From Sphingobacteriaceae bacterium (lineage in GTDB: Bacteria; Bacteroidota; Bacteroidia; Sphingobacteriales; Sphingobacteriaceae): DNA of 64,000 bases. A program made the position numbers and the translations under genes. Location of the stretch: NCBI GenBank assembly GCA_029266635.1, contig JAQSWM010000001.1, positions 496,001-560,000 of the forward strand, read 5' to 3'. The notes under the pieces are model-generated. The model was not told the DNA's origin, made no database searches, and was given only the letters and a program-made list of their open reading frames with translations. This document shows, piece by piece, positions 1-64,000 of this stretch. Position 1 is the stretch's first letter, and each line of letters starts with the position of its first letter.

Positions 1-27
1 ATATCTTCGTACAAAATACTTGTTCAT
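1..27 (-). CDS. mrdA: Partial CDS, probable penicillin-binding protein 2 (first 9 codons)
   Basis: An ATG on the minus strand at 27-25 begins directly after the mreD stop codon (28-30) and stays open to the window edge, reading MNKYFVRRY. In Bacteroidota the gene after mreD is normally mrdA (PBP2, the elongasome transpeptidase), whose N-terminus is short, basic and followed by a membrane anchor, which fits. Identity rests on gene order and nine residues only, so it is an inference. Confidence 0.5.
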
Positions 28-543
28 CTACCGCAATTTCTTCTTGTAAAAGATAAACTCCGCTATCAATATTAAAAGTATAGTAAGCAACGAACTTAAT
101 ACAACACGAACCAGCGTGTATTGTATTTCGGCAAAGTGGAAAGTTTCTAAGAGGAACAGGGTGATGTGATGAAAAAGGGTGGCAACGATGGCGTAAAATA
201 AAAACCATCTGAACCCCATAATGCCAAGCCGCGGTTCGGGCTCGTTATCAAAACCGTCGCGATGTACGGTTACGTCTATAAATATTATCCTCACCAATGC
301 CAAAACTGTACAAGCTGCTGCGTTTACCCCTGGCGTATCGTAAAAAACATCCACAGTTAAGCCGGCCAGAAAAGATAAGGCGAAAAGCAACAGGTTGGGA
401 GTATTGAACGGCAACAACAGAATAAAGAGAATGTATAGAAACGGGGTTGCCAGGTTGTAATAACCCACGTTTTTAAGCAGGAAAACCTGAATGATGATCA
501 GGAAAAAAAAGCGGACAAGATTTGCGAAGATAACCTTACTCAT
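28..543 (-). CDS. mreD: Rod shape-determining protein MreD
   Basis: 171-residue, very hydrophobic protein with about five membrane helices, the size and character of MreD. MreD is the integral-membrane part of the elongasome and links MreC to the PBP2/RodA wall-synthesis machinery. It is third in an mreB-mreC-mreD operon on the minus strand; its start codon lies inside the end of mreC (8-nt overlap, 536-543), suggesting translational coupling. Low sequence conservation is normal for MreD; the order of genes is the strongest evidence. Confidence 0.85.
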   Translation of the reverse strand: MSKVIFANLVRFFFLIIIQVFLLKNVGYYNLATPFLYILFILLLPFNTPNLLLFALSFLAGLTVDVFYDTPGVNAAACTVLALVRIIFIDVTVHRDGFDNEPEPRLGIMGFRWFLFYAIVATLFHHITLFLLETFHFAEIQYTLVRVVLSSLLTILLILIAEFIFYKKKLR

Positions 544-1375
544 CCTTTTTGCTATTTGCCTCTAATTGCAACTGCTCTGCAGCCATGAGATTGTTTACTA
601 CATAAACGTATCCAAGATTCGAAAAATCTACGCTTAATTTCACTTCGATGTCTAAAAAGCTCGAACCGCCTTTTTTATCTGTGGCTATGACGGTACCTAT
701 CGGGATACCCGCCGGGAAAATTGCAGAATATGGCGTAGTAACCACCCTGGCGCCTCTTTTTACCTGCTTGTCGTTTGGAATATCCTGTAAAACAGCTTGC
801 CGGTAGTCAAAATTTCCAATTCCCCAGATCAGTGATCCCGGCGCATTGCTTCCCACAATGGTAGCGCTTATCCGGGTATCGTTGTTAAGCACCGACTGCA
901 CGGTTGAAAAGTTGTCTGATGCATCCGCTACAATCCCAACCACGCCACCCGTAGAAATTACTCCCATTCCCTTTACGATACCGTGTTTTTTTCCGCGATT
1001 AAGCGTGATGAAGTTATTTTTTTGATTTACCGAGTTATTAATAACCTTGGCAACGATGTAAGTATATTGCTGATGAGTAAGCGTATCGTTCACAGCCTTT
1101 TGAACAACGCTGTCATTTGACTTGGAAAGCTTCAGCATCCCGCGAAGCCGTGCATTTTCTGTAGCAAGGCTGTCGTTAACCCTGCCGAGATTTAAATAGC
1201 TTTCGAAATGGTTTACATTTTCAAAAGCTGTACCCACAACCTGATTTGATGAATTTAAAACGCTTGCTTTCTGATAGGAGTTGTATCGCAGCAGCAAAGT
1301 GAGCGAAGACACAAAAAAAATTACAAACAGGAAAAATGCATTGTACTTACTGATGAACAGCCAGAGGTTACGCAT
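536..1375 (-). CDS. mreC: Rod shape-determining protein MreC
   Basis: 279 residues: short cytoplasmic N-terminus, one membrane helix at about residues 12-30, a polar coiled-coil stretch at about 60-85, then the periplasmic beta domain with the family signature glycines (VVGIVADASDNFSTVQ and GARVVTTPYSAIFPAGIPIG). MreC forms periplasmic filaments that activate PBP2. The C-terminal tail is charged. It follows mreB after a 153-nt spacer that is filled by an inverted repeat element (1381-1526), and overlaps mreD. Confidence 0.93.
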   Translation of the reverse strand: MRNLWLFISKYNAFFLFVIFFVSSLTLLLRYNSYQKASVLNSSNQVVGTAFENVNHFESYLNLGRVNDSLATENARLRGMLKLSKSNDSVVQKAVNDTLTHQQYTYIVAKVINNSVNQKNNFITLNRGKKHGIVKGMGVISTGGVVGIVADASDNFSTVQSVLNNDTRISATIVGSNAPGSLIWGIGNFDYRQAVLQDIPNDKQVKRGARVVTTPYSAIFPAGIPIGTVIATDKKGGSSFLDIEVKLSVDFSNLGYVYVVNNLMAAEQLQLEANSKKDE

Positions 1376-1380
1376 GTGTT

Positions 1381-1526
1381 AGATGTGAGATATCAGACCT
1401 GAGATTTGAGATTTTAGACTATCGTTGTAAAGTAAATTTTGCATTGCCTAATCTCTGTTATCTTAATCCATTTAAACTGTGTGATCCGTAAGCGATCTCA
1501 TGTCTCACATCTATTATCTCAAATCC
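1381..1526. repeat. Paired inverted TGAGAT-rich repeat element between mreB and mreC
   Basis: Left arm 1381-1417 is built of the words AGATGTGAGATAT, CTGAGATTTGAGAT; right arm 1494-1526 carries the same words on the other strand (TCTCACATCT, ATCTCAAATCC). The arms are inverted relative to each other and separated by about 76 nt of unrelated AT-rich sequence. The element begins 6 nt before the mreC start codon and ends 3 nt from the mreB stop, so it fills the spacer. A second element of the same design lies at 59559-59673. Confidence 0.6.
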
Positions 1527-1528
1527 AA

Positions 1529-2551
1529 TTATTGCATTAAAAACTTGAAGTTGCCTATGTTCTTCAGGGCGATGCCTGTTCCACGAACAACAGCCCTAAG
1601 CGGGTCTTCTGCAACGTGCACCGGCAGTTTGGTTTTTGCCGCAACACGTTTGTCAAGGCCACGAAGCAAGGCACCACCACCTGTCAAGTAAATACCGGTT
1701 TGGTAAATATCTGCCGAAAGCTCTGGCGGAGTGATCTCCAGGGCTTTTAAAATAGCTTCTTCAATTTTTGAGATGGATTTGTCGAGGCAGTGCGCAATTT
1801 CAGTGTACGAAACCGTGATTTGCTTAGGAACTCCTGTCATCAAATCCCGGCCTTGCACTGCAAAATCGGATGGGGGATCTGCAAGCTCCGGCAGGGCTGA
1901 ACCAACTTCAATTTTGATCTTCTCGGCTGTACGCTCACCGATCATGATGTTATGCTGGCGGCGGATATATTGAACGATATCGCTGTCGAAGTTATCTCCC
2001 GCAACGCGGATACTCTGATCGCAAACAATCCCCGAAAGGGCAATTACGGCGATCTCGGTTGTTCCGCCACCGATATCAATGATCATATTTCCCATTGGCT
2101 CTTCCACGTCGATCCCGATACCCACCGCAGCAGCCATCGGCTCGTGAATGAGGTAAACTTCCTTCGCACCGGCAATCTCAGCCGAATCCCGTACCGCACG
2201 TTTTTCAACTTCAGTTATCCCGGAAGGAATACAAATCACCATTCGCAGGTTCGGGAAGAACCAGCCCTTGCCGTTGTTGATCATTTTGATCATGCCGCGG
2301 ATCATGTGCTCGGCGGCGTTAAAATCTGCAATTACACCGTCCTTCAATGGGCGCACAGTGCGGATGTTATCGTGGGTTTTACCTTCCATCTGCATGGCAG
2401 AGCGGCCGATAGCAATTACCTTGTTAGTTGTGCGGTCGAAAGCTACGATAGATGGTTCGTCTACTACAACTTTGTCGTTATGTATAATGAGGGTGTTAGC
2501 AGTGCCTAAATCGATTGCTATCTCTTGTGTAAACCAGTTGAATAATCCCAT
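1529..2551 (-). CDS. mreB: Rod shape-determining protein MreB (bacterial actin)
   Basis: 340 residues, full length. Shows the actin-fold nucleotide motifs: DLGTANTLI near residue 14 (phosphate 1), the IDIGGGTTEIAVI segment (phosphate 2) and a C-terminal LTGGGALLRGLDKR adenosine motif. The N-terminal MGLFNWFTQE can act as the membrane-binding amphipathic segment. MreB polymers steer lateral wall synthesis. First gene of the mreBCD operon; a matching -7 promoter box lies about 32 nt upstream. Confidence 0.97.
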   Translation of the reverse strand: MGLFNWFTQEIAIDLGTANTLIIHNDKVVVDEPSIVAFDRTTNKVIAIGRSAMQMEGKTHDNIRTVRPLKDGVIADFNAAEHMIRGMIKMINNGKGWFFPNLRMVICIPSGITEVEKRAVRDSAEIAGAKEVYLIHEPMAAAVGIGIDVEEPMGNMIIDIGGGTTEIAVIALSGIVCDQSIRVAGDNFDSDIVQYIRRQHNIMIGERTAEKIKIEVGSALPELADPPSDFAVQGRDLMTGVPKQITVSYTEIAHCLDKSISKIEEAILKALEITPPELSADIYQTGIYLTGGGALLRGLDKRVAAKTKLPVHVAEDPLRAVVRGTGIALKNIGNFKFLMQ

Positions 2552-2582
2552 GAAGGAGTTAAATTATGTTTTTAAAAGTACG

Positions 2583-2590
2583 CAAAGGTA
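2583..2590 (-). promoter_or_regulatory. Bacteroidota -7 promoter box of the mre operon
   Basis: Minus-strand sequence TACCTTTG is a perfect match to the Bacteroidota -7 consensus TAnnTTTG, 31 nt upstream of the mreB ATG. No convincing -33 TTTG is visible at the usual spacing (an ACTTT lies about 18 nt further upstream). Confidence 0.5.
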
Positions 2591-2640
2591 ACGTGTTTTT
2601 AACAATTTAAAGTATCGGCTTAGGTAACAGCAACAGCGCT

Positions 2641-4167
2641 TTAATGTTTAAAATGACGCACTCCGGTCATCACCATCCCGATGCCTTTTTCATTGGCTTT
2701 GTCAACAGAAAGCTGATCTTTTATGGAGCCGCCGGGCTGCAAAACCATGGCAATTCCGGCATCTGCAGCAATCTCTACACAATCCGGGAACGGGAAAAAT
2801 GCATCCGAAGCCATCACACAGCCTTTCAGGTCAAAGCCGAATGAATTTGCTTTTTCAATTGCCTGCTTCAGCGCATCAACCCTCGAAGTCTGCCCTACCC
2901 CGCTTGCCAGCAAAACTTTATTCTTGGCAAGTACGATAGTGTTCGATTTCGTGTGCTTCACCAATTTATTGGCAAAATGCAGATCAGTTAATTCCTGCTC
3001 TGTTGGCTTGCGCTCGGTAACCGGCGACATGAGTTCCGGGCCTTCCATGTTGCTGTCTTTATCCTGCTCAACAACTCCATTCAATAAGGTCTTAAATTGT
3101 TTCGACGGGAGTTGTACGTGCTGCCTTTGTAAAATGATACGATTCTTTTTTGCCGTAAGGATTTCCACCGCGTCGGCGCTGTACGATGGCGCAATCAGGA
3201 CTTCAAAAAACAGTTTGTTTATTTCGCTTGCCGTTTCGGCATCTACTTCCTGGTTGCAGATCAGCACACCGCCAAAGGCAGAAACCGGATCGCAAGCCAA
3301 GGCATCTTTCCAGGCCTCCAGCAGTACTGGCCGCGAAGCCACGCCACAAGCATTGGTGTGCTTCAAAATCGCGAATGTTGGTTCGTCAAACTCATCGATC
3401 AAAGCTACCGCAGCATCCACATCCACCAGGTTATTGTAGGATAATTCCTTTCCGTTCAATTTAGTGAACATCGCATCAAGGTCACCGTAAAAAGTGCCTT
3501 TCTGATGCGGATTCTCGCCGTACCGGAGAACACTTGATTTTTGCTCGCTTTGCTTAAAGACAGAAAGTTCTTCGTCCTGATTGAAGTAGTTGAAAATTGC
3601 TGTATCGTAATGCGAAGAAACGTTGAAAGCCTTTTTGGCAAAGTCACGACGTTGCTCAAGGCTCGTGCTTCCGGCGCTCTCCTCAAGTATCGTGTGCAAA
3701 CTGCCGTAATCATTCTTTGATGCGATGATTACCACATCACTGAAGTTTTTGGCTGCTGCCCGGATGAGCGAAATGCCGCCGATATCTATTTTCTCGATGA
3801 TGTCCTCTTCAGAAGCTCGTGATTTTACGGTTTCCTCAAATGGATACAGGTCCACGATTACCAGATCAATTTCAGGAATTTCATATTGCTCTGCTTGCGC
3901 TTTATCCTCAGCCAAATTGCGGCGTGACAAAATTCCACCGAACACTTTTGGATGCAAAGTTTTGACCCGCCCTCCCAGAATTGACGGATAGCCTGTCAAA
4001 TCCTCAACCGGAACAACGTCACAGCCTAAATCCCTGATAAATTTCTCTGTTCCGCCTGTGGAATAAAAAGTTACTCCGAACCCGTTTAACTGCCGTATAA
4101 GTGGCTCAAGATTATCTTTGTAGTAAACAGAAACAAGGGCGTTTTTGATCTTAACAGGTTGGCTCAT
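2641..4167 (-). CDS. purH: Bifunctional AICAR formyltransferase/IMP cyclohydrolase
   Basis: 508 residues from the chosen ATG (MSQPVKIKNALVSVYYK), matching the usual PurH length of about 510. The N-terminal MGS-fold IMP cyclohydrolase domain (to about 200) shows STGGT, GGRVKTLHPKVFGGIL and DLYPFE; the C-terminal AICAR transformylase domain shows the LRYGENPHQKG, KHTNACGVA and SDAFFPFPD segments and ends in GVRHFKH. Catalyses the last two steps of IMP synthesis. An in-frame extension to 4191 runs through a hairpin and has no ATG of typical PurH type, so it is rejected. Confidence 0.97.
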   Translation of the reverse strand: MSQPVKIKNALVSVYYKDNLEPLIRQLNGFGVTFYSTGGTEKFIRDLGCDVVPVEDLTGYPSILGGRVKTLHPKVFGGILSRRNLAEDKAQAEQYEIPEIDLVIVDLYPFEETVKSRASEEDIIEKIDIGGISLIRAAAKNFSDVVIIASKNDYGSLHTILEESAGSTSLEQRRDFAKKAFNVSSHYDTAIFNYFNQDEELSVFKQSEQKSSVLRYGENPHQKGTFYGDLDAMFTKLNGKELSYNNLVDVDAAVALIDEFDEPTFAILKHTNACGVASRPVLLEAWKDALACDPVSAFGGVLICNQEVDAETASEINKLFFEVLIAPSYSADAVEILTAKKNRIILQRQHVQLPSKQFKTLLNGVVEQDKDSNMEGPELMSPVTERKPTEQELTDLHFANKLVKHTKSNTIVLAKNKVLLASGVGQTSRVDALKQAIEKANSFGFDLKGCVMASDAFFPFPDCVEIAADAGIAMVLQPGGSIKDQLSVDKANEKGIGMVMTGVRHFKH

Positions 4168-4168
4168 T

Positions 4169-4189
4169 GCGGCTTTTATTTTAAGCCGC
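4169..4189 (-). promoter_or_regulatory. Hairpin directly upstream of the purH start codon
   Basis: Perfect 7-bp inverted repeat (GCGGCTT at 4169-4175, AAGCCGC at 4183-4189) with a 7-nt loop, starting 1-2 nt before the purH ATG on the minus strand. A near-consensus -7 box (GATCTTTG, about 4189-4196, minus strand) overlaps its far side, so the hairpin could form in a very short leader. No T-run follows it, so it is not an ordinary terminator. Function is speculative. Confidence 0.35.
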
Positions 4190-4244
4190 AAAGATCGATT
4201 TTTTTAAGCTTAAAACCTTCCCGAATTTAAAATACTTAAATGCT

Positions 4245-7085
4245 TTACACAATGCGCACTGGCCCGATCATGCCGATTGATGAGAGCGGCTGCGACTTTG
4301 TCCATTGTTGTGCCACCGGATTGTCTTTCAATGACTTTGCGTAGTTGCCCAGAACCGTTGTGACCTTTATTTCAAGCGTATTTCTGCCCGTCTTCAGCGC
4401 CTTGCTCAAATCGTACAGATGTTGTCCATACCACTTAAAGCCCAGCGGCTGCCCGTTCAACTTTACGTCCGAGATGCCGTGAACCTTGCCTAAATCCAGG
4501 TAATGATAAGCCTGAGCATTGCCTGTATCAAAGCTGTTGCGGTATAAAATAGTTCCGGCAAAAGACTGGAGCTCTTTATCGTTCTTAAAATCGATCAGCT
4601 TTTCCATCCTCACCTGCCGCGGCTGCTCATAAACTTTCTCCAGCCTCACATCCCAGGCTCCATTCACAGTAATTGCCTGTTCATTGTTCAGTTTTGGAAT
4701 ACGATATACCTCACCTTTGGCCTCATCTGTAAAAACGATCAGCATCGAAGTTGCCGGATTCAGCAAGATGTCCAATTTATTCTTTTGTGTGTTGTATGGA
4801 TATAAATACTTCTTCCCGCTTTCCGAATCCCACAGCCACGCAGTTCGGTTCTTCACAGTGTTAAACTCGGCAGTGAACTGATGCGATTTCTCGCCGTGAT
4901 AGTTGCTGAAAAAGAAAATGTCGGCATCCTTGGTCTTGTAGTAATTCTGGCTAACATGTTCAACCGGTTTGTCGATCTTTACAAACGGTACAATGTTAAG
5001 CTTCGACTGCACCTCTTTGTACCAGCTCAGCATCTCCTTTTCCGGCTTTGGATACAAAGTTACCTTAGCGGGATATACCTGCTTTAACGAATAGATACCC
5101 GTTTTCACCTGCTGATCGCGTTCTGCGTGGTTGCGTACGCCGTACGATTTTACCGGCTCCTTTTCAATGAAAATGATCTTCCCGCCTACCGCAGCAAATT
5201 TGCGTAGCGCTTCTACAGTTCCAGGCGCAACAGACTCTACCTCTGCCAGCAGCAATGTCTTGTAGCTTCGGCTATTGTAATGTATCATCCCACCGGAAAA
5301 GGTGCTTTTCTGAAGGATATCTTCATTTATATAATCGCATCCGCCCCCATTCTGATGGATTCCTTCCCATATGTTATTCGCATATTCGGGATACACGATC
5401 TGCGGATACTGCTGGTATTGCAGACCAACCTCCGACCACATATCAGCATGAGGGAACATAATAGCTACGTCCGACTGAAGGTCTGAATTCTGAAACACCG
5501 ACGAAAGCCGGCTTTTATAATCTATCCAGCTACGCACGTAAGGCCACCAGGTATTCCTCTCGTTAAAGAAGGTACCGTAGCGAACCCACCCCGGGAAAGG
5601 AATTTCCTTCGGGCTGTAGTTGAAGCCGTGCAGAATGGAGTGGGTAACGCCCGAAAGATTACTTTGATCCCCGGTGATCTTGATCCTTTCCAGCGTCGCG
5701 TTGAAAACCTGGGAGGTATTGGTAATTTCCTCGCAACTCACAATGTGCTTGCCTGTGAGCCGTGCTGCCGATGACACGAACTTATTTACCGGCCTGTACG
5801 CACGTCCCGCTTTAAAAGTAAATTCCGCTAAATCGCCGCCAATATCAGGTCGAATCCAGGTTTCACACTCTGGAATATCGAGCTGCATCGCAGACTCAAG
5901 CGGATAATATTCCCTGCCGTATGCCTGCACTCTTGACTTTACTTTATTCTTTTTGCACCAGCTAATGAACGTTCCTAAAAATCGCTCATTGAAAAGCTCC
6001 AGCCTGGTGGTTTCAAAATCGTATCGCACGCGGTTGATTTCATCCTGCGCAGCAGTGGAAAAGTTGGTGCCGTTTTGCCCGATAAGCTGCCCGCCGTTGT
6101 AGGTGCTTTTTTCGTTCAGCTTGAAGAGGATGTATGGCAAATAAGGCTCAAGCGCATAGCCTCTCCGCTTTCTGAATTCCTCGGCCATGTCATCGCACCA
6201 GTTGGAGCCGCGAAGCTCAAGGCTATCGATGAATACAGCCCTGAAATAATCGCCCATATTGCCGAGCTTGGAGTTAAGCGCATCAGACATGCGGTTGAGG
6301 TAGGCTTGCACCGCTTTTCCATCGTAATGGTTTAGGAGCGGGCCCGATGCGCCGGGCGAGCCGTGGGTAACTGATGTGTAGCCGGTTAACTTAACCAGAT
6401 AGTACAACACGTGGTCGCCTTCTGGAACCTCTACCGTGATTTTATCTTGTATGATTTGGGAATCGAGATTTATCCCGGGTTTGAACGAATCCATAAATAC
6501 CGGCGCCAATGAGGCGCTGAACAACTCCTTAGTGCCTTGTTTGTACGTTACCAGGAAGTTCATGTCTGTCAAAAGCTCATCCTTAGCAACCTCAAGCTTC
6601 TGGGGGCCTGTTACTTTCCTCGACCCTAAAGCCAAAAGCTGTATTTGCTGATCTTTGGTAAGGAATTCTCCGCCGAAAGGCCAGCCCGAGCCTACAATAA
6701 TATCGCAGGTAATGCCACGCTGCTTTGCTGCCTTCACGGTCGCCTCGACCATTTCCAGCCATTCGGGACTGAGCCAGTTCAGGGGCTTATAGTCCATGGC
6801 GTTGTTATCGGCGGGGAAAGCGATCGGATTTATTTCCACTCCCCCTATGCCTTTCTCTTTCAGCATGTCGAGCTCGCGGATCAGTTCCTCCTTCACCACC
6901 CGACCGCCATTCCACCACCAGCGCACAAACGGGCGTGCAGCCGCGGATGGGTTTTGAAAACTTTTATAAAGCGCAGACACTGATTCTACCTCAGCTTCTG
7001 AGGCATACAGCATGCCTTTCGGAATTAAAGAAGCTAAGGGTGCTAAGGAACTTATACGTACAAAGTTTCTTCTGGTTAAAGCCAT
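4245..7085 (-). CDS. Exported GH106-type glycoside hydrolase (alpha-L-rhamnosidase-like)
   Basis: 946 residues from the ATG at 7085; the longer reading would need a TTG start. The N-terminus (MALTRRNFVRISSLAPLASL) has a twin-arginine signal followed by a hydrophobic core, so export by Tat is likely. Right after it comes FVRWWWNGG and KEKGIGGVEINPI, typical of GH106 alpha-L-rhamnosidase-like enzymes, followed by a long catalytic region and a C-terminal jelly-roll-like domain (FDTGNAQAYHYLDLGKVHG). Likely releases rhamnose or a related sugar from plant or microbial glycans in the periplasm. Substrate cannot be told from sequence. Same strand as purH but 77 nt away with an intervening hairpin; probably separately transcribed. 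Confidence 0.8.
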   Translation of the reverse strand: MALTRRNFVRISSLAPLASLIPKGMLYASEAEVESVSALYKSFQNPSAAARPFVRWWWNGGRVVKEELIRELDMLKEKGIGGVEINPIAFPADNNAMDYKPLNWLSPEWLEMVEATVKAAKQRGITCDIIVGSGWPFGGEFLTKDQQIQLLALGSRKVTGPQKLEVAKDELLTDMNFLVTYKQGTKELFSASLAPVFMDSFKPGINLDSQIIQDKITVEVPEGDHVLYYLVKLTGYTSVTHGSPGASGPLLNHYDGKAVQAYLNRMSDALNSKLGNMGDYFRAVFIDSLELRGSNWCDDMAEEFRKRRGYALEPYLPYILFKLNEKSTYNGGQLIGQNGTNFSTAAQDEINRVRYDFETTRLELFNERFLGTFISWCKKNKVKSRVQAYGREYYPLESAMQLDIPECETWIRPDIGGDLAEFTFKAGRAYRPVNKFVSSAARLTGKHIVSCEEITNTSQVFNATLERIKITGDQSNLSGVTHSILHGFNYSPKEIPFPGWVRYGTFFNERNTWWPYVRSWIDYKSRLSSVFQNSDLQSDVAIMFPHADMWSEVGLQYQQYPQIVYPEYANNIWEGIHQNGGGCDYINEDILQKSTFSGGMIHYNSRSYKTLLLAEVESVAPGTVEALRKFAAVGGKIIFIEKEPVKSYGVRNHAERDQQVKTGIYSLKQVYPAKVTLYPKPEKEMLSWYKEVQSKLNIVPFVKIDKPVEHVSQNYYKTKDADIFFFSNYHGEKSHQFTAEFNTVKNRTAWLWDSESGKKYLYPYNTQKNKLDILLNPATSMLIVFTDEAKGEVYRIPKLNNEQAITVNGAWDVRLEKVYEQPRQVRMEKLIDFKNDKELQSFAGTILYRNSFDTGNAQAYHYLDLGKVHGISDVKLNGQPLGFKWYGQHLYDLSKALKTGRNTLEIKVTTVLGNYAKSLKDNPVAQQWTKSQPLSSIGMIGPVRIV

Positions 7086-7137
7086 GGTTATAAGTGGTGG
7101 GTTTTGAATCCGCAAATAAGCAAATTCCTGCCGTTAT

Positions 7138-7185
7138 CTGTCCTGCTCAATCCTGAAGGACGGGACTTCTTCAAAACCAGTCAAG
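7138..7185. repeat. Possible degenerate copy of the Bacteroidota CCCCTAAAT/GGGGACTT repeat
   Basis: The stretch CTCAATCCTGAAGGACGGG followed by ACTTCTTCAAAACC resembles, with several mismatches, the intergenic repeat seen at 59084-59110 (CCCCTAAATCCCC, then GGGGACTTT and AAAAC). It lies between divergent genes. Weak similarity found by eye. Confidence 0.25.
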
Positions 7186-7282
7186 AATAAAACAAATCAA
7201 ATTGTGCGAAGAATATTTTCATTATTTACTAATAGATTAATAAAAAAATTTATTGTTAAATTCGCTGTACATCTCTGATTGA

Positions 7283-7666
7283 TTGGCAAAGCCTAAAATT
7301 TTAGTTATTGAAGACGACCGGGATTGCCTGGAAATCATTACTTACATTCTTGAGCACGATGGCTATGATGTAAGTGGTTCATTGAAAGCAAAAGCCATAA
7401 AGACGGCCCGTAATTTTGACCTGATTATACTCGACGAGATTTTAGTGGGAGAGCGGGGAAGCAATATCTGCAAGACTCTGAAGACAAATCCGGAAACTGC
7501 CCACATTCCTGTAATCCTTATTTCAGCACTCTACCAGGTAGGCGACATTGCCGGTGCGTGCCAGGCGGATGCTTTTCTGAGTAAGCCTTTTGAGATCGCG
7601 GTATTTGAAAAATTGATCAAGTCGGTGCTTCGGGAAAGTCGCTCGGATCTTGTATCTACTCAATAG
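7283..7666 (+). CDS. Single-domain response regulator (CheY-like)
   Basis: 127 residues consisting of one receiver domain and nothing else. Acidic pocket EDD at residues 9-11, phospho-acceptor Asp in LIILDEIL near residue 51, the switch Ser in ILISALYQ and the conserved Lys in FLSKPF are all present, so it should be phosphorylatable. Reading begins at a TTG codon (TTG GCA AAG CCT); there is no in-frame ATG before the receiver core, so TTG is the best start. No histidine kinase is nearby: an orphan regulator that must act through protein contacts. Its stop codon abuts the stop of the convergent lipoprotein gene. Confidence 0.88.
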   Translation: MAKPKILVIEDDRDCLEIITYILEHDGYDVSGSLKAKAIKTARNFDLIILDEILVGERGSNICKTLKTNPETAHIPVILISALYQVGDIAGACQADAFLSKPFEIAVFEKLIKSVLRESRSDLVSTQ

Positions 7667-8332
7667 CTATATAGTCCACTGCGCATGCACAACTCCCACC
7701 AGGTATTGTTTTCCAGCATATTCTTTAAACACCAGGCGAAGTACGCACCAGTCCATCCCGTTGTATTTTTTATCAAAGCCTGAAAAATAGCTTTCGGTGA
7801 AATCGCAGCGCTGATAGACCTGTTCAAGGTTGCTGGCGACATTGCCCTGCTGCGCTATGTGATTAACGCTAAACTTCTCCGGGTGAAGAAAATCTGCATT
7901 GTACACGAACTTCTTAAAATAATCAGCAACCGAAAGAGAAATCGGTTGGCCGCTGCCATCGTAACTTCCCCAGGTTAACTTGTCCCCGCTTTCCGCAAGG
8001 GCTAGGAACCGTTCCCGGCTTAGCAGGATATTCGTGGCTGTATCAACATGTGCATAGGGAGAGAATCTTATGCCAAGCTTCGGATGAATGTGAGTGGCAA
8101 ACGTTGCATAGTCATTCTCGCTTAAAGATGTGAGCACTCGCCTGGAAAGGCTGAGAAGCAGAGAATCGCGGTTTACCGGAGCTTGTTGCTTAGGAGGCGT
8201 GCTGACCGGGGGCAGGATTTTCTGACTATCATGAACGACAGTATCATCTTGTTGCACCTCCTTCTTTGTACCAGATGAGCAGGAGACAAGAGTGGCGGAG
8301 AGTAAAAATAATAAAACCGGAAAACGATACAT
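7667..8332 (-). CDS. Putative lipoprotein of unknown function
   Basis: 221 residues with a lipoprotein signal: hydrophobic MYRFPVLLFLLSATLVS followed by a lipobox cysteine (VSCSS, Cys at about 19). The mature part starts with a Thr/Lys/Pro-rich linker (about 22-50), then a compact domain. Not recognised as a named family. The domain has Trp-Gly and Tyr-rich segments (LTWGSYDGSG, YNGMDWCVLRLVFKEY). Convergent with the response regulator; upstream is the MFS permease on the same strand, about 110 nt away. Confidence 0.75.
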   Translation of the reverse strand: MYRFPVLLFLLSATLVSCSSGTKKEVQQDDTVVHDSQKILPPVSTPPKQQAPVNRDSLLLSLSRRVLTSLSENDYATFATHIHPKLGIRFSPYAHVDTATNILLSRERFLALAESGDKLTWGSYDGSGQPISLSVADYFKKFVYNADFLHPEKFSVNHIAQQGNVASNLEQVYQRCDFTESYFSGFDKKYNGMDWCVLRLVFKEYAGKQYLVGVVHAQWTI

Positions 8333-8445
8333 CTTATACTATGTTAAAGGTTAACAATGAATGCCGCTATTCTCGTACCTTCTATCCCCCGGTTCCACAA
8401 GCGGCAAAGTACACATACAACTTAATTTTATTTCGTCAATTTCGG

Positions 8446-9726
8446 TTAGGCAGCGACAATAGCCGGGGCCGGTTGAATTGCGTGGGCGGTTTTGGCGTTA
8501 TCCGGCAGGGAAATAAATCGTGTTAAAATTGCACTTAGCAAGTATAAGCCTGCTAATATCCAAACTACACCCTCATTGCCAACGCTGCCGATGAACAAGC
8601 CAACTATCGCCGGCCCAACAAACACTGCCAAACCCGCACCAAGATTTAATACTGCCATCGCAGCGCCTTTATCTTTTTTCACCAGTGAAGGCACGAGTGC
8701 GGAAAGCGGAACATATCCCGCCAGTAAAGCTCCCCACATTACACCACTAAACATCACCAGCCAAAAGCTGCCATCAAACAAAACCGGCGAATAATAAAAC
8801 AATAATGTTGTAAGCGCACAGCCCACTCCCCCGAACCACAACACTGTATTTTTCCAACCGAATCCATCCCCCACAAAACCGAAGATCAAATTAAAAGCGA
8901 TGTTTGCTGTAAAGATAGTGCCCCAGATCTGCAGCCACTCTGTAGTTGAAAATCCGTGTGCAGCCATATAAGTAGGAAGGAAGACCGGAAAAGCAAACTG
9001 AGCGGTGGTATTGATAATCCTGACAATTCCGCCTATCAGAACCTTAGGCTCTTCTTTCATAATGGTCAAGCCTTTGACCAATTCCTGCGATTTGCTCCCC
9101 ACGTTTGCTCCTTTTTGAAATTTGTCTTTATTTAGGATCAAAGCGAAGAAAGCTCCAAGCATCACCCAAAAAATAGAGCTCCACAAGGTGTTCAGATATC
9201 CAAGATTTTGAATGGCCCAGCTAGAGTAATAGGCGCCAAAAACATTCAGCCCTCCCGTAAACACAAACCAGAACCAGCCAACAGCAGCACCGAGTTTATT
9301 CTGTGGGCTCCTGTAAGTAATCCAAACCAAAAATGAGTAGGCAAATAGCGGATAGCCGAAGCCGCGGATGGCATATGTTAAAAGCATGACGCCGAAATTG
9401 AGGTCGGGCAAGCCATAGCCTACAAAACCGGCTGTGCCGAGAATATAAAGGATAAGCCCGATCAGCATAGTCTTTTTCGGGCCATAGCCCTCTGCCAGAA
9501 CACCCGAGAACCAGGAAGATATGGCGATAGTAATTCCATACGCAGTGAATAGCGATGCTGACTGCTGGATGGACATTCCCCGGTCGATGAGATAAGGGCT
9601 AAGCCATCCCTGCTCAACACCATCTCCCATCATAAAAATCATGATGCCGATATAACCCCAAACGAGGTTCGTAGGCAACCCTGCTTTCTGAAGCAACGTA
9701 GTTTCAGATTGATTAGTTGTAGTCAT
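8446..9726 (-). CDS. MFS transporter, polyol permease type (RbtT/DalT/CsbX-like)
   Basis: 426 residues with about 12 hydrophobic helices. The opening (WGYIGIMIFMMGDGVEQGWL, then SPYLIDRGMS) resembles the polyol permease branch of the major facilitator superfamily (ribitol/arabinitol permeases, CsbX). Likely a proton-coupled inner-membrane importer of a small polyol or related solute. Its gene is divergent from the SusC/SusD operon across a 420-nt AT-rich region, next to the glycerol genes, so a polyol-type substrate fits, but this is inference. Confidence 0.82.
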   Translation of the reverse strand: MTTTNQSETTLLQKAGLPTNLVWGYIGIMIFMMGDGVEQGWLSPYLIDRGMSIQQSASLFTAYGITIAISSWFSGVLAEGYGPKKTMLIGLILYILGTAGFVGYGLPDLNFGVMLLTYAIRGFGYPLFAYSFLVWITYRSPQNKLGAAVGWFWFVFTGGLNVFGAYYSSWAIQNLGYLNTLWSSIFWVMLGAFFALILNKDKFQKGANVGSKSQELVKGLTIMKEEPKVLIGGIVRIINTTAQFAFPVFLPTYMAAHGFSTTEWLQIWGTIFTANIAFNLIFGFVGDGFGWKNTVLWFGGVGCALTTLLFYYSPVLFDGSFWLVMFSGVMWGALLAGYVPLSALVPSLVKKDKGAAMAVLNLGAGLAVFVGPAIVGLFIGSVGNEGVVWILAGLYLLSAILTRFISLPDNAKTAHAIQPAPAIVAA

Positions 9727-10146
9727 CTAACTAAGTTTATAATAAGGCACAATTTAGGTTAGTTCATTGCGTTTGGAATAATCACTGACCGATACTGCTG
9801 GAGCGACTAATCAAATTAAAACCAAAAAACCAAGTTAAACAAATTAAAAGAAAAAGAATAAATATAAACCAATATATAAAACGAAAGGATTCGAAACTCT
9901 CGATAAGGCTCAACCTATAGCGGTTCTGTGTCGATAAAATTGCAATTATTTTAACGAAATATGCTAATGATTTAAAAAACTGCCAATAAATTGCAGCTGC
10001 CTTTGAAAGCACCCTAATTGTTTAAGGTTTCGTTAACTTTATTTTTTTATAAATTTCAAATAGCATATTTTTACACTGAAACCATTTATAACAATTCTGC
10101 CCGGCAGCGGGTGTGAATACTTTGTAAACCAACAAACCCAATAAAT
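9727..10146. other. AT-rich divergent intergenic region upstream of susC
   Basis: 420 nt without a convincing gene. It separates the MFS permease from the SusC operon and must hold both promoters. A possible -7 element for susC is TATTTTTA at 10066-10073 (one mismatch to TAnnTTTG), leaving a leader of roughly 65 nt. The motif TCGATAA occurs twice (about 9898 and 9931). No sigma/anti-sigma pair adjoins. A 76-codon minus-strand reading frame here starts at GTG and looks spurious. Confidence 0.4.
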
Positions 10147-13100
10147 ATGAAAGTTAACTTTACTTTTTATGTAAAAACGTTTCTAGATTGGATTCAGTTA
10201 ACGCTGTTTAATCTAAAAACATCGAATGTGCTTTCGCCAGAGTATCGGCAAAGGCATAGTGTAATCAAAGCAGCGATGATGCTGGCTTTGGTCTTAGCTT
10301 TTTCTACTACAGAAAGAGTTAACGCTCAATCAAACTCTATTATCGTAAGAGGTGTCGTTCTGGATGACCAGGATGGTGGAAGCATTCCCGGTGTAAACAT
10401 CACTGATGCTTCAAAGAAAAGCCTCGGCGTTACGAATGTTAACGGAGAGTTCTCTGTTAGTATTCCAAAAGGCTCGGCAATAACCTTCAACTTTATTGGC
10501 TACACTCCGGTAACCAGGACATTTGATGCGGCACAAGCGAATGTATCCATTCGTATGAAAGCAAGCACCAGTGCGCTTACGGAAGTTGTTGTTACTGCCC
10601 TTGGTATAAAGCGGGAAGAAAAGTCGCTTGGTTATGCCGTGACAAAGGTGGACAGCACTCAGCTTACTGAAGCTGTATCCAACAACTGGACAGATGCTTT
10701 ATCCGGAAAGGTTGCAGGATTAAATCTCGTGCGTTCAAACGGCGGCCCTGCGGGCTCCAACAAAATCATCCTTCGTGGCGAGAACAACCTTACTGGTGAT
10801 AACGAAGCACTTATAGTGGTTGATGGTGTTGTAATTAACAGTAGCGGTGGCCGCAGAACAGCAAATGCTTCTGACGCGGTTTATGGTACCGGCAGCGATA
10901 ACATGCCAGCTGACTACGGAAGTACCGTAAACGACATCAATCCGGAAGACATTGAGAGCGTAACCGTGCTGAAAGGCCCGGGTGCGGCAGCGTTGTACGG
11001 ACAAAGAGGTGCAAACGGCGCAATCATCATTACCACAAAATCGGGTAATGCAAAGCGTAAGACAATGGGCGTGAAATTTACGTCGAATGGTTCTTTTGAA
11101 GAGATCAACCGCTGGCCTGATATGCAATATGAATACGGTCAGGGGTTAGACGGAGCTGCTTACTATTCTTATGGCGCAAGCGCAGATGGAGCAAGTACAA
11201 GCGGAACAAGCTCTGCATACGGCCCTCGATTTGATGGCCAATCGTTCTATCAATATGATCCGGTTAGACAAGCTCAAGCGCTTGAGCGTACTCCATGGGT
11301 ACCTTATACAAATCAGATCAGAGAATTTTTTGATGTAGGAAAGAACTTAACCAACTCGCTAAGCCTTGATGGTACTATTCCAAAGTTAAAGACTACCGCT
11401 CGTTTCGCTACTACGTATCAGGATAATACCTGGATTGTACCGAATACTGGAATGGAGCGTACGTCGGCAGCGTTGTCTACCAGCACTAAGCTTACCCCTA
11501 AGCTTACTTTAAATACCAAAGCGACCTATAATAACAGGTTTAGCGACAACCTTCCCGGCAATGGCTATGGTAACCAATCATTGATGTATTGGTTTATCTT
11601 TTGGCAGCCAAATGCAAGCCTTGACTGGATCAAGAACTACTGGGTTAATGGGCGTGAAAACTTACAGATTAAATATCCGTATAGCTCATTCCCTGAAAAC
11701 CCCTATGCAATTGTGAACGAGTTCATCAACCGGACAAACCGTAATGGTTTTACCGGCAACGTTCAGGCTACTTACCAGTTCAATAAAGCACTTAGCTTAC
11801 AACTACGTACGTCTATAGATTTAGCTGCTGAGAAAAGAGGGCAGGAAAGGCCATATGATGCGGGAAGCAGGTTACCTCAAGGCTCTTATCGTACACAGGA
11901 TATTTATTCGCAGGAAGCAAGCTATGATTTCCTTATGCGCTACGACAAGAAGCTGAACAAAGATTTGAGCTTTAACGTGTCTGTGGGCGGTAGCCAGTTA
12001 AAAAATAAATATAACAAGAAAGATTTACGGGCTGATGGTCTCATTATTCCAAAAATTTACAGTTTAGACAATAACCTATACTCGTTAGTATCCATTCCTG
12101 ATACTAGCAGATATCAGATAAACAGTTTCTACGGAATATCTTCGTTCGGGTACAAAGACTTCCTATACCTTGACCTCACTGCACGTCAGGACTGGAGCAG
12201 CGTGTTGGCTACCCCAAGCAGGACTGATAACGTAGGTTTCTTTTATCCATCTGCTAACCTAAGCTTTGTAGCGTCAGATTTCTGGGATCTTCCAAAGCAA
12301 GTTAGTTTTGCGAAACTTAGATTATCTGCTTCTCAAGTAGGTAGCGGTGGTACTACTCCCTACAGAACAGCGTATACTTATCAGTTAGCTGCAAACGGAA
12401 TTTATGCAGATAGCTCACTGACTAACCCAAGCTTATTGCCTAATCCAAACTTAAAGCCATTGAAAACCACTACTTATGAAGTTGGTGCTGATATGCGCTT
12501 CTTTAAAAACAGGCTGGGGTTAGATGTTGCATATTATGTGGGCAATACAACAAACCAAATTTTATCGCGAATAGTTGACCGATCTTCAGGATTTAGCTCG
12601 GCTATTATAAATGCAGGTAAAGTAAATAACACTGGTTTGGAGATTGCATTAAACGGAACGCCGGTTACAAGAAAAGGTGGCTTCACCTGGAAAACTTACA
12701 TGACGTTTGCGCACAACGATAACAGAATTAAGAGTTTGCCAGATAGCTCAATCATTTTAAGAGTCGGACCTGTTGCTGGCGGACAAATTGTTGCGCAAGT
12801 GGGCGGAAGCATGGGCGACCTTTATGGAAGAGGATACCAGCGGGCGCCTGATGGTCAGGTTATTTATGATGCAACTACTGGTTTTGCAAAAATCACTGAC
12901 AACGTTGTTTACCTGGGAAATACAATGCCTAGATTTAAATACAGCTGGGGCAATAATTTTGATTATAAGCAGTTTAGCCTAAACGTGTTATTCGATGCAC
13001 AAGTGGGCGCAGTAGCACACTCTTTATTGAATTACAAAATGGTTGAACAAGGGAAGTTACAAAGTACTGTTCCGGGACGCTACAATGGTATCATAGGAAA

Positions 13101-13467
13101 TGGTGTAATCCAAAATGCGGATGGCACCTTCCGCAAGAATGATGTTATTACGTTTGACATTGACGAATATTATCGTTCGCATATGGGAACAAATAATGCA
13201 GAAGGAAGCACTTTTAGCACAGATTTCATCAAGTTTAGAGAAGCAAGCCTAAACTACAAATTGAACCCAAAATGGATCAAAGGAACAGGTATTTCAAACG
13301 TCACCTTAGGTTTTTATGGACGTAACCTGTTCATCTGGTCCCCTTGGCCAATGTTTGACCCTGAGTTTGGTACAATGAGCGGAAGTGATATCGTAACCGG
13401 CTTTGAAATTGGCCAGTTCCCTTCAACGAGAACTTATGGATTTAATTTATCTGTCGGCATTAATTAA
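10147..13467 (+). CDS. SusC-like TonB-dependent outer-membrane transporter
   Basis: 1106 residues. After a signal region ending near ERVNAQ (about residue 60) comes a carboxypeptidase-regulatory-like beta-sandwich domain (VRGVVLDDQDGGSIPGVNIT to about residue 140), a TonB-contact region (TEVVVTALGIKREEKS), the plug domain with the SusC signature (VTVLKGPGAAALYGQRGANG) at about 275-295, then a 22-strand barrel to the C-terminal aromatic-rich strand. Forms the pedal-bin complex with SusD to import large or complex substrates. The N-terminus carries about 40 residues before the hydrophobic core, longer than usual. First gene of a three-gene operon. Confidence 0.95.
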   Translation: MKVNFTFYVKTFLDWIQLTLFNLKTSNVLSPEYRQRHSVIKAAMMLALVLAFSTTERVNAQSNSIIVRGVVLDDQDGGSIPGVNITDASKKSLGVTNVNGEFSVSIPKGSAITFNFIGYTPVTRTFDAAQANVSIRMKASTSALTEVVVTALGIKREEKSLGYAVTKVDSTQLTEAVSNNWTDALSGKVAGLNLVRSNGGPAGSNKIILRGENNLTGDNEALIVVDGVVINSSGGRRTANASDAVYGTGSDNMPADYGSTVNDINPEDIESVTVLKGPGAAALYGQRGANGAIIITTKSGNAKRKTMGVKFTSNGSFEEINRWPDMQYEYGQGLDGAAYYSYGASADGASTSGTSSAYGPRFDGQSFYQYDPVRQAQALERTPWVPYTNQIREFFDVGKNLTNSLSLDGTIPKLKTTARFATTYQDNTWIVPNTGMERTSAALSTSTKLTPKLTLNTKATYNNRFSDNLPGNGYGNQSLMYWFIFWQPNASLDWIKNYWVNGRENLQIKYPYSSFPENPYAIVNEFINRTNRNGFTGNVQATYQFNKALSLQLRTSIDLAAEKRGQERPYDAGSRLPQGSYRTQDIYSQEASYDFLMRYDKKLNKDLSFNVSVGGSQLKNKYNKKDLRADGLIIPKIYSLDNNLYSLVSIPDTSRYQINSFYGISSFGYKDFLYLDLTARQDWSSVLATPSRTDNVGFFYPSANLSFVASDFWDLPKQVSFAKLRLSASQVGSGGTTPYRTAYTYQLAANGIYADSSLTNPSLLPNPNLKPLKTTTYEVGADMRFFKNRLGLDVAYYVGNTTNQILSRIVDRSSGFSSAIINAGKVNNTGLEIALNGTPVTRKGGFTWKTYMTFAHNDNRIKSLPDSSIILRVGPVAGGQIVAQVGGSMGDLYGRGYQRAPDGQVIYDATTGFAKITDNVVYLGNTMPRFKYSWGNNFDYKQFSLNVLFDAQVGAVAHSLLNYKMVEQGKLQSTVPGRYNGIIGNGVIQNADGTFRKNDVITFDIDEYYRSHMGTNNAEGSTFSTDFIKFREASLNYKLNPKWIKGTGISNVTLGFYGRNLFIWSPWPMFDPEFGTMSGSDIVTGFEIGQFPSTRTYGFNLSVGIN

Positions 13468-13474
13468 TTAGAAA

Positions 13475-15040
13475 ATGAAAAAGAATATATATAAATGGGC
13501 TTGTATGTTGCTGATGTCAGCAACAGTCTTGCCGTCGTGTGATAAGGGTTTTGAAGAGTTGAATACAGACCCTATTAACATCGTTTCCACTACTGCCGAC
13601 AAGCTGTTGGCACCGGCTCTAATCGGCACTATGACATCTAATATGATACGTAACAGAAACTTCAACAATGAGTTGATGCAGGTTACTGTAAGCATTAGCG
13701 ATGGTGATGCTACTGTATTTCGATATGAATATCGAAGAACAATTGCTGATTATCTTTGGAATTCCTGGTATATCTACCTAACCGATTTCAAAGATGTTTA
13801 TACATTATCAAGTGATCCGGCTCACTTGAATAAATCATATCAAGGTATTTCTCTTATTTGCCAGACTTGGGTTTATTCTCTTCTAACCGATACTTACGGC
13901 GATATACCTTATTCTCAGGCAAATAGAGGAAAAGAAGGGATAGTTGAGCCGGCTTTTGATAAGCAGAAGGATATCTATTTAGACTTCTTTAAAAAGTTGG
14001 AAGAGGCGAATACCTTGTTAACGACAGGAACTGCAATTACTAAGTCAAGTGATCCTGTTTATCAAGGGGATGTTGCTAAATGGCGCAAGTTTGGTAATTC
14101 TTTGTATCTGAGACTGCTGCTTCGTGTTTCTGGTAAGGCAGAGGTGTCTGCAGATGCAATAGCGAAAATCAAACAGATCGTTGGAAACCCAACCCAATAT
14201 CCAATCATGTCTGACAACTCAGACACAGCTAACATCTTATGGAATGGCACAATTAACACTGCCGATCCATTTACTTCGCCATACGTTGCGGGAGTTAGAT
14301 CACAGGATTTCAGAGCACCTGCTTTAGGAAGTTTCTTCATCGATCACTTAAGAGACTGGCAAGATCCTAGAATCATGACTACAGCGCCTTACGGAGTTGG
14401 AGGTACTAATCCATGGGCTATAGCGCAAGGATCAAATGGATATAGTGGCGTACCAAGTGGTTACGAAGTTGGAGCTGGCTTTACTAAAGAATCATACTTT
14501 TATTCGAATGATGCTACCGGCTCTAGCACTCCGAGAAACGCGGTATCCCTACAACAAAATCCTAAAACAGGAATTTTGATGAATTACGCGGAAGTCCAGT
14601 TTATCCTGGCTGAGGCAGCAATAAAAGGCTGGATCAGTGGTTCAGCAGAAACTTATTATAACAAGGGTATTGCAAACTCAATCAATTATTGGGTACCACA
14701 GTTCTCTACTGATATCACCAGTGCACAGTTCACATCTTATGTGACGCTAGCGGATATTGACTGGAATAATGCAGGAACTCTGAATGACAAAATGGAACAA
14801 ATTCATCTTCAGAAATATTACGCATTATTCTTGGTGGATATGCAACAATGGTTTGAATACCGTCGCACCGGGCATCCTATACTTCCAAAGGGCAAAGGAT
14901 TGAGAAATGGTGGCGTAATGCCAGCACGTATGACCTATCCGGTTTATGTAGAATCTGCAAACCCGACAAATTATAAAATAGCTGTTGCAAATCAAGGCCC
15001 GGATGAAATTTACACCCAGGTTTGGTGGCAAAAACCATAA
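13475..15040 (+). CDS. SusD-like surface substrate-binding lipoprotein
   Basis: 521 residues, starting 7 nt after susC. Lipoprotein signal with lipobox (VLPSC, Cys near residue 22) followed by the family opening DKGFEELNTDP. The body contains the TPR-like helices typical of the SusD/RagB family (SYQGISLICQTWVYSLLTDT, then YGDIPYSQA), and the C-terminal QQWFEYRRTGHP segment. It caps the SusC barrel on the cell surface and determines ligand binding. This is the SusD-like 'RagB' subtype common in Sphingobacteriaceae. Confidence 0.95.
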   Translation: MKKNIYKWACMLLMSATVLPSCDKGFEELNTDPINIVSTTADKLLAPALIGTMTSNMIRNRNFNNELMQVTVSISDGDATVFRYEYRRTIADYLWNSWYIYLTDFKDVYTLSSDPAHLNKSYQGISLICQTWVYSLLTDTYGDIPYSQANRGKEGIVEPAFDKQKDIYLDFFKKLEEANTLLTTGTAITKSSDPVYQGDVAKWRKFGNSLYLRLLLRVSGKAEVSADAIAKIKQIVGNPTQYPIMSDNSDTANILWNGTINTADPFTSPYVAGVRSQDFRAPALGSFFIDHLRDWQDPRIMTTAPYGVGGTNPWAIAQGSNGYSGVPSGYEVGAGFTKESYFYSNDATGSSTPRNAVSLQQNPKTGILMNYAEVQFILAEAAIKGWISGSAETYYNKGIANSINYWVPQFSTDITSAQFTSYVTLADIDWNNAGTLNDKMEQIHLQKYYALFLVDMQQWFEYRRTGHPILPKGKGLRNGGVMPARMTYPVYVESANPTNYKIAVANQGPDEIYTQVWWQKP

Positions 15041-15062
15041 ATTGAACTTAAAAATATTCAAC

Positions 15063-16670
15063 ATGAAAAAGTTATTATTTTACACACTCTTTTTTGCAGC
15101 CGCTGCTACCACAATGCTGGCAGGATGTAAAAAAGATGGCAACTATCCGGGTGGAACAGTTAGCCCATACATTCCTTTGTATGATTTGAGGAATCTGTAT
15201 AAAGGCACAGATTTGACATTGAGCGCAGACAATATGTTTGGCTCAACCAAGATCTCAGGTGTTGTAGTTTCAGACTTCAGCGGCAAAAATATGCCTGAAG
15301 GCTTACTTGTACTACAGGATAAGAAACGCCTTCAACAGCTTCGCGGCATCAGTATTCCAATTGGCGCTGATGCTGCAAAATATATCCCAGGGGATTCGGT
15401 TTCCGTAGATGTCGTTGGTGGTGTGCTAAAACGGGTTAATGGTTTACTCCAAATCACCGGAGTGCCTGCTAGTTCTGTCACTAAGGTTGCTACTGGAAGA
15501 GTAATACCTCCAAATAGAGTACCAAGCAGTGCTATTTTAGCTGATCCATCGAGATACGAGAGTACCTTAGTGGCAATTGTAAAGGGTGGATTCGACCCCC
15601 TTCCTACTCCAGCAGATAAATTTGGCGGAGACAAAATTGTAAATGATGGCTTTGAAAACATCACACTTCATACTGAAGCTGGCGCTACATTTGCCAATAC
15701 ATCTTTGCCAGTGAGCGCTAACTTTTACGGAATAGTATTTGAACAAGCCGGTGCAAAACCAGGGGAGTTCATTCCGGAAGTACGTATGCGTACTGGCAAT
15801 GATGTTCAAATTTTAAGTTCTACAGTTGAGATTAAACCTGTGCTGATCTCCGGCTTCATCAGCGACGTAGAAGGCGGCGATGGTAACTATGAGTACATGC
15901 AGTTCTTAGCGACAAAAGACATTGACTTTAAAGCTACTCCATACTCTGTTGTGGTAACTAACAACGCAGGAGCCTCGCTTCCGGGCGGCTTTCCTACGTT
16001 GAGCTGGGCGACAGGTTCTCTAACTACTACCGGAGCAGCTCGGACATACAAACTTGACATTACTTCAGGCAGCGCAAAAAAAGGCACCTATTTCTACGTA
16101 GGCGGAACAACCAAGCTGATTAACGGTCCTAATTCCACCGATATTTCTTCATCTAATTGGGTGAAAGCGTTCAATTATTCTACAACCAATGGTAACGGAT
16201 TTGGAGTAAAGACCAGTGGATTATTTGCAAATAGCGGGAACGCTTCAGGCTTCGCTATATTTCAAGGCACGACTGTTAATGCAAACACTGTACCTGTGGA
16301 CGTTATCATGGTAGGTGCCGGTGGCAGTCTGCTATCTCCAGACGGCACACAGGGCTACCGCATAGCTAATACCGACTGGTATGATATCATCAACCCAATC
16401 ACGTTAGAACCACAACCATTCTATCGTCAAGGATCTAATACTCTGAATATGGTTTATACTACTTCAGATCAGGGCTTCTTCTACAAGCTTAGTGGTATCT
16501 ATAATGTCCGTTTAGGAAAATGGGTACAGGCAAGGACTCAAAACAATTTAGATCTTACAAAAACATCGACTATTGATGAGTTAGAAGGCTTAACAATCAG
16601 AATTGGAGTTGACCAAAATGGAACTGAGGTGAGTAGAGATACCATTCCACCGACTACACTTAAATTCTAG
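15063..16670 (+). CDS. DUF5689-domain surface lipoprotein
   Basis: 535 residues from the ATG at 15063 (MKKLLFYTLFFAAAATT), 22 nt after the SusD stop. Lipobox at LAGC (Cys about residue 21), so probably surface-exposed. The N-terminal half matches the DUF5689 pattern: ISGVVVSDFSGKNMPEGLLV, GDSVSVDVVGG and NGLLQITGV, an OB-like fold often encoded after SusC/SusD. The C-terminal half (about 280-535) is a second, beta-rich region not recognised. Probably a third binding component of the uptake complex. Followed by a strong terminator, closing the operon. Confidence 0.82.
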   Translation: MKKLLFYTLFFAAAATTMLAGCKKDGNYPGGTVSPYIPLYDLRNLYKGTDLTLSADNMFGSTKISGVVVSDFSGKNMPEGLLVLQDKKRLQQLRGISIPIGADAAKYIPGDSVSVDVVGGVLKRVNGLLQITGVPASSVTKVATGRVIPPNRVPSSAILADPSRYESTLVAIVKGGFDPLPTPADKFGGDKIVNDGFENITLHTEAGATFANTSLPVSANFYGIVFEQAGAKPGEFIPEVRMRTGNDVQILSSTVEIKPVLISGFISDVEGGDGNYEYMQFLATKDIDFKATPYSVVVTNNAGASLPGGFPTLSWATGSLTTTGAARTYKLDITSGSAKKGTYFYVGGTTKLINGPNSTDISSSNWVKAFNYSTTNGNGFGVKTSGLFANSGNASGFAIFQGTTVNANTVPVDVIMVGAGGSLLSPDGTQGYRIANTDWYDIINPITLEPQPFYRQGSNTLNMVYTTSDQGFFYKLSGIYNVRLGKWVQARTQNNLDLTKTSTIDELEGLTIRIGVDQNGTEVSRDTIPPTTLKF

Positions 16671-16685
16671 AACTATTATTCCCAC

Positions 16686-16720
16686 AAAAACGGAAGGCTC
16701 ATACCTTCCGTTTTTTTTTG
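16686..16720 (+). terminator. Rho-independent terminator after the SusC/SusD operon
   Basis: 12-bp perfect stem (AAAAACGGAAGG at 16686-16697 with CCTTCCGTTTTT at 16704-16715), 6-nt loop, and a run of nine or more T. Placed 15 nt after the DUF5689 gene. Confidence 0.93.
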
Positions 16721-16795
16721 TTCCAACTTTTTCGAAATATATAATTATTCCACGCGTTGTTTTAACAGAAATTCACGTTTCGATATGCTTTTATT

Positions 16796-16803
16796 TATCT
16801 TCG
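16796..16803 (+). promoter_or_regulatory. Probable -7 promoter box for the glpD operon
   Basis: TATCTTCG differs at one base from the TAnnTTTG consensus and lies 39 nt upstream of the glpD ATG, after the terminator of the previous operon. Some promoter must be here because the upstream transcript is terminated. Confidence 0.4.
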
Positions 16804-16842
16804 CATAATTTACCCACTCTCTTAAAAACGAAACTAAACGTA

Positions 16843-18459
16843 ATGATTTTTCATAGAAGCCATTTCATACATGCAATAGAGGAAAATAACAACTGGGATA
16901 TTATTATTATTGGTGGCGGCGCTACAGGCTTGGGCACTGCCGTTGACGCAGCCTCCCGCGGATATAAAACATTATTGCTGGAACAGTACGATTTTGCCAA
17001 AGGCACCTCCAGCCGAAGCACAAAGCTTGTGCACGGCGGCGTACGTTATTTAGCGCAGGGCGATATCGCGTTGGTGTATGAGGCTCTAAAAGAGCGTGGG
17101 CTATTGTTTAAAAACGCTCCTCACTTAGCGAGGGAGCAGGAATTTATCATTCCATGTTACGGATATTTTTCCACAGCTAAGTTTTTAGCCGGGCTAAAGT
17201 TCTATGATCTTCTTGCCGGCGGACGCGGCTTTAAACACTCCGCATTCTTATCCCCAAAGAAAGTTTTAGAAGCAATTCCGGGACTGGAGAAAAAAGGGCT
17301 TATTGGAGGAGTAAGATATAGCGACGGTCAATTTGATGATGCAAGGCTTGCTGTAAATCTTGCGCAAACCTCCGCTGAAAAAGGCGGAGTGCTCATCAAC
17401 TACATGAAAGTTACAGGGCTTGAAAAGAGCAACGGCAAGCTGAGCGGCGTAAAAGCGGTTGATATCGAAACCAATAAAGAATACAATCTGAAAGCGAAGG
17501 TGGTGATCAATGCGACAGGTGTGTTTGTTGACGATATCCTTCAAATGGATATTCCATCAAAGAAACCGATTGTCCAGCCAAGCCAGGGCGTACACTTAGT
17601 GGTCGATCCTTCATTCCTTGCAGGCAGCAGCGCCCTGATGATCCCGGAAACGGATGATGGCCGCGTACTCTTTGGAGTTCCATGGCATGGCAAAGTGCTG
17701 CTCGGAACAACTGATACACCTTTGAAGCAGCACAGCCTCGAGCCAACCGCTCTTGAACAAGAAATTGAGTTCATCCTAAAAACTGCCGGCAGGTATTTAA
17801 CCAAAAAGCCTACGCGTGCCGATGTATTGTCCGTTTACGCTGGCCTTCGCCCGCTGGCCGCTCCTACCAACGACACCAACAGCACAAAAGAAATATCAAG
17901 AAGCCACAAATTGCTCTTGAGCGATTCCGGCTTGATTACCATTACCGGAGGAAAATGGACCACTTACCGCAAGATGGCAGAAGACGTGGTTGACAAAGCT
18001 ATTCAGGTGGGCGGGCTTACCCCGGCCAAATGCGTTACAGCCAAGTTGCCTGTACATGGAGCCTTACCTGTAAACACTACACAACGTCTCAGTGTTTATG
18101 GAACTGATGCAGAAGGAATACGCAAGGTGGCGCAGGAAGATCCTGAGTTAAATGCACCGGTACTTTACGGATATGATACTGTTAAGGCCGAGATTGTCTG
18201 GATTGTGAGGAACGAAATGGCTCGTAGTATTGAGGATGTTCTTGCACGCAGGCTGCGCACCTTGTTCCTGGATGCAAAAGGAGCTATCGCGATGGCTCCG
18301 GAAGTTGCCAAGATCATGGCTGCTGAACTCGGCAAGTCAGAAGAATGGCAAAAAACACAAGTGGAACAGTTTACCAAATTGGCTAATCAATACTTGCTGC
18401 AGCCATATTATCCTGAAAACTCAGAAAGCAAGGATCAGAAAAAAGCAACTGCTAACTAA
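16843..18459 (+). CDS. glpD: Glycerol-3-phosphate dehydrogenase (FAD-dependent)
   Basis: 538 residues. Dinucleotide fold at about 19-46 (IIIIGGGATGLGTAVDAASR), then the GlpD hallmark segments RSTKLVHGGVRYLAQGD, GVPWHGKVLLGTTDTP and the ITGGKWTTYRKMAEDV signature, with a C-terminal helical domain from about 390. Membrane-associated enzyme that oxidises glycerol-3-phosphate to dihydroxyacetone phosphate and feeds electrons to the quinone pool. First gene of glpD-glpQ-glpT-SGNH. Confidence 0.96.
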   Translation: MIFHRSHFIHAIEENNNWDIIIIGGGATGLGTAVDAASRGYKTLLLEQYDFAKGTSSRSTKLVHGGVRYLAQGDIALVYEALKERGLLFKNAPHLAREQEFIIPCYGYFSTAKFLAGLKFYDLLAGGRGFKHSAFLSPKKVLEAIPGLEKKGLIGGVRYSDGQFDDARLAVNLAQTSAEKGGVLINYMKVTGLEKSNGKLSGVKAVDIETNKEYNLKAKVVINATGVFVDDILQMDIPSKKPIVQPSQGVHLVVDPSFLAGSSALMIPETDDGRVLFGVPWHGKVLLGTTDTPLKQHSLEPTALEQEIEFILKTAGRYLTKKPTRADVLSVYAGLRPLAAPTNDTNSTKEISRSHKLLLSDSGLITITGGKWTTYRKMAEDVVDKAIQVGGLTPAKCVTAKLPVHGALPVNTTQRLSVYGTDAEGIRKVAQEDPELNAPVLYGYDTVKAEIVWIVRNEMARSIEDVLARRLRTLFLDAKGAIAMAPEVAKIMAAELGKSEEWQKTQVEQFTKLANQYLLQPYYPENSESKDQKKATAN

Positions 18460-18466
18460 CAGGATC

Positions 18467-19372
18467 ATGAGAAAACTATTAATTGGTATTTTGACAGGCT
18501 GCACGCTTTTAAGCTGCAAAACTCAGCAAGGCATGAACAGCAACAAAGAGGCAGTTTTTCCAGCTTTCGACAGAGAGGCTCATCGCGGCGGACGCGGGCT
18601 CATGCCCGAAAACACTATCCCGGCTATGATTCATGCCATTGACCTTGGAGTAGAAACCCTCGAGATGGACACTCACATCACTGGTGATGGAAAAGTAGTA
18701 TTGTCTCACGACGAGTTTATAAACCCTCTCTTCTCGCTTACTTCTGACGGGAAAGAAATCTCGGCAGCAAATGCCAAAAAGTACGCACTTTACAAGATGC
18801 AGTATGCTGACCTCGCAAAGTTTGATGTGGGATCTAAGTATTACAGCCTTTTTCCGGAGCAGAAAAAGATGAAGGTGGCTATTCCTTTGCTGTCCGATGT
18901 AATTGACTCGGTTCAAACCTATCTGAAGAAAACAGGCAAAAAACAGGTGTTTTACAACATCGAAACCAAAAGCCAGGCAAAAGACGATAACGTCTATAAT
19001 CCTGATCCTGAAACCTTCGTTAAATTGTTGATGGATGTTATAGAAAGCAAAAAGATTACGCCTTGGGTGGTTATCCAATCATTTGACAAGCGTACGCTGC
19101 AAGTCCTGCACAAGAAATATCCGAACGTAAAAACATCCTGGCTTATCGGCAACAAACTTTCCTTAGCTGCCAATCTGGAAGATCTTGGCTTCACGCCTTT
19201 TATCTACAGTCCTGCATTTAAACTTGTTACTCCAGAACTCGTAAAAGATTGTCACGCCTGGGGCATGAAAATCGTTCCCTGGACAGCGAATACCAAAGAA
19301 GATATCAACACACTAAAAAGCTTAGGAGTAGATGGAATAATCTCAGATTATCCGAACTTGCTGATGAACTAA
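18467..19372 (+). CDS. glpQ: Glycerophosphodiester phosphodiesterase, lipoprotein
   Basis: 301 residues from the ATG at 18467, 7 nt after glpD. A lipoprotein signal (GCTLLSCKTQ, Cys17) places it in the periplasm or on the outer membrane. GDPD TIM-barrel catalytic residues are visible: EAHRGGRGLMPENT (His39, Glu48), LEMDTHITGD and VVLSHDE. It cleaves glycerophosphodiesters to glycerol-3-phosphate plus an alcohol. The next gene is glpT, the importer of its product, so substrate and transporter are co-transcribed. Longer upstream reading frame inside glpD is an artefact. Confidence 0.95.
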   Translation: MRKLLIGILTGCTLLSCKTQQGMNSNKEAVFPAFDREAHRGGRGLMPENTIPAMIHAIDLGVETLEMDTHITGDGKVVLSHDEFINPLFSLTSDGKEISAANAKKYALYKMQYADLAKFDVGSKYYSLFPEQKKMKVAIPLLSDVIDSVQTYLKKTGKKQVFYNIETKSQAKDDNVYNPDPETFVKLLMDVIESKKITPWVVIQSFDKRTLQVLHKKYPNVKTSWLIGNKLSLAANLEDLGFTPFIYSPAFKLVTPELVKDCHAWGMKIVPWTANTKEDINTLKSLGVDGIISDYPNLLMN

Positions 19373-19393
19373 AATCAACTTAGAATCAAATTC

Positions 19394-20725
19394 ATGAGTT
19401 TCAAATTATTTCCGCCTCCTCCCCACAAAGAGCTCCGTCCGGCAAACGAGATTGACCCGGAATACAAGAAGTTGCGTTGGCAGGTATTTATCGGTATCTT
19501 TTTAGGGTACGCGGGATATTATCTGGTGCGAAAAAACTTCTCGCTGGTTATGCCTGACTTAATACATCAGGGATACTCTAAGGGAGAACTTGGATTCGCC
19601 TTGTCGGGAGTTTCAATTGCCTACGGACTCAGCAAGTTTATCATGGGCAATCTTTCAGACAGAAGCAACGCGAGATATTTCATGTCTATTGGACTGGTTC
19701 TTTCCGGTCTCACCATGATTTTCATGGGAGTTGTGCCGTTCGCCACATCTTCAATAGTAATCATGTTTATTCTCCTGCTGCTTAATGGATGGTTTCAGGG
19801 AATGGGATGGCCACCTGCGGGACGGGTTGTGGTGCACTGGTTTTCGATAAAAGAACGCGGCAGGCTCATGTCAATTTGGAATTTAGCGCATAACATGGGT
19901 GGGGCATTGGCTCCTCAGTTCACAATTCTGGGCTTCTATTTATTCGCAACGTGGCAAAGCAAACTGTTTTTCCCAGGGCTTGTGGCGCTTGGCTTTGCCC
20001 TAATTGCTTTCTTGTTAATAAGAGATACGCCTCAATCTTGTGGCCTCCCTCCTATTGAGAAGTACAAAAACGATTACCCGAAGAACTATACCGAGAAACA
20101 CGAAAATGAACTCACCGCAAAGGAGATATTTTTTCAGTACGTGTTCAACAACCGTCTGCTTTGGTATATCGCTTTTGCAAACGCATTTGTCTACTTAGTT
20201 CGTTACGGCATCGGCGATTGGGCTCCAACGTACCTGATGCAGGTGAAAGGTTTCGGCACCAATGAGGCGAGCAGTGCCGTTTCGTGGTTTGAAGTTGCAG
20301 GTATTCCCGGAACGCTTTTGTGCGGCTGGTTGAGCGACACAGTTTTTAAGGGCAGGCGTGCTCCCGCAACGATAATTTTCATGCTGCTGATCACGATTGG
20401 CGTGGTGATTTACTGGCAGAGCATAAGCCACGCGGCAGCCACGGCAGCCTTGCTCATGATCGGGTTCCTTATTTATGGCCCGGTGATGCTTATTGGCGTT
20501 CAGGCGCTGGACCTGGCACCTAAAAAAGCAGCCGGAACTGCCGCAGGGTTTACCGGATTGTTTGGGTACTTTTTAGGAACAGCTTTATTTGCAAACATAG
20601 GCGTTGGCTTGTTAGTAGATCATTATGGCTGGGGCGCATCGTTCTACTTCATGATTGCAGCATGCATTATAGCCATCTTTTTTACCGCCCTCACGTGGAA
20701 CCGTGAGAAGACAAATCTTTTATAA
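19394..20725 (+). CDS. glpT: Glycerol-3-phosphate/phosphate antiporter
   Basis: 443 residues, 12 membrane helices, organophosphate:phosphate antiporter branch of the MFS. Family segments YYLVRKNFSLVMPDL, NGWFQGMGWPPAGRVVVHWF and WNLAHNMGGALAP are all present, as in GlpT. Imports glycerol-3-phosphate into the cytoplasm in exchange for phosphate, where GlpD consumes it. UhpT-like substrates (sugar phosphates) are possible, but the neighbours are glycerol genes. Confidence 0.93.
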   Translation: MSFKLFPPPPHKELRPANEIDPEYKKLRWQVFIGIFLGYAGYYLVRKNFSLVMPDLIHQGYSKGELGFALSGVSIAYGLSKFIMGNLSDRSNARYFMSIGLVLSGLTMIFMGVVPFATSSIVIMFILLLLNGWFQGMGWPPAGRVVVHWFSIKERGRLMSIWNLAHNMGGALAPQFTILGFYLFATWQSKLFFPGLVALGFALIAFLLIRDTPQSCGLPPIEKYKNDYPKNYTEKHENELTAKEIFFQYVFNNRLLWYIAFANAFVYLVRYGIGDWAPTYLMQVKGFGTNEASSAVSWFEVAGIPGTLLCGWLSDTVFKGRRAPATIIFMLLITIGVVIYWQSISHAAATAALLMIGFLIYGPVMLIGVQALDLAPKKAAGTAAGFTGLFGYFLGTALFANIGVGLLVDHYGWGASFYFMIAACIIAIFFTALTWNREKTNLL

Positions 20726-20734
20726 TTGACCCTG

Positions 20735-21430
20735 ATGAAGAATTTATCGTTTCTGATAAAAGCTGCTTTATTGTCTGCTTTTATAGCATTTACAGTATCC
20801 ACATCATTCGCTCAGACTGTAGCATGGGACAGCACCTATCGCCCAAAAAGCTATCCCGATAGGATTAAAACCTTTAGCGCTGATCCGATAAGCAAGAAAG
20901 ACATTGTATTTCTGGGCAACAGCATCACCGCTCAAAACGATTGGGCAAAGCTTTTGAATAACCCACACGCAAAGCAGCGTGGAATTTCAGGTGATATTAC
21001 CTTCGGTGTTTTAGATCGCCTGGATGAGATTATCGCTTCTAAGCCCAAAAAGATATTTGTGCTGATCGGGATCAATGATATTTCACGCAACATCCCCGAC
21101 AGCATAATTACGAAAAATCATAAGCTGATTGTACAGCGTATCCGAAAAGGTTCTCCAAGAACGCACATTTACTTCAATACGCTGATGCCTGTAAATGCTT
21201 CATTTAAGAAGTTTATGAACCATTACGGAAAAGACGAGCACATCCTTGCTGTAAATGAGGGAGTTCGTCAGTTAGCTGGGAAGAAAGTGACTGTAATCGA
21301 CTTGTACAGCTACTTTTTAGATCCTGAAAATCATCTCATCGCCAAATACTCTGTTGATGGGCTGCATCTAAACGCAGGTGGATACCAGCATTGGAAAGAG
21401 CTTTTGGAAAAAGGCAGATACCTGAATTAA
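20735..21430 (+). CDS. Exported SGNH/GDSL hydrolase
   Basis: 231 residues from the ATG at 20735, 9 nt after glpT; a TTG three codons upstream is possible but less likely. A Sec signal (about residues 1-27, ending SFAQ) exports it. Block I is FLGNSITAQNDW (Ser in GNS), block II Gly in QRGISGD, block III GINDIS, block V DGLHLN (Asp/His). This family covers platelet-activating-factor acetylhydrolase-like and other ester hydrolases. As the last gene of the glp operon it may remove acyl or acetyl groups from glycerolipids before GlpQ acts; that role is inferred. Confidence 0.9.
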   Translation: MKNLSFLIKAALLSAFIAFTVSTSFAQTVAWDSTYRPKSYPDRIKTFSADPISKKDIVFLGNSITAQNDWAKLLNNPHAKQRGISGDITFGVLDRLDEIIASKPKKIFVLIGINDISRNIPDSIITKNHKLIVQRIRKGSPRTHIYFNTLMPVNASFKKFMNHYGKDEHILAVNEGVRQLAGKKVTVIDLYSYFLDPENHLIAKYSVDGLHLNAGGYQHWKELLEKGRYLN

Positions 21431-21431
21431 C

Positions 21432-22166
21432 CTAAATATTTAGCCAGTGGTAGCATAAAGCAGCCAGGGATCCACCAACGAGCGGCGCTATTGCTGGAAT
21501 CCAGGCATATTCCCACTCGCTGCTACCCTTTTTATCAACAGGTAAAACACTGTGCATAATTCTTGGCCCAAGATCGCGGACCGGATTAATCGCATAACCC
21601 GTTGTACCGCCCAGAGAAAGCCCAATTGCCCAGACCAAAAAAGCCACGGGGATTGCACCCAGAGATCCCAAACCTATCGGGGTTTTATCCTTGCCCATCT
21701 CGGCATTTGTAAAATAAAATATCACGAAGAGTAGTACAAAGGTTCCAATAACTTCGCTTATGAAGTTTGATGCCTTCTTGTTTTTCAGAGCTGGTGACGT
21801 ACAAAAAGTTGCAAGCTTCAGGCCTTTGTCTTCCGTTAGAGCGTAATGATCTTTATACATCACCCAAACCAGTAAAGATCCTGCCATGGCGCCCAACAGC
21901 TGAGCTAAAATAAACAAGGGCACCTTCGCCCAGCTAAACTTCTGGGCAATAGCCAAAGCCACAGTAACTGCGGGGTTCAAGTGCGCCCCGCTAAAAGGGG
22001 ATGCGATCACCACTCCCACAAACACGGCCAATGCCCAGGCAGTTGTAATAACCATCCAGCCACTATTATTCCCTTTGGTGCCGTTAAGCACCACGTTTGC
22101 TACTACGCCGTTTCCTAAAAGGATTAAAAACATGGTGCCGATAAATTCGGCGGCAAATTCTGACAT
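21432..22166 (-). CDS. glpF: Glycerol uptake facilitator (aquaglyceroporin)
   Basis: 244 residues, six membrane helices with the two aquaporin half-helix motifs: HLNPAVT and INPVRDLGPR. The Asp after NPVR is the marker for glycerol-conducting channels, in contrast to water-only aquaporins. Lets glycerol diffuse through the inner membrane. Lies 20 nt downstream of glpK on the same strand, so a glpK-glpF operon; it converges with the SGNH gene, the stop codons being one base apart. Confidence 0.95.
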   Translation of the reverse strand: MSEFAAEFIGTMFLILLGNGVVANVVLNGTKGNNSGWMVITTAWALAVFVGVVIASPFSGAHLNPAVTVALAIAQKFSWAKVPLFILAQLLGAMAGSLLVWVMYKDHYALTEDKGLKLATFCTSPALKNKKASNFISEVIGTFVLLFVIFYFTNAEMGKDKTPIGLGSLGAIPVAFLVWAIGLSLGGTTGYAINPVRDLGPRIMHSVLPVDKKGSSEWEYAWIPAIAPLVGGSLAALCYHWLNI

Positions 22167-22186
22167 ATCTTATTGGTTATGAGTTC

Positions 22187-23677
22187 TTAGTTTTCAGTGT
22201 ATGCTTTTGCGGCACGAACAGCCCTGTTCCAGCCCTTGATCTTTTCGCTTGTCTCAATACCCTCCTCTGGTTCAAAGCTCTTCTCAATCTTCCATTGGCC
22301 ACGGATATCGTCCATGCTGTTCCAGAATCCGGTAGCAAGTCCGGCAAGATAGGCAGCGCCGATAGCAGTGACTTCGGTAACTTCAGGGCGGATAACGCTT
22401 GTACCGAGAATATTGGCCTGGAACTGCATGAGCAGATTATTGGCTGTTGCGCCCCCATCCACACGAAGTTCTTTGATGCGTTTGCCTGAGTCTGCCTCCA
22501 TCGCTTTCAAAACCTCCATGGTCTGGAACGCGATGCTCTCGAGTGCTGCCCGTGCGAAGTGAGCGGAATTTGTGCCGCGGGTAATGCCTGTGATGGTGCC
22601 GCGGGCATCCTGATTCCAGTGCGGTGCACCGAGCCCCGCAAACGCTGGAACAATGTAAACGCCGCCGGTATCTTCTACCTTTTTGGCAAGCTCCTCAATA
22701 TCTGCGGAAGAATTGATCAGCTTTAGCTCATCACGTAGCCACTGGACTACTGCTCCACCAATAAAAATACTCCCCTCAAGAGCGTACTGAACTTTGCCCC
22801 TCACCTTCCATGCAACGGTGGTGATCAGATTATTTTGAGATGTGATTGGCTTGTCGCCGATATTCATCAGCATAAAACAGCCCGTGCCGTAGGTGTTTTT
22901 AACCATTCCCACTTCTGTGCACATCTGTCCGAAGAGTGCTGCCTGTTGATCGCCGGCTATGCCCGCAATGGGAATTTCAGAACTAAATATCGAAGGTGAT
23001 GTATTGCCATAAACTTCACTCGATGATTTCACTTCGGGCAAAATTGACTTGGGAATGTTAAGTATTTCGAGTAATTCATCATCCCACTGAAGAGTGTGGA
23101 TATTGAAAACCATGGTTCTTGAAGCATTGGTAACGTCAGTAATGTGGACCTTGCCACCTGTTAGTTTCCACACAAGCCAGGAATCCACGGTACCAAACGC
23201 AAGGTCTCCAGCTTCTGCCAACTCTCTTGCACCTTTTACATTTTCAAGTATCCACCTGATCTTCGTTCCCGAGAAGTAAGCGTCAACTATCAATCCTGTT
23301 TTTTCCTGGATGAGCTTGCTCAAACCTCGTTCTTTTAGCGAATCGCAATATGCAGATGTGCGCCTGTCTTGCCACACAATGGCGTTGCATACAGGCTCTC
23401 CAGTACGTTTGTTCCACAAAATGGTGGTTTCACGTTGGTTCGTGATGCCGATAGCAGCGATATCCTGTGGCGATAAGCCAGCATGTACAATCGCTTCTGT
23501 AGCAACGGATACTTGCGTCGACCAGATTTCAGTTGCATTATGCTCTACCCAGCCCGGTTGAGGATAAATCTGGGTGAACTCCTTCTGAGCGATAGACACA
23601 ATGTTGCCGGCTTTGTTGAACACGATAGCCCTCGAGCTGGTTGTGCCCTGGTCAAACGATAGAATGTACTTTTCCAT
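22187..23677 (-). CDS. glpK: Glycerol kinase
   Basis: 496 residues from the ATG at 23677 ([18 protein letters not shown]); a TTG three codons upstream is rejected. FGGY kinase motifs: phosphate-binding DQGTTSSRA, substrate loop [38 protein letters not shown] and the C-terminal [20 protein letters not shown] signature. Phosphorylates glycerol to glycerol-3-phosphate, trapping what GlpF lets in. Divergent from the glpR repressor gene, which probably controls it. Confidence 0.97.
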
Positions 23678-23790
23678 TAGGATCAATTGGCGTTAGATTA
23701 TCCCGCCCAGGCAGAGGCCCGCAAGCGTTAAAACAAATAAATCGAAATTATCTGTAATTATAAAGAATCGTGAGCGCAATATCTGTACAG

Positions 23791-23812
23791 CTGAATTAAT
23801 TTAAAATTTCAG
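23791..23812. promoter_or_regulatory. Candidate operator in the glpK-glpR divergent region
   Basis: Imperfect palindrome CTGAATT ... AATTTCAG in the 185-nt AT-rich region between the divergent glpK and glpR genes. A DeoR-family repressor normally binds near its own promoter and that of its target, so this is a reasonable place, but palindromes in AT-rich DNA are common and the assignment is weak. Confidence 0.22.
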
Positions 23813-23862
23813 AATTCTTCTACTTCCGATTTCTTACTTTGCATCTTCTAAGATGCCGAATC

Positions 23863-24627
23863 ATGATAAATCTTGCGGAAAGACATCAGTTTATACTTAA
23901 CAAACTTCAGAAAGAGGGCAACCTGAATGTTGTGGAATTATGCAATGAGTTGAAGGTTTCATCAGTAACTATCCGTAAGGATTTGAAGCTTTTGGAAGAC
24001 AAGAACTTGCTTTTCCGCACGCACGGCGGCGCTACTTTATACAATCCCTATATCGTAGATCGCCCGGTCAATGAAAAGGAGAAACATCAGTCGGCTGAAA
24101 AGATGCACATTGGCGCTGCAGCAGCCAAACTGGTTTCAGACCATGACTCAATTATTATTGCATCAGGCACTACCGTACTTGCTTTCGCGAGGAATATCCA
24201 CCAGAAGGAAGGGCTGACTGTAATTACATCGGCGTTGAACGTTGCGCTTGAGCTTATCCAATTCCCCGGCATTGAAGTACTCCAGTTAGGCGGATTGCTG
24301 CGAAAAACATCGTCATCTGTAATGGGCAGTTATGCAGAAAACATCCTTTCGGATTTCTTTTGCAGCAAGCTGTTTTTAGGAGTGGATGGCATTGACCTCG
24401 ACTTTGGGCTCACAACCACCAACGCCATGGAAGCACACCTGAACCGTGAGATGATCCGCGTGTCGCAAAAAACGATTGTCCTTGCCGATTCTACCAAGTT
24501 CGGCAGGCGTGGCTTTGGTAAAATTTGCAGTTTAGACGAAATCGATCAGATAATCACCGACAAAGGCGTATCTGCACACGTAGTTAAGGAACTTGAAAGT
24601 GCGGGAATAACGGTGACGATAGTTTGA
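23863..24627 (+). CDS. glpR: DeoR-family repressor, probable glycerol regulon regulator
   Basis: 254 residues from the ATG at 23863 (MINLAERHQFILNKLQKEG). N-terminal winged helix with the DeoR recognition helix (ELCNELKVSSVTIRKDLKLL, then FRTHGGA) at about 20-57; C-terminal sugar-phosphate sensing domain containing SGTTVLAFA, LGGLLRKTSSSVMG, LGVDGID and the LADSTKFGRRGF motif. Such repressors are released by a phosphorylated substrate, here probably glycerol-3-phosphate. Position next to glpK-glpF makes the Glp assignment likely though not proven. Confidence 0.88.
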   Translation: MINLAERHQFILNKLQKEGNLNVVELCNELKVSSVTIRKDLKLLEDKNLLFRTHGGATLYNPYIVDRPVNEKEKHQSAEKMHIGAAAAKLVSDHDSIIIASGTTVLAFARNIHQKEGLTVITSALNVALELIQFPGIEVLQLGGLLRKTSSSVMGSYAENILSDFFCSKLFLGVDGIDLDFGLTTTNAMEAHLNREMIRVSQKTIVLADSTKFGRRGFGKICSLDEIDQIITDKGVSAHVVKELESAGITVTIV

Positions 24628-24640
24628 CGTCCGTCAACAT

Positions 24641-24669
24641 ACTTACGAAGTTTTAAAATCTTCGTAAGT
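24641..24669. repeat. 29-nt palindromic repeat, copy B
   Basis: ACTTACGAAG (24641-24650) pairs with CTTCGTAAGT (24660-24669), loop TTTTAAAAT. It sits between the convergent ends of glpR and the GH2 gene. It matches the palindrome at 42155-42183 at 25 of 29 positions, and one difference is a compensatory pair change (A-T here, G-C there). Could act as a two-way terminator. Confidence 0.7.
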
Positions 24670-24672
24670 CTC

Positions 24673-27192
24673 CTACTTAGAGCTCAACCTCAGCTTGTAA
24701 GTCTCCAGTCCCTCACCGCTTATCTCCAGGTCAACATTTCCCGGCTTATCGGTGCTTTCTAAAATCAACAAGCACTTGCCCCTGAAAGCCCGTCTTTTAG
24801 TTCCCTGATAAGAGCTCAAGTCAAGAGGATCGCCATTATCCGTTCCTTTCAATGTTGCGGCTCCGTTCACCTTGAAATTCAGCATATTTCCTGCTAAAGG
24901 CACTTTATTGCCTGCCTTATCCGTCACGTTTATTTCACACACCAGTAAATCGCGGCCGTTTGATTTTAGCGACTTCTTATTTGTGCTCACGGATAACTTA
25001 GCAGCCGCACCGGCGGTAGATATCTGCTCACTTGCCGCTATTTTTCCGTTCTTATAAGCTACAACTTTGATAGTACCCGGAGTGTATGGCACATTCCAAA
25101 CCAGTTGCTCACCGCGATAAGGCTGCGTGCCGAGGGATTTTCCGTTAAGCGAAAGCTGAACGCTATCACAATTTGTATAAACAACCATCGGTACGGCTAT
25201 ACCTTCCTTACCGGGATGCGTCCAGTGTGGGAGCAAATGCACCATCGGTTTGCTGGTCCACAAGCTTTGGTAGAGATAGAAATGATCTTTGGGAAATCCG
25301 CAAAGGTCAATGACACCGAAGTTGGCAGAGCGTGATGGCCATTGGTTGCTTTCGCCGAGGTAATCAAAGGCGGTCCAGCGGAATTGCCCCATCACATACG
25401 GAAGTTCCATTGTCCTTTGCCAGCCTTTTCTCGCATTTGTGCGCACAGTAGCATTATCGTAAGATGACTGATAAAACAACTTCTCAGACCAAGGCTCGTT
25501 ATTCGGAATAGGCAAAACGCTGTCGTTTTTGAAATATACGGTGGCTTTTTCTTCCGGGAAAACTTCTTGCGGAGCGAGATCAGGAATCGGGAAAACCCGG
25601 TTCTCTAATCCTTTCATAGTTCCTGCAGAACCTGATGCAATTTCCCAGGGAGCAGGGAAATCCCGGCGGCGCCAGTTGGTGGTGGTGCGGTAAACTCCTC
25701 GGGTCTGGTTGGTATGCGGCACCTCGGTTCCAACCATCGGCACCTCTGGAAACTGAGCGTGGAACTTCTCAAAAGTGTCCTTCTCTTCACCGTCGCCATT
25801 AAACCCTTTCACATCAAGTAAGGTTCTTTGCTGCTTATCCGTCATCCCCCTGGTAGGGTCAACGCCGCCCTGTGTTACCGGGCGACTGGGATCTAATTTG
25901 TGCACCAGGTTGATGAGCTTGGTTTGTATCTCCACCGTGGGCTTCGGCACTTCATTGCCGATAGACCACATGATCACACTCGGATGATTCCGATCGCGAT
26001 AAATGAACGCTGAAAGATCCCGCTCCCACCACTCGTCGAAATAGTTGCCATAATCATCTTTCGCCTTTGGCTTATCCCAGCCATCAAAAGCCTCGTTCAG
26101 CACCATGAGCCCAAGACTATCGCACATATCATAAAACTGGGGAGAAAATGGATTGTGCGACGTGCGGATGGCATTCACACCCATGTCCTTCAGCTGCTTT
26201 AACCGACCCAGCAGGATTTCGTCGGGAACAGCAGTACCGAAAGCGCCGGCGTCTTCGTGGATGCAAACTCCTTTTAGTTTTGTAATTACATCATTCAATT
26301 TAAACCCATAACTGCCGCTGAATTCCGTTTTGCGGATGCCCATAGGCAGCGTAACTTCATCGATCACTTTCCCATTTGAAGTCAATGTAGATTTGACTTT
26401 GTACAAGTAAGGGTGCTCGGGCGACCAAAGTTGGGGCTCGGTGACTGTAAAAACCTGTTTAGCAATGGCTGAGGATTTCGGAAGTGACTGACTGGCGGTA
26501 GCCACTACCACACCTTGTTTGTTTAAGATTTGCGATTTCAACACCGCTGAGCCAGTTATCATGTTGAGGTTTCTGACGGGGACCGAGAAATCTACTGTAG
26601 CACTTTTAGCAGAGATCTGCCGACAGGAAACATAAACGCTGTCTTGTGCGATATGCACCTTGGGCGTAACCGCGACCCAAACATGCCGGTTAATTCCAGA
26701 GCCTGTGTACCAGCGTGCACTCAAAACTTTGGAATGATCTACTTTTACAACTAACGTGTTGCTGCCATTGCGCAGGAGTTTGGCGATAGGATAGCTAAAG
26801 CTGAGGCTGCCGTTTGGCCGCCTTCCCAGGTATTGCCCGTTAATCCACACTTCGCTGTTCATGTAAACTCCATCAAATTGAATGGCAACTTGCTTATTTT
26901 TCCAATCGGGATTATAGCTAAAAGTTTTGCGGTACCAGCCAATGCCTCCGGGCAGATATCCCGATTGCCAGTCGCTGCCATTTGAAAGTGAATACTCACC
27001 TTCTATACTCCAATCGTGCGGCAGATGTATGTTCCGCCAGCTTTGGTCATTGAATGTCGGCTGAATTGCTTTTTCACTGCCATCTAAGGAGAATTTCCAT
27101 CCATTATCGAAGTCTATTTTAGAACGATATTTTTGCGCATACAAGCTGACGCTCATCGCCATCAGGAAAAATAAAAAAGACAGCTTCTTCAT
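24673..27192 (-). CDS. Exported GH2 glycoside hydrolase (beta-galactosidase-like), paralogue 1
   Basis: 839 residues with a Sec signal ending at LYAQ (about 20). GH2 order: jelly-roll sugar-binding domain (DFDNGWKF, LPHDWSIEGEYS), immunoglobulin-like domain, TIM barrel with proposed acid/base Glu414 (SIGNEVP) and nucleophile Glu490 (MVGTEVPHT), the WTAFDYLGES segment, then C-terminal beta domains of DUF4982/Ig type (GTIKVVAYKNGK, LLVCEINVTDKAGN). Probably cleaves beta-galactosides or related linkages of sulfated polysaccharide with its sulfatase neighbour. Closely similar along its length to the next gene, 16 nt away. Confidence 0.9.
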   Translation of the reverse strand: MKKLSFLFFLMAMSVSLYAQKYRSKIDFDNGWKFSLDGSEKAIQPTFNDQSWRNIHLPHDWSIEGEYSLSNGSDWQSGYLPGGIGWYRKTFSYNPDWKNKQVAIQFDGVYMNSEVWINGQYLGRRPNGSLSFSYPIAKLLRNGSNTLVVKVDHSKVLSARWYTGSGINRHVWVAVTPKVHIAQDSVYVSCRQISAKSATVDFSVPVRNLNMITGSAVLKSQILNKQGVVVATASQSLPKSSAIAKQVFTVTEPQLWSPEHPYLYKVKSTLTSNGKVIDEVTLPMGIRKTEFSGSYGFKLNDVITKLKGVCIHEDAGAFGTAVPDEILLGRLKQLKDMGVNAIRTSHNPFSPQFYDMCDSLGLMVLNEAFDGWDKPKAKDDYGNYFDEWWERDLSAFIYRDRNHPSVIMWSIGNEVPKPTVEIQTKLINLVHKLDPSRPVTQGGVDPTRGMTDKQQRTLLDVKGFNGDGEEKDTFEKFHAQFPEVPMVGTEVPHTNQTRGVYRTTTNWRRRDFPAPWEIASGSAGTMKGLENRVFPIPDLAPQEVFPEEKATVYFKNDSVLPIPNNEPWSEKLFYQSSYDNATVRTNARKGWQRTMELPYVMGQFRWTAFDYLGESNQWPSRSANFGVIDLCGFPKDHFYLYQSLWTSKPMVHLLPHWTHPGKEGIAVPMVVYTNCDSVQLSLNGKSLGTQPYRGEQLVWNVPYTPGTIKVVAYKNGKIAASEQISTAGAAAKLSVSTNKKSLKSNGRDLLVCEINVTDKAGNKVPLAGNMLNFKVNGAATLKGTDNGDPLDLSSYQGTKRRAFRGKCLLILESTDKPGNVDLEISGEGLETYKLRLSSK

Positions 27193-27208
27193 TGTAGTAC
27201 TTTCTGCT

Positions 27209-29749
27209 CTATTTTGAGCTTTTTATATTGAGTTTATACGTTTCTAGATTTGGTCCACTAATCTCTACATCAACATCCCCAGCCGATTCTGTTGACTGAA
27301 GCACCAGCAGGCACTTGCCCCTGAACGCCCTCCGCTTATCAGCGTTATAGTTACTTAAATCCAGTGGATCTCCATTGTCAGCTACTTTTATGCTTGACGC
27401 ACCAGTTACTTTGAAGTTCAGCATTTCGCCAGCCAGCGGAACCGGAATGCCATTCTGGTCGGTTACAGTGATTTCGCAAACAAGCAGGTCTGTACCGTTT
27501 GCTTTAAGCGATGTTTTATCTGTGCTGACCGAAAGCTTCGCAGTGGCTCCTGCTGTTTGATTCTGATCAGTAGCCACGGCTTTCCCATTCCTGTATGCCG
27601 TTGCTGTTATTTTGCCCGCGGCATACGGCACATGCCAAACAAGCTGCTCGCCAACATGCTGCTTTGTGCCTAATGATCTTCCATTTAGCGACAGCCGTAC
27701 GCTATCGCAGTTTGTGTACACAATGATTGGTATTGCAACCCCTTCTTTCCCTGTATGTGTCCAATGCGGGAGCATGTGCACCATTGGTTTCTCAGTCCAG
27801 AGGCTCTGATACAAATAGAAGTTATCTTTTGGAAATCCGCACACATCAATGACGCCTTTGTTGCCAAACCGAGCTGGCCATCCGTAGCTTTCGCCAAGAT
27901 AATCGAAGGCGGTCCAGCGGAATTCGCCCATCACGTAAGGAAACTGCATGACCCGCTGCCAGGCTTTTCGGGCGCTGGTGCGAACGGCAGCATTATCATA
28001 AGAAGACTGATAAAACAAGTTTCCGCTCCAGGGCTTATCATTGGCGATTGGCAGGACGCTATCATTCTTGAAGTAGATAAGCGTCTTTTCTTCTTGGAAA
28101 ACTTCCTTTTCAGCCAGGTCAGGAATTGGGAAGATCTTATTTTCGATGCCTTTCAGCGTACCGGCGGTGGCTGATGATTGCTCCCAGGGCGCAGGAAAAT
28201 CCCTTCGCCGCCAGTGTGTAGACGTGTGATAAACGCCGCGGGTCGAATAGGTGTGCGGGATTTCGGTTCCAACCATCGGCATGTCGGGAAACTTCTGATG
28301 GAAGTTCTCAAACACCTCCTTTTCTTCACCGTCGCCGTTGAAGCCCTGAACATCAAGCAGCAGCTTTTTCTCTGTGCTTGCCATTCCGCGAGTTGGGTCA
28401 ACTCCGCCTTGTGTTACAGGTCGCGTCGGGTCGAGTTTGTGGATGAGGTTAATCAGCTTTTGCTGGGTTTTTTCTGTAGGTTTTGAAACTTCGTTGCCAA
28501 TAGACCACATAATTACCGAAGGATGGTTCCTGTCGCGGTAAACAAAATCTGATAAATCGTTTTCCCACCACTTGATGAAATCATTACCGTAATCATCCCT
28601 TGCTTTTGGTTTTTCCCAGCCATCAAAAGCTTCATTCAGGACCATAATGCCGAGGCTGTCGCACATGTCATAGAATTGCGGCGAGAATGGATTGTGCGAT
28701 GTGCGGATAGCATTTGTGCCCATCTCCTTCAACAACTTCAATTTGCGGAGCAGGGTTTCATCGGGTACGGCAGTTCCAAAGGGACCGGCATCTTCGTGCA
28801 TGCACATGCCTTTGATTTTGGTGGGAACATCGTTCAGCTTAAAGCCAAATGCACCGCTAAATTCGAGTTTTCGAATCCCGAATGGGATAGTGATCTCGTC
28901 CAGAAACGTGGTGCCAGAATAAAGGCGTGTCCTGATTTTGTAAAGGCTCGGCCGATCAGGGCTCCAAAGCAGTGGCCTCTTAATTGTGAATGATTGCTTC
29001 ACAGAGACACTTTGTTCGACTGTTTTTGCAACTGTCTTCAACCATTTTCCCACCAACTGCCCGTCCGGACTTATTATCTCAGTTATTAACTGAGCACCGG
29101 ATCGCAATCCACTTATGTTAAGCACAGGGATAACGTATTCTACACTCGCCGACGAAATGCCGGAGGTGGTCAGCAGGGCATGATCAGTGTCGAGATGTGT
29201 TAAATTTGTAACAAGCAGCCACACATGCCGATTTATCCCGGAACCGGTGTACCACCTCGCACTCAACGGCTTTGACTGATCGACCTTTACAGCAACCCTG
29301 TTCTTTCCGGGCAGCAAATACTTTTCAACCGCATAGCTAAAGCCGATATTGCCATTTGGGCGCTTTCCCAGATAGTGTCCATTGATCCATACTTCACTAT
29401 TGCGGTAAACACCGTCAAATTGGAGAGAAATACTTCTGTCTTGCCAACGAGGATCGTAATCAAACGTTTTTCTATACCAGCCAATTCCTGCCGGCAGATA
29501 ACCAGACTGGCTATCTGTGCCATTCGCCAAGGAATATTCACCTTCTACGCTCCAGTCATGCGGCAGGTTCACATCTTTCCAATTGCTATCGTTAAAGGAC
29601 GGCTTTATGGCAGCTTCGTTTCCTGTCAGTGAGAACTTCCAGCCTTTGTCGAAGTTATATCTTGCCCGTACTCTCAACTGGGCACTTTTTGCGGATGCCG
29701 AAACAGCTATCGCCAGCGATACAATTGAAAGCAGTGCAAACCTTTTCAT
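27209..29749 (-). CDS. Exported GH2 glycoside hydrolase (beta-galactosidase-like), paralogue 2
   Basis: 846 residues, Sec signal ending ASAK. Same domain order as its downstream neighbour; proposed acid/base Glu420 (SIGNEVS) and nucleophile Glu496 (MVGTEIPHT) are kept. Long stretches are identical between the two paralogues (for example HEDAG, TSHNPFSPQFYDMCDSLG, FNGDGEEK), while the domain at about 180-290 differs most. A tandem duplication, with both catalytic sites intact, suggests specialisation on related linkages. It ends 16 nt before paralogue 1 and begins 5 nt after the sulfatase stop: one operon. Confidence 0.9.
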   Translation of the reverse strand: MKRFALLSIVSLAIAVSASAKSAQLRVRARYNFDKGWKFSLTGNEAAIKPSFNDSNWKDVNLPHDWSVEGEYSLANGTDSQSGYLPAGIGWYRKTFDYDPRWQDRSISLQFDGVYRNSEVWINGHYLGKRPNGNIGFSYAVEKYLLPGKNRVAVKVDQSKPLSARWYTGSGINRHVWLLVTNLTHLDTDHALLTTSGISSASVEYVIPVLNISGLRSGAQLITEIISPDGQLVGKWLKTVAKTVEQSVSVKQSFTIKRPLLWSPDRPSLYKIRTRLYSGTTFLDEITIPFGIRKLEFSGAFGFKLNDVPTKIKGMCMHEDAGPFGTAVPDETLLRKLKLLKEMGTNAIRTSHNPFSPQFYDMCDSLGIMVLNEAFDGWEKPKARDDYGNDFIKWWENDLSDFVYRDRNHPSVIMWSIGNEVSKPTEKTQQKLINLIHKLDPTRPVTQGGVDPTRGMASTEKKLLLDVQGFNGDGEEKEVFENFHQKFPDMPMVGTEIPHTYSTRGVYHTSTHWRRRDFPAPWEQSSATAGTLKGIENKIFPIPDLAEKEVFQEEKTLIYFKNDSVLPIANDKPWSGNLFYQSSYDNAAVRTSARKAWQRVMQFPYVMGEFRWTAFDYLGESYGWPARFGNKGVIDVCGFPKDNFYLYQSLWTEKPMVHMLPHWTHTGKEGVAIPIIVYTNCDSVRLSLNGRSLGTKQHVGEQLVWHVPYAAGKITATAYRNGKAVATDQNQTAGATAKLSVSTDKTSLKANGTDLLVCEITVTDQNGIPVPLAGEMLNFKVTGASSIKVADNGDPLDLSNYNADKRRAFRGKCLLVLQSTESAGDVDVEISGPNLETYKLNIKSSK

Positions 29750-29754
29750 CCAAA

Positions 29755-31227
29755 CTATTTCAGCTTTGGAGATTGAGGCTTCCGGGGAGCATCGCTGTAC
29801 GGGATTTCGCCTTTTTTAGGGCTTACCTTATAACCCCAAAGGTTAATGTAATATTCGCGGGGCTTGAACTCATCGCCTAAAGAGGCCAATTTATCTTTTA
29901 ACTGTTTATCAAGTCCCGCCTGGAGAGCCTTAGCTTCGGGTTTATTGGCAAGGTTGTTCAACTGATAAGGATCTTTCTGATTGTCAAATAACAGCCACGG
30001 ACCTTCAAGGCTCCTTACAAATGTGTAGCGTGAGGTGCGAATGCCTCTGTACTCTTTTCCTTTGTAGTTTTCTGAAAAAGGTGCCATGTTCATGATCAGA
30101 GCCGCCCTATCCTGCAACTTGCTTTCGCCGGTTACAAGCTCCGATAGATCATCGCCTTCTATGGTGGCAGGCTTTGGGATGCTTGACAAACTTAACAAGG
30201 TGGGCAGGATATCAGGAGTATTTATTGGAGCAGCGATTTTTTTGCCGGTGCTTGTGGCTAAGGCTGGATAATGCAGAAGGAAAGGAACCCTGATCGCTTC
30301 GTCCCACGGGCGTTGCTTGGCCGAAGGATGTACGTCCTGCGAACCCAGCATTTCGCCATGATCCGCAGTGAACACCAAAATTGTATTCTGCTCAATACCG
30401 GCTTCTTTCAAAGTTTCTCTTAATGCACCAATACAAGAATCTATAGCGGTGCAATGTGCGTAGTAACCAACAGCTTCTTTTTTAGACTCTTCCACTTGGT
30501 TGGCGGGTACATTTGGCCGAAGCACGATAGATTTCTCGTCATATTTAGCCTTCATGTTTTCAGGTGCTGTTTTGTGAGGAAAATGCGGTGCTCCATATCC
30601 AATTACCAGCACAAAAGGCTTATCTGATTTGGATTGATCCTTAATGTATTGCTGAGCATTGGTTGTCTGAGCATAGACGTCATAACCTGGCCAATAACGT
30701 CCTGTTGTATCGTTACCGGCAAAATATTTAGAGTGATTGTAGTTATGTGTACACTCGTTTGCATACCAGTATCCGAATCCCTGCCGCCTTTCCTGCGGGA
30801 TGAAAGCTTCTCTCCCATGGCCATCAAGGTGCCACTTACCAATGTAGCCGGTGTTGTAGCCTGCGCTTTTATAAATTTCGGCGAGGGTAAGTTCGCTAGC
30901 GGGCAAATACAGGTCGTTCATAAACATGCCTGTATGCTGGGGAAAGCGACCAGTAAGGAGCGCCGCCCGGTGCGGGGTACAAACCGGCAAAATGGATACA
31001 GCATTAGAAAAGTTGGCACTTTCTTTCGCGAGTTGGTCGAGATTTGGTGTTTTCACATTCGGATCTCCGGCGTAGCCGGTTGCTTGAGCACGCCACTCGT
31101 CAGCCAGGATGTACACGATGTTTGGGCGCTTAGCTGTAGATTTTACCTGGGCTTGCGCTGAAAAGTGAACTAATATCAAAAGCAAGGGAGCACGTTGAAG
31201 AAAGGCTTTTTTGGAAAAAAAGATCAT
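29755..31227 (-). CDS. Exported sulfatase (arylsulfatase type S1)
   Basis: 490 residues with a Sec signal ending SAQAQ. Sulfatase core: metal ligands in ILADEWRAQ, the formylglycine motif C-T-P-H-R with Cys83 in PVCTPHRAALLTGR, then GYIGKWHLDGHG and FTADHGEMLGSQDVHP. The Cys-type motif needs an anSME or FGE maturase encoded elsewhere. First gene of sulfatase-GH2-GH2 on the minus strand, so the three enzymes probably attack one sulfated glycan: the sulfatase removes sulfate and the GH2 enzymes remove the sugar. C-terminal residues are Pro/Lys-rich. Confidence 0.93.
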   Translation of the reverse strand: MIFFSKKAFLQRAPLLLILVHFSAQAQVKSTAKRPNIVYILADEWRAQATGYAGDPNVKTPNLDQLAKESANFSNAVSILPVCTPHRAALLTGRFPQHTGMFMNDLYLPASELTLAEIYKSAGYNTGYIGKWHLDGHGREAFIPQERRQGFGYWYANECTHNYNHSKYFAGNDTTGRYWPGYDVYAQTTNAQQYIKDQSKSDKPFVLVIGYGAPHFPHKTAPENMKAKYDEKSIVLRPNVPANQVEESKKEAVGYYAHCTAIDSCIGALRETLKEAGIEQNTILVFTADHGEMLGSQDVHPSAKQRPWDEAIRVPFLLHYPALATSTGKKIAAPINTPDILPTLLSLSSIPKPATIEGDDLSELVTGESKLQDRAALIMNMAPFSENYKGKEYRGIRTSRYTFVRSLEGPWLLFDNQKDPYQLNNLANKPEAKALQAGLDKQLKDKLASLGDEFKPREYYINLWGYKVSPKKGEIPYSDAPRKPQSPKLK

Positions 31228-31447
31228 GATATGTTGATAATTGGATGCTTAGTCAGCGGAACCGAATATCAGCATTAACACAGACATAAAAAACAGCATG
31301 TTTAAACCGAATTGTAACATCTATATTGGCAAAGCAGTAGCAAATACGATGATGCAGTTGAAAAAAATTAACGCACAGTCGCTCATATTAATCCTGATAG
31401 AATTTCATTAATATTGTGAGGCGATCGCCAAATCACCAATTAGATTA

Positions 31448-32302
31448 ATGAAACTACTTACCGCATTCTGCCTCCTGTTTTCTATTGCTATCCACTCCAA
31501 CGCACAAAAAAACAACTCTGCTACGCTCAGGATTATGACTTACAATATCCGGACATCGGCAGCAGCTGACAGTTCCAATGCCTGGGAGTTTCGGAAAGAC
31601 AACGTGGCAGGGCAAATCCGCTACCACCATCCTGATCTTTTGGGGGTTCAGGAGGCTCGTGAAGAGCAGTTAAAAGATTTACAGCAGCGGCTTCCTGAAT
31701 ATGCCTGGTATGGGGTTGGACGTGATGAAAGTTCTAAATCAAACGAGTACAGTGCGATCTTTTACTTGAAAAGCCGGATCAAGGTCCTGGGCTCGGGTAC
31801 GTTCTGGCTGTCAGAGGATCCGGCGAAGCCTGCAAGCAAAAGCTGGGACAGTGCACTTCCAAGAATATGTTCCTGGATCAAAGTGACCGACCTTCAAACC
31901 GGCAAAACTTTTTACCACTTCAACACGCACTTTGACCACAAAGGACCAATCGCACGGGCAAACGGCTCTTCCATCATCCTGAAGAAGATCAGTGAAATCG
32001 CAGGCAATTCGCAGATTGTCCTTACCGGGGATTTCAATACCACCGCTCAACAGGATCCCTACAAAATCATTGTGGCTAACGGCACTTTGAAAGATGCACA
32101 ATTTATATCCCAAACGCCACATTATGGCCCAACCGGAACAATGAGTGGTTTTTGGGTTGATAAGCCCCTGAAGAATAAAATTGATTTCATTTTCGTTTCG
32201 AACGGCATTTCTGTGCTTCAGCATGCTGTTCTGACTGATCAACAAAACAACCGCTACAATTCAGACCATCTTGCCGTGCTGGCAGAAATAAAGATAAACT
32301 AA
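31448..32302 (+). CDS. Exported endonuclease/exonuclease/phosphatase-family hydrolase
   Basis: 284 residues with a Sec signal ending SNAQ. Complete EEP metal-phosphoesterase motifs: MTYNIR (Asn), GVQEAR (Glu), FNTHFDHKG (His/Asp), LTGDFNT (Asp/Asn), KIDFIFV (Asp) and NSDHLAV (Asp/His). Members act on nucleic acids, phosphatidylinositol phosphates or sphingomyelin. The secreted Bacteroidota form is usually of unknown substrate. It starts a run of same-strand genes (31448-37769), 20 nt before the GMC gene. Confidence 0.9.
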   Translation: MKLLTAFCLLFSIAIHSNAQKNNSATLRIMTYNIRTSAAADSSNAWEFRKDNVAGQIRYHHPDLLGVQEAREEQLKDLQQRLPEYAWYGVGRDESSKSNEYSAIFYLKSRIKVLGSGTFWLSEDPAKPASKSWDSALPRICSWIKVTDLQTGKTFYHFNTHFDHKGPIARANGSSIILKKISEIAGNSQIVLTGDFNTTAQQDPYKIIVANGTLKDAQFISQTPHYGPTGTMSGFWVDKPLKNKIDFIFVSNGISVLQHAVLTDQQNNRYNSDHLAVLAEIKIN

Positions 32303-32322
32303 GACCTATTTATTACACATCG

Positions 32323-34065
32323 ATGAGCGATTACCAAATCAAGAAAAACCCCACGGTTTACGATGCTATTATTGTTGGCTCGGGCGCTGGCGGCGGAATG
32401 GCAGGTTATGTACTAGCAAATGCCGGGCTTAAGGTTTTGATGCTTGAAGCTGGTCCTTATTGGGATCCAAAAACCGACTCACAACAGCTTAAAAATCCGT
32501 GGGAATCACCACGCCGGGGGGGGGGCACTACGCGTCCTTTCGGAGATTTTGACGGCTCATACGGTGGCTGGGATCTTGAAGGCGAGCCCTACACTAAAAA
32601 AGATAAAACAGAATTCGACTGGTACCGCTCCCGAATGCTCGGCGGGCGCACCAACCACTGGGGACGTATTTCGCTACGCATGGGGCCTCTGGATTTTAAA
32701 AGCCACCAAATTGACGGGCTCACCGAGGACTGGCCAATTACCTATGACGAGGTAAAACCTTATTACGATAAAGTAGATCGCATGATTGGCGTGTACGGCA
32801 GCGTCGAGAACATCGAGAACGAACCCGATGGAATTTTCCTTCCGCCTCCAAAGCCCAGGCTGCACGAACTTTTCATACGCAAAGGGGCGCAAAAAGCAGG
32901 TGTCACAGTAATTCCGGGTCGCGGTTCCGTTCTTACCGAAGCTCTTCCCGGCAATAAAGATCGCGGACAATGTTTTTTCTGCGGCCAATGTGGCAGGGCA
33001 TGCAAGGTTTATGCAGATTTCTCTGCTTCTTCATGTTTGGTAATTCCGGCGATTAAAACCGGCAATCTCAAAGTAATCCCGAATGCGATGGTGAGAACGG
33101 TAATTACGGGAGATGATGGATTAGCAAAAGGCGTATCGTATGTGAGCAAGGAAGATGGTCAGGAATACCAGGTAAATGCAAAAACGGTGATCTTGGGTGC
33201 GAGCGCCTGTGAATCAGCCCGCATTTTGTTAAACTCTGCATCCGCACAACACCCCGGCGGCTTGGCAAACAGCAGCGGAGTGGTTGGAAAATATCTTCAT
33301 GATTCAACGGGCGCCAGCCTCAGCGGATTTATCCCTGAGCTAATGGATCGTAAACGCTACAATGAAGATGGCGTTGGCAGCGTCCACATCTATTCTCCAT
33401 GGTGGCTTGACAATAAAAAGCTGGATTTCCCGAGAGGTTATCACATTGAGTACGGTGGCGGCATGCGTATGCCAGGCTATGGTTTCATGAACGGGATCGA
33501 AAAACGCAATGGACTTGTTCCGGGCAAGGATGGAAAAATGAAAGAGCCGGGAGGTTTTGGAGCTTCACTGAAAGATGACTACCGCCGCTTCTACGGCACA
33601 ACCGTAGGAATGGCGGGGCGTGGAACGGCAATTGCCCGCGAGGACAACTATTGTGAGATTGACCCCAGCGTGGTTGATAAGTTCGGTATTCCGGTTTTGC
33701 GTTTCCACTACAAATGGACTGACGCAGAAATCAAGCAAGCCAAGCATATGCAGGAAACTTTCCAGTCAATTATGCATGAAATGGGCGCAATCCTCACATC
33801 AAAACTCGATGGACCTGAAACCAATTACGGGCTTGAAGCCCCGGGAAGAATTATCCACGAAGTTGGAACAGTAAGGATGGGCGACGATCCAAAGAAATCG
33901 GCTCTCAACAAATGGTGCCAGGCGCACGATTGCAAGAACCTTTTTGTTGTTGATGCTGCACCATTTGTGCAACAGGGCGACAAAAATGCAACCTGGACAA
34001 TCCTTGCATTATCAATGAGAACCAGCGAATACATTCTCCGGGAACGGAAAAAACTTAATGTCTAA
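32323..34065 (+). CDS. GMC-family oxidoreductase, glucoside 3-dehydrogenase large-subunit type
   Basis: 580 residues. FAD motif IIVGSGAGGGMAGYVLA near residue 15, the flavin-site MLGGRTNHWG near 107, and C-terminal HEVGTVRMG and the QGDKNATWTILAL stretch, as in GMC oxidoreductases. A cysteine cluster C217-x2-C220-x2-C223-x3-C227 could hold an iron-sulfur cluster for electron output, as in FAD-dependent sugar dehydrogenases. No signal peptide: export probably relies on the Tat signal of the small subunit encoded next. Oxidises a sugar or glycoside hydroxyl, possibly at C3. A run of ten G lies at 32516-32525. Confidence 0.88.
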   Translation: MSDYQIKKNPTVYDAIIVGSGAGGGMAGYVLANAGLKVLMLEAGPYWDPKTDSQQLKNPWESPRRGGGTTRPFGDFDGSYGGWDLEGEPYTKKDKTEFDWYRSRMLGGRTNHWGRISLRMGPLDFKSHQIDGLTEDWPITYDEVKPYYDKVDRMIGVYGSVENIENEPDGIFLPPPKPRLHELFIRKGAQKAGVTVIPGRGSVLTEALPGNKDRGQCFFCGQCGRACKVYADFSASSCLVIPAIKTGNLKVIPNAMVRTVITGDDGLAKGVSYVSKEDGQEYQVNAKTVILGASACESARILLNSASAQHPGGLANSSGVVGKYLHDSTGASLSGFIPELMDRKRYNEDGVGSVHIYSPWWLDNKKLDFPRGYHIEYGGGMRMPGYGFMNGIEKRNGLVPGKDGKMKEPGGFGASLKDDYRRFYGTTVGMAGRGTAIAREDNYCEIDPSVVDKFGIPVLRFHYKWTDAEIKQAKHMQETFQSIMHEMGAILTSKLDGPETNYGLEAPGRIIHEVGTVRMGDDPKKSALNKWCQAHDCKNLFVVDAAPFVQQGDKNATWTILALSMRTSEYILRERKKLNV

Positions 34066-34075
34066 TTGATCAAAC

Positions 34076-34705
34076 ATGAACAGACGCGATTCCCTTAAAG
34101 CTCTTGGCGTAGGCTCCTTATCGGCAACTCTGCTGCTGAACGGATGCAAAACAGACAAGAAAAAAGCCGGCAACGACGCCGCAGCTCCTCATGTGGAAGA
34201 ACAAGGGCGGCAGCCTTTTGAAATAGAACGAGATAAAGAACTATTGTCGGAAAAGTTTTTTACCGACCATGAAATGGCTTCAATTATCGCTTTAAGCGAT
34301 ATAATCATACCCAAAGATGAACGTTCGGGCAGCGCATCCGATGCAGGAGTTCCCGCCTTCATCGAGTTTATCGTTAAAGATATCCCCGATCATCAAACGC
34401 CAATGCGGGGCGGGTTAAAGTGGCTTGACATGCAATGCCTCAACCGCTTCGGGCATTCATTTCCGGAATGTACCCATGACCAACAAATTGAAATGGTGAC
34501 CTTGATCGCTTATCCGAAGAAAGCCACACCAGATATGAAACAAGGTGTCTCTTTTTTCAACCGAATGCGTGATCTGACCGCCACCGGCTTTTTTACCAGC
34601 AAAATGGGCGTTGAAGATATCGGCTATGTTGGCAACAAACCCAATCGCTGGGAAGGCGTTCCTGCAGATGTATTGAAACAGTACGGCTTTGATAGTGTAA
34701 GTTAA
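34076..34705 (+). CDS. Gluconate 2-dehydrogenase subunit 3-family protein (Tat-exported small subunit)
   Basis: 209 residues, starting 10 nt after the GMC gene. N-terminus MNRRDSLKALGVGSLSATLL is a twin-arginine signal and is followed by a lipobox-like cysteine (LLNGC), so Tat export with possible lipidation. The helical body (FTDHEMASIIALSDIIIPKD, then GVPAFIEFIVKDI) is the gluconate 2-dehydrogenase subunit 3 fold, the small partner of GMC-type sugar dehydrogenases. It would carry the folded large subunit across the membrane. Its stop overlaps the next start by one base. Confidence 0.9.
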   Translation: MNRRDSLKALGVGSLSATLLLNGCKTDKKKAGNDAAAPHVEEQGRQPFEIERDKELLSEKFFTDHEMASIIALSDIIIPKDERSGSASDAGVPAFIEFIVKDIPDHQTPMRGGLKWLDMQCLNRFGHSFPECTHDQQIEMVTLIAYPKKATPDMKQGVSFFNRMRDLTATGFFTSKMGVEDIGYVGNKPNRWEGVPADVLKQYGFDSVS

Positions 34706-35766
34706 TGCCCATGAGAACTCGTCTTTCTTATTTTCTTCTTCTTTTTGCCAGCCTTTCACTAAGTTTCACCCCGGGATTCAGCCAAACCGAAATAAAAAAA
34801 GGAACGGTTGTACGCATCAAAGTCCATGGAAAATCGCTGGAGGGAAACCTGCAGGGAGATCCTGCGGATAGAAATGTGTCTGTTTATCTTCCCGCCAGTT
34901 ACGGGTCTAATCCCAAGCGGCATTACCCGGTTGTATATTTTCTACACGGCTTTACCAATGATGATGCTCAATGGTATGGGCTAAAAAAACATTGGATTAA
35001 CCTTCCGGCGATCATTGATACTGCCGTCTCGCAAGGCCGTTCAAATGAAATGATCTTTGTGACACCCGATGCATATACACGTTTTCAGGGGAGCTGGTAT
35101 TCTAATTCTATCACAACCGGAAACTGGGAAGATTTTGTAGCGAAAGAGCTGGTTGAATACATCGACAATCATTACCGAACAATTCCTCAACCCGCCGGCC
35201 GCGGAATAGCGGGACACTCCATGGGAGGCTATGGCGCAATGCGGATCGGTGAAAAATACCCGGATATTTTTTCAAGCGTGTACTTGCTCAGCCCTGCCAC
35301 ACTCAGTCCTCCGAACTTTTCAACAAACGTTAAGCTCGACGCAGTGAAGACAGTTGCAGACTTCGAGAAATCTGACTTTTATACCAAAGTTGCATTCGCA
35401 TTAGCCGCTGCGTGGTCTCCCGATTTGAATAACCCGCCTTTATATTTACAACTTCCGGTTAGGGATGGCCAAGCACAGGCTGACGTACAGGCCAAGTGGA
35501 TCGCAAATACCCCTATCACTTCGGTCGATCAATATATCGGCAACATCCGAAAGTTAAAGGCAATTGGGTTTGATGCGGGCGATAAAGATGTTAGCATAGC
35601 CCAGAGCATCAAAGTGCTAGACTCATTACTTTCCAACTATAAGGTTAAACATCAGTTTGAAATTTACGAAGGAACTCACACCAATAAAATATCCGAACGC
35701 ATCAGTCAGAAAATGCTAGGCTTCTTTTCGGGAAACCTTATGCTGTCTGACAAAAGGCGAGACTAA
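34705..35766 (+). CDS. Exported esterase, alpha/beta-hydrolase (esterase D/feruloyl esterase type)
   Basis: 353 residues, start ATG overlapping the previous stop (TAATG), so translationally coupled; a second ATG two codons later is possible. Sec signal to about residue 26 (PGFSQ). The fold is shown by VYLPASYG, YPVVYFLHGFTNDDAQW (oxyanion region), and the nucleophile elbow AGHSMGGYGAMR with Ser172; the His is in EGTHTN. Resembles secreted carbohydrate esterases that remove acyl or feruloyl groups. Role with the dehydrogenase is inferred only from co-transcription. Confidence 0.88.
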   Translation: MPMRTRLSYFLLLFASLSLSFTPGFSQTEIKKGTVVRIKVHGKSLEGNLQGDPADRNVSVYLPASYGSNPKRHYPVVYFLHGFTNDDAQWYGLKKHWINLPAIIDTAVSQGRSNEMIFVTPDAYTRFQGSWYSNSITTGNWEDFVAKELVEYIDNHYRTIPQPAGRGIAGHSMGGYGAMRIGEKYPDIFSSVYLLSPATLSPPNFSTNVKLDAVKTVADFEKSDFYTKVAFALAAAWSPDLNNPPLYLQLPVRDGQAQADVQAKWIANTPITSVDQYIGNIRKLKAIGFDAGDKDVSIAQSIKVLDSLLSNYKVKHQFEIYEGTHTNKISERISQKMLGFFSGNLMLSDKRRD

Positions 35767-35832
35767 GCTCTCTTTCTTGGACCAATAGCAAACCGCTTGC
35801 TTTAAAAAAGGTTATACTTTAAAGCAATACTT

Positions 35833-36561
35833 ATGAGGTTTGAAAATAAAGTCTGCCTGGTAACGGGCGGAACATCGGGCATTGGCAAAGCTACATGTGT
35901 TCAGTTTGCTGCCGAAGGTGCTACTGTAATCGCAGTAGGCCGCCACGATGATGAAGGCGCAGAAACCGTAAAACTTATTGAACAGAATGGTGGTAAAGCA
36001 ATGTTTGTGAAAGCAGATATTGGCTTTGCTGACCAGATTGAAAACTGCGTTAAAACAGTATTAGATAAGTTCGGAAAAATTGATGTGGTGGTAAATAACG
36101 CTGCCATGATGACCTTTAAGCCCATTGTAGAACTTTCTATCGAGGAGTGGGACGGACTGATGAACGTAAATCTTAAATCGGTTTTCCTGTTCTGCAAGCA
36201 TGTGCTCCCACAAATGAAAAACGGAGCAATTGTGAATATAAGCTCGGTACATGGGCATCAAACCACGCCCAATGTTTTGCCATACGCTGCCAGCAAAGGC
36301 GGAATGGAGGCATTTACACGAGGCCTGAGCCTGGAATATCCCGCATCGCAAGCTCGATTCAATTGTGTAGCGCCCGGTGCGGTTGACACGCCGATGCTTT
36401 GGTCGAACCCCAACGTGAAAAGTGGCAAAGAAAAGATAGAAGGTGCCATTGGCAAGCCCGAAAATCTTGCCGCAGCAATCTGTTTTCTTGCATCAGATGA
36501 GGCAGCTTACATCAACGGCACAACATTGGTTGTAGACGGAGGAAGGCTGGATATTTTGTAA
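35833..36561 (+). CDS. Short-chain dehydrogenase/reductase
   Basis: 242 residues, cytoplasmic classical SDR: cofactor motif TGGTSGIG at about 11-18, NNAAM, catalytic Ser in NISSVHG, Tyr/Lys in YAASKGG, then PGAVDTPM. Acts on sugars, alcohols or oxo-acyl groups; the exact substrate is not evident. Arg in VGRHDDEG after strand 2 hints at NADP preference. Two bases separate it from the GH1-like gene, so the two are co-translated. Confidence 0.9.
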   Translation: MRFENKVCLVTGGTSGIGKATCVQFAAEGATVIAVGRHDDEGAETVKLIEQNGGKAMFVKADIGFADQIENCVKTVLDKFGKIDVVVNNAAMMTFKPIVELSIEEWDGLMNVNLKSVFLFCKHVLPQMKNGAIVNISSVHGHQTTPNVLPYAASKGGMEAFTRGLSLEYPASQARFNCVAPGAVDTPMLWSNPNVKSGKEKIEGAIGKPENLAAAICFLASDEAAYINGTTLVVDGGRLDIL

Positions 36562-36563
36562 CT

Positions 36564-37769
36564 ATGGGCAAGAATAAATTCATGTTTGCTACCGGAATTG
36601 AGAACAGCTATCCAACAATTAACGTGGATGGAAAGAAGGTGCGGGTTGATGAGATGGAGAAAACCGGGCATTATAAACGCTGGAAAGAAGACTTTTCGCT
36701 GGTGAAAGAGATGGGCATAGAGTTTCTGCGTTATGGCCCGCCTTATCACACCTGCCATGTTGGGCCCGGTCAATACGACTGGTCTTTTTCTGACGAGACT
36801 TTCCATGAATTAAAACGCTTAGAAATAACTCCCCTTGTCGATTTGTGCCACTTCGGTGTACCCGATTGGGTAGGTGATTTCCAGAACTCTGACTGGCCGA
36901 AATATTTTGCCGAATATGCAAAAGCCTTTGCGGCACGGTATCCGCATATACAGTTCTTTACTCCGGTAAACGAGATCTTCATTGCTGCAACCTTCTCTGC
37001 CCAATACGGCTGGTGGAATGAAAGCCTGACGAGCGACAGAACATTTGTTACTGCTTTGAAAAATCTTTGCAAGGCAAATGTGTTGGCTATGCAGGCCATT
37101 CTGGAAGTCACTCCTGACGCAACCTTCATCCAAAGCGAATCCAGCGAGTATTTTCATGCTGAAGATCCCTCCTGCCGGGAACACGCCGATTTTCTAAACG
37201 AAAAACGATTTCTCTCACTTGACCTTTCGTACGGCCATCCGGTGAACGTACCTATGTACAAATACCTGCTGGAAAATGGGATGACAGATGAGGAATATCA
37301 ATGGTTTGAAAAAAGCTATATCAAAGCCCGCTGCATCATGGGCAATGACTATTACGTCACCAACGAGCATACCGTCCATGCGGATGGCAGCACCTCGGCT
37401 TCCGGCGAAATCTTCGGCTATTACATCATTACACACCAATATTTCAACCGGTATAACTTGCCGGTGATGCATACGGAAACCAATATATCCGAACCATATT
37501 CGGTGAATTGGCTGAAAAAGGAGTGGGCAAATTTATATCGCTTTAAACAGGACGGCTTTCCCATCGTAGGATTTACCTGGTACAGTCTTATCGATCAAAT
37601 GGATTGGGATACTGCCCTTCGCTCAAACGCAGGCAACGTAAACCCGCTCGGCCTTTACGACATTGACAGGAAGATACGTCCGGTTGGAGAAGCTTACAAG
37701 AAGCTGATCAGCATGTGGAAAGATGTTCTGGACGAGGAAAGCTACGGACTGCACTTTAGTTACAGATGA
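36564..37769 (+). CDS. Family 1-like glycoside hydrolase (beta-glycosidase-like), cytoplasmic
   Basis: 401 residues, no signal peptide. A GH1-type TIM barrel, shorter than classical beta-glucosidases (about 450). Visible landmarks: HYKRWKEDFSLVKEMGIEFL, LCHFGVPDWVG, the acid/base segment FTPVNEIF with Glu137 (classical TxNEP lacks its Pro here), and the nucleophile region PVMHTETN with Glu305, where classical enzymes have ENG. This divergent subgroup is often beside SDR or sugar reductase genes. Activity is plausible but the changed motifs leave doubt. Confidence 0.78.
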   Translation: MGKNKFMFATGIENSYPTINVDGKKVRVDEMEKTGHYKRWKEDFSLVKEMGIEFLRYGPPYHTCHVGPGQYDWSFSDETFHELKRLEITPLVDLCHFGVPDWVGDFQNSDWPKYFAEYAKAFAARYPHIQFFTPVNEIFIAATFSAQYGWWNESLTSDRTFVTALKNLCKANVLAMQAILEVTPDATFIQSESSEYFHAEDPSCREHADFLNEKRFLSLDLSYGHPVNVPMYKYLLENGMTDEEYQWFEKSYIKARCIMGNDYYVTNEHTVHADGSTSASGEIFGYYIITHQYFNRYNLPVMHTETNISEPYSVNWLKKEWANLYRFKQDGFPIVGFTWYSLIDQMDWDTALRSNAGNVNPLGLYDIDRKIRPVGEAYKKLISMWKDVLDEESYGLHFSYR

Positions 37770-37826
37770 TAAGCGAACACAGATCAGCTTTATTGCCGTT
37801 TTAAACTTCAAAGCTTCACTTATTCT

Positions 37827-37834
37827 TACCTTTG
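37827..37834 (+). promoter_or_regulatory. Bacteroidota -7 promoter box for the DEAD-box-like gene
   Basis: TACCTTTG, perfect match to TAnnTTTG, 16 nt before the ATG at 37851. The predicted leader would be about 10 nt. Confidence 0.55.
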
Positions 37835-37850
37835 CCCTTCATCCAATAAC

Positions 37851-39146
37851 ATGATCTGGTCAGAAAAGCTGAAACTCAACAAACAAATTGCTAAGTCGCT
37901 AAGCGAGGCGGGCATGGCTGCGCCAAAAGAAATTCAGCTTAGAACGCTTACCAGGATCAGCGGCGGGCAGGATCTGCTCGCAATAGCATCGCAAGGAAGT
38001 GGAAAAACCACCACCTGCGTTTTGGCTGCGCTAAACCGGTTCAGGCAGGGGCTTGAGGATGCGCCACGGGTGCTGATGCTGGTACCAGACAAGGATCGTG
38101 TGTTGGAAATTCTTGAACAATTTGAAAAGCTTAACCGCAATAAAACCATTCAAATTGTTGGCCTATATGCCGCACCGGCAATGGAAGCACAGCTAAATGC
38201 GCTGGCTGATGGTGCCGACATCGTAGTTGCCACGCCTGATCGTGCACGGGCTATTTACCTGAAGCTTGCTCTGAATCTCAACAAAATCCAACTTCTCATT
38301 ATCGATGATGCCGACCTGATTGTTAAACAAGGGTTGCAACTACCGGTTGCCGAATTAGCAAACAGCATTACTAAAGCTCAGCACCTGGTGTTTACAGAAG
38401 TTATGCATGATAAACTTGATAAAATGATCAAGCCGTTTATGCAGGAGCCGGCAATCATCGAAGTGGATGTAGATTCTGAACCGAAGATTTCCACCTACGA
38501 GCAGGTGCTCTATCAGGTACCGAACTTTCGTACCAAGCTAAATCTGCTCAACCTGTTTTTGAACGATGCTGAGCTTTTCAGCAAGGTAGTGGTTATTGTA
38601 AACAGCCCCGTTACCACCGACAAGATTTACCAGGTCTTGAAACGACAGGTCAGGACTGAAACTATGTTTGTCAGGCATCAGTCAGCCGAAGCAGTAACAG
38701 CTCAAAACATCCAGGAGTTTTTAACGACCGGTTACAGGATATTAATTGCCTTAAGCGGTTCTATTGATCCAATTGACCTCGCGAATGTTTCTTTCGTTAT
38801 CCATTTTGATGTTCCAGAAGAAAAAGAAACTTATATCCGGCGCATCCAAAATCCAGACCCCGCTGCGGTGCAGGATAAGCTTCACCTGCTTTTTGCCACC
38901 GATCTGGAATTAAATGCCGTTCGGCGGATTGAACTGGAAACCGGAGTAAGAATTCCTTTGGGCGATCTGCCTGAAGAACTAAAAATCGAAACAGACGAGA
39001 TCAGCAAACCGAAAAAAGTTGCTAAGGCGTCTGATGGCGAACCTGCCGGGAGCGCTTTCCACGAAAAAAAGCCGTCTAACGCTAAAACCCACAATTACAG
39101 CTCGGGCGAAAAAGCCCGGATGAACAAGAAGAAGAAATACGGTTAG
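37851..39146 (+). CDS. Divergent DEAD-box RNA helicase-like protein
   Basis: 431 residues with two RecA-like domains and a basic tail ending KKKKYG. The Q motif (Gln29) and Walker A (ASQGSGKTT, 46-54) are good. Other motifs are altered: Walker B reads DDAD (151-154) instead of DEAD, TPDR replaces TPGR, the motif III SAT is replaced by VFTEV, and motif VI (normally HRIGRTGR) reads YIRRIQNPDPA at 327-337. It may bind ATP and RNA without unwinding, or hydrolyse slowly. Overlaps the convergent DUF4230 gene by 4 nt. Confidence 0.85.
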   Translation: MIWSEKLKLNKQIAKSLSEAGMAAPKEIQLRTLTRISGGQDLLAIASQGSGKTTTCVLAALNRFRQGLEDAPRVLMLVPDKDRVLEILEQFEKLNRNKTIQIVGLYAAPAMEAQLNALADGADIVVATPDRARAIYLKLALNLNKIQLLIIDDADLIVKQGLQLPVAELANSITKAQHLVFTEVMHDKLDKMIKPFMQEPAIIEVDVDSEPKISTYEQVLYQVPNFRTKLNLLNLFLNDAELFSKVVVIVNSPVTTDKIYQVLKRQVRTETMFVRHQSAEAVTAQNIQEFLTTGYRILIALSGSIDPIDLANVSFVIHFDVPEEKETYIRRIQNPDPAAVQDKLHLLFATDLELNAVRRIELETGVRIPLGDLPEELKIETDEISKPKKVAKASDGEPAGSAFHEKKPSNAKTHNYSSGEKARMNKKKKYG

Positions 39147-39736
39147 TTCCTAAACCTTACTCCCACCTTTTTGCCTGAAATTGTTTCTAGCATTGGCTTG
39201 AAAATAGTCTGGGCATTCTCGCGGGTTTTGCCGAGGATGTCCATTGCCATCGCATTTTCCATCAGCTTTTTCTCGGCGATCTTATAAATATCCTCAACCA
39301 TTTCCTGACGTTGGCTGGGCAGCCACACGCCCGAAAGGTCATACACACGCGAACGTTGATGATCTAATTTAGCATAACAAATCTCAGGTGCAGGCAGAAA
39401 AACAGTCACCGAATCTGCGGAGGAAACAACGTCTTCTTTTTTGATCTTCGTGAGATCTATGCAGCCGGTGACCTCGCCCGCAGCCACAAACAGAATCCGA
39501 CTGTCGGGCATAAGCGTACGCACTTCCTTCTTTTCTATCACATCCTTCATGGAGTATTTCACCAGCTCCAGCTTTCCCATGTTGGTGATCTTTTCGATCA
39601 TCACGTCATCGGTTAAAACCGTCTGCTTCGAAAAAAGCTGATTTTTAAAATAGAAAAAAGCAAAGATCAGGAACAAAGCGGTTCCCACAGCTATCGCCAG
39701 CTTCAGGCTTCCGCGGTTGCCGCTACGCAACAGCAT
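39143..39736 (-). CDS. DUF4230-family membrane-anchored protein
   Basis: 197 residues: short basic N-terminus, one membrane helix at about 12-30, and a soluble domain outside. The pattern IEKITNMGKLELVKYSMKDV, then FVAAGEVTGCIDLTKI and VFLPAPEI, is that of DUF4230, a family common in Bacteroidota with unknown function and an SPFH-like look. Its start lies 14 nt inside the 3' end of trxB, and its stop codon overlaps that of the convergent helicase-like gene, so the genes are packed with no spacer. Confidence 0.82.
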   Translation of the reverse strand: MLLRSGNRGSLKLAIAVGTALFLIFAFFYFKNQLFSKQTVLTDDVMIEKITNMGKLELVKYSMKDVIEKKEVRTLMPDSRILFVAAGEVTGCIDLTKIKKEDVVSSADSVTVFLPAPEICYAKLDHQRSRVYDLSGVWLPSQRQEMVEDIYKIAEKKLMENAMAMDILGKTRENAQTIFKPMLETISGKKVGVRFRN

Positions 39737-40676
39737 GCTCCTTTGCTGCCAAATAGCGTTCAGCTTCCAAAGCGGCCATACAACCAGTACCCGCAGCGGT
39801 CACAGCCTGGCGGAAAATTTTATCCTGGGCATCGCCGCAGGCATAAACGCCTTCTATATTGGTTTCGGTACTGTCGGGTTTGGTGATGAGATAGCCCGTT
39901 TCATCCATTTCCAGCCATCCTTTGAAGATATCTGTGTTCGGCTTATGCCCAATCGCGACAAAAAACCCTTCCACTGGAATGGTGTTTTCCTCGCTGGTTT
40001 GATTGTTCAAAACCCGTATTCCGGTGACGTTTTGCCCGTTGCCGAGAATCTCTTTTGTTTCTGTATTGTAATGGATCTCGATGTTAGGAGTATTCAAAAC
40101 CCGATGCACCATCGCCTTGGAGGCACGAAACTCATCCCTCCGCACCAGCATGTGCACTTTCTTACAAAGTTTCGCTAAATAAGTAGCTTCTTCTGCTGCC
40201 GTATCGCCCGCTCCAACAATGGCAACTTCCTGGCCTTTGAAGAAAAAGCCATCGCACACAGCGCAGGCAGAAACTCCAAAGCCGTTATATTTTTGCTCGC
40301 TTTCAAGCCCCAACCATTTTGCCGAAGCACCGGTAGCGATGATCACAGTATCTGCAGTAACGGCTTTATGTTCATCAACTACAACCTTATGCACCGGGCC
40401 GGTAAAATCCACGGAAGTGATATAGCCAAACCGCACATTCGTGCCGAAACGCTCAGCTTGTTTACGGATATCTTCCATCATCTCTGGCCCCATCACGCCA
40501 TCCGGATAACCGGGAAAATTCTCCACATCAGTAGTTTGGGTGAGCTGTCCGCCGGGGACGATTCCGGTGTACATCACGGGCTTCAAATCTGCACGGGCAG
40601 CATAAATGGCAGCGGTATATCCGGCAGGACCGGAACCTATAATCAAACAATGTACGTGTTCGGTTTCTTGAGACAT
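39723..40676 (-). CDS. trxB: Thioredoxin-disulfide reductase
   Basis: 317 residues from the ATG at 40676 (MSQETEHVHCLIIGSGPAGY); the longer frame lacks homology. FAD motif GSGPAGYTAA at about 15, NADPH motif GAGDTAAEEA, the redox CxxC as CAVC in SACAVCDGFF, and the C-terminal GVYACGDAQDKIFRQ. Transfers electrons from NADPH to thioredoxin. Overlaps the DUF4230 gene downstream. Confidence 0.96.
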   Translation of the reverse strand: MSQETEHVHCLIIGSGPAGYTAAIYAARADLKPVMYTGIVPGGQLTQTTDVENFPGYPDGVMGPEMMEDIRKQAERFGTNVRFGYITSVDFTGPVHKVVVDEHKAVTADTVIIATGASAKWLGLESEQKYNGFGVSACAVCDGFFFKGQEVAIVGAGDTAAEEATYLAKLCKKVHMLVRRDEFRASKAMVHRVLNTPNIEIHYNTETKEILGNGQNVTGIRVLNNQTSEENTIPVEGFFVAIGHKPNTDIFKGWLEMDETGYLITKPDSTETNIEGVYACGDAQDKIFRQAVTAAGTGCMAALEAERYLAAKEHAVA

Positions 40677-40810
40677 TATTTTATGGTTGTTGAGCAAATC
40701 TACACGATTTAAGAGGAATGGGCAAGGTGCATTTGTCAGGAGCATGTTGTAATTGGCTCGCCTGTTATAAGGTTAAAAATGTTGTTAACTTGCGTCATCT
40801 ATCGAATTGT

Positions 40811-41224
40811 ATGAACATCAGAGTTACTGCTGTATTTGTTTCTATTTCAATGCTTTCGTCGTGCGAAAATGGAAACGGCAGTGGCAATAATCCCATTTTC
40901 GAGAAACACTCACCGGGCTCAAAAATCTACATGGATGAATTAACTGTCGAACTCGCCTCGCCAAAAGCTTCAGGCTTTACTTACCATTTTAACAACTATG
41001 TTGTGATGAACAGGAAGGAATACATTGAGGTTGAAATAAGCGGTCCGGAACTGGAAGCCGAAGCTTCTGTCCTTGTCAGGAACTGGCAAAAGCTGGAAGG
41101 GATCAGACGGACTAAGGGTATGGGATACAGGGGCGCTAAGCTTAAAGGATTGAAAATAGACGTTGAAGAAGTGGGTGGGAAAAGAGAGTTTGTGTACGAG
41201 GATTTGGATAAAATCGTTGATTAA
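40811..41224 (+). CDS. Small lipoprotein-like protein of unknown function
   Basis: 137 residues from the ATG at 40811. N-terminus MNIRVTAVFVSISMLSSC is a short hydrophobic signal ending in a lipobox cysteine (Cys18). The mature protein begins with a Gly/Asn-rich linker (ENGNGSGNN) and then a small alpha/beta domain. Family not recognised. Its TAA shares a base with the ATG of the YjbR-like gene, implying coupling. Confidence 0.7.
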   Translation: MNIRVTAVFVSISMLSSCENGNGSGNNPIFEKHSPGSKIYMDELTVELASPKASGFTYHFNNYVVMNRKEYIEVEISGPELEAEASVLVRNWQKLEGIRRTKGMGYRGAKLKGLKIDVEEVGGKREFVYEDLDKIVD

Positions 41225-41574
41225 TGAGCATAGAAGATATTCAGGCAATTTGTCGAACATTAAACGGCGTTAAAGAAGATATAAAATGGGAAGATCATTT
41301 ATGCTTCAATGTTGGTGGTAAGATGTTCCTGGTCACATCGCCTGACAATGTTCCCGTCTCCGCTTCTTTCAAAGTAAGCGATGAAGACTTTGATCAGGTA
41401 ATTTCTAAGCCTGGCTTTTCTCCTCAACGGCACCTGGGTCGATACAAATGGGTGAGCCTGGACGATATCAACCGGCTTTCAGCCACTGAATGGGAAGGAT
41501 TTATCTTACAGTCTTACGGACTGATTGCGTCTAAGCTGAGCAGGAAGTTCAAACAAGAAATTGGCTTGCTTTAA
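41224..41574 (+). CDS. MmcQ/YjbR-family protein
   Basis: 116 residues, whole length matches the MmcQ/YjbR double-wing fold: IEDIQAICRTLNGVKEDIKW, then CFNVGGKMFLVTS, and the typical end LSATEWEGFILQSYGLIASK. Cytoplasmic; called a DNA-binding protein in databases from the CyaY-like fold, but function is not settled. Starts on the last base of the preceding stop codon; convergent with the following gene, with a 4-nt overlap. Confidence 0.88.
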   Translation: MSIEDIQAICRTLNGVKEDIKWEDHLCFNVGGKMFLVTSPDNVPVSASFKVSDEDFDQVISKPGFSPQRHLGRYKWVSLDDINRLSATEWEGFILQSYGLIASKLSRKFKQEIGLL

Positions 41575-42098
41575 GCCGAACCATTTACAAAAAGATCAAA
41601 TAGCTTGTGGGTGGTGAGATTGGCTTTGATTTGCCAGTAATTGCTTCCGCCGTCCATCACCACAACCGCTCCACGTTTCCAACTTTTTTCCTGCTCCGTT
41701 TTGTAGTTTGCTCCCCACAAATTGCTCACCAGCACAATCCGTTCGCCGGTTGCCGTGATGTAACCGTAATATTGGCGGGCGTATTTGGGCAGGTTATCGT
41801 GAATAACCGGACCGATATTCTTTCCCTGATGCTCCAGCTTAGCATTCACAGCCCTTAGCTGGCTTGAGAGCAGAAGCTCAGCTGTTTCAATATCTTGTGC
41901 AGTTGGGGTAAACCTGAATTCTTTGGGAATGTCAGACATAAATGGTAGCACAAAATCCTTGGAGATACTTGAGCCCTCAAAAGAATCGCCTTTCACATAC
42001 GTGAGATACTTCGATGTTTGGCGATACTCAGTAACTTTTTGACCGTAAGCGCTGAACGACAGCACGCAGGAAAATGCCAGGATAAGATTCTTGATCAT
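41571..42098 (-). CDS. Secreted protein of unknown function
   Basis: 175 residues from the ATG at 42098 (MIKNLILAFSCVLSFSAYGQ), a clear Sec signal peptide cut after AYGQ; an ATG five codons upstream is an alternative. The body has a Tyr-rich central part (KYARQYYGYITATGERIVLV) and a C-terminal segment with GAVVVMDGG and WQIKANL. I do not recognise the family. It lies alone between the YjbR-like gene and the palindromic repeat. Confidence 0.7.
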   Translation of the reverse strand: MIKNLILAFSCVLSFSAYGQKVTEYRQTSKYLTYVKGDSFEGSSISKDFVLPFMSDIPKEFRFTPTAQDIETAELLLSSQLRAVNAKLEHQGKNIGPVIHDNLPKYARQYYGYITATGERIVLVSNLWGANYKTEQEKSWKRGAVVVMDGGSNYWQIKANLTTHKLFDLFVNGSA

Positions 42099-42152
42099 GA
42101 GTGAGATGAGCAAGTTTAACGAACGGCGGCTTGTAAAATTATGCCTTTCGAT

Positions 42153-42185
42153 AAACTTGCGAAGTTTTAGAAACTTCGCAAGTTT
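42153..42185. repeat. Palindromic repeat, copy A
   Basis: Perfect 15-bp inverted repeat, AAACTTGCGAAGTTT (42153-42167) and AAACTTCGCAAGTTT (42171-42185), 3-nt loop TAG. The inner 29 nt match copy B at 24641-24669 at 25 positions. It follows the 3' end of the carboxylase gene (minus strand), where it may terminate transcription. Confidence 0.8.
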
Positions 42186-42204
42186 TCAATTCGCTGGCCT
42201 TACA

Positions 42205-43833
42205 TCAGGTTTGTATCACACCAACATTGAACGCTTTTGTTATCGGCGACTGATTTGCCGCTTCAATTCCCATCGAAATAACTTTACGGGTTTCCATCGG
42301 ATCAATAATCCCATCTACCCACAGCCGTGCAGCGGCGTAGTAAGGGGTGGTTTGGGAGTTGTAGCGATCTGTTATTTCTTTCAGAAGCTCGTCTTCTTCT
42401 TCTTTGGTGATAGTTTCGCCTTTTGCGTTCAGGGAAGATTCCTGGATTTGAAGCAGTGTTTTCGCGGCTTGCGCTCCGCCCATCACGGCAATTTTTGCGC
42501 TCGGCCAAGCATAGATCAGCCGCGGATCATAAGCCTTGCCGCACATCGCGTAATTACCTGCGCCGTATGAGTTGCCGACCACAATTGTAAATTTCGGCAC
42601 CACAGAATTGGCAACTGCATTCACCATTTTCGCACCGTCTTTGATGATCCCGCCCTGCTCAGATCGGCTTCCCACCATAAAGCCGGTAACATCCTGAAGG
42701 AAAACTAATGGGATTTTCTTCTGGTTACAGTTCATGATAAACCGGGCGACTTTGTCTGCCGAGTCTGAATAGATGACCCCGCCAAACTGCATCTCACCTT
42801 TCTTTGATTTAACAACCTTTCGTTGATTGGCTACTATGCCCACTGCCCAGCCATCAATCCGGGCTAAACCGCAGAGAATGCTCTGCCCGTACAAAGCCTT
42901 GTATTCTTCAAATTCTGAACCATCAACCAGGCGCTGGATGATGTCACGCATGTCGTATGGCTTTTCGCGATTTTCCGGAAGCAAACCATAAATCTCCTGC
43001 TCATCTTTTACAGGAGCAAGTGGCTTTACGCGATCGAAACCCGCATTTTGCGGAGCTCCAAGCTTGCTCATGATGTTTTTGATGGAATCGAGGCAGGCGG
43101 CATCGTTTGGATGTTTGTAGTCGGTTACACCCGATATTTCACAATGCGTGGTAGCGCCGCCGAGCGTTTCGTTATCGATATCCTCACCGATAGCTGATTT
43201 CACCAGGAAACTTCCCGCAAGGAAAACTGAGCCCGTGCCATCCACAATCATCGCTTCATCGCTCATCACCGGAAGGTAAGCTCCGCCCGCCACGCAAGAG
43301 CCCATGATGGCTGAAATTTGCACAATCCCTTCACTGCTCATCAAAGCGTTGTTCCGGAATATTCGCCCGAAATGCTCCTTATCAGGAAAAATTTCATCCT
43401 GCATCGGCAGATAAACTCCGGCAGAATCAACTAAATAAATAATCGGCAAGCGGTTTTCCATGGCAATTTCCTGAGCCCGCAGATTTTTCTTTGCCGTCAT
43501 CGGAAACCAGGCACCAGCTTTTACTGTAGCATCGTTGGCAACAACCACGCACTGCCGTCCAGAAACATAACCCAAACCGCACACCACTCCCGCCGATGGG
43601 CAGCCCCCCTGCTCAGCGTACATGCCATCCGCTGCAAAAGCTCCAATTTCCAGCCATGGCTTGTCTTTGTCGATCAGGTAAGACACACGCTCGCGAGCCA
43701 GCATTTTCCCACGCTCCCTTTGCTTAGCCGCAGCCTTTTCGCCGCCACCCGCATATATTTTCTTAAGTTTTGTTTTCAGCTCAAAAACAGCCTGCTTATT
43801 CAGGTCTTCGTTTTTATTGAATTCAATATCCAT
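42205..43833 (-). CDS. Acyl-CoA carboxylase carboxyltransferase (beta) subunit, methylcrotonoyl-CoA type
   Basis: 542 residues from the ATG at 43833 (MDIEFNKNEDLNKQAVFEL); the extended frame encodes an unlikely hydrophobic leader. Two crotonase-fold halves: GGGEKAAAKQRERGKMLARE, GSCVAGGAYLPVMSDE, then the C-terminal FLQDVTGFMVGSRSEQGGII and VGNSYGAGNYAMCGKAYDPR. Length and the GYDPR-type stretch fit methylcrotonoyl- or geranyl-CoA carboxylase beta subunits better than propionyl-CoA carboxylase. The biotin-carrying alpha subunit is not in the window, so substrate is uncertain. Divergent from osmC. Confidence 0.9.
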   Translation of the reverse strand: MDIEFNKNEDLNKQAVFELKTKLKKIYAGGGEKAAAKQRERGKMLARERVSYLIDKDKPWLEIGAFAADGMYAEQGGCPSAGVVCGLGYVSGRQCVVVANDATVKAGAWFPMTAKKNLRAQEIAMENRLPIIYLVDSAGVYLPMQDEIFPDKEHFGRIFRNNALMSSEGIVQISAIMGSCVAGGAYLPVMSDEAMIVDGTGSVFLAGSFLVKSAIGEDIDNETLGGATTHCEISGVTDYKHPNDAACLDSIKNIMSKLGAPQNAGFDRVKPLAPVKDEQEIYGLLPENREKPYDMRDIIQRLVDGSEFEEYKALYGQSILCGLARIDGWAVGIVANQRKVVKSKKGEMQFGGVIYSDSADKVARFIMNCNQKKIPLVFLQDVTGFMVGSRSEQGGIIKDGAKMVNAVANSVVPKFTIVVGNSYGAGNYAMCGKAYDPRLIYAWPSAKIAVMGGAQAAKTLLQIQESSLNAKGETITKEEEDELLKEITDRYNSQTTPYYAAARLWVDGIIDPMETRKVISMGIEAANQSPITKAFNVGVIQT

Positions 43834-43929
43834 GAAAAGGCAAGTTAAAAGGAAAATACCATAAGGCAACTTTATCAGACAATTCTGCCCGGCAAGTTGT
43901 TTGCAAACATTCACCCGCAGGGGAAAACT

Positions 43930-43962
43930 TTTGTCCGGTCAAATTGCTTTTCTATAACTTGG
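43930..43962 (+). promoter_or_regulatory. Probable osmC promoter
   Basis: TTTG at 43930-43933 is followed after 21 nt by TAACTTGG (43955-43962), one mismatch from TAnnTTTG, 29 nt upstream of the osmC ATG. Confidence 0.4.
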
Positions 43963-43991
43963 CAACGTAATTCACCATTCAATCAATAATC

Positions 43992-44402
43992 ATGATCAGA
44001 AACGCAACAGCCGTATGGCAAGGTTCAGGCAAAGAAGGCAAAGGACATTTAACTACTCAAAGCAATGTTCTTAGCCAAACTCAGTACTCTTTTAACACCC
44101 GTTTTGAAGATGGGATAGGCACTAATCCTGAAGAACTCATCGCGGCTGCACATTCCGGATGCTTTACGATGAAGCTGAGTTTTGTGTTAAACGAGAAAGG
44201 CTTTACTGCCGATAAGCTCGAAACGAAATGCGAGATCACTTTTGAAAACGGCTCTGTTACTAAATCTCACCTTATTGTTCAGGCTACTGTGCCGGGAATT
44301 AGTGAAGATCAATTTCAGGAAGCTGTGAAAGATGCTGAACAAAACTGCCCGATTTCGCAGCTGTTAAACACCGAAATCAGTTCTGAGGCGAAATTGGTAT
44401 AA
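43992..44402 (+). CDS. OsmC/Ohr-family peroxiredoxin-like protein
   Basis: 136 residues spanning the whole OsmC fold. The two redox cysteines are seen in [12 protein letters not shown] (about residue 57) and [10 protein letters not shown] (about residue 118), as in OsmC organic hydroperoxide reductases; the AAAHSGC context is OsmC- rather than Ohr-type. Reduces organic peroxides in the cytoplasm. It begins a short operon with the Fpg-type glycosylase 8 nt later, a pairing that suggests a joint oxidative-damage role. Confidence 0.92.
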
Positions 44403-44410
44403 GTTAAGTC

Positions 44411-45187
44411 ATGCCAGAGCTCCCGGATCTACAGGTTTTTGCCCGGAATTTAAAAAAACTGATTGCCGGCAAGTCCGTCACGAGGATTGAACTGCATAAA
44501 GCGAAAAACAGCAATGTGGCGCTGAAGGAACTTAAAGGAGTTGAAAAACAAGCTTTAAAGAAGATCTATCGCGATGGAAAAGAACTGTTCCTGGAGTTTG
44601 AAAAAGGCGATGTGCTTGCTTTTCACATGATGCTGCACGGCAAACTGTATTACTCTGAAAAAGCCGAACAAGAAAAAAATACAATCGCAGAACTTCGCTT
44701 TGACGATGGCAGCAGTTTATCCTTAACCGACTTTCAGGGAATTGCAAACATAAAGCTCAATCCAGACAAGAAGCCTGGAATGGATGCTCTATCGAAAAAT
44801 CTGGACTTTGACTTTCTTAAAAACCGCCTTGAGAAAACCCGCACCAACATCAAGGCGGTTCTCATGGATCAGAAAATTATCAGCGGTATTGGCAATGCTT
44901 ACGCGGATGAGATTTTGTGGGATGCAGGTATTGCGCCTAATTCGGCAGCAAACAAAATCCCGGATGAGAAGATAAAAGATCTCGCAACATCCATAAAGAA
45001 AGTTCTAGAAGAAGCGGAGGAAAACATCTTGAAAGCTAAGCCTGACATCATTGCGGGTGAAGTGCGGGATTTCCTTAAAATCCACAACTCACATTTGCAA
45101 AAAAGCCCAGGCGGCGCAGCCATAAAAGTGGAAGTGAAAGGCGGCAGAAAAACTTACTATACAGACGAGCAGGAGCTTTATAAATAA
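44411..45187 (+). CDS. Fpg/Nei-family DNA glycosylase without zinc finger
   Basis: 258 residues. N-terminal catalytic PE after the initiator Met (MPELPDLQVF), Lys57 in YRDGKELFLE, FHMMLHGKL, and the helix-two-turn-helix with the conserved Asn in ISGIGNAYADEILWDAGI. Excises oxidised bases and cuts the AP site by beta/delta elimination. The C-terminal region ends KGGRKTYYTDEQELYK: it keeps the hairpin Arg but has none of the four cysteines of the usual zinc finger, resembling zincless members such as NEIL1. MutM versus Nei substrate range cannot be told. Confidence 0.9.
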   Translation: MPELPDLQVFARNLKKLIAGKSVTRIELHKAKNSNVALKELKGVEKQALKKIYRDGKELFLEFEKGDVLAFHMMLHGKLYYSEKAEQEKNTIAELRFDDGSSLSLTDFQGIANIKLNPDKKPGMDALSKNLDFDFLKNRLEKTRTNIKAVLMDQKIISGIGNAYADEILWDAGIAPNSAANKIPDEKIKDLATSIKKVLEEAEENILKAKPDIIAGEVRDFLKIHNSHLQKSPGGAAIKVEVKGGRKTYYTDEQELYK

Positions 45188-45268
45188 TCCTCCCATTAGC
45201 AAACATGACGTTCATTATTGAAACCTTTTTCTGGTTTATTCCTTTTTATAGTAGACTAAACTATTGCT

Positions 45269-45754
45269 ATGGAACCAGATAAAAACTTTCCGGAACTGGA
45301 AAACGACAATAATGACCGCGACCGGACTCTTAAAGACAATTTGGGAGAGACGATAGATCAGGAAAACCTGCTTTATAATAAGGAAAAGAACAGTTTTGAG
45401 ATCGATGTGCCCAGCACAGATCCCGACTATGATCACCCTGATCCGTACGATACCGGCGCTGAAAACGGAGAAGATTTCGACTCCGACTGGGATGAAGCCA
45501 ACCCGGTTGTAGGAAATGAATACGACAAAGATGCTTCGCTGGAAAGCGATGTGGACACGCTCGGGATGCACATTGACAGCGGGAAAATCGTAGAGCTTGA
45601 CCCGATTGACGAGGAACTGTCAAAAACGCCGGAAGATGATCGTGACGACCTTGATGAAGAAGGCTATCCGAAGAAAGATGCTGATGTAAGCGGATCTTCT
45701 CTCAAAACAGATGCTGATCTAGAGGACGGCGATGATGACGAAATCATGAAGTAA
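45269..45754 (+). CDS. Highly acidic, probably disordered protein
   Basis: 161 residues, extremely rich in Asp and Glu with few hydrophobics and no cysteine; for example DPDYDHPDPYDTGAENGED and ELDPIDEELSKTPEDDRDDL. No signal peptide or membrane helix. Codon pattern and a terminator directly after it support a real gene. Family not recognised; the composition suggests an intrinsically disordered protein, perhaps a nucleic-acid mimic or stress protein, but nothing here shows a function. Confidence 0.7.
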   Translation: MEPDKNFPELENDNNDRDRTLKDNLGETIDQENLLYNKEKNSFEIDVPSTDPDYDHPDPYDTGAENGEDFDSDWDEANPVVGNEYDKDASLESDVDTLGMHIDSGKIVELDPIDEELSKTPEDDRDDLDEEGYPKKDADVSGSSLKTDADLEDGDDDEIMK

Positions 45755-45756
45755 GA

Positions 45757-45788
45757 GTTGAAAGGCCAAAGACTAAAGCTGAAAGGCT
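45757..45788 (+). repeat. Short-word repeat AAAGGC/ACTAAAG after the acidic ORF
   Basis: Two near-copies of a GAAAGGCYAAAG word separated by ACTAAAGCT, between the stop codon of the acidic ORF and the terminator stem. Low-complexity spacer sequence in the same style as the TGAGAT words elsewhere in this window. Confidence 0.35.
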
Positions 45789-45820
45789 AAAGCCGGAGCC
45801 GGGTGGTTTCCGGCTTTTTT
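45789..45820 (+). terminator. Rho-independent terminator after the acidic ORF
   Basis: 9-bp stem AAAGCCGGA (45789-45797) and TCCGGCTTT (45809-45817), loop of 11 nt, T-run TTTTTT at the end. Lies just before the convergent dnaX stop. Confidence 0.85.
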
Positions 45821-47633
45821 AGTCTATGCCCAGATTAAACTTTCTCCGAAACTCTTCAAGTTTAGGATTCTTCTCAACCATGTGCTGATACTTCTCGCTG
45901 GAGGTATAAAGTTTCTTTTTTGTTGATTGTTCAGCCTGCCGGCTTACAATATCTATCGCGAAATTCTTCAGTTCTGTGCGGAGGAAATTCAGCAGATCGA
46001 TTTTCTCCAACATCAAGGTATTCTCCTGGATTTTATTTTCTACCTGAACTTCGATTTGGAAATCATCGAGCAACTTGGGCGCCGTGGTAGTCATCAAAGT
46101 GAAGAGGTTCAGCTTGGTTGCCTGCTTCATTTTTGCCGCATAATCGTTCCACAGTCGTATTAACTCGATCTCAGAAAAGTATTCGCGTGCCTCTCCTGAT
46201 AGATATTCAGGCTTCTGCTCTTCCTCCTTTTTAGGTGCGCCGCTAAGCTCTTTCAGGTTTGGGATCAGCGATGCAGAAGTGGGCATGCCATTCAATGGAA
46301 CCGTGAGCTTTGGCTTCTCCTGAACAGGTTCTGGCTTTTTGATGGGCTCCGACGGAGGCTCTGAAACATAGCTTTCGGGCTGTGGCGCAGGAGCCTGGGA
46401 TTGAAGATTAGGTGCGGAAACGGGCTGTGTTTGAGCCGGAACAACCGGTTCCGGAGTTGTTTTTGGGCTTGAAACTACAGGCTCAAGTTTTTTTTTTAAC
46501 TCCCCGGCAGCATCCGGCGGCATTTGGGCCAGGTTCATGGCCGATGCGATGTGGCACATCTTGATCAGTGAAAGCTCAACCTGGAGGCGCTGGTTCTTGC
46601 TTGTTTTATAGTTCAGATCGCATTGGTTTGCGATGTTCAAAGCCGACAGCAGAAATGCCACGGATGAAGACTGAGATTGTGCCAGGTACTTCTGCCTGAT
46701 ACCATCGCTCACTTCCAGCAGCTTCAACGTGGCAGCATCTTTCCCGACAAGCAAATTCCTGAAATGCGAAGCCAGCCCCGTGATGAAGTTATTTCCGTCA
46801 AAGCCATTGGCCAGGATTGTATCGAATATGAGCAGAGCTTCAGCAACATTCTCAGTTAAAAGCTTGTCTGTTATCTGGAAATAATAATCGTAATCCAGAA
46901 TGTTCAGGTTTTCAATAACCGCTTTGTACGTAACGTTCCGGTTTGAAAAACTTACAATCTGATCAAACATCGAAAGCGCATCGCGTAAGCCGCCATCAGC
47001 TTTCTGAGCAATCAGGTGCAAACCATCCGAATCAAAATTCACCGACTCCTTTTGAGCAATAGACGCAAGGTGATTCGCCATATCCTCTACCCTGATCCGG
47101 TTAAAATCGAAGATCTGGCAACGGGACAAAATGGTTGGCAATATCTTGTGCTTCTCGGTTGTAGCGAGGATGAAGATCGCGTATGACGGCGGCTCCTCAA
47201 GCGTCTTCAGGAAGGCATTGAAGGCCGCCTGTGAGAGCATGTGAACCTCGTCAATAATATAAATCTTGTATTTCCCCGCTTGTGGCGGGATGCGTACCTG
47301 CTCAATCAGGCTCCGTATATCATCAACCGAGTTATTGGAAGCCGCATCCAGCTCATGGAAGTTGAAAGAATTGCCCTGCTGAAAAGACCGGCACGAATCG
47401 CACTCGCCGCACGGCTCAATCTGTGGGCTGAGGTTCTGGCAATTGATTGTTTTTGCCAGAATACGGGCGCACGTAGTTTTGCCCACCCCTCTTGGACCGC
47501 AGAACAAAAATGCCTGGGCAAGCTGATTGTTTTTGATGGCATTTTTCAGCGTGTTGGTTATATGCTGCTGACCTACAACACTTTCAAATGTTGAGGGGCG
47601 ATACTTCCGTGCTGAAACAATGAAATTATCCAT
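45819..47633 (-). CDS. dnaX: DNA polymerase III subunits gamma/tau
   Basis: 604 residues. Clamp-loader ATPase: Walker A GPRGVGKT (46-53), zinc ligands Cys65, Cys75, Cys78, Cys81, Walker B DEVH (128-131), and LSRCQIF. Domain III ends near residue 370, followed by a Pro-rich linker (about 385-470) and a C-terminal domain (about 490-604) for binding polymerase and helicase. Between core and linker, codons 379-382 contain a run of ten A (46488-46497); a one-base slip either way hits a stop after 383 or 385 residues, giving a gamma-like product. ATG is only 5 nt from a TATTTTCG box. Confidence 0.96.
   Translation of the reverse strand: MDNFIVSARKYRPSTFESVVGQQHITNTLKNAIKNNQLAQAFLFCGPRGVGKTTCARILAKTINCQNLSPQIEPCGECDSCRSFQQGNSFNFHELDAASNNSVDDIRSLIEQVRIPPQAGKYKIYIIDEVHMLSQAAFNAFLKTLEEPPSYAIFILATTEKHKILPTILSRCQIFDFNRIRVEDMANHLASIAQKESVNFDSDGLHLIAQKADGGLRDALSMFDQIVSFSNRNVTYKAVIENLNILDYDYYFQITDKLLTENVAEALLIFDTILANGFDGNNFITGLASHFRNLLVGKDAATLKLLEVSDGIRQKYLAQSQSSSVAFLLSALNIANQCDLNYKTSKNQRLQVELSLIKMCHIASAMNLAQMPPDAAGELKKKLEPVVSSPKTTPEPVVPAQTQPVSAPNLQSQAPAPQPESYVSEPPSEPIKKPEPVQEKPKLTVPLNGMPTSASLIPNLKELSGAPKKEEEQKPEYLSGEAREYFSEIELIRLWNDYAAKMKQATKLNLFTLMTTTAPKLLDDFQIEVQVENKIQENTLMLEKIDLLNFLRTELKNFAIDIVSRQAEQSTKKKLYTSSEKYQHMVEKNPKLEEFRRKFNLGID
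46436..46502 (-). promoter_or_regulatory. Predicted programmed slippage/frameshift site in dnaX
   Basis: On the minus strand: GGGGAG, then TT and ten A (46497-46488), then CTTGAG. Reading one extra A gives Lys-Lys-Lys-Thr-stop (TGA); one fewer gives Lys-Lys-Asn-Leu-Ser-Leu-stop (TAG). A perfect 7-bp hairpin, CCGGAAC/GTTCCGG with 5-nt loop, lies 33 nt downstream (46436-46454). Homopolymeric A runs in dnaX are known slippage sites in Thermus thermophilus; here the effect is predicted only. Confidence 0.6.
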
Positions 47634-47638
47634 CGCAA

Positions 47639-47646
47639 CGAAAATA
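47639..47646 (-). promoter_or_regulatory. Probable dnaX -7 promoter box
   Basis: Minus-strand TATTTTCG (one mismatch to TAnnTTTG) ends 5 nt before the dnaX ATG, so the message would begin at or within a base or two of the start codon. No clear -33 element was found. Confidence 0.4.
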
Positions 47647-47729
47647 GCAAGAAGAAGTGAGATGTGGAGGGGAGATTTTCAACAGAATGAGTGCCGGTTC
47701 TTTGACTTTCTAACTACAATCCTGCACCG

Positions 47730-47737
47730 TATCTTTG
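47730..47737 (+). promoter_or_regulatory. mqnC -7 promoter box
   Basis: TATCTTTG, perfect match to TAnnTTTG, ends 5 nt before the mqnC ATG; TTTC at 47707-47710 lies 19 nt upstream as a possible -33 element. Geometry predicts a leaderless mRNA. Confidence 0.55.
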
Positions 47738-47742
47738 TATTG

Positions 47743-48867
47743 ATGAATGTAGAGGAGCTGTTAGCGAGAGCTATAAAATTGGATTTTCTTTCTCAGGACG
47801 AAGGCGTTTTCTTGTTTCAAAACGCTGCTACAGCCGAGCTTGTGTATGTGGCCAATGAGCTTCGGAAAAAGCAGGTGCCACACGGCAAAGTGACCTGGCA
47901 AATAGATCGGAATGTGAACACCACAAACGTCTGTATCGCAAATTGCAAATTCTGCAATTTCTTCAGGCGGCCAGGACATGACGAGAGCTACATTACAGAC
48001 ATCGAGACCTACAAACAAAAGATTGAAGAGACATTTCGCTACGGCGGAGATCAGCTTTTGCTCCAGGGCGGACACCATCCGGACCTTGGGCTGAAATTTT
48101 ACGCCGACCTTTTCAAGCAGTTAAAAGAACTATATCCTACTCTTAAGCTTCACTCCTTAGGCCCGCCGGAGATTGCGCACGTGGCCAAGCTGGAGAAGAT
48201 GTCGCACTACGATGTCTTGAAAAGATTGAAGGAAGCCGGACTGGATTCGCTACCGGGTGCGGGAGCTGAAATTTTAAATGACCGTGTCCGCAGACTGATT
48301 TCAAAAGGAAAGTGCGGAGGCCAGGAATGGCTGGACGTGATGCGTGCGGCACATAAGCTTGATCTTTCAACATCAGCAACCATGATGTTCGGGCATGTGG
48401 AAACCATTGAAGAACGTTTCGAACATTTGGTCTGGATAAGACAGGTGCAGTCGGAGAAACCGGAGAGCTCTAAAGGATTCACGGCATTTATTCCATGGCC
48501 TTTTCAGGATGACGGCACTTTGCTGAGAAAAGTTAGAGGCATCAGAAATAACGTCACCGGCGATGAATACATCCGCATGATCGCGTTGAGCCGCATTATG
48601 CTGCCGAACATTAAGAACATACAGGCATCGTGGCTAACTGTGGGCAAGCAAGTTTCGCAATTATGCCTTCATGCCGGAGCCAATGACTTTGGCTCGATTA
48701 TGCTGGAGGAAAATGTTGTTTCCGCCGCTGGCGCACCACACCGCTTCACTTTTAAGGGAATCCAGGACGCTATTAAAGAAGCAGGTTTTGAACCCCAACT
48801 TCGCGATCAGCAATACCGCTTTCGCGAGATGCCCCAGCAAATAGAGGAGCAGGTTATCAACTATTAA
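47743..48867 (+). CDS. mqnC: Cyclic dehypoxanthinyl futalosine synthase
   Basis: 374 residues from the ATG at 47743 (MNVEELLARAIKLDFLSQDE). Radical-SAM cluster motif CIANCKFCNFFR (Cys64, Cys68, Cys71), GGDQLLLQGGHHPDLGL, LHSLGPPEIAHV, SLPGAGAEIL and the C-terminal SIMLEENVVSAAG, all typical of MqnC. It cyclises dehypoxanthine futalosine in the futalosine route to menaquinone. An in-frame upstream extension has no support because the promoter box lies within it. Divergent from dnaX. Confidence 0.96.
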   Translation: MNVEELLARAIKLDFLSQDEGVFLFQNAATAELVYVANELRKKQVPHGKVTWQIDRNVNTTNVCIANCKFCNFFRRPGHDESYITDIETYKQKIEETFRYGGDQLLLQGGHHPDLGLKFYADLFKQLKELYPTLKLHSLGPPEIAHVAKLEKMSHYDVLKRLKEAGLDSLPGAGAEILNDRVRRLISKGKCGGQEWLDVMRAAHKLDLSTSATMMFGHVETIEERFEHLVWIRQVQSEKPESSKGFTAFIPWPFQDDGTLLRKVRGIRNNVTGDEYIRMIALSRIMLPNIKNIQASWLTVGKQVSQLCLHAGANDFGSIMLEENVVSAAGAPHRFTFKGIQDAIKEAGFEPQLRDQQYRFREMPQQIEEQVINY

Positions 48868-48868
48868 C

Positions 48869-48897
48869 AAAAAAAGGCGGATCTCTCCGCCGTTTTT
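48869..48897. terminator. Terminator between mqnC and the ferritin-like gene
   Basis: Stem GGCGGA (48876-48881) / TCCGCC (48886-48891) flanked by A-run on the left and GTTTTT on the right, so it can work for both convergent genes. Confidence 0.75.
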
Positions 48898-48917
48898 CAC
48901 TTATTACCACACTCTAT

Positions 48918-49757
48918 TTATGCAAAGAACGGTGTAACTATAGCCAGTATTTGGGCTTTAGTTAGTGGCTCATCGAATGCTTCTGTAGCTGCGTTTACAG
49001 ACAACATTCCGCTTACGCCGCTTAGTTTGGTTATGTCCACTCCGGCTTGAACTACATTATCCTCGCCCGCGTACGTGCCGTTTACGGCAGCACCGATACC
49101 CGTGTCATTTGCTCCGGTAATCCACGGCTTTAACGCAGGCATTGTTCTTGCTCGGCGCATCTGACGTAAATGCGATGCATGCCTAGCCTCAACTGAATGG
49201 ATGTTTAAAGCAGCAGTTAACACCACTTGATTCCCGAGGAGGTTTCCCGCCTGGCCTTTGTATGCCCGCACTCCAGTATCTTCGAAGACCTGAGCAACAG
49301 CAAGGAAGGTGTCATAGTTGGTGAAGACAGTGGGGAATGTGCCTTTCGCTGTAAAGTCGAAATTCGGCTTGGCAACTGCGGCAGATCCCAGAACAGATTT
49401 TAGAAAAGCAACGTGGTTGTTTTCATCTTTAGTGATTTGCTGCAAAGCTCCCAGAGCGGCAGCATTCTGCCCTTGTGTTGTAAAAGTTGCTGTCCGAACA
49501 GAATTTGTTCCTTGCGTATAAAATTCCGCTTCAAGGTATTCAAGTGTCAAAGCAAAATTCAATACATCGGTAACCGAGCTTGAGGTTTGGCCATAAGCTT
49601 TTTTAAACAAGGTTCCCATTGCGAATGGCAGAGCCGAAAGGGCTACTTTCGATCCGAAGCTTGTTATGTTTTTGATCGCTGCACGGCGTGGATTGATACG
49701 CTCGTGGAATTCAGGATCCACTTTTTCTATTTCGTCTATAATATTTAATAAGTTCAT
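48918..49757 (-). CDS. Ferritin-like domain protein (PF13668 type), 2
   Basis: 279 residues. Starts with a charged segment (MNLLNIIDEIEKVDPEFHER) then a hydrophobic stretch with INPRRAAIKNI upstream, probably a Tat or membrane-targeting signal ending AYGQ at about 55. The four-helix metal-binding residues appear as LTLEYLEAEFYTQG, TKDENNHVAFLKSVLG, AQVFEDTGVRAYKG and HSVEARHASHLRQMRR. Related to desiccation-linked ferritin-like proteins. It is 10 nt downstream of its paralogue, so co-transcribed. Metal-binding is predicted; physiological role is unknown. Confidence 0.85.
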   Translation of the reverse strand: MNLLNIIDEIEKVDPEFHERINPRRAAIKNITSFGSKVALSALPFAMGTLFKKAYGQTSSSVTDVLNFALTLEYLEAEFYTQGTNSVRTATFTTQGQNAAALGALQQITKDENNHVAFLKSVLGSAAVAKPNFDFTAKGTFPTVFTNYDTFLAVAQVFEDTGVRAYKGQAGNLLGNQVVLTAALNIHSVEARHASHLRQMRRARTMPALKPWITGANDTGIGAAVNGTYAGEDNVVQAGVDITKLSGVSGMLSVNAATEAFDEPLTKAQILAIVTPFFA

Positions 49758-49767
49758 GTTTGTAGAT

Positions 49768-50469
49768 TTAGTAAGTAGGTAATCCGTCTGTGTTGATTGG
49801 TGTTTTGATGTAGGTTCCGGCTATGGCAAGTACCTGTGTTGGGCTGCGTGAAATATCCAATCCGGTTGATTGATTAACCACATCAGAACCTGCGAAAGAT
49901 CCGGGAGAAATTAGGTCGCGGATGAGGGCTGCGTGCCTGGCTTCCACCGAAACAATTTTACCTGCAATTGCAAGGTAATCTACGTTTTTGATCAGCCAGC
50001 CGGCACCGTTGTACGCCGACACACCCAAATCTTCGAAAGCTTTCGCGGTAGCCAAAACGCTATCTCTGCTTGAAAAATTTATAGAAGAGAAGTCAACCTC
50101 GAGCGATGTTATCGCCGAAGAGCCTAAAGCTGCCTTGAAAAATTCCCGGTGGGCAATTTCGTGGTCGCGAATGTCTGCGAAGTATGAGCTCTCCATGGCG
50201 CTTATGCCTGAGTAAGGGCTCGCCACTACTTGAGTATAGAAAGCTGCTTCTAATTGCTCCAAAGCATAGGCATAGTTTAAGATCGCGGTATCGCCATCAC
50301 CTAAATAAACTCCACGTACGCTACGATCCTTTTTACAACCAGCTGCAATCAGGGCGATGCCTGCAGCTCCGGCACCCGCATATTTCAAGAATGAACGTCT
50401 GTGAACATTAGCAGACAAAAAGTCGCCGGTTGGCTGCTCTTTTTCATCTACGTGAGATAGATTTTCCAT
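49768..50469 (-). CDS. Ferritin-like domain protein (PF13668 type), 1
   Basis: 233 residues. N-terminus has a twin-arginine-like motif in HRRSFLKYAGAGAAGIALI, then AAGC, a lipobox, so a Tat-exported lipoprotein is likely. Ferritin-like helices with conserved acids: YALEQLEAAFYTQV, IRDHEIAHREFFKAALGSS, AKAFEDLGVSAYNGA and VSVEARHAALIRDLIS. First gene of a two-gene operon with a related protein. Confidence 0.86.
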   Translation of the reverse strand: MENLSHVDEKEQPTGDFLSANVHRRSFLKYAGAGAAGIALIAAGCKKDRSVRGVYLGDGDTAILNYAYALEQLEAAFYTQVVASPYSGISAMESSYFADIRDHEIAHREFFKAALGSSAITSLEVDFSSINFSSRDSVLATAKAFEDLGVSAYNGAGWLIKNVDYLAIAGKIVSVEARHAALIRDLISPGSFAGSDVVNQSTGLDISRSPTQVLAIAGTYIKTPINTDGLPTY

Positions 50470-50599
50470 AAGTATTAGTTTTAGTGTACAGTTTGTTGAT
50501 TTTAAAGACGTACGGCAGAAGGCAGTGACCGGATTTTTTCAGCGGAGTTTTTTTATCGCGGCAGATAAAACGTTATTATTACTTCGATAATAGCAGCCA

Positions 50600-51166
50600 A
50601 TGCCATCCAACGACCTCACTCTTGATATTGAAGCCATCATCTTTGCATCGGATGCCAGCAATGCCGTTGATGACATAAGACATGTGCTGGAAACAACTCA
50701 CGAGCAAGCCATCAGTGAAAAAGAGGTTCGTTCAGCCATCCAAGGCATTAAAGAAAAGTATGCAGATGAGGCGTTTGCTATTGAACTGAGAGAACTAAAT
50801 GGCGGTTACCAGTTCCTTACCAAGAGCCGACACCACGGCGTGATCAATCAATTGCAACTACAGAGATCGAAGAAAAAGCTTTCGCAGGCAGCAATGGAGA
50901 CACTGGCAATAATTGCGTATCGTCAGCCGATTACCAAGTTAGAGGTTGAGCAAATCCGCGGCGTGAACTGTGATTACACTATTCAGCGGCTGCTGGAAAA
51001 GGAACTGATAAGTATTGCAGGCAAAGGTGATGGTGTGGGGCGCCCGATTCTTTATGCCACAAGCCCGCTGTTTATGGACTATTTCGGGCTTAACTCCACA
51101 GCCGACCTCCCCCAACTCAAAGACTTAGCGAGCAACAGCAACGAAATTGGGGAGAATGAGCAATAA
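50600..51166 (+). CDS. scpB: Segregation and condensation protein B
   Basis: 188 residues with the two winged-helix domains of ScpB: DLTLDIEAIIFASDASNAVD, ELNGGYQFLTK, and the signature METLAIIAYRQPITKLEVEQ then IRGVNCDYTIQRLLEKELI and GRPILYATSPLFMDYFGL. Partners ScpA and SMC in chromosome condensation. The tail after about residue 170 is Asn/Glu-rich and variable. scpA is not in this window. Confidence 0.95.
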   Translation: MPSNDLTLDIEAIIFASDASNAVDDIRHVLETTHEQAISEKEVRSAIQGIKEKYADEAFAIELRELNGGYQFLTKSRHHGVINQLQLQRSKKKLSQAAMETLAIIAYRQPITKLEVEQIRGVNCDYTIQRLLEKELISIAGKGDGVGRPILYATSPLFMDYFGLNSTADLPQLKDLASNSNEIGENEQ

Positions 51167-51192
51167 GTCCGGTGATTGTTCCTTACAGTTTA

Positions 51193-51200
51193 TATTTTTG
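51193..51200 (+). promoter_or_regulatory. Bacteroidota -7 promoter box before the GNAT-like gene
   Basis: TATTTTTG, perfect TAnnTTTG, 20 nt before the ATG at 51221. Confidence 0.5.
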
Positions 51201-51220
51201 GAATCGTAATATTTCTACAT

Positions 51221-52339
51221 ATGCTTATTGAAGAAGTTGGAAGCCGTAAAAGCCAACAGGAATTTCTGGATGTTGCCAGGGTAATTTACAAGAACGATCC
51301 CAACTGGGTTTGTCCGTTGGATGACATGGTAGCAGCAGTTTTTGACCCGAAAAAAAATAACTTTCATTCGCACGGAAGTTCAAAGCGCTGGATCTTGCGG
51401 GATGACTCGGGAGCTTTAATTGGCAGGATTGGCGCTTTTGTGAATGAGCTCAAGGCATACACGTATGAGCAACCGACCGGCGGAATTGGCTTTTTCGAGT
51501 GCATCAATGATTATGCAGCTGCCGAGTTGCTTTTTAACACAGCGAAAGACTGGCTAGAGACGAAGGGCATGAAAGCGATGGACGGCCCTATCAACTTTGG
51601 AGAAAATGACACCTTTTGGGGATTATTGGTAGAGGGATTTATTCAGCCTTCATTTGGGATGAATTACAATCATCCTTATTACCAGCAATTTTTTGAGAAG
51701 TATGGCTTTGAAACGCAGTATGAACAGATTACCAATCATCTTGATATTACCAAACCCTTCCCGGAGCGGTTCAGAAAAATCGCCGGATGGGTTATCAAAA
51801 AACCAGGCTATACCTTTGAACATCTGAAAGCCAGCAATTTCGATAAGTATGCTTCAGATTTCATGGAAATTTACAATGATGCCTGGAAAGGCTTTGAAAA
51901 CTTCGTTCCAATTACCAAAGAAACGATGCTTGAAAGCTTTGAGAAGATGAAACCGATAATGGATGAAAAGCTTATCTGGTTTGCGTACGTTGACGGGGAG
52001 CCGGCATCATTCGTCATAACTCTTCCTGATGCTAATCAGATCATCAAGCCTTTAAAAGGAAAACTGAACCTTATCGGCAAACTTAAATTCGTTTATTACA
52101 GATGGAAAGGAGCTTCAAGGATGCGGGCGGTGGTGATGGGTACCAAGCAGGCATATCAAAAGCACGGGCTGGAATCGGCTTTATTCATCAAGCTTGGCGA
52201 GTATGTGCTTCCGTTAAACAGGTATAAGGAACTGGAACTTTCGTGGGTCGGCGATTTTAACGAGAAAATGCTTGCGCTGCATGCAGCGATGGGAGCAACG
52301 TTCGGGAAAAAACATCTTACGATGCGGAAAGTATTTTAA
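51221..52339 (+). CDS. GNAT-like N-acetyltransferase-fold protein
   Basis: 372 residues from the ATG at 51221 (MLIEEVGSRKSQQEFLDVAR); the upstream TTG frame overlaps the promoter. The N-terminal half has an acetyltransferase look (IGRIGAFVNEL, GGIGFFECINDYAAAELLFN, GPINFGENDTFWGLLVEGFI) and the C-terminal half repeats the fold (YVDGEPASFVITLPD, MGTKQAYQKHGLESALFIKL). This is a widespread Bacteroidota family of cytoplasmic proteins with unknown substrate. It ends at a two-way terminator shared with the XRE gene. Confidence 0.75.
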   Translation: MLIEEVGSRKSQQEFLDVARVIYKNDPNWVCPLDDMVAAVFDPKKNNFHSHGSSKRWILRDDSGALIGRIGAFVNELKAYTYEQPTGGIGFFECINDYAAAELLFNTAKDWLETKGMKAMDGPINFGENDTFWGLLVEGFIQPSFGMNYNHPYYQQFFEKYGFETQYEQITNHLDITKPFPERFRKIAGWVIKKPGYTFEHLKASNFDKYASDFMEIYNDAWKGFENFVPITKETMLESFEKMKPIMDEKLIWFAYVDGEPASFVITLPDANQIIKPLKGKLNLIGKLKFVYYRWKGASRMRAVVMGTKQAYQKHGLESALFIKLGEYVLPLNRYKELELSWVGDFNEKMLALHAAMGATFGKKHLTMRKVF

Positions 52340-52372
52340 AGAACCGGCGAAAGGAGCTTTCGCCGTTCTTTA
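52338..52372. terminator. Two-way terminator between the GNAT-like and XRE genes
   Basis: Long hairpin AAAGAACCGGCGAAAG (52338-52353) / CTTTCGCCGTTCTTT (52357-52371) with one bulged C and a short GAG loop, overlapping the stop of the plus-strand gene and just past the stop of the minus-strand gene. Confidence 0.8.
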
Positions 52373-52376
52373 GCAT

Positions 52377-52721
52377 TTATGCAGTAGCTTTTTTCGCAGC
52401 CCTTATTTCTTCAAAAAGCTCTATGATTTTTTTCTGGAGCTCGATGACTTCCGCCTCTCGCTCCTTTAGCTTCTTGCTCACTACCTCCAGATCGGAATTA
52501 TATTTTTCCTGCTGTTCGGTGTCATTAAACGTAAGCAGCTGAACTACGCTCATTTCAAACAAATTCGAGATCTGTTCAAGTCTGGATAAGTTGATATCTG
52601 TTATTCCTGTCTCGATCTTCGAAAAGGCCGGTATCGAAATATCTAGTCTTTTCGCCACATCTTCCTGGCTCCACCCCTTCTGGTGACGTAAAAGCCTTAT
52701 TTTTTTTCCTAAAGTCTTCAT
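52377..52721 (-). CDS. XRE-family helix-turn-helix regulator with coiled-coil tail
   Basis: 114 residues. HTH_3 domain at 5-62 (KKIRLLRHQKGWSQEDVAKR, ISIPAFSKIETG), followed by a Lys/Glu-rich heptad region at about 65-108 (KKLKEREAEVIELQKKIIEL) likely to form a coiled coil for dimerisation, ending AAKKATA. Its start codon lies directly against the mpl stop codon, so it belongs to the mpl transcript. Targets unknown. Confidence 0.9.
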   Translation of the reverse strand: MKTLGKKIRLLRHQKGWSQEDVAKRLDISIPAFSKIETGITDINLSRLEQISNLFEMSVVQLLTFNDTEQQEKYNSDLEVVSKKLKEREAEVIELQKKIIELFEEIRAAKKATA

Positions 52722-54104
52722 TTAATCATTCAAGTTTTCTTTATTGCTAGCCGTTGCTCGTTCCGCTAATCCAGCCAGGTCCATACCGCTGAAATTTCCC
52801 GAGCTCATCAGGAGCAAGTTTTTACTCTTATAATTAATATAACTCAAAAATCCTTCCAATATTTCGACATTGTTGAAAAATTTTAACTCATTGTTTCCAA
52901 AACCAGCTTTTACATCAGTTTCGGTAAAGGGAGTAAGCTTCTTTTGCTCGAAAGTGTGCTTATCAATAAAAACTATTGCCTCATCAGCAAGTTCCATCGC
53001 TCCATCATATTCCTTAAGAAAATCAAGGTTCAGGCTGCTGAAGGTGTGAAGCTCAATAACAGCTATCAATTTCCTGTCGGGATATTGCTGCTTAACGGCT
53101 TCAATTGTAGCTTTTAATTTAGATGGGGAATGAGCGAAATCTTTGTAAACCGATGTCTCATTATTTGCGGCAAGAAGTTCCAATCGGCGGGCAGCGCCCT
53201 TGAAAGACTGGATGCATTCATAAAAAGCGTGATCATCAATCCCCAACGAATTGCAGACCAGGCGAGCGGCCGTTAAGTTCAAGAGATTGTGCTTGCCGAA
53301 AACCTCTAACGGAACTTTTCCGTCTTCTACCTCAAGAGTGGTAACTCCGTTTACAATTGAAAACTCCGGAGTACGATAGGGAATTTTTGCCACATCAACT
53401 TTGCTTTCTGCTGCCACGCGGCTTACTGCTTCATCTTCCTCACAGTAGATCAGCTTGCCTCCAGGCTCAATAGTATCGATAAACATACTGAACTGGTCTA
53501 CGTAGTTTTGAAACGTTGGGAATACATTGATGTGATCCCAAGCAATGCCGCTGATAACCCCGATATGAGCATGGTAGAGGTGAAACTTCGACCTTCTGTC
53601 TATCGGAGAAGCAAGGTATTCATCGCCTTCAATCACAATAACCGGTGCTTCTGACGTGCTTTTCACCATGGTGTCAAAGCCCTCGATCTGCGCTCCTACC
53701 AAATAGTCGAAGTCCTTTCCGCTTTGCTTTAGCACATGCAGGATCATGGACGTGATTGTGGTTTTACCGTGGCTTCCGCCAATCACAACACGTGTTTTAT
53801 CTTTCGACTGTTCGTAAATGTACTCGGGGTAGGAATAGATCCTCAGCCCAAATTGTTGAGCCCTGAGCAGTTCGGGATTGTCGGGGCGAGCGTGCATTCC
53901 CAGAATCACAGCATCTAAATCCGATTGTATTTTGCTCTCATCCCACCCAAATTCGGAAGGCAAGAGGTTGTAACTTTTCAGCCTTGAAGCCGACGGCTCG
54001 AAAATCATATCATCCGATCCACTTACCTCGTAGCCTTTCTTAGCTAAGGCAATGGCGAGGTTGTGCATGGCGCTTCCGCCTATAGCAATAAAATGCACTT
54101 TCAT
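52722..54104 (-). CDS. mpl: Murein peptide ligase (UDP-MurNAc:L-Ala-gamma-D-Glu-meso-DAP ligase), Mpl type
   Basis: 460 residues from the ATG at 54104 (MKVHFIAIGGSAMHNLAIAL); an ATG three codons upstream (54113) is the alternative. Mur-ligase motifs: GIGG-like loop at the N-terminus, ATP motif GGSHGKTTITSM, EGDEYLASPIDRR, GKHNLLNLTAA, DFAHSPSKLKATIEA and the ELHTFSSLN segment that marks Mpl rather than MurC. Rejoins recycled murein tripeptide to UDP-MurNAc in the cytoplasm. Followed immediately by the XRE gene. Confidence 0.88.
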   Translation of the reverse strand: MKVHFIAIGGSAMHNLAIALAKKGYEVSGSDDMIFEPSASRLKSYNLLPSEFGWDESKIQSDLDAVILGMHARPDNPELLRAQQFGLRIYSYPEYIYEQSKDKTRVVIGGSHGKTTITSMILHVLKQSGKDFDYLVGAQIEGFDTMVKSTSEAPVIVIEGDEYLASPIDRRSKFHLYHAHIGVISGIAWDHINVFPTFQNYVDQFSMFIDTIEPGGKLIYCEEDEAVSRVAAESKVDVAKIPYRTPEFSIVNGVTTLEVEDGKVPLEVFGKHNLLNLTAARLVCNSLGIDDHAFYECIQSFKGAARRLELLAANNETSVYKDFAHSPSKLKATIEAVKQQYPDRKLIAVIELHTFSSLNLDFLKEYDGAMELADEAIVFIDKHTFEQKKLTPFTETDVKAGFGNNELKFFNNVEILEGFLSYINYKSKNLLLMSSGNFSGMDLAGLAERATASNKENLND

Positions 54105-54171
54105 ATTTTTCATGAAGCTGCTGTGTAATAAAAAAATTAATTTTCGGGAAAAATGGACAGAGGTGTATTGA

Positions 54172-55002
54172 TCAGTATACAAATTTAACTGCAGCCCACT
54201 TCGCTAAGCTCTTATGGCTTTTGTATTTAAACCCTAAACTTGCCGCCTTGTTTACAATTATTTCCATATCGGGTTCTTCATAGAAGCCGCTTAGGAACAT
54301 TAAATTGTTAGGAAGTGCCGCTTCGGAATAGCGGGCAAGCTGGTCAAGGAGTATGTTGCGGTTGATATTAGCGAGTATGATGTCGAACTTCCTATCGGGG
54401 ATAACCTCTTTAGATCCGCACAAGGCAAGGATTTTATCAGCGTGATTTAAAGTGGAGTTTTCAATGGTGCTTTGCAGACATAGCTCGTCGTTGTCAATTG
54501 CAACTAAGTCTTTGGAGCCAAGTTTCTGCGCAAGGATGGCGAGGATGCCGGTTCCGCAGCCCATATCCAGAACAGATTTATCCTCAAAAGATTCCTCAAG
54601 CATAAACTCCATCATCATTGCAGTTGTCTGGTGATGGCCTGTGCCGAAAGCCATTTTCGGATCGATTACAATCTCGTGTTTAAACTCAGGACGAGGCTGA
54701 TGGAAGGTTGCTCTTACGTAACATTCGGAGCCAATAGAGATTGGCTCAAAATTACTTTCCCAGACCTCATTCCAGTTTTTTTGGGCCACATGCTCCACCC
54801 GATACGAAACATCCGTATCGGGGAAGCTGTTGAGCAGGTTTTTTATCGAGTTCTCATCGAAATCCTTTTCGGGAATATAGGCTTTAAAACCTTCGTCGGT
54901 TTCTTCGAACGTGTCAAAACCGATCTCGCCAAGAGAATATATCAGCATATCCCGTTGATAATCCTCTCCGTTGAGCCGGACGACGAGTTCTTTATAATCC
55001 AT
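54172..55002 (-). CDS. prmA: Ribosomal protein L11 methyltransferase
   Basis: 276 residues. N-terminal substrate domain (MDYKELVVRLNGEDYQRDML) and SAM-binding domain with AFGTGHHQTT, VLDMGCGTGILAILAQKLG, VAIDND and the LANINRN motif in place of NPPY, all PrmA hallmarks. Trimethylates L11. Lies 11 nt after tpiA in the operon. Confidence 0.95.
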   Translation of the reverse strand: MDYKELVVRLNGEDYQRDMLIYSLGEIGFDTFEETDEGFKAYIPEKDFDENSIKNLLNSFPDTDVSYRVEHVAQKNWNEVWESNFEPISIGSECYVRATFHQPRPEFKHEIVIDPKMAFGTGHHQTTAMMMEFMLEESFEDKSVLDMGCGTGILAILAQKLGSKDLVAIDNDELCLQSTIENSTLNHADKILALCGSKEVIPDRKFDIILANINRNILLDQLARYSEAALPNNLMFLSGFYEEPDMEIIVNKAASLGFKYKSHKSLAKWAAVKFVY

Positions 55003-55013
55003 AATGGGAAGTC

Positions 55014-55778
55014 CTAGTTTAGGGCTTTGATGATCGCGAGGAAATCGCCGGCCTTTAGCGAGGCTCCGCCTATTAATCCGCCGTCAATGTCTTGTTGCGA
55101 GAAAAGGCTTGAAGCGTTTCCCGGATTGCAACTACCGCCGTATAGGATTGTGGCATTATCAGCAGCTTCCTGTCCGAATTTCTTAGCCAGCTCAGCTCTG
55201 ATGAAGGCATGGATTTCCTGAGCTTGCTCCGGCGATGCTGTAAGCCCGGTGCCGATGGCCCAAACGGGTTCGTACGCCAATACAATATCAGCAAACTGCT
55301 CAGCAGTAAGGTGGAACAAGCCTCCTTCTAACTGCGACTTGATAACTTCAAAATATCTGTTGCTGTTGCGCTCCTCCAAAGTTTCGCCAATGCAAAAAAT
55401 CGGCTTTAAGCCATTCTTCAAAGCTGCATCAACTTTCTGAGCAAGTAGTTCTTCATTTTCGCCAAAGTACTGGCGACGCTCAGAGTGACCAAGAATTACG
55501 TATTCTGCAGCTGTAGATTTCACCATGGCTGCTGAAATCTCGCCTGTATAAGCACCTGAATCTTTTTGATGGCAGTTTTGCGAACCTACGAACACATTGC
55601 TGCTGTCTTTTGCTGAATTAGCAAGTTCAGAAAGGATTATAGATGGCGGACAAACAACCACCAATTGCTCACCGGTGATTTCCTGTTTTGCGCCATTTAC
55701 AATCTCTGCAAAAAGTGCTTTGCCGCTTTCCAAATCCTGGTTCATTTTCCAGTTACCTGCTACTATCTTTTTTCTCAT
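55014..55778 (-). CDS. tpiA: Triose-phosphate isomerase
   Basis: 254 residues, complete. Catalytic residues: Lys in AGNWKMN, His in ILGHSERR, Glu in LAYEPVWAIGTG, with the phosphate loop LYGGSCNPGNA and GGLIGGASLK. Interconverts DHAP and glyceraldehyde-3-phosphate, so it also receives the DHAP from GlpD. The start codon overlaps the previous stop by one base. Confidence 0.97.
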   Translation of the reverse strand: MRKKIVAGNWKMNQDLESGKALFAEIVNGAKQEITGEQLVVVCPPSIILSELANSAKDSSNVFVGSQNCHQKDSGAYTGEISAAMVKSTAAEYVILGHSERRQYFGENEELLAQKVDAALKNGLKPIFCIGETLEERNSNRYFEVIKSQLEGGLFHLTAEQFADIVLAYEPVWAIGTGLTASPEQAQEIHAFIRAELAKKFGQEAADNATILYGGSCNPGNASSLFSQQDIDGGLIGGASLKAGDFLAIIKALN

Positions 55779-56968
55779 TATTTAGGTTCTGATTTATATC
55801 GTCTGTACTTTTCTGTTAATTCAAAAACTTTGGTAAGGATGTCTCTCTCAACCTGATCAAATACTCCTTCTCGACGTTCGAAAACCATTTCTGCGGTCTC
55901 GAACATCTTATTTAAAGCATAAGTATCAAAGCCTTGTGCGCCGCCCCACGAAAAATCGGGAATAAAGTTGCGGGGGTAGCCTGACCCGAAAATATTAGCA
56001 CTCACGCCTACCACGGTTCCCGTATTGAACATGGTATTGATGCCGCACTTGGCGTGATCTGCCATAATTAATCCGCAGAATTGAAGCCCCGTTTTTCGGT
56101 AATTATTGGTATTGTAATCCCACAGCCGCACCTCGGCGTAGTTATTTTTGAGGTTGGAGTTATTCGTATCTGCACCAATGTTGCACCACTCGCCCAAAAC
56201 AGCATTTCCCAAAAAACCTTCGTGCCCTTTCGAAGAATAGCCAAACAGCACGGAGTTATTGATTTCGCCACCCACTTTTGAGTATGGACCTATAGTTGTT
56301 TTGGCGTAGATTTTTGCTCCCATTTTTATTTGGGAGTCGTGGCAAAGCGCAAAGGAGCCGCGAATATGGCAACCTTCCCACACCTGCGAGTTTTTGCCAA
56401 TGTAAATAGGGCCATCTTTAGCGCTGAAAGTTGAGCACTCGGCTTCGGCACCTTCTTCTGCAAAAATCTGGTCTCCAAGAAAGATATTGGTATTGCTGAG
56501 CTTTGTGGATGTCCTTCCCTGTGTCACCAGTTTAAAGTCATTCCGCAGCTCCCGGTCGTTGTTTGAGAAAATATCTTCCGGATAAGTGATCTTCAAAAAC
56601 TCACGCCCGTACTCTACCTTCCTGTATTCCGACAATTCAGAATGCCTGAACTTCGCATCGTTTGTTTTAGCAGCAATCACAACTTCCTGCTTCACCAAAA
56701 CATCGCCGGGCTGCAGCTTGTCGATTGACTCCAACAACTGTTCATCCGGGCAAACCGAGCCATTGATGAACAAATTATCTTCTGAGATTTTAAACGGAAA
56801 TTTTATCTGGAGGTAATCAGCCGTTTGGTAGGACACCTCAGCAGATAAATACTTCTGCCACTTCTCGGCTATGGTGAGTATCCCGATCCTTACTGCAGCC
56901 ACCGGGCGGGTAAAGGTTAGTGGAAGCAGGCTCTCCCGTGAGGAATCATCAAACAGGATAATCGTCAT
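55778..56968 (-). CDS. Alternative GlmU-like sugar nucleotidyltransferase/acetyltransferase
   Basis: 396 residues. Begins MTIILFDDSSRESLLPLTFT then RPVAAVRIGILTI, the signature of the Bacteroidota alternative GlmU-like family (TIGR03991). N-terminal nucleotidyltransferase-like half; C-terminal left-handed beta-helix with hexapeptide repeats (IGKNSQVWEGCHIRGS, GAKIYAKTTIGPYSKVGGEI). Probably makes UDP-GlcNAc or a related sugar nucleotide for wall and LPS synthesis. First gene of glmU-like-tpiA-prmA on the minus strand. Confidence 0.85.
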   Translation of the reverse strand: MTIILFDDSSRESLLPLTFTRPVAAVRIGILTIAEKWQKYLSAEVSYQTADYLQIKFPFKISEDNLFINGSVCPDEQLLESIDKLQPGDVLVKQEVVIAAKTNDAKFRHSELSEYRKVEYGREFLKITYPEDIFSNNDRELRNDFKLVTQGRTSTKLSNTNIFLGDQIFAEEGAEAECSTFSAKDGPIYIGKNSQVWEGCHIRGSFALCHDSQIKMGAKIYAKTTIGPYSKVGGEINNSVLFGYSSKGHEGFLGNAVLGEWCNIGADTNNSNLKNNYAEVRLWDYNTNNYRKTGLQFCGLIMADHAKCGINTMFNTGTVVGVSANIFGSGYPRNFIPDFSWGGAQGFDTYALNKMFETAEMVFERREGVFDQVERDILTKVFELTEKYRRYKSEPK

Positions 56969-56983
56969 GTGGCAAAAATAAAA

Positions 56984-57011
56984 AAAGTCCCGACTGTGGG
57001 GCCGGGACTTT
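56984..57011 (-). terminator. Terminator after rpmE
   Basis: 9-bp stem AAAGTCCCG (56984-56992) / CGGGACTTT (57003-57011); on the minus strand it is followed by a long T-run. Ends the rpmE message just before the next gene's start. Confidence 0.88.
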
Positions 57012-57031
57012 CGTCAATATTTATAAAAGGC

Positions 57032-57280
57032 TTATTTCTTAACGTAGCGGTTGCGGAACTTATCGATACGTCCTGCAGTATCAACCAACTTCATTTTACC
57101 AGTATAGAAAGGGTGCGAAGTGTGGGAAATTTCAAGTTTTATCAATGGATATTCATTTCCATCTTCCCATTTCACGGTTTCTTTAGAATCAATGCAAGAT
57201 TTTGTTAAAAAAGCATAGTCGTTAGACATGTCTTTAAACACTACTAGCCTATAGTTTTTTGGATGCAGATCAGCCTTCAT
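57032..57280 (-). CDS. rpmE: 50S ribosomal protein L31, type B
   Basis: 82 residues from the ATG at 57280 ([20 protein letters not shown]). Type B features: [37 protein letters not shown] and the basic end RNRYVKK. The zinc-binding CxxC pairs of type A are missing (one Cys only), so it is the zinc-independent form (often called rpmE2). A strong terminator follows it. Confidence 0.95.
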
Positions 57281-57350
57281 GATGTTCAATCTTTTTAAGA
57301 GGTGCAAATATAGGGCAAATAATTAAAACTAGAAAGCCAAAAATAAAAAA

Positions 57351-57752
57351 CTATCTCACCTCCTGACAAAGCTCAATTAACACTCCTCCAGTGCTTTTCG
57401 GATGGACGAAGCATACCAGCTTATTGTCGGCACCTGGCTTTGGGCTATCGCTTAGCAAAATAAAACCCTCGTTCTTCAATCGCAGCATTTCCGCTTCGAT
57501 ATCATCCACATCGAACGCGATGTGATGAATACCCTCACCTTTCTTTTCAATAAATTTCGAGATAGCGCTATTATCGGCTGTTGCTTCAAGCAGTTCTATC
57601 TTGTTATCTCCTACTCCGAAGAACATCGTTGCAACATTTTCTGACTCCACAACTTCCGTTTTATAGCTTTTTACACCTAAAAGCTTCTCATAAAGCTCCC
57701 CCGACTTTGCCAGGCTTTTTACTGCTATTCCAATGTGGTCAATCTTCTTCAT
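57351..57752 (-). CDS. mce: Methylmalonyl-CoA epimerase
   Basis: 133 residues from MKKIDHIGIAVKSLAKSGEL; an ATG three codons earlier (57761) is equally possible. Two glyoxalase-fold modules with metal ligands: His in IDHIGIAV, Glu/Gln in KIELLEAT, His in GIHHIAFDVDD, Glu in GVLIELCQE. Interconverts (R)- and (S)-methylmalonyl-CoA, which fits a propionate/odd-chain or succinate pathway. Divergent from iscS. Confidence 0.92.
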   Translation of the reverse strand: MKKIDHIGIAVKSLAKSGELYEKLLGVKSYKTEVVESENVATMFFGVGDNKIELLEATADNSAISKFIEKKGEGIHHIAFDVDDIEAEMLRLKNEGFILLSDSPKPGADNKLVCFVHPKSTGGVLIELCQEVR

Positions 57753-57805
57753 GTATTCCATTATGGCATAAAAATGACGATTTTAATCCAGATCACGGTA
57801 CCAAC

Positions 57806-57840
57806 TTTGATCGCATCTTTTAAAGTTTTGCCTATATTTG
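57806..57840 (+). promoter_or_regulatory. iscS promoter (Bacteroidota type)
   Basis: TTTG at 57806-57809 as -33 element and perfect TATATTTG at 57833-57840 as -7 element, 23-nt spacer, 31 nt upstream of the iscS ATG. Confidence 0.65.
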
Positions 57841-57871
57841 TACTGAATTTATAATCAATCTAAATTTAGAT

Positions 57872-59083
57872 ATGAATCTCCCTATATATTTAGACAACAA
57901 CGCTACTACACCGATGGACCCTCGCGTTTTGGATGCCATGCTACCATACTTTAACAGCAAGTTTGGCAATGCAGCAAGCCGGAATCACCCATTTGGGTGG
58001 GTTGCAGAGGAAGCAGTTGACTATGCCCGTGAGCAGGTAGCACAATTGATCGGTGCTAATGAAAAAGAAATCATTTTCACCTCGGGAGCTACAGAATCAG
58101 ACAACCTGGCTATTAAAGGCGTGTTTGAAATGTATAAGGAGAAAGGCAATCACATTATTACCTGCACAACTGAACACAAAGCAGTTTTAGATACCTGCAA
58201 ACACCTGGAGAAATTAGGTGCAGAGGTAACTTACCTTCCTGTAAAGTCTGATGGCCTGGTTGATCTGGAATTGCTGGCAAACACCATTACCGACAAGACC
58301 ATTCTTGTTGCAATCATGTATGGGAACAATGAAATTGGCGTAGTTCAGCCGGTGCGTGAAATTGCTGACTTGGCTCATAAACACGGTGCTTTGTTTTTCA
58401 CTGACGCTACACAGGCGGTTGGTAAAATCCCGGTGGATGTAATCAAAGACGGCATTGACCTGATGGCTTTTAGCGCACACAAAATGTACGGGCCAAAAGG
58501 TGTTGGAGGTTTATATGTAAGGCGTAAAAATCCACGGGTAAAAGTTACTGCACAGATGGATGGCGGTGGCCACGAACGCGGCATGCGCTCCGGCACGTTG
58601 AACGTTCCCGGCATTGTTGGCCTTGGAAAAGCCTGCGAGCTTTGTCGTTTGGAAATGGACGAGGAGGCAAAACGCCTTTCCGCTTTACGCGATAAACTGG
58701 AGTCATCTTTAACTGTGCTGGAAGAAAGCTATGTAAACGGAAACGTTAACCATCGCCTGCCGCACGTTGCCAATATCTCGTTCAAATATGTTGAAGGCGA
58801 AGGTTTGATGATGGCGATGAAAGACCTTGCAGTGTCTTCAGGATCTGCATGTACATCTGCCTCATTAGAACCATCTTATGTACTAAAGAGCCTCGGTTTA
58901 TCGGATGATCTGGCACATTCTTCGATCCGTTTTGGATTGGGAAGGTTCACTACAGAAGAGGAAGTGGATTTTGCCGTTGAGCAAACGAAGAATGCAGTAA
59001 ACCACCTTCGTAACCTTTCTCCGCTGTGGGAAATGTTTAAAGAGGGAATCGACCTGGATAAGATTGAGTGGGCAGAACACTAG
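57872..59083 (+). CDS. iscS: Cysteine desulfurase
   Basis: 403 residues. Opening [49 protein letters not shown] lysine in [15 protein letters not shown] and the sulfur-carrying Cys327 in [17 protein letters not shown]. The Cys loop and C-terminus match group I IscS/NifS. Supplies sulfur for Fe-S assembly on IscU. First gene of iscS-iscU-iscA with its own promoter. Confidence 0.97.
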
Positions 59084-59110
59084 ACCCCTAAATCCCCTAA
59101 CGGGGACTTT
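59084..59110. repeat. Intergenic CCCCTAAATCCCC/GGGGACTT repeat
   Basis: Between iscS and iscU: CCCCTAAATCCCC, then TAAC, GGGGACTTT. The CCCC of the left half pairs with the GGGG. Motifs of this kind are scattered in intergenic regions of many Bacteroidota genomes. A weak relative is at 7138-7185. Confidence 0.55.
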
Positions 59111-59142
59111 AAAACAAGAATCAAACATTAAAACATAAAGCT

Positions 59143-59556
59143 ATGGCTTACTCAGAAAAAGTTATTGATCACTACACCAATCCACGGAACGTGGGCACTT
59201 TAGATAAAAGCAGCTCGAAAGTTGGAACAGGGTTAGTTGGTGCGCCAGAGTGCGGCGACGTAATGCGCCTGCAAATTGAAGTTGATGAAAATCATGTAAT
59301 CACCGATGCCAAGTTCAAAACGTTTGGCTGTGGCTCGGCTATCGCATCTTCATCACTGGCCACAGAATGGCTGAAAGGAAAAAATATTGATGATGCGATG
59401 AAAATAGACAATATGGACATTGTTGAAGAGCTTGCACTGCCGCCGGTAAAAATCCATTGCTCAGTTTTGGCAGAAGATGCAATTAAGGCAGCCATCAATG
59501 ATTATCGTGTAAAGAACGGTTTCGAAGCCATCGAAGCTGAGAAAGCACATCATTAA
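59143..59556 (+). CDS. iscU: Iron-sulfur cluster scaffold protein
   Basis: 137 residues. The three cluster-ligating cysteines are in GAPECGDVM, KFKTFGCGSAIASSS and PVKIHCSVLAEDAI, with the Asp after the first Cys; a KPPVKxHCS-type HscA site is LPPVKIHCS. Assembles Fe-S clusters with sulfur from IscS. The spacer to iscA is filled by an inverted repeat element. Confidence 0.97.
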   Translation: MAYSEKVIDHYTNPRNVGTLDKSSSKVGTGLVGAPECGDVMRLQIEVDENHVITDAKFKTFGCGSAIASSSLATEWLKGKNIDDAMKIDNMDIVEELALPPVKIHCSVLAEDAIKAAINDYRVKNGFEAIEAEKAHH

Positions 59557-59558
59557 TT

Positions 59559-59673
59559 AGATGTGAAGTTAGATATGAGATATGAGAAGCTCATATCGCT
59601 TCAATGTTTAACTGATTTGGAATGAGGATAGAGGCACATGCCTCAGATCTTTGATCTCAAATCTCAAATCTCA
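59559..59673. repeat. Paired inverted TGAGAT-rich repeat element between iscU and iscA
   Basis: Left arm 59559-59589 (AGATGTGA, AGATATGAGATATGAGA words), right arm 59642-59673 (ATCTCAAATCTCAAATCTC), inverted and about 52 nt apart. Begins 3 nt after the iscU stop and ends 3 nt before the iscA start. Same design as 1381-1526, but the inner sequence is unrelated. Confidence 0.6.
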
Positions 59674-59676
59674 ATA

Positions 59677-60003
59677 ATGGTAACAGTAACAGATAAAGCA
59701 AAAAGCAAAGTCGAAGAACTGATACAAACATCAGGGCTTGACAACTCTTATTTTCTTCGTGTATCGGTTCAGGGAGGCGGATGTTCTGGCTTATCATACA
59801 AACTTGATTTCGATAACGAAGAGAAAAAGGGCGACCAATTCTTTGAAGATAAAGGAGTGCGGATGGCACTCGATATGAAGTCATTCTTATACCTGGCCGG
59901 CACTGAGCTTGATTTTAGTGATGGGCTGAACGGGAAAGGCTTCAACTTCCATAATCCGAATGCTACACGTACCTGCGGGTGCGGCGAAAGCTTTTCGGTC
60001 TAA
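59677..60003 (+). CDS. iscA: HesB/IscA-family iron-sulfur assembly protein
   Basis: 108 residues from the ATG at 59677 (MVTVTDKAKSKVEELIQTSG); the upstream frame would translate the repeat. Ligands: Cys in QGGGCSGLSYKLDF and the C-terminal Cys-Gly-Cys in TRTCGCGESFSV. A-type Fe-S carrier or scaffold. Third in the isc set; ended by a terminator. Confidence 0.95.
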   Translation: MVTVTDKAKSKVEELIQTSGLDNSYFLRVSVQGGGCSGLSYKLDFDNEEKKGDQFFEDKGVRMALDMKSFLYLAGTELDFSDGLNGKGFNFHNPNATRTCGCGESFSV

Positions 60004-60023
60004 AATTTTCAACTCACACAAAT

Positions 60024-60050
60024 AAAAAGGGGCAAATTGCCCCTTTTTGT
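60024..60050 (+). terminator. Rho-independent terminator after iscA
   Basis: 10-bp perfect stem AAAAAGGGGC (60024-60033) / GCCCCTTTTT (60039-60048), 5-nt loop, T-run on the plus strand. Confidence 0.93.
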
Positions 60051-60075
60051 TTTATGCAGGTATTCGTTATACTTG
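60046..60075 (+). promoter_or_regulatory. Probable promoter of the acyl-CoA synthetase gene
   Basis: TTTG at 60046-60049, 18-nt spacer, TATACTTG at 60068-60075 (one mismatch to TAnnTTTG), 26 nt upstream of the ATG. The -33 element overlaps the terminator T-run. Confidence 0.5.
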
Positions 60076-60101
60076 TGATTGGAACAACCAAGGATTTCCT
60101 G

Positions 60102-62015
60102 ATGAATTTACTACCCAAGCTTGAAACGGTCCCGCAACTGCTTAGAAATGTTATCAGCAATGTTCATAATGAAAACAGCACTTTTCTAATCCACAAAACC
60201 GGAGCCGCGTGGGAGGAAATAAGCTATAAAACTACGCTCGCTAATGCCGATGCTATCTCCGCATACTTCCTTGACATGGGAATCCAAAAAGGCGATCGTC
60301 TCGGGCTAATTATTGAGAACTCCCCTGAATACATTTACTACGATCAGGGACTTCAGCAAATTGGGGCAGTAAATGTGTCGATCTATCCTACCTTATCAGA
60401 GCATGAAGTTGAATACATTATTAATGATTCAGGCATCAAAGCTATTCTTGCAGGGAATGCCTTTTTGTTCAGAAAAATCCTGAAAATATCGAATAATTGC
60501 CCGGACCTGCAGCGCATCATTCCGGTATTCCCGGACTATGAAAGGTTCACACAAAACCTACAGTTGAATGCAGGTGTCATTTCATTGGCTAGTCTCATTG
60601 ACGAAGGACGAACTTCATCGAGAAATAATGCTGAAGAACTAAGCACCTTGCGATCGGCTGTTGTAGCCTCCGATCTTTCATCCCTTATCTATACCTCCGG
60701 TACAACCGGCACTCCGAAAGGGGTCATGTTAACCCATCACAACTTTGTGGAGAACGTGAAAATGTGCCTTGAGCAAATTCCAGTGATCGATGAGAATGAA
60801 ACCTTTTTGTCATTTCTCCCGCTGTCGCACGTATTCGAGCGCACAGCCACCTATCACGTTTGCTGTGCTAAAGGTTGCAAAATGGCTTTTTCACAGAGCC
60901 TGGAACTACTCGCCAAAAACATGGCTGAGGTTAAGCCGACCGTAATGAGTTGTGTACCGCGACTGCTGGAGCGGATCCATGATAAAGCTATAAAGGCCGG
61001 GACAGCAAAGGGAGGAATTTCAGCGAAGATTTTCTTGTGGGCTTTGGAAACAGGAAAAAGCTATCGCGAAGTGAATGAAGCGGGAAGAAAACCGGGAATA
61101 ATCTTATCGGCGAAGCAGGCAATAGCTGACAAACTGGTATTCAGCAAGATCAAAGCAAAAACAGGCGGAAGGCTAAAATTTATGCTCTCGGGCGGAGCTG
61201 CTTTACCCAAAAACGTGGGAGAATTTTTTGGGAATCTTGGGATAAAAGTCTTAGAAGGATTCGGATTGACTGAAACATCGCCTGTAATGTCGGTAACTGA
61301 GTATCACCGGCAGGTTTATGGCACGGTGGGAAGGGTGATCCCAGGCATAGAGGTGGGAATTCAGGATGTGGATACAAAGGAGTTTGTTGCAATTCAGACT
61401 TACGATAGCTTCAACGAGAGTTTTGAAAGCGGTGAAGGCGAGATTGTGGTGCGTGGGCATTGCGTGATGAAGGGCTACTGGAACAAGCCGGAAGATACTG
61501 CACAAGTTATTGATCCTGAGGGTTGGTTTCACACAGGCGATGTGGGGAGGTTTTTCAAAGGGAATCTTCAGATCACCGACCGTATTAAAAATATGCTGGT
61601 GAATGCTTACGGCAAAAACATCTATCCCACCCCGGTGGAAAACACCTATTTAAAAAGCTTAAAAATTGAGCAGCTTTTCCTTATCGGCGATAAGCGGGAA
61701 TATGTTACAGCGATAGTTATCCCTTCAAAAGAGGCTTTACAGGAGACGTTCAATTTAAATGAAGAATTCTTTCAGAAGCCTGATATGTTCATCGAGGAAA
61801 AAGAAATTAACGATTGGATAGGGCAGGATATTAAACGGCTTTCAACCGAGCTCGCCAAATTTGAACGTATCAAAAACTTCAAAGTGAAACGAAACCCTTT
61901 CACAATTGAGGCTGGCGAAATCACTCCCACTCTCAAAGCCAAGCGGAAAGTAATTGAAAAAAAATACGCTCACGATATTGATGAGATGTATCAGGAAGAA
62001 GTGGAAAATCATTAA
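60102..62015 (+). CDS. Long-chain fatty acid-CoA ligase (AMP-binding)
   Basis: 637 residues from the ATG at 60102 (MNLLPKLETVPQLLRNVISN); the upstream frame overlaps the iscA 3' end and the terminator. AMP-binding signature LIYTSGTTGTPKGV at about 195, SFLPLSHVFERTATYH, KVLEGFGLTETSPV, and the fatty-acid motif GWFHTGDVGRF, then KNMLVNAYGKNIYPTPVE. Activates long-chain fatty acids for beta-oxidation or lipid synthesis. Followed by a small membrane protein 4 nt later. Confidence 0.93.
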   Translation: MNLLPKLETVPQLLRNVISNVHNENSTFLIHKTGAAWEEISYKTTLANADAISAYFLDMGIQKGDRLGLIIENSPEYIYYDQGLQQIGAVNVSIYPTLSEHEVEYIINDSGIKAILAGNAFLFRKILKISNNCPDLQRIIPVFPDYERFTQNLQLNAGVISLASLIDEGRTSSRNNAEELSTLRSAVVASDLSSLIYTSGTTGTPKGVMLTHHNFVENVKMCLEQIPVIDENETFLSFLPLSHVFERTATYHVCCAKGCKMAFSQSLELLAKNMAEVKPTVMSCVPRLLERIHDKAIKAGTAKGGISAKIFLWALETGKSYREVNEAGRKPGIILSAKQAIADKLVFSKIKAKTGGRLKFMLSGGAALPKNVGEFFGNLGIKVLEGFGLTETSPVMSVTEYHRQVYGTVGRVIPGIEVGIQDVDTKEFVAIQTYDSFNESFESGEGEIVVRGHCVMKGYWNKPEDTAQVIDPEGWFHTGDVGRFFKGNLQITDRIKNMLVNAYGKNIYPTPVENTYLKSLKIEQLFLIGDKREYVTAIVIPSKEALQETFNLNEEFFQKPDMFIEEKEINDWIGQDIKRLSTELAKFERIKNFKVKRNPFTIEAGEITPTLKAKRKVIEKKYAHDIDEMYQEEVENH

Positions 62016-62019
62016 TTGT

Positions 62020-62412
62020 ATGAATATCAGCAAGCAAATCTCGTATGCCATAGGGTTGGCCGTTCTGTTCCTGGCTGTCCATGTTCTGATAGTAAAATTA
62101 AACGTCTCGCCTGGTGCTATTGTGGCTTCAATCCTTTTTACCATGATTGTCATTCAGCTTATGGCATATACTATTTTTAAACACAAAGACAGACTGTCAT
62201 TCAAGCCAATCTTCAGTTTTTTGGCGCTGACTCAGACCGCTTCCGTGTTGTTGTTAACCTTGTATTCAGCGTTATTTCCTCTTCAAAAAACCCAGCCAAT
62301 AAAAGTCGTTGATGTCTTTATTTCTCTTATTATTTTCGGAATCCTTTTGCCTGCTGTTGTAACGTTAGTGATCAATTTTGTTGCTAAGCGCAGAGATAAA
62401 GCGTTAAACTAG
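62020..62412 (+). CDS. Small membrane protein of unknown function
   Basis: 130 residues from the ATG at 62020 (MNISKQISYAIGLAVLFLAV), 4 nt after the acyl-CoA synthetase. About four hydrophobic helices with short polar loops (KHKDRLSFK) and a basic tail (AKRRDKALN). No recognised family. Probably co-transcribed with the ligase, so a lipid-linked role is possible but unsupported. Confidence 0.7.
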   Translation: MNISKQISYAIGLAVLFLAVHVLIVKLNVSPGAIVASILFTMIVIQLMAYTIFKHKDRLSFKPIFSFLALTQTASVLLLTLYSALFPLQKTQPIKVVDVFISLIIFGILLPAVVTLVINFVAKRRDKALN

Positions 62413-62458
62413 CTTTCAAAAGCTGCCATCTTCCGTCAGTAATATCCTTCCTAAACGC

Positions 62459-62466
62459 TATTTTTG
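62459..62466 (+). promoter_or_regulatory. lysS -7 promoter box
   Basis: TATTTTTG, perfect TAnnTTTG, 14 nt upstream of the lysS ATG at 62481. Confidence 0.55.
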
Positions 62467-62480
62467 CAAAAAATTAAAGA

Positions 62481-64000
62481 ATGAGCATCGGATTATCTGA
62501 GCAGGAAATACTACGTCGCGAAGCATTGCAGGAGCTTCGCAGAATTGGCATCAACCCCTACCCTGCCGAGGCGTTTGACATAACCGCGACTTCAGAAGAT
62601 ATTTTAAAGAACTTCCCGGCTACACCTGATGCATATCAGAATGTGAGCTTCGCGGGCAGGATCATGAGCCGCCGCATCATGGGCAGCGCATCTTTCGCCG
62701 AACTTCAGGATTCCACCGGCCGCATACAGGTTTACCTGAAACGGGATGACATTTGCCCCAGCGAGGACAAAACTCTATACAATACTGTTTTCAAAAAGCT
62801 TCTTGACATCGGCGATTTCATTGGGGTGAAAGGTTATGTTTTCACTACCCAAACCGGCGAGACCTCCATTCACGTTCGCGAACTGATTATTTTGTCCAAA
62901 TCGCTAAAACCTCTTCCTATTGTTAAACGGGATGACGATGGCAATGTCTACGACGGATTTACAGATCCCGAACTGCGATACCGCCAACGCTATGTTGACT
63001 TAACGGTAAACCCGCAGTTCAAACAGATATTCATCAACCGCTCGAAGGTGATCAACACCATGCGGAGCTACTTTGACGAGCAAGGCTGGATGGAAGTAGA
63101 AACTCCAATCCTTCAGCCCGTCCATGGCGGCGCCGCTGCACGTCCGTTCAACACGCACCACAACACGCTGGATATGCCGCTTTACCTGCGCATCGCCAAC
63201 GAGCTCTACCTGAAGCGCCTTATTGTTGCAGGCTTTGACGGAGTTTATGAGTTTGGTAAGATGTTCCGAAATGAGGGCATGGACCGCACGCACAATCCGG
63301 AGTTTACGTCAATGGAGATCTATGTGGCTTACAAGGACTATGTGTGGATGATGGAGATGGTTGAACAATGCCTTGAAAAAGTGGCATTGGCTATTCACGG
63401 AACGACTAAAGTTCCTGTTGGCAGCTACGAAATTGACTTTGCTGGTCCGTACGAGCGTTTGTCTATGTACGAATCCATTCAAAAATATACGGGCACAGAT
63501 GTTTCAAACATGGATGAAGCTGCTCTCCGCCAGTTCTGTCAGCAGTTGGGAATTGAGGTGGATGCAAGTATGGGCAAGGGCAAGCTGATCGATGAAATTT
63601 TTGGCGAGAAGGTGGAAGCAAATCTTATTCAGCCAACATACATCACCGACTACCCAATTGAGATGACCCCCCTTGCGAAAAAACATCGCAGCAAAGAGGG
63701 TTTGGTTGAGCGATTTGAGCTGTTCGTGAATGGAAAAGAAATCGCCAATGCATATTCTGAATTGAATGATCCGATAGATCAGCGTGAGCGCCTGGAAGAT
63801 CAGCTATTGTTAGCAGGCCGGGGCGATGAAGAAGCCATGGCAATGGACGAGGATTTCCTTAGAGCGCTGGAATATGGAATGCCGCCGACGTCAGGGTTGG
63901 GGATTGGCATTGATCGCCTGGTGATGTTGATGACTAATCAAAGCACTATTCAGGAGGTTCTGTTCTTCCCGCAAATGCGGCCTGAGAAAAAAGCAAAATT
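62481..64000 (+). CDS. lysS: Lysyl-tRNA synthetase, class II (3' end outside window)
   Basis: 506 codons visible from the ATG at 62481 ([20 protein letters not shown]), open to the window edge. N-terminal OB-fold anticodon domain ([26 protein letters not shown]), class II motif 1 near [20 protein letters not shown], motif 2 ([20 protein letters not shown]), and motif 3 ([14 protein letters not shown]). Charges tRNA-Lys. Bacteroidota LysS often has a C-terminal extension after the core, which would lie beyond the window. Confidence 0.97.

Follow-up and report, generated by a model that had tools for sequence, protein, structure and literature searches.

The closest described systems concern dnaX itself. 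In Thermus thermophilus, dnaX undergoes transcriptional slippage at a run of nine A's (PMC5009743, and the accessible part of PMC1088944), the slippage adds bases, and stops are present in both other frames (PMC5009743). In E. coli, dnaX is subject to -1 ribosomal frameshifting at A_AAA_AAG, with an upstream Shine-Dalgarno (SD) sequence and a downstream hairpin, as given in the accessible text of Antonov et al. 2013 (PMC3711429), which also lists 17 two-ORF dnaX genes with frameshifts (fs-genes) from 12 genera (poly-A in 12 of the genes, ten A's in nine) and already proposes transcriptional slippage for the two-ORF poly-A dnaX. Bacteroidota may be among those nine ten-A genes. The abstract of a paper on Blochmannia (PMC3017870) reportedly mentions dnaX together with transcriptional slippage.

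The dnaX gene of the window and its run of ten A's

The window, which is the whole 64,000-nt stretch of Sphingobacteriaceae DNA that was analysed, carries dnaX as a single ORF (Table 1). The Pfam matches to the AAA+ domain, the lid and domain III all fell within residues 21-367, and since the domain III match stops at residue 367, both shifted products would retain the clamp-loader core. Searched against PDB, this core matched the tau and gamma chains of DNA polymerase III (best E 2.7e-72), and the linker and tau C-terminal region held the best stretch of no Pfam family among the 25 listed of 32 (E up to 10). The run of ten A's (A10) lies at CDS offset 1136 and comprises the last base of codon 379 together with codons 380-382, in the protein context ...GELKKKLE.... 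The base directly after it is a C, so the slippery A_AAA_AAG is absent, and the heptamer present in frame within the run is A_AAA_AAA. An earlier reading of this stretch, made from the letters alone, had described the A10 at codons 379-382, the stops after 383 and 385 residues, the GGGGAG and the hairpin, and every one of these details held when the sequence was re-read. Elsewhere in the window, the ORF list has two adjoining minus-strand genes at 48918-50469, a pair which we take to be ferritin-like from its appearance; a Tat-like signal (RRSFLKYAG) is seen in the upstream gene.

Table 1. Features of the dnaX locus, in positions of the window
Feature	Position	Strand	Basis
dnaX, single ORF for tau, 604 aa (604 codons + stop)	45819..47633	minus	TIGR02397, 450.6 bits
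Clamp-loader core: AAA+ domain, lid, domain III	46533..47633	minus	PF13177, PF22608, PF12169
Predicted slippage run A10, codons 379-382 TTA AAA AAA AAA	46488..46497	minus (T10 on the + strand)	sequence
TGA closing the +1A (= -1) frame after 383 residues (predicted gamma)	46483..46485	minus	sequence
TAG closing the -1A / +2A (= +1) frame after 385 residues (predicted gamma)	46475..46477	minus	sequence
Pro-rich linker and tau-specific C-terminal region, missing from predicted gamma	45819..46487	minus	ORF and translation
7-bp perfect hairpin CCGGAAC/GTTCCGG, starting 33 nt past the run, judged incidental	46436..46454	minus	sequence, folding
GGGGAG, 2 nt 5' of the run, judged incidental	46500..46505	minus	sequence, motif counts

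The proposed mechanism builds on the RNA-DNA hybrid of RNA polymerase, which is 9-10 bp long. The polymerase would shift the nascent poly(A) on its poly(T) template, giving dnaX mRNAs with ten or other numbers of A's. Messages with 10 (or 10+3n) A's would be translated into tau of 604 aa, and those with one A more, or with one fewer or two more, would reach the TGA or the TAG within a few codons, yielding gamma-like proteins of 383 or 385 aa, with the predicted C-termini KKKT and KKNLSL respectively, that keep the clamp-loader core and lose the linker and the C-terminal region.

The gene resembles Thermus dnaX in that a single tau ORF contains nine or more consecutive A's, with near stops in both other frames and predicted products of gamma length. 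The Thermus run consists of nine A's about seven-eighths through the gene, according to the accessible part of PMC1088944, whereas the ten A's of the window gene start in codon 379 of 604, directly behind domain III; Thermus has two tRNA-Lys and the genome of the window one, and slippage is established in Thermus, whereas here it is predicted from sequence. With E. coli dnaX the window gene shares the gene itself and the predicted outcome of tau plus gamma, but its slippery site lacks AAG, its hairpin is 33 nt away and unconserved, and SD-like motifs are not significantly in excess when counted by cluster.

Conservation of the run and early stops in the other frames

Dinucleotide shuffles of the window contained a mean of 2.12 A10 runs, with at least one run in 72 of 100 shuffles, so that an A10 in the window is expected by chance and the case for function depends on comparison. 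The genome of the window has 11 A10 matches, forming nine separate runs and thus eight besides that of dnaX, several within ORFs, and the run alone is therefore no proof. For the given amino acids, the probability of an intact run was ~0.007 from the codon usage of the remaining gene. One ORF of this genome (L066:719-2191 on C1), presumably a PP2C-type phosphatase as named from its translation, has an A10 past its catalytic domain; of two relatives of it, one has an A9 close by and the other no run at that place. More A10 or A12 runs were seen inside long ORFs of the same genome at L075 (C10), L071 and L072 (C8), of which we take one to be mfd-like and the others glycosyltransferase-like.

For comparison, 228 dnaX loci were gathered: 58 from a set of 60 genomes with the window included (G009 and G045 gave weak paralogue matches and no dnaX locus), 80 loci of named GTDB species, and 90 phylum-wide. 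Among the named species, the matches of the window's dnaX (the best 80 of 593) included Pedobacter, Mucilaginibacter and Sphingobacterium at 63-66% identity. The phylum search found dnaX in 293/296 genomes, and of the loci taken from it, 30 had the best scores and 60 (L187-L246) were hand-picked across families and layouts. Two loci (L065, L146) stop short of the region and were left out, leaving 226 for analysis. The A-run was taken as the longest within 285 nt spanning the end of the core, and the layout of each gene (single or split) was assigned by script, with the two loci that have two long frames (L148, L228) placed by the tail frame and by the longer frame.

Nine or more A's were present at the core/linker boundary in 174 of the 226 loci sampled from the phylum, with the longest run being 9 in 37, 10 in 127, 11 in 7, 12 in 1 and 13 in 2; of the shorter values, 8 occurred in none, 7 in 6, 6 in 8 and <6 in 38. 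Outside the junction, the same genes have only 7 such runs in 334,373 nt, which predicts ~1.3 in the junction stretches. By sample, the run was found in 53/57 relatives, 65/79 named loci, 16/30 top-scoring and 40/60 chosen phylum loci, and carriers include Pedobacter, Mucilaginibacter, Sphingobacterium, Hymenobacter, Chitinophaga, Aquimarina, Flagellimonas and Proteiniphilum. The sequence-only reading had named runs broken by AAG in relatives as evidence that would tell against it; no such runs were found in the window's own family, where all 37 loci, window included, keep 9-13 A's (exactly 10 in 31) despite the use of AAG elsewhere (AAA 1035 and AAG 478 among the Lys codons outside the run in the 44 loci of the Sphingobacteriales set). 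The run occurs in all three codon phases and its peptides vary (LKKKL, EKKND, KKKT etc.), which indicates that the DNA run is preserved rather than one peptide. Lys triplets at the run were all-AAA in 96 cases and mixed in 31, as against 0 and 13 elsewhere, numbers that are indicative only, as "mixed" is probably mostly a run-closing AAG. A null model of synonymous codons across the clusters (expectation 5.2 of 28) was set aside as circular, its set containing run-bearing genes only.

No run of nine or more was found in 52 of the 226 loci, so some lineages can do without gamma made in this way. In six such loci of Bacteroidaceae and similar genomes (L106, L110, L118, L131, L179, L229), a recurring linker peptide stands right after the core, in most of them approximately GR.P followed by KP.F or HP.F.

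The frames other than that of tau close early. Among the 130 single-ORF genes, a stop within 5 codons was found in 96% for the +1A frame and in 70% for the +2A (= -1A) frame, compared with 36% and 30% in control stretches of the same linkers, 120-420 nt downstream. The 44 split genes described below, with frames taken relative to tau, gave 75% vs 35% for +1A and 84% vs 29% for +2A. The excess persisted with one value per cluster, both when clusters were formed at 75% core identity (p 4.8e-10 and 1.2e-9; 70 of the 73 entered the test) and at 65% (p 1.5e-5 and 5.8e-4; 26 of the 28).

It is very improbable that the run is a functionless accident of three Lys codons, with tau as the sole product: an A10 is predicted by chance in 64 kb and the run is missing from part of the loci, but chance is hard to reconcile with its concentration at the boundary, and some relatives could not make tau without a slip. 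Unlike the single window, the comparison across relatives puts conservation of the run decisively above chance, and a functional recoding site in dnaX is, on these comparisons, very probable.

Split genes and the level at which slippage would occur

In 44 of the 174 run-bearing genes the template is split, its own frame ending as gamma and the tau region lying in the +1A frame, a share that is no estimate of frequency, as the samples were not random draws. The direction never varied: +1A by 44 to 0, and by another 12 to 0 within one gut Bacteroidales family. Like the two-ORF poly-A dnaX genes in the accessible text of Antonov et al. 2013, these relatives have poly-A at the gamma/tau boundary and would reach tau via a -1 shift; the window gene differs in being a single ORF, and the layout with gamma in the zero frame and tau in the -1 frame is found in 6 of the 37 loci of its family. 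That these six appear to require a slip for tau makes it nearly certain that the site is functional.

In a rapidly built tree of the core sequences, single and split layouts swap 24 times, and branches with SH-aLRT >=95 force 12 or more of these swaps, both counts being estimates from a one-protein tree with long branches. Two same-genus pairs, L023 (A10, single) with L223 (A9, split) and L221 (A10, single) with L222 (A9, split), differ by one A in the run itself, and in each the tau tail is intact after one added A. Such A9/A10 pairs could partly reflect homopolymer errors in long-read assemblies, but errors of this kind would not account for A10 split genes framed by their surrounding sequence, such as L046-L049.

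The same pairs, with A9 and A10 species within one genus, and the mononucleotide nature of the run would also suit a phase-variable repeat, in which DNA replication slippage toggles cells between tau-coding and gamma-coding genotypes. We regard this as highly improbable, since the length stays near 10 throughout the phylum and genes are split in one direction only. By analogy with E. coli, moreover, both proteins would be expected to be needed in one cell and loss of tau to be harmful.

Slippage that favours insertion fits the +1A-only direction of the split genes, and the addition of bases in Thermus agrees with their constant need for one extra A. The direction fits -1 ribosomal frameshifting in the style of E. 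coli equally well, in which tRNA-Lys would slip back on A_AAA_AAA and meet the TGA nearly at once: the -1 frame is the one needed in 44/44 split genes, and in the 130 single-ORF genes the -1 stop is the closer one, at a median of 1 codon. The excess of stops in the +2A frame, which is the +1 frame of the ribosome, goes beyond what a -1 shift alone would need and is left unexplained by it. The window gene does have the heptamer in frame, and ribosome sliding on poly-A is reported in the accessible part of PMC4363877, yet seven A's would be enough for a heptamer, whereas the genes retain 9-10 and no locus has 8 as its longest run. The efficient E. coli codon AAG closes the run in only 32 of the 174 genes; A_AAA_AAA is far less shift-prone than A_AAA_AAG in E. 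coli, as stated in the accessible part of PMC5009743. Nine is also the length at which selection against A-runs starts in a large proportion of genomes, according to the accessible text of PMC1088944.

The tRNA complement points the other way. The two tRNA-Lys of Thermus have been suggested to be linked to its slippage (PMC5009743), and the genome of the window (95.8% complete) has one tRNA-Lys (UUU) among 35 tRNA matches, an E. coli-like state that counts against slippage in the manner of Thermus and in favour of a ribosomal shift.

The sequence-only reading had argued for transcription from the distance of the hairpin and had pointed to the GGGGAG upstream of the run, and neither argument carries weight. 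A stimulatory hairpin of the E. coli type sits a few nt downstream. In the window, the 60 nt past the run are more strongly folded than their shuffled versions (z -2.3), as a ribosomal signal would have it, but among 107 genes folded (110 drawn at random from the 174) the mean was z -0.55 vs -0.30 in a control stretch (p 0.11), and no common hairpin was seen among the 11 nearest relatives folded; the hairpin was thus rejected as a conserved stimulator. A GGGGAG-like motif was present in a fraction of 0.236 of the 174 genes vs 0.070 in raw counts, an excess that would favour a ribosomal shift but is not significant when each of the 73 clusters contributes one value (mean 0.176 vs 0.077, Wilcoxon p 0.82). 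Moreover, SD sequences are not recognised by the ribosomes of Bacteroidia, according to the accessible part of PMC9976891, which would handicap a signal of the E. coli type and might be the reason that the phylum relies on the polymerase.

The length of the run, its codon phase and the stops in both other frames make a better argument for transcription than the distance of the hairpin does, as polymerase slippage explains the length of 9-10, the indifference to codon phase, the lack of conserved ribosomal stimulators and the stops in both frames. On balance, and despite the single tRNA-Lys, we consider the -1 ribosomal shift unlikely. The earlier proposal that this organism makes both tau and gamma by slippage is supported by the conserved run, the two-frame excess of stops and the relatives that would require a slip, and the A10 is likely to be a programmed transcriptional slippage site and the main mechanism giving the two proteins. 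Slippage in this organism, the polymerase rather than the ribosome as its level, and its efficiency are what we infer from these comparisons.

Other boundary signals and a possible need for two dnaX products

In the gut Bacteroidales family mentioned above, 61 genomes were searched and 59 had a match; 50 loci were read, 20 of them hand-picked from 29 remaining matches with short frames preferred, and together with L125 these make 51. Sixteen of the 51 lacked any signal looked for, 12 had an A-run with split layout and 5 an A-run in a single ORF; the rest comprised two loci with T9, two split ones lacking a run, five that are truncated and 9 with an in-frame UAG.

The nine UAG loci (L249, which is the same gene as L122, L250, L251, L253, L255, L258, L260, L263 and L125) have no A-run. 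In all nine the UAG stands at the gamma/tau boundary and the tau region continues in the same frame, which would give read-through products of 568-621 codons, and the codons after it are AUU/AUA-GCN-AGG/AGA (UAG-AUW-GCN-AGR), encoding the peptide IAR with synonymous changes. RF1 scored above cut-off in 9/9 of these genomes, and UAG also closes other long ORFs at the same loci (mechanical ORFs, some antisense to dnaX). No CUA anticodon was found among the 41 tRNA matches of one UAG genome, an assembly that is incomplete, since tRNA-Ile is absent from it too. A stem past the UAG is short, weak and not constant. The nine loci form one clade with modest support (77). Each of the two genomes of first sighting has the motif once; with up to 3 mismatches it was found in none of 395 genomes of the class, so it looks lineage-specific. 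Programmed UAG read-through is the natural candidate reading of these nine genes; no report of it was found among the open-literature papers listed.

Further signals were seen at the boundary in a few loci. Two sister genomes (L273, L296) have a single-ORF dnaX with a T9 in place of the A-run just past the core. Two GC-rich relatives without an A-run (L293, L298) have GGGGGAG followed by a perfect hairpin of 9 bp (L293) or 13 bp (L298) at the gamma/tau boundary, and in L293, a split gene, tau lies in the -1 frame; this is a possible ribosomal frameshift site. In L149 and L286 the tau region lies in the +1 frame without an A-run, L149 having GGGAG-TGC-TAA at its zero-frame stop, a layout that may represent either a +1 shift or an assembly error.

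Taken together, the loci incline us, with some reserve, to the view that there is phylum-wide selection for two dnaX products made by recoding, for which the mechanism is replaceable: A10 slippage with switching between tau and gamma as the templated product would be common, UAG read-through would serve one gut Bacteroidales lineage, and SD-blind ribosomes of Bacteroidia would be a possible reason that slippage prevails. Single-ORF ten-A genes and the interchange of layouts were not found in the accessible part of Antonov et al. 2013, and beyond that paper no report of slippage in Bacteroidota dnaX was found among the listed papers of the open literature, outside which most subscription journals lie; nor did any describe how widely the run occurs, the excess of stops in two frames or the exchange between layouts.

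If this reading is true, gamma is made by RNA polymerase slippage in a large part of the Bacteroidota, and split dnaX genes of this phylum could easily be annotated as broken though they are intact. Conserved transcriptional slippage of a cellular gene, which for dnaX was shown in Thermus, could then be tested in laboratory species that are easy to work with. The repeated swap of the templated product, together with the UAG variant, would then lead one to ask why the short clamp-loader subunit is needed.
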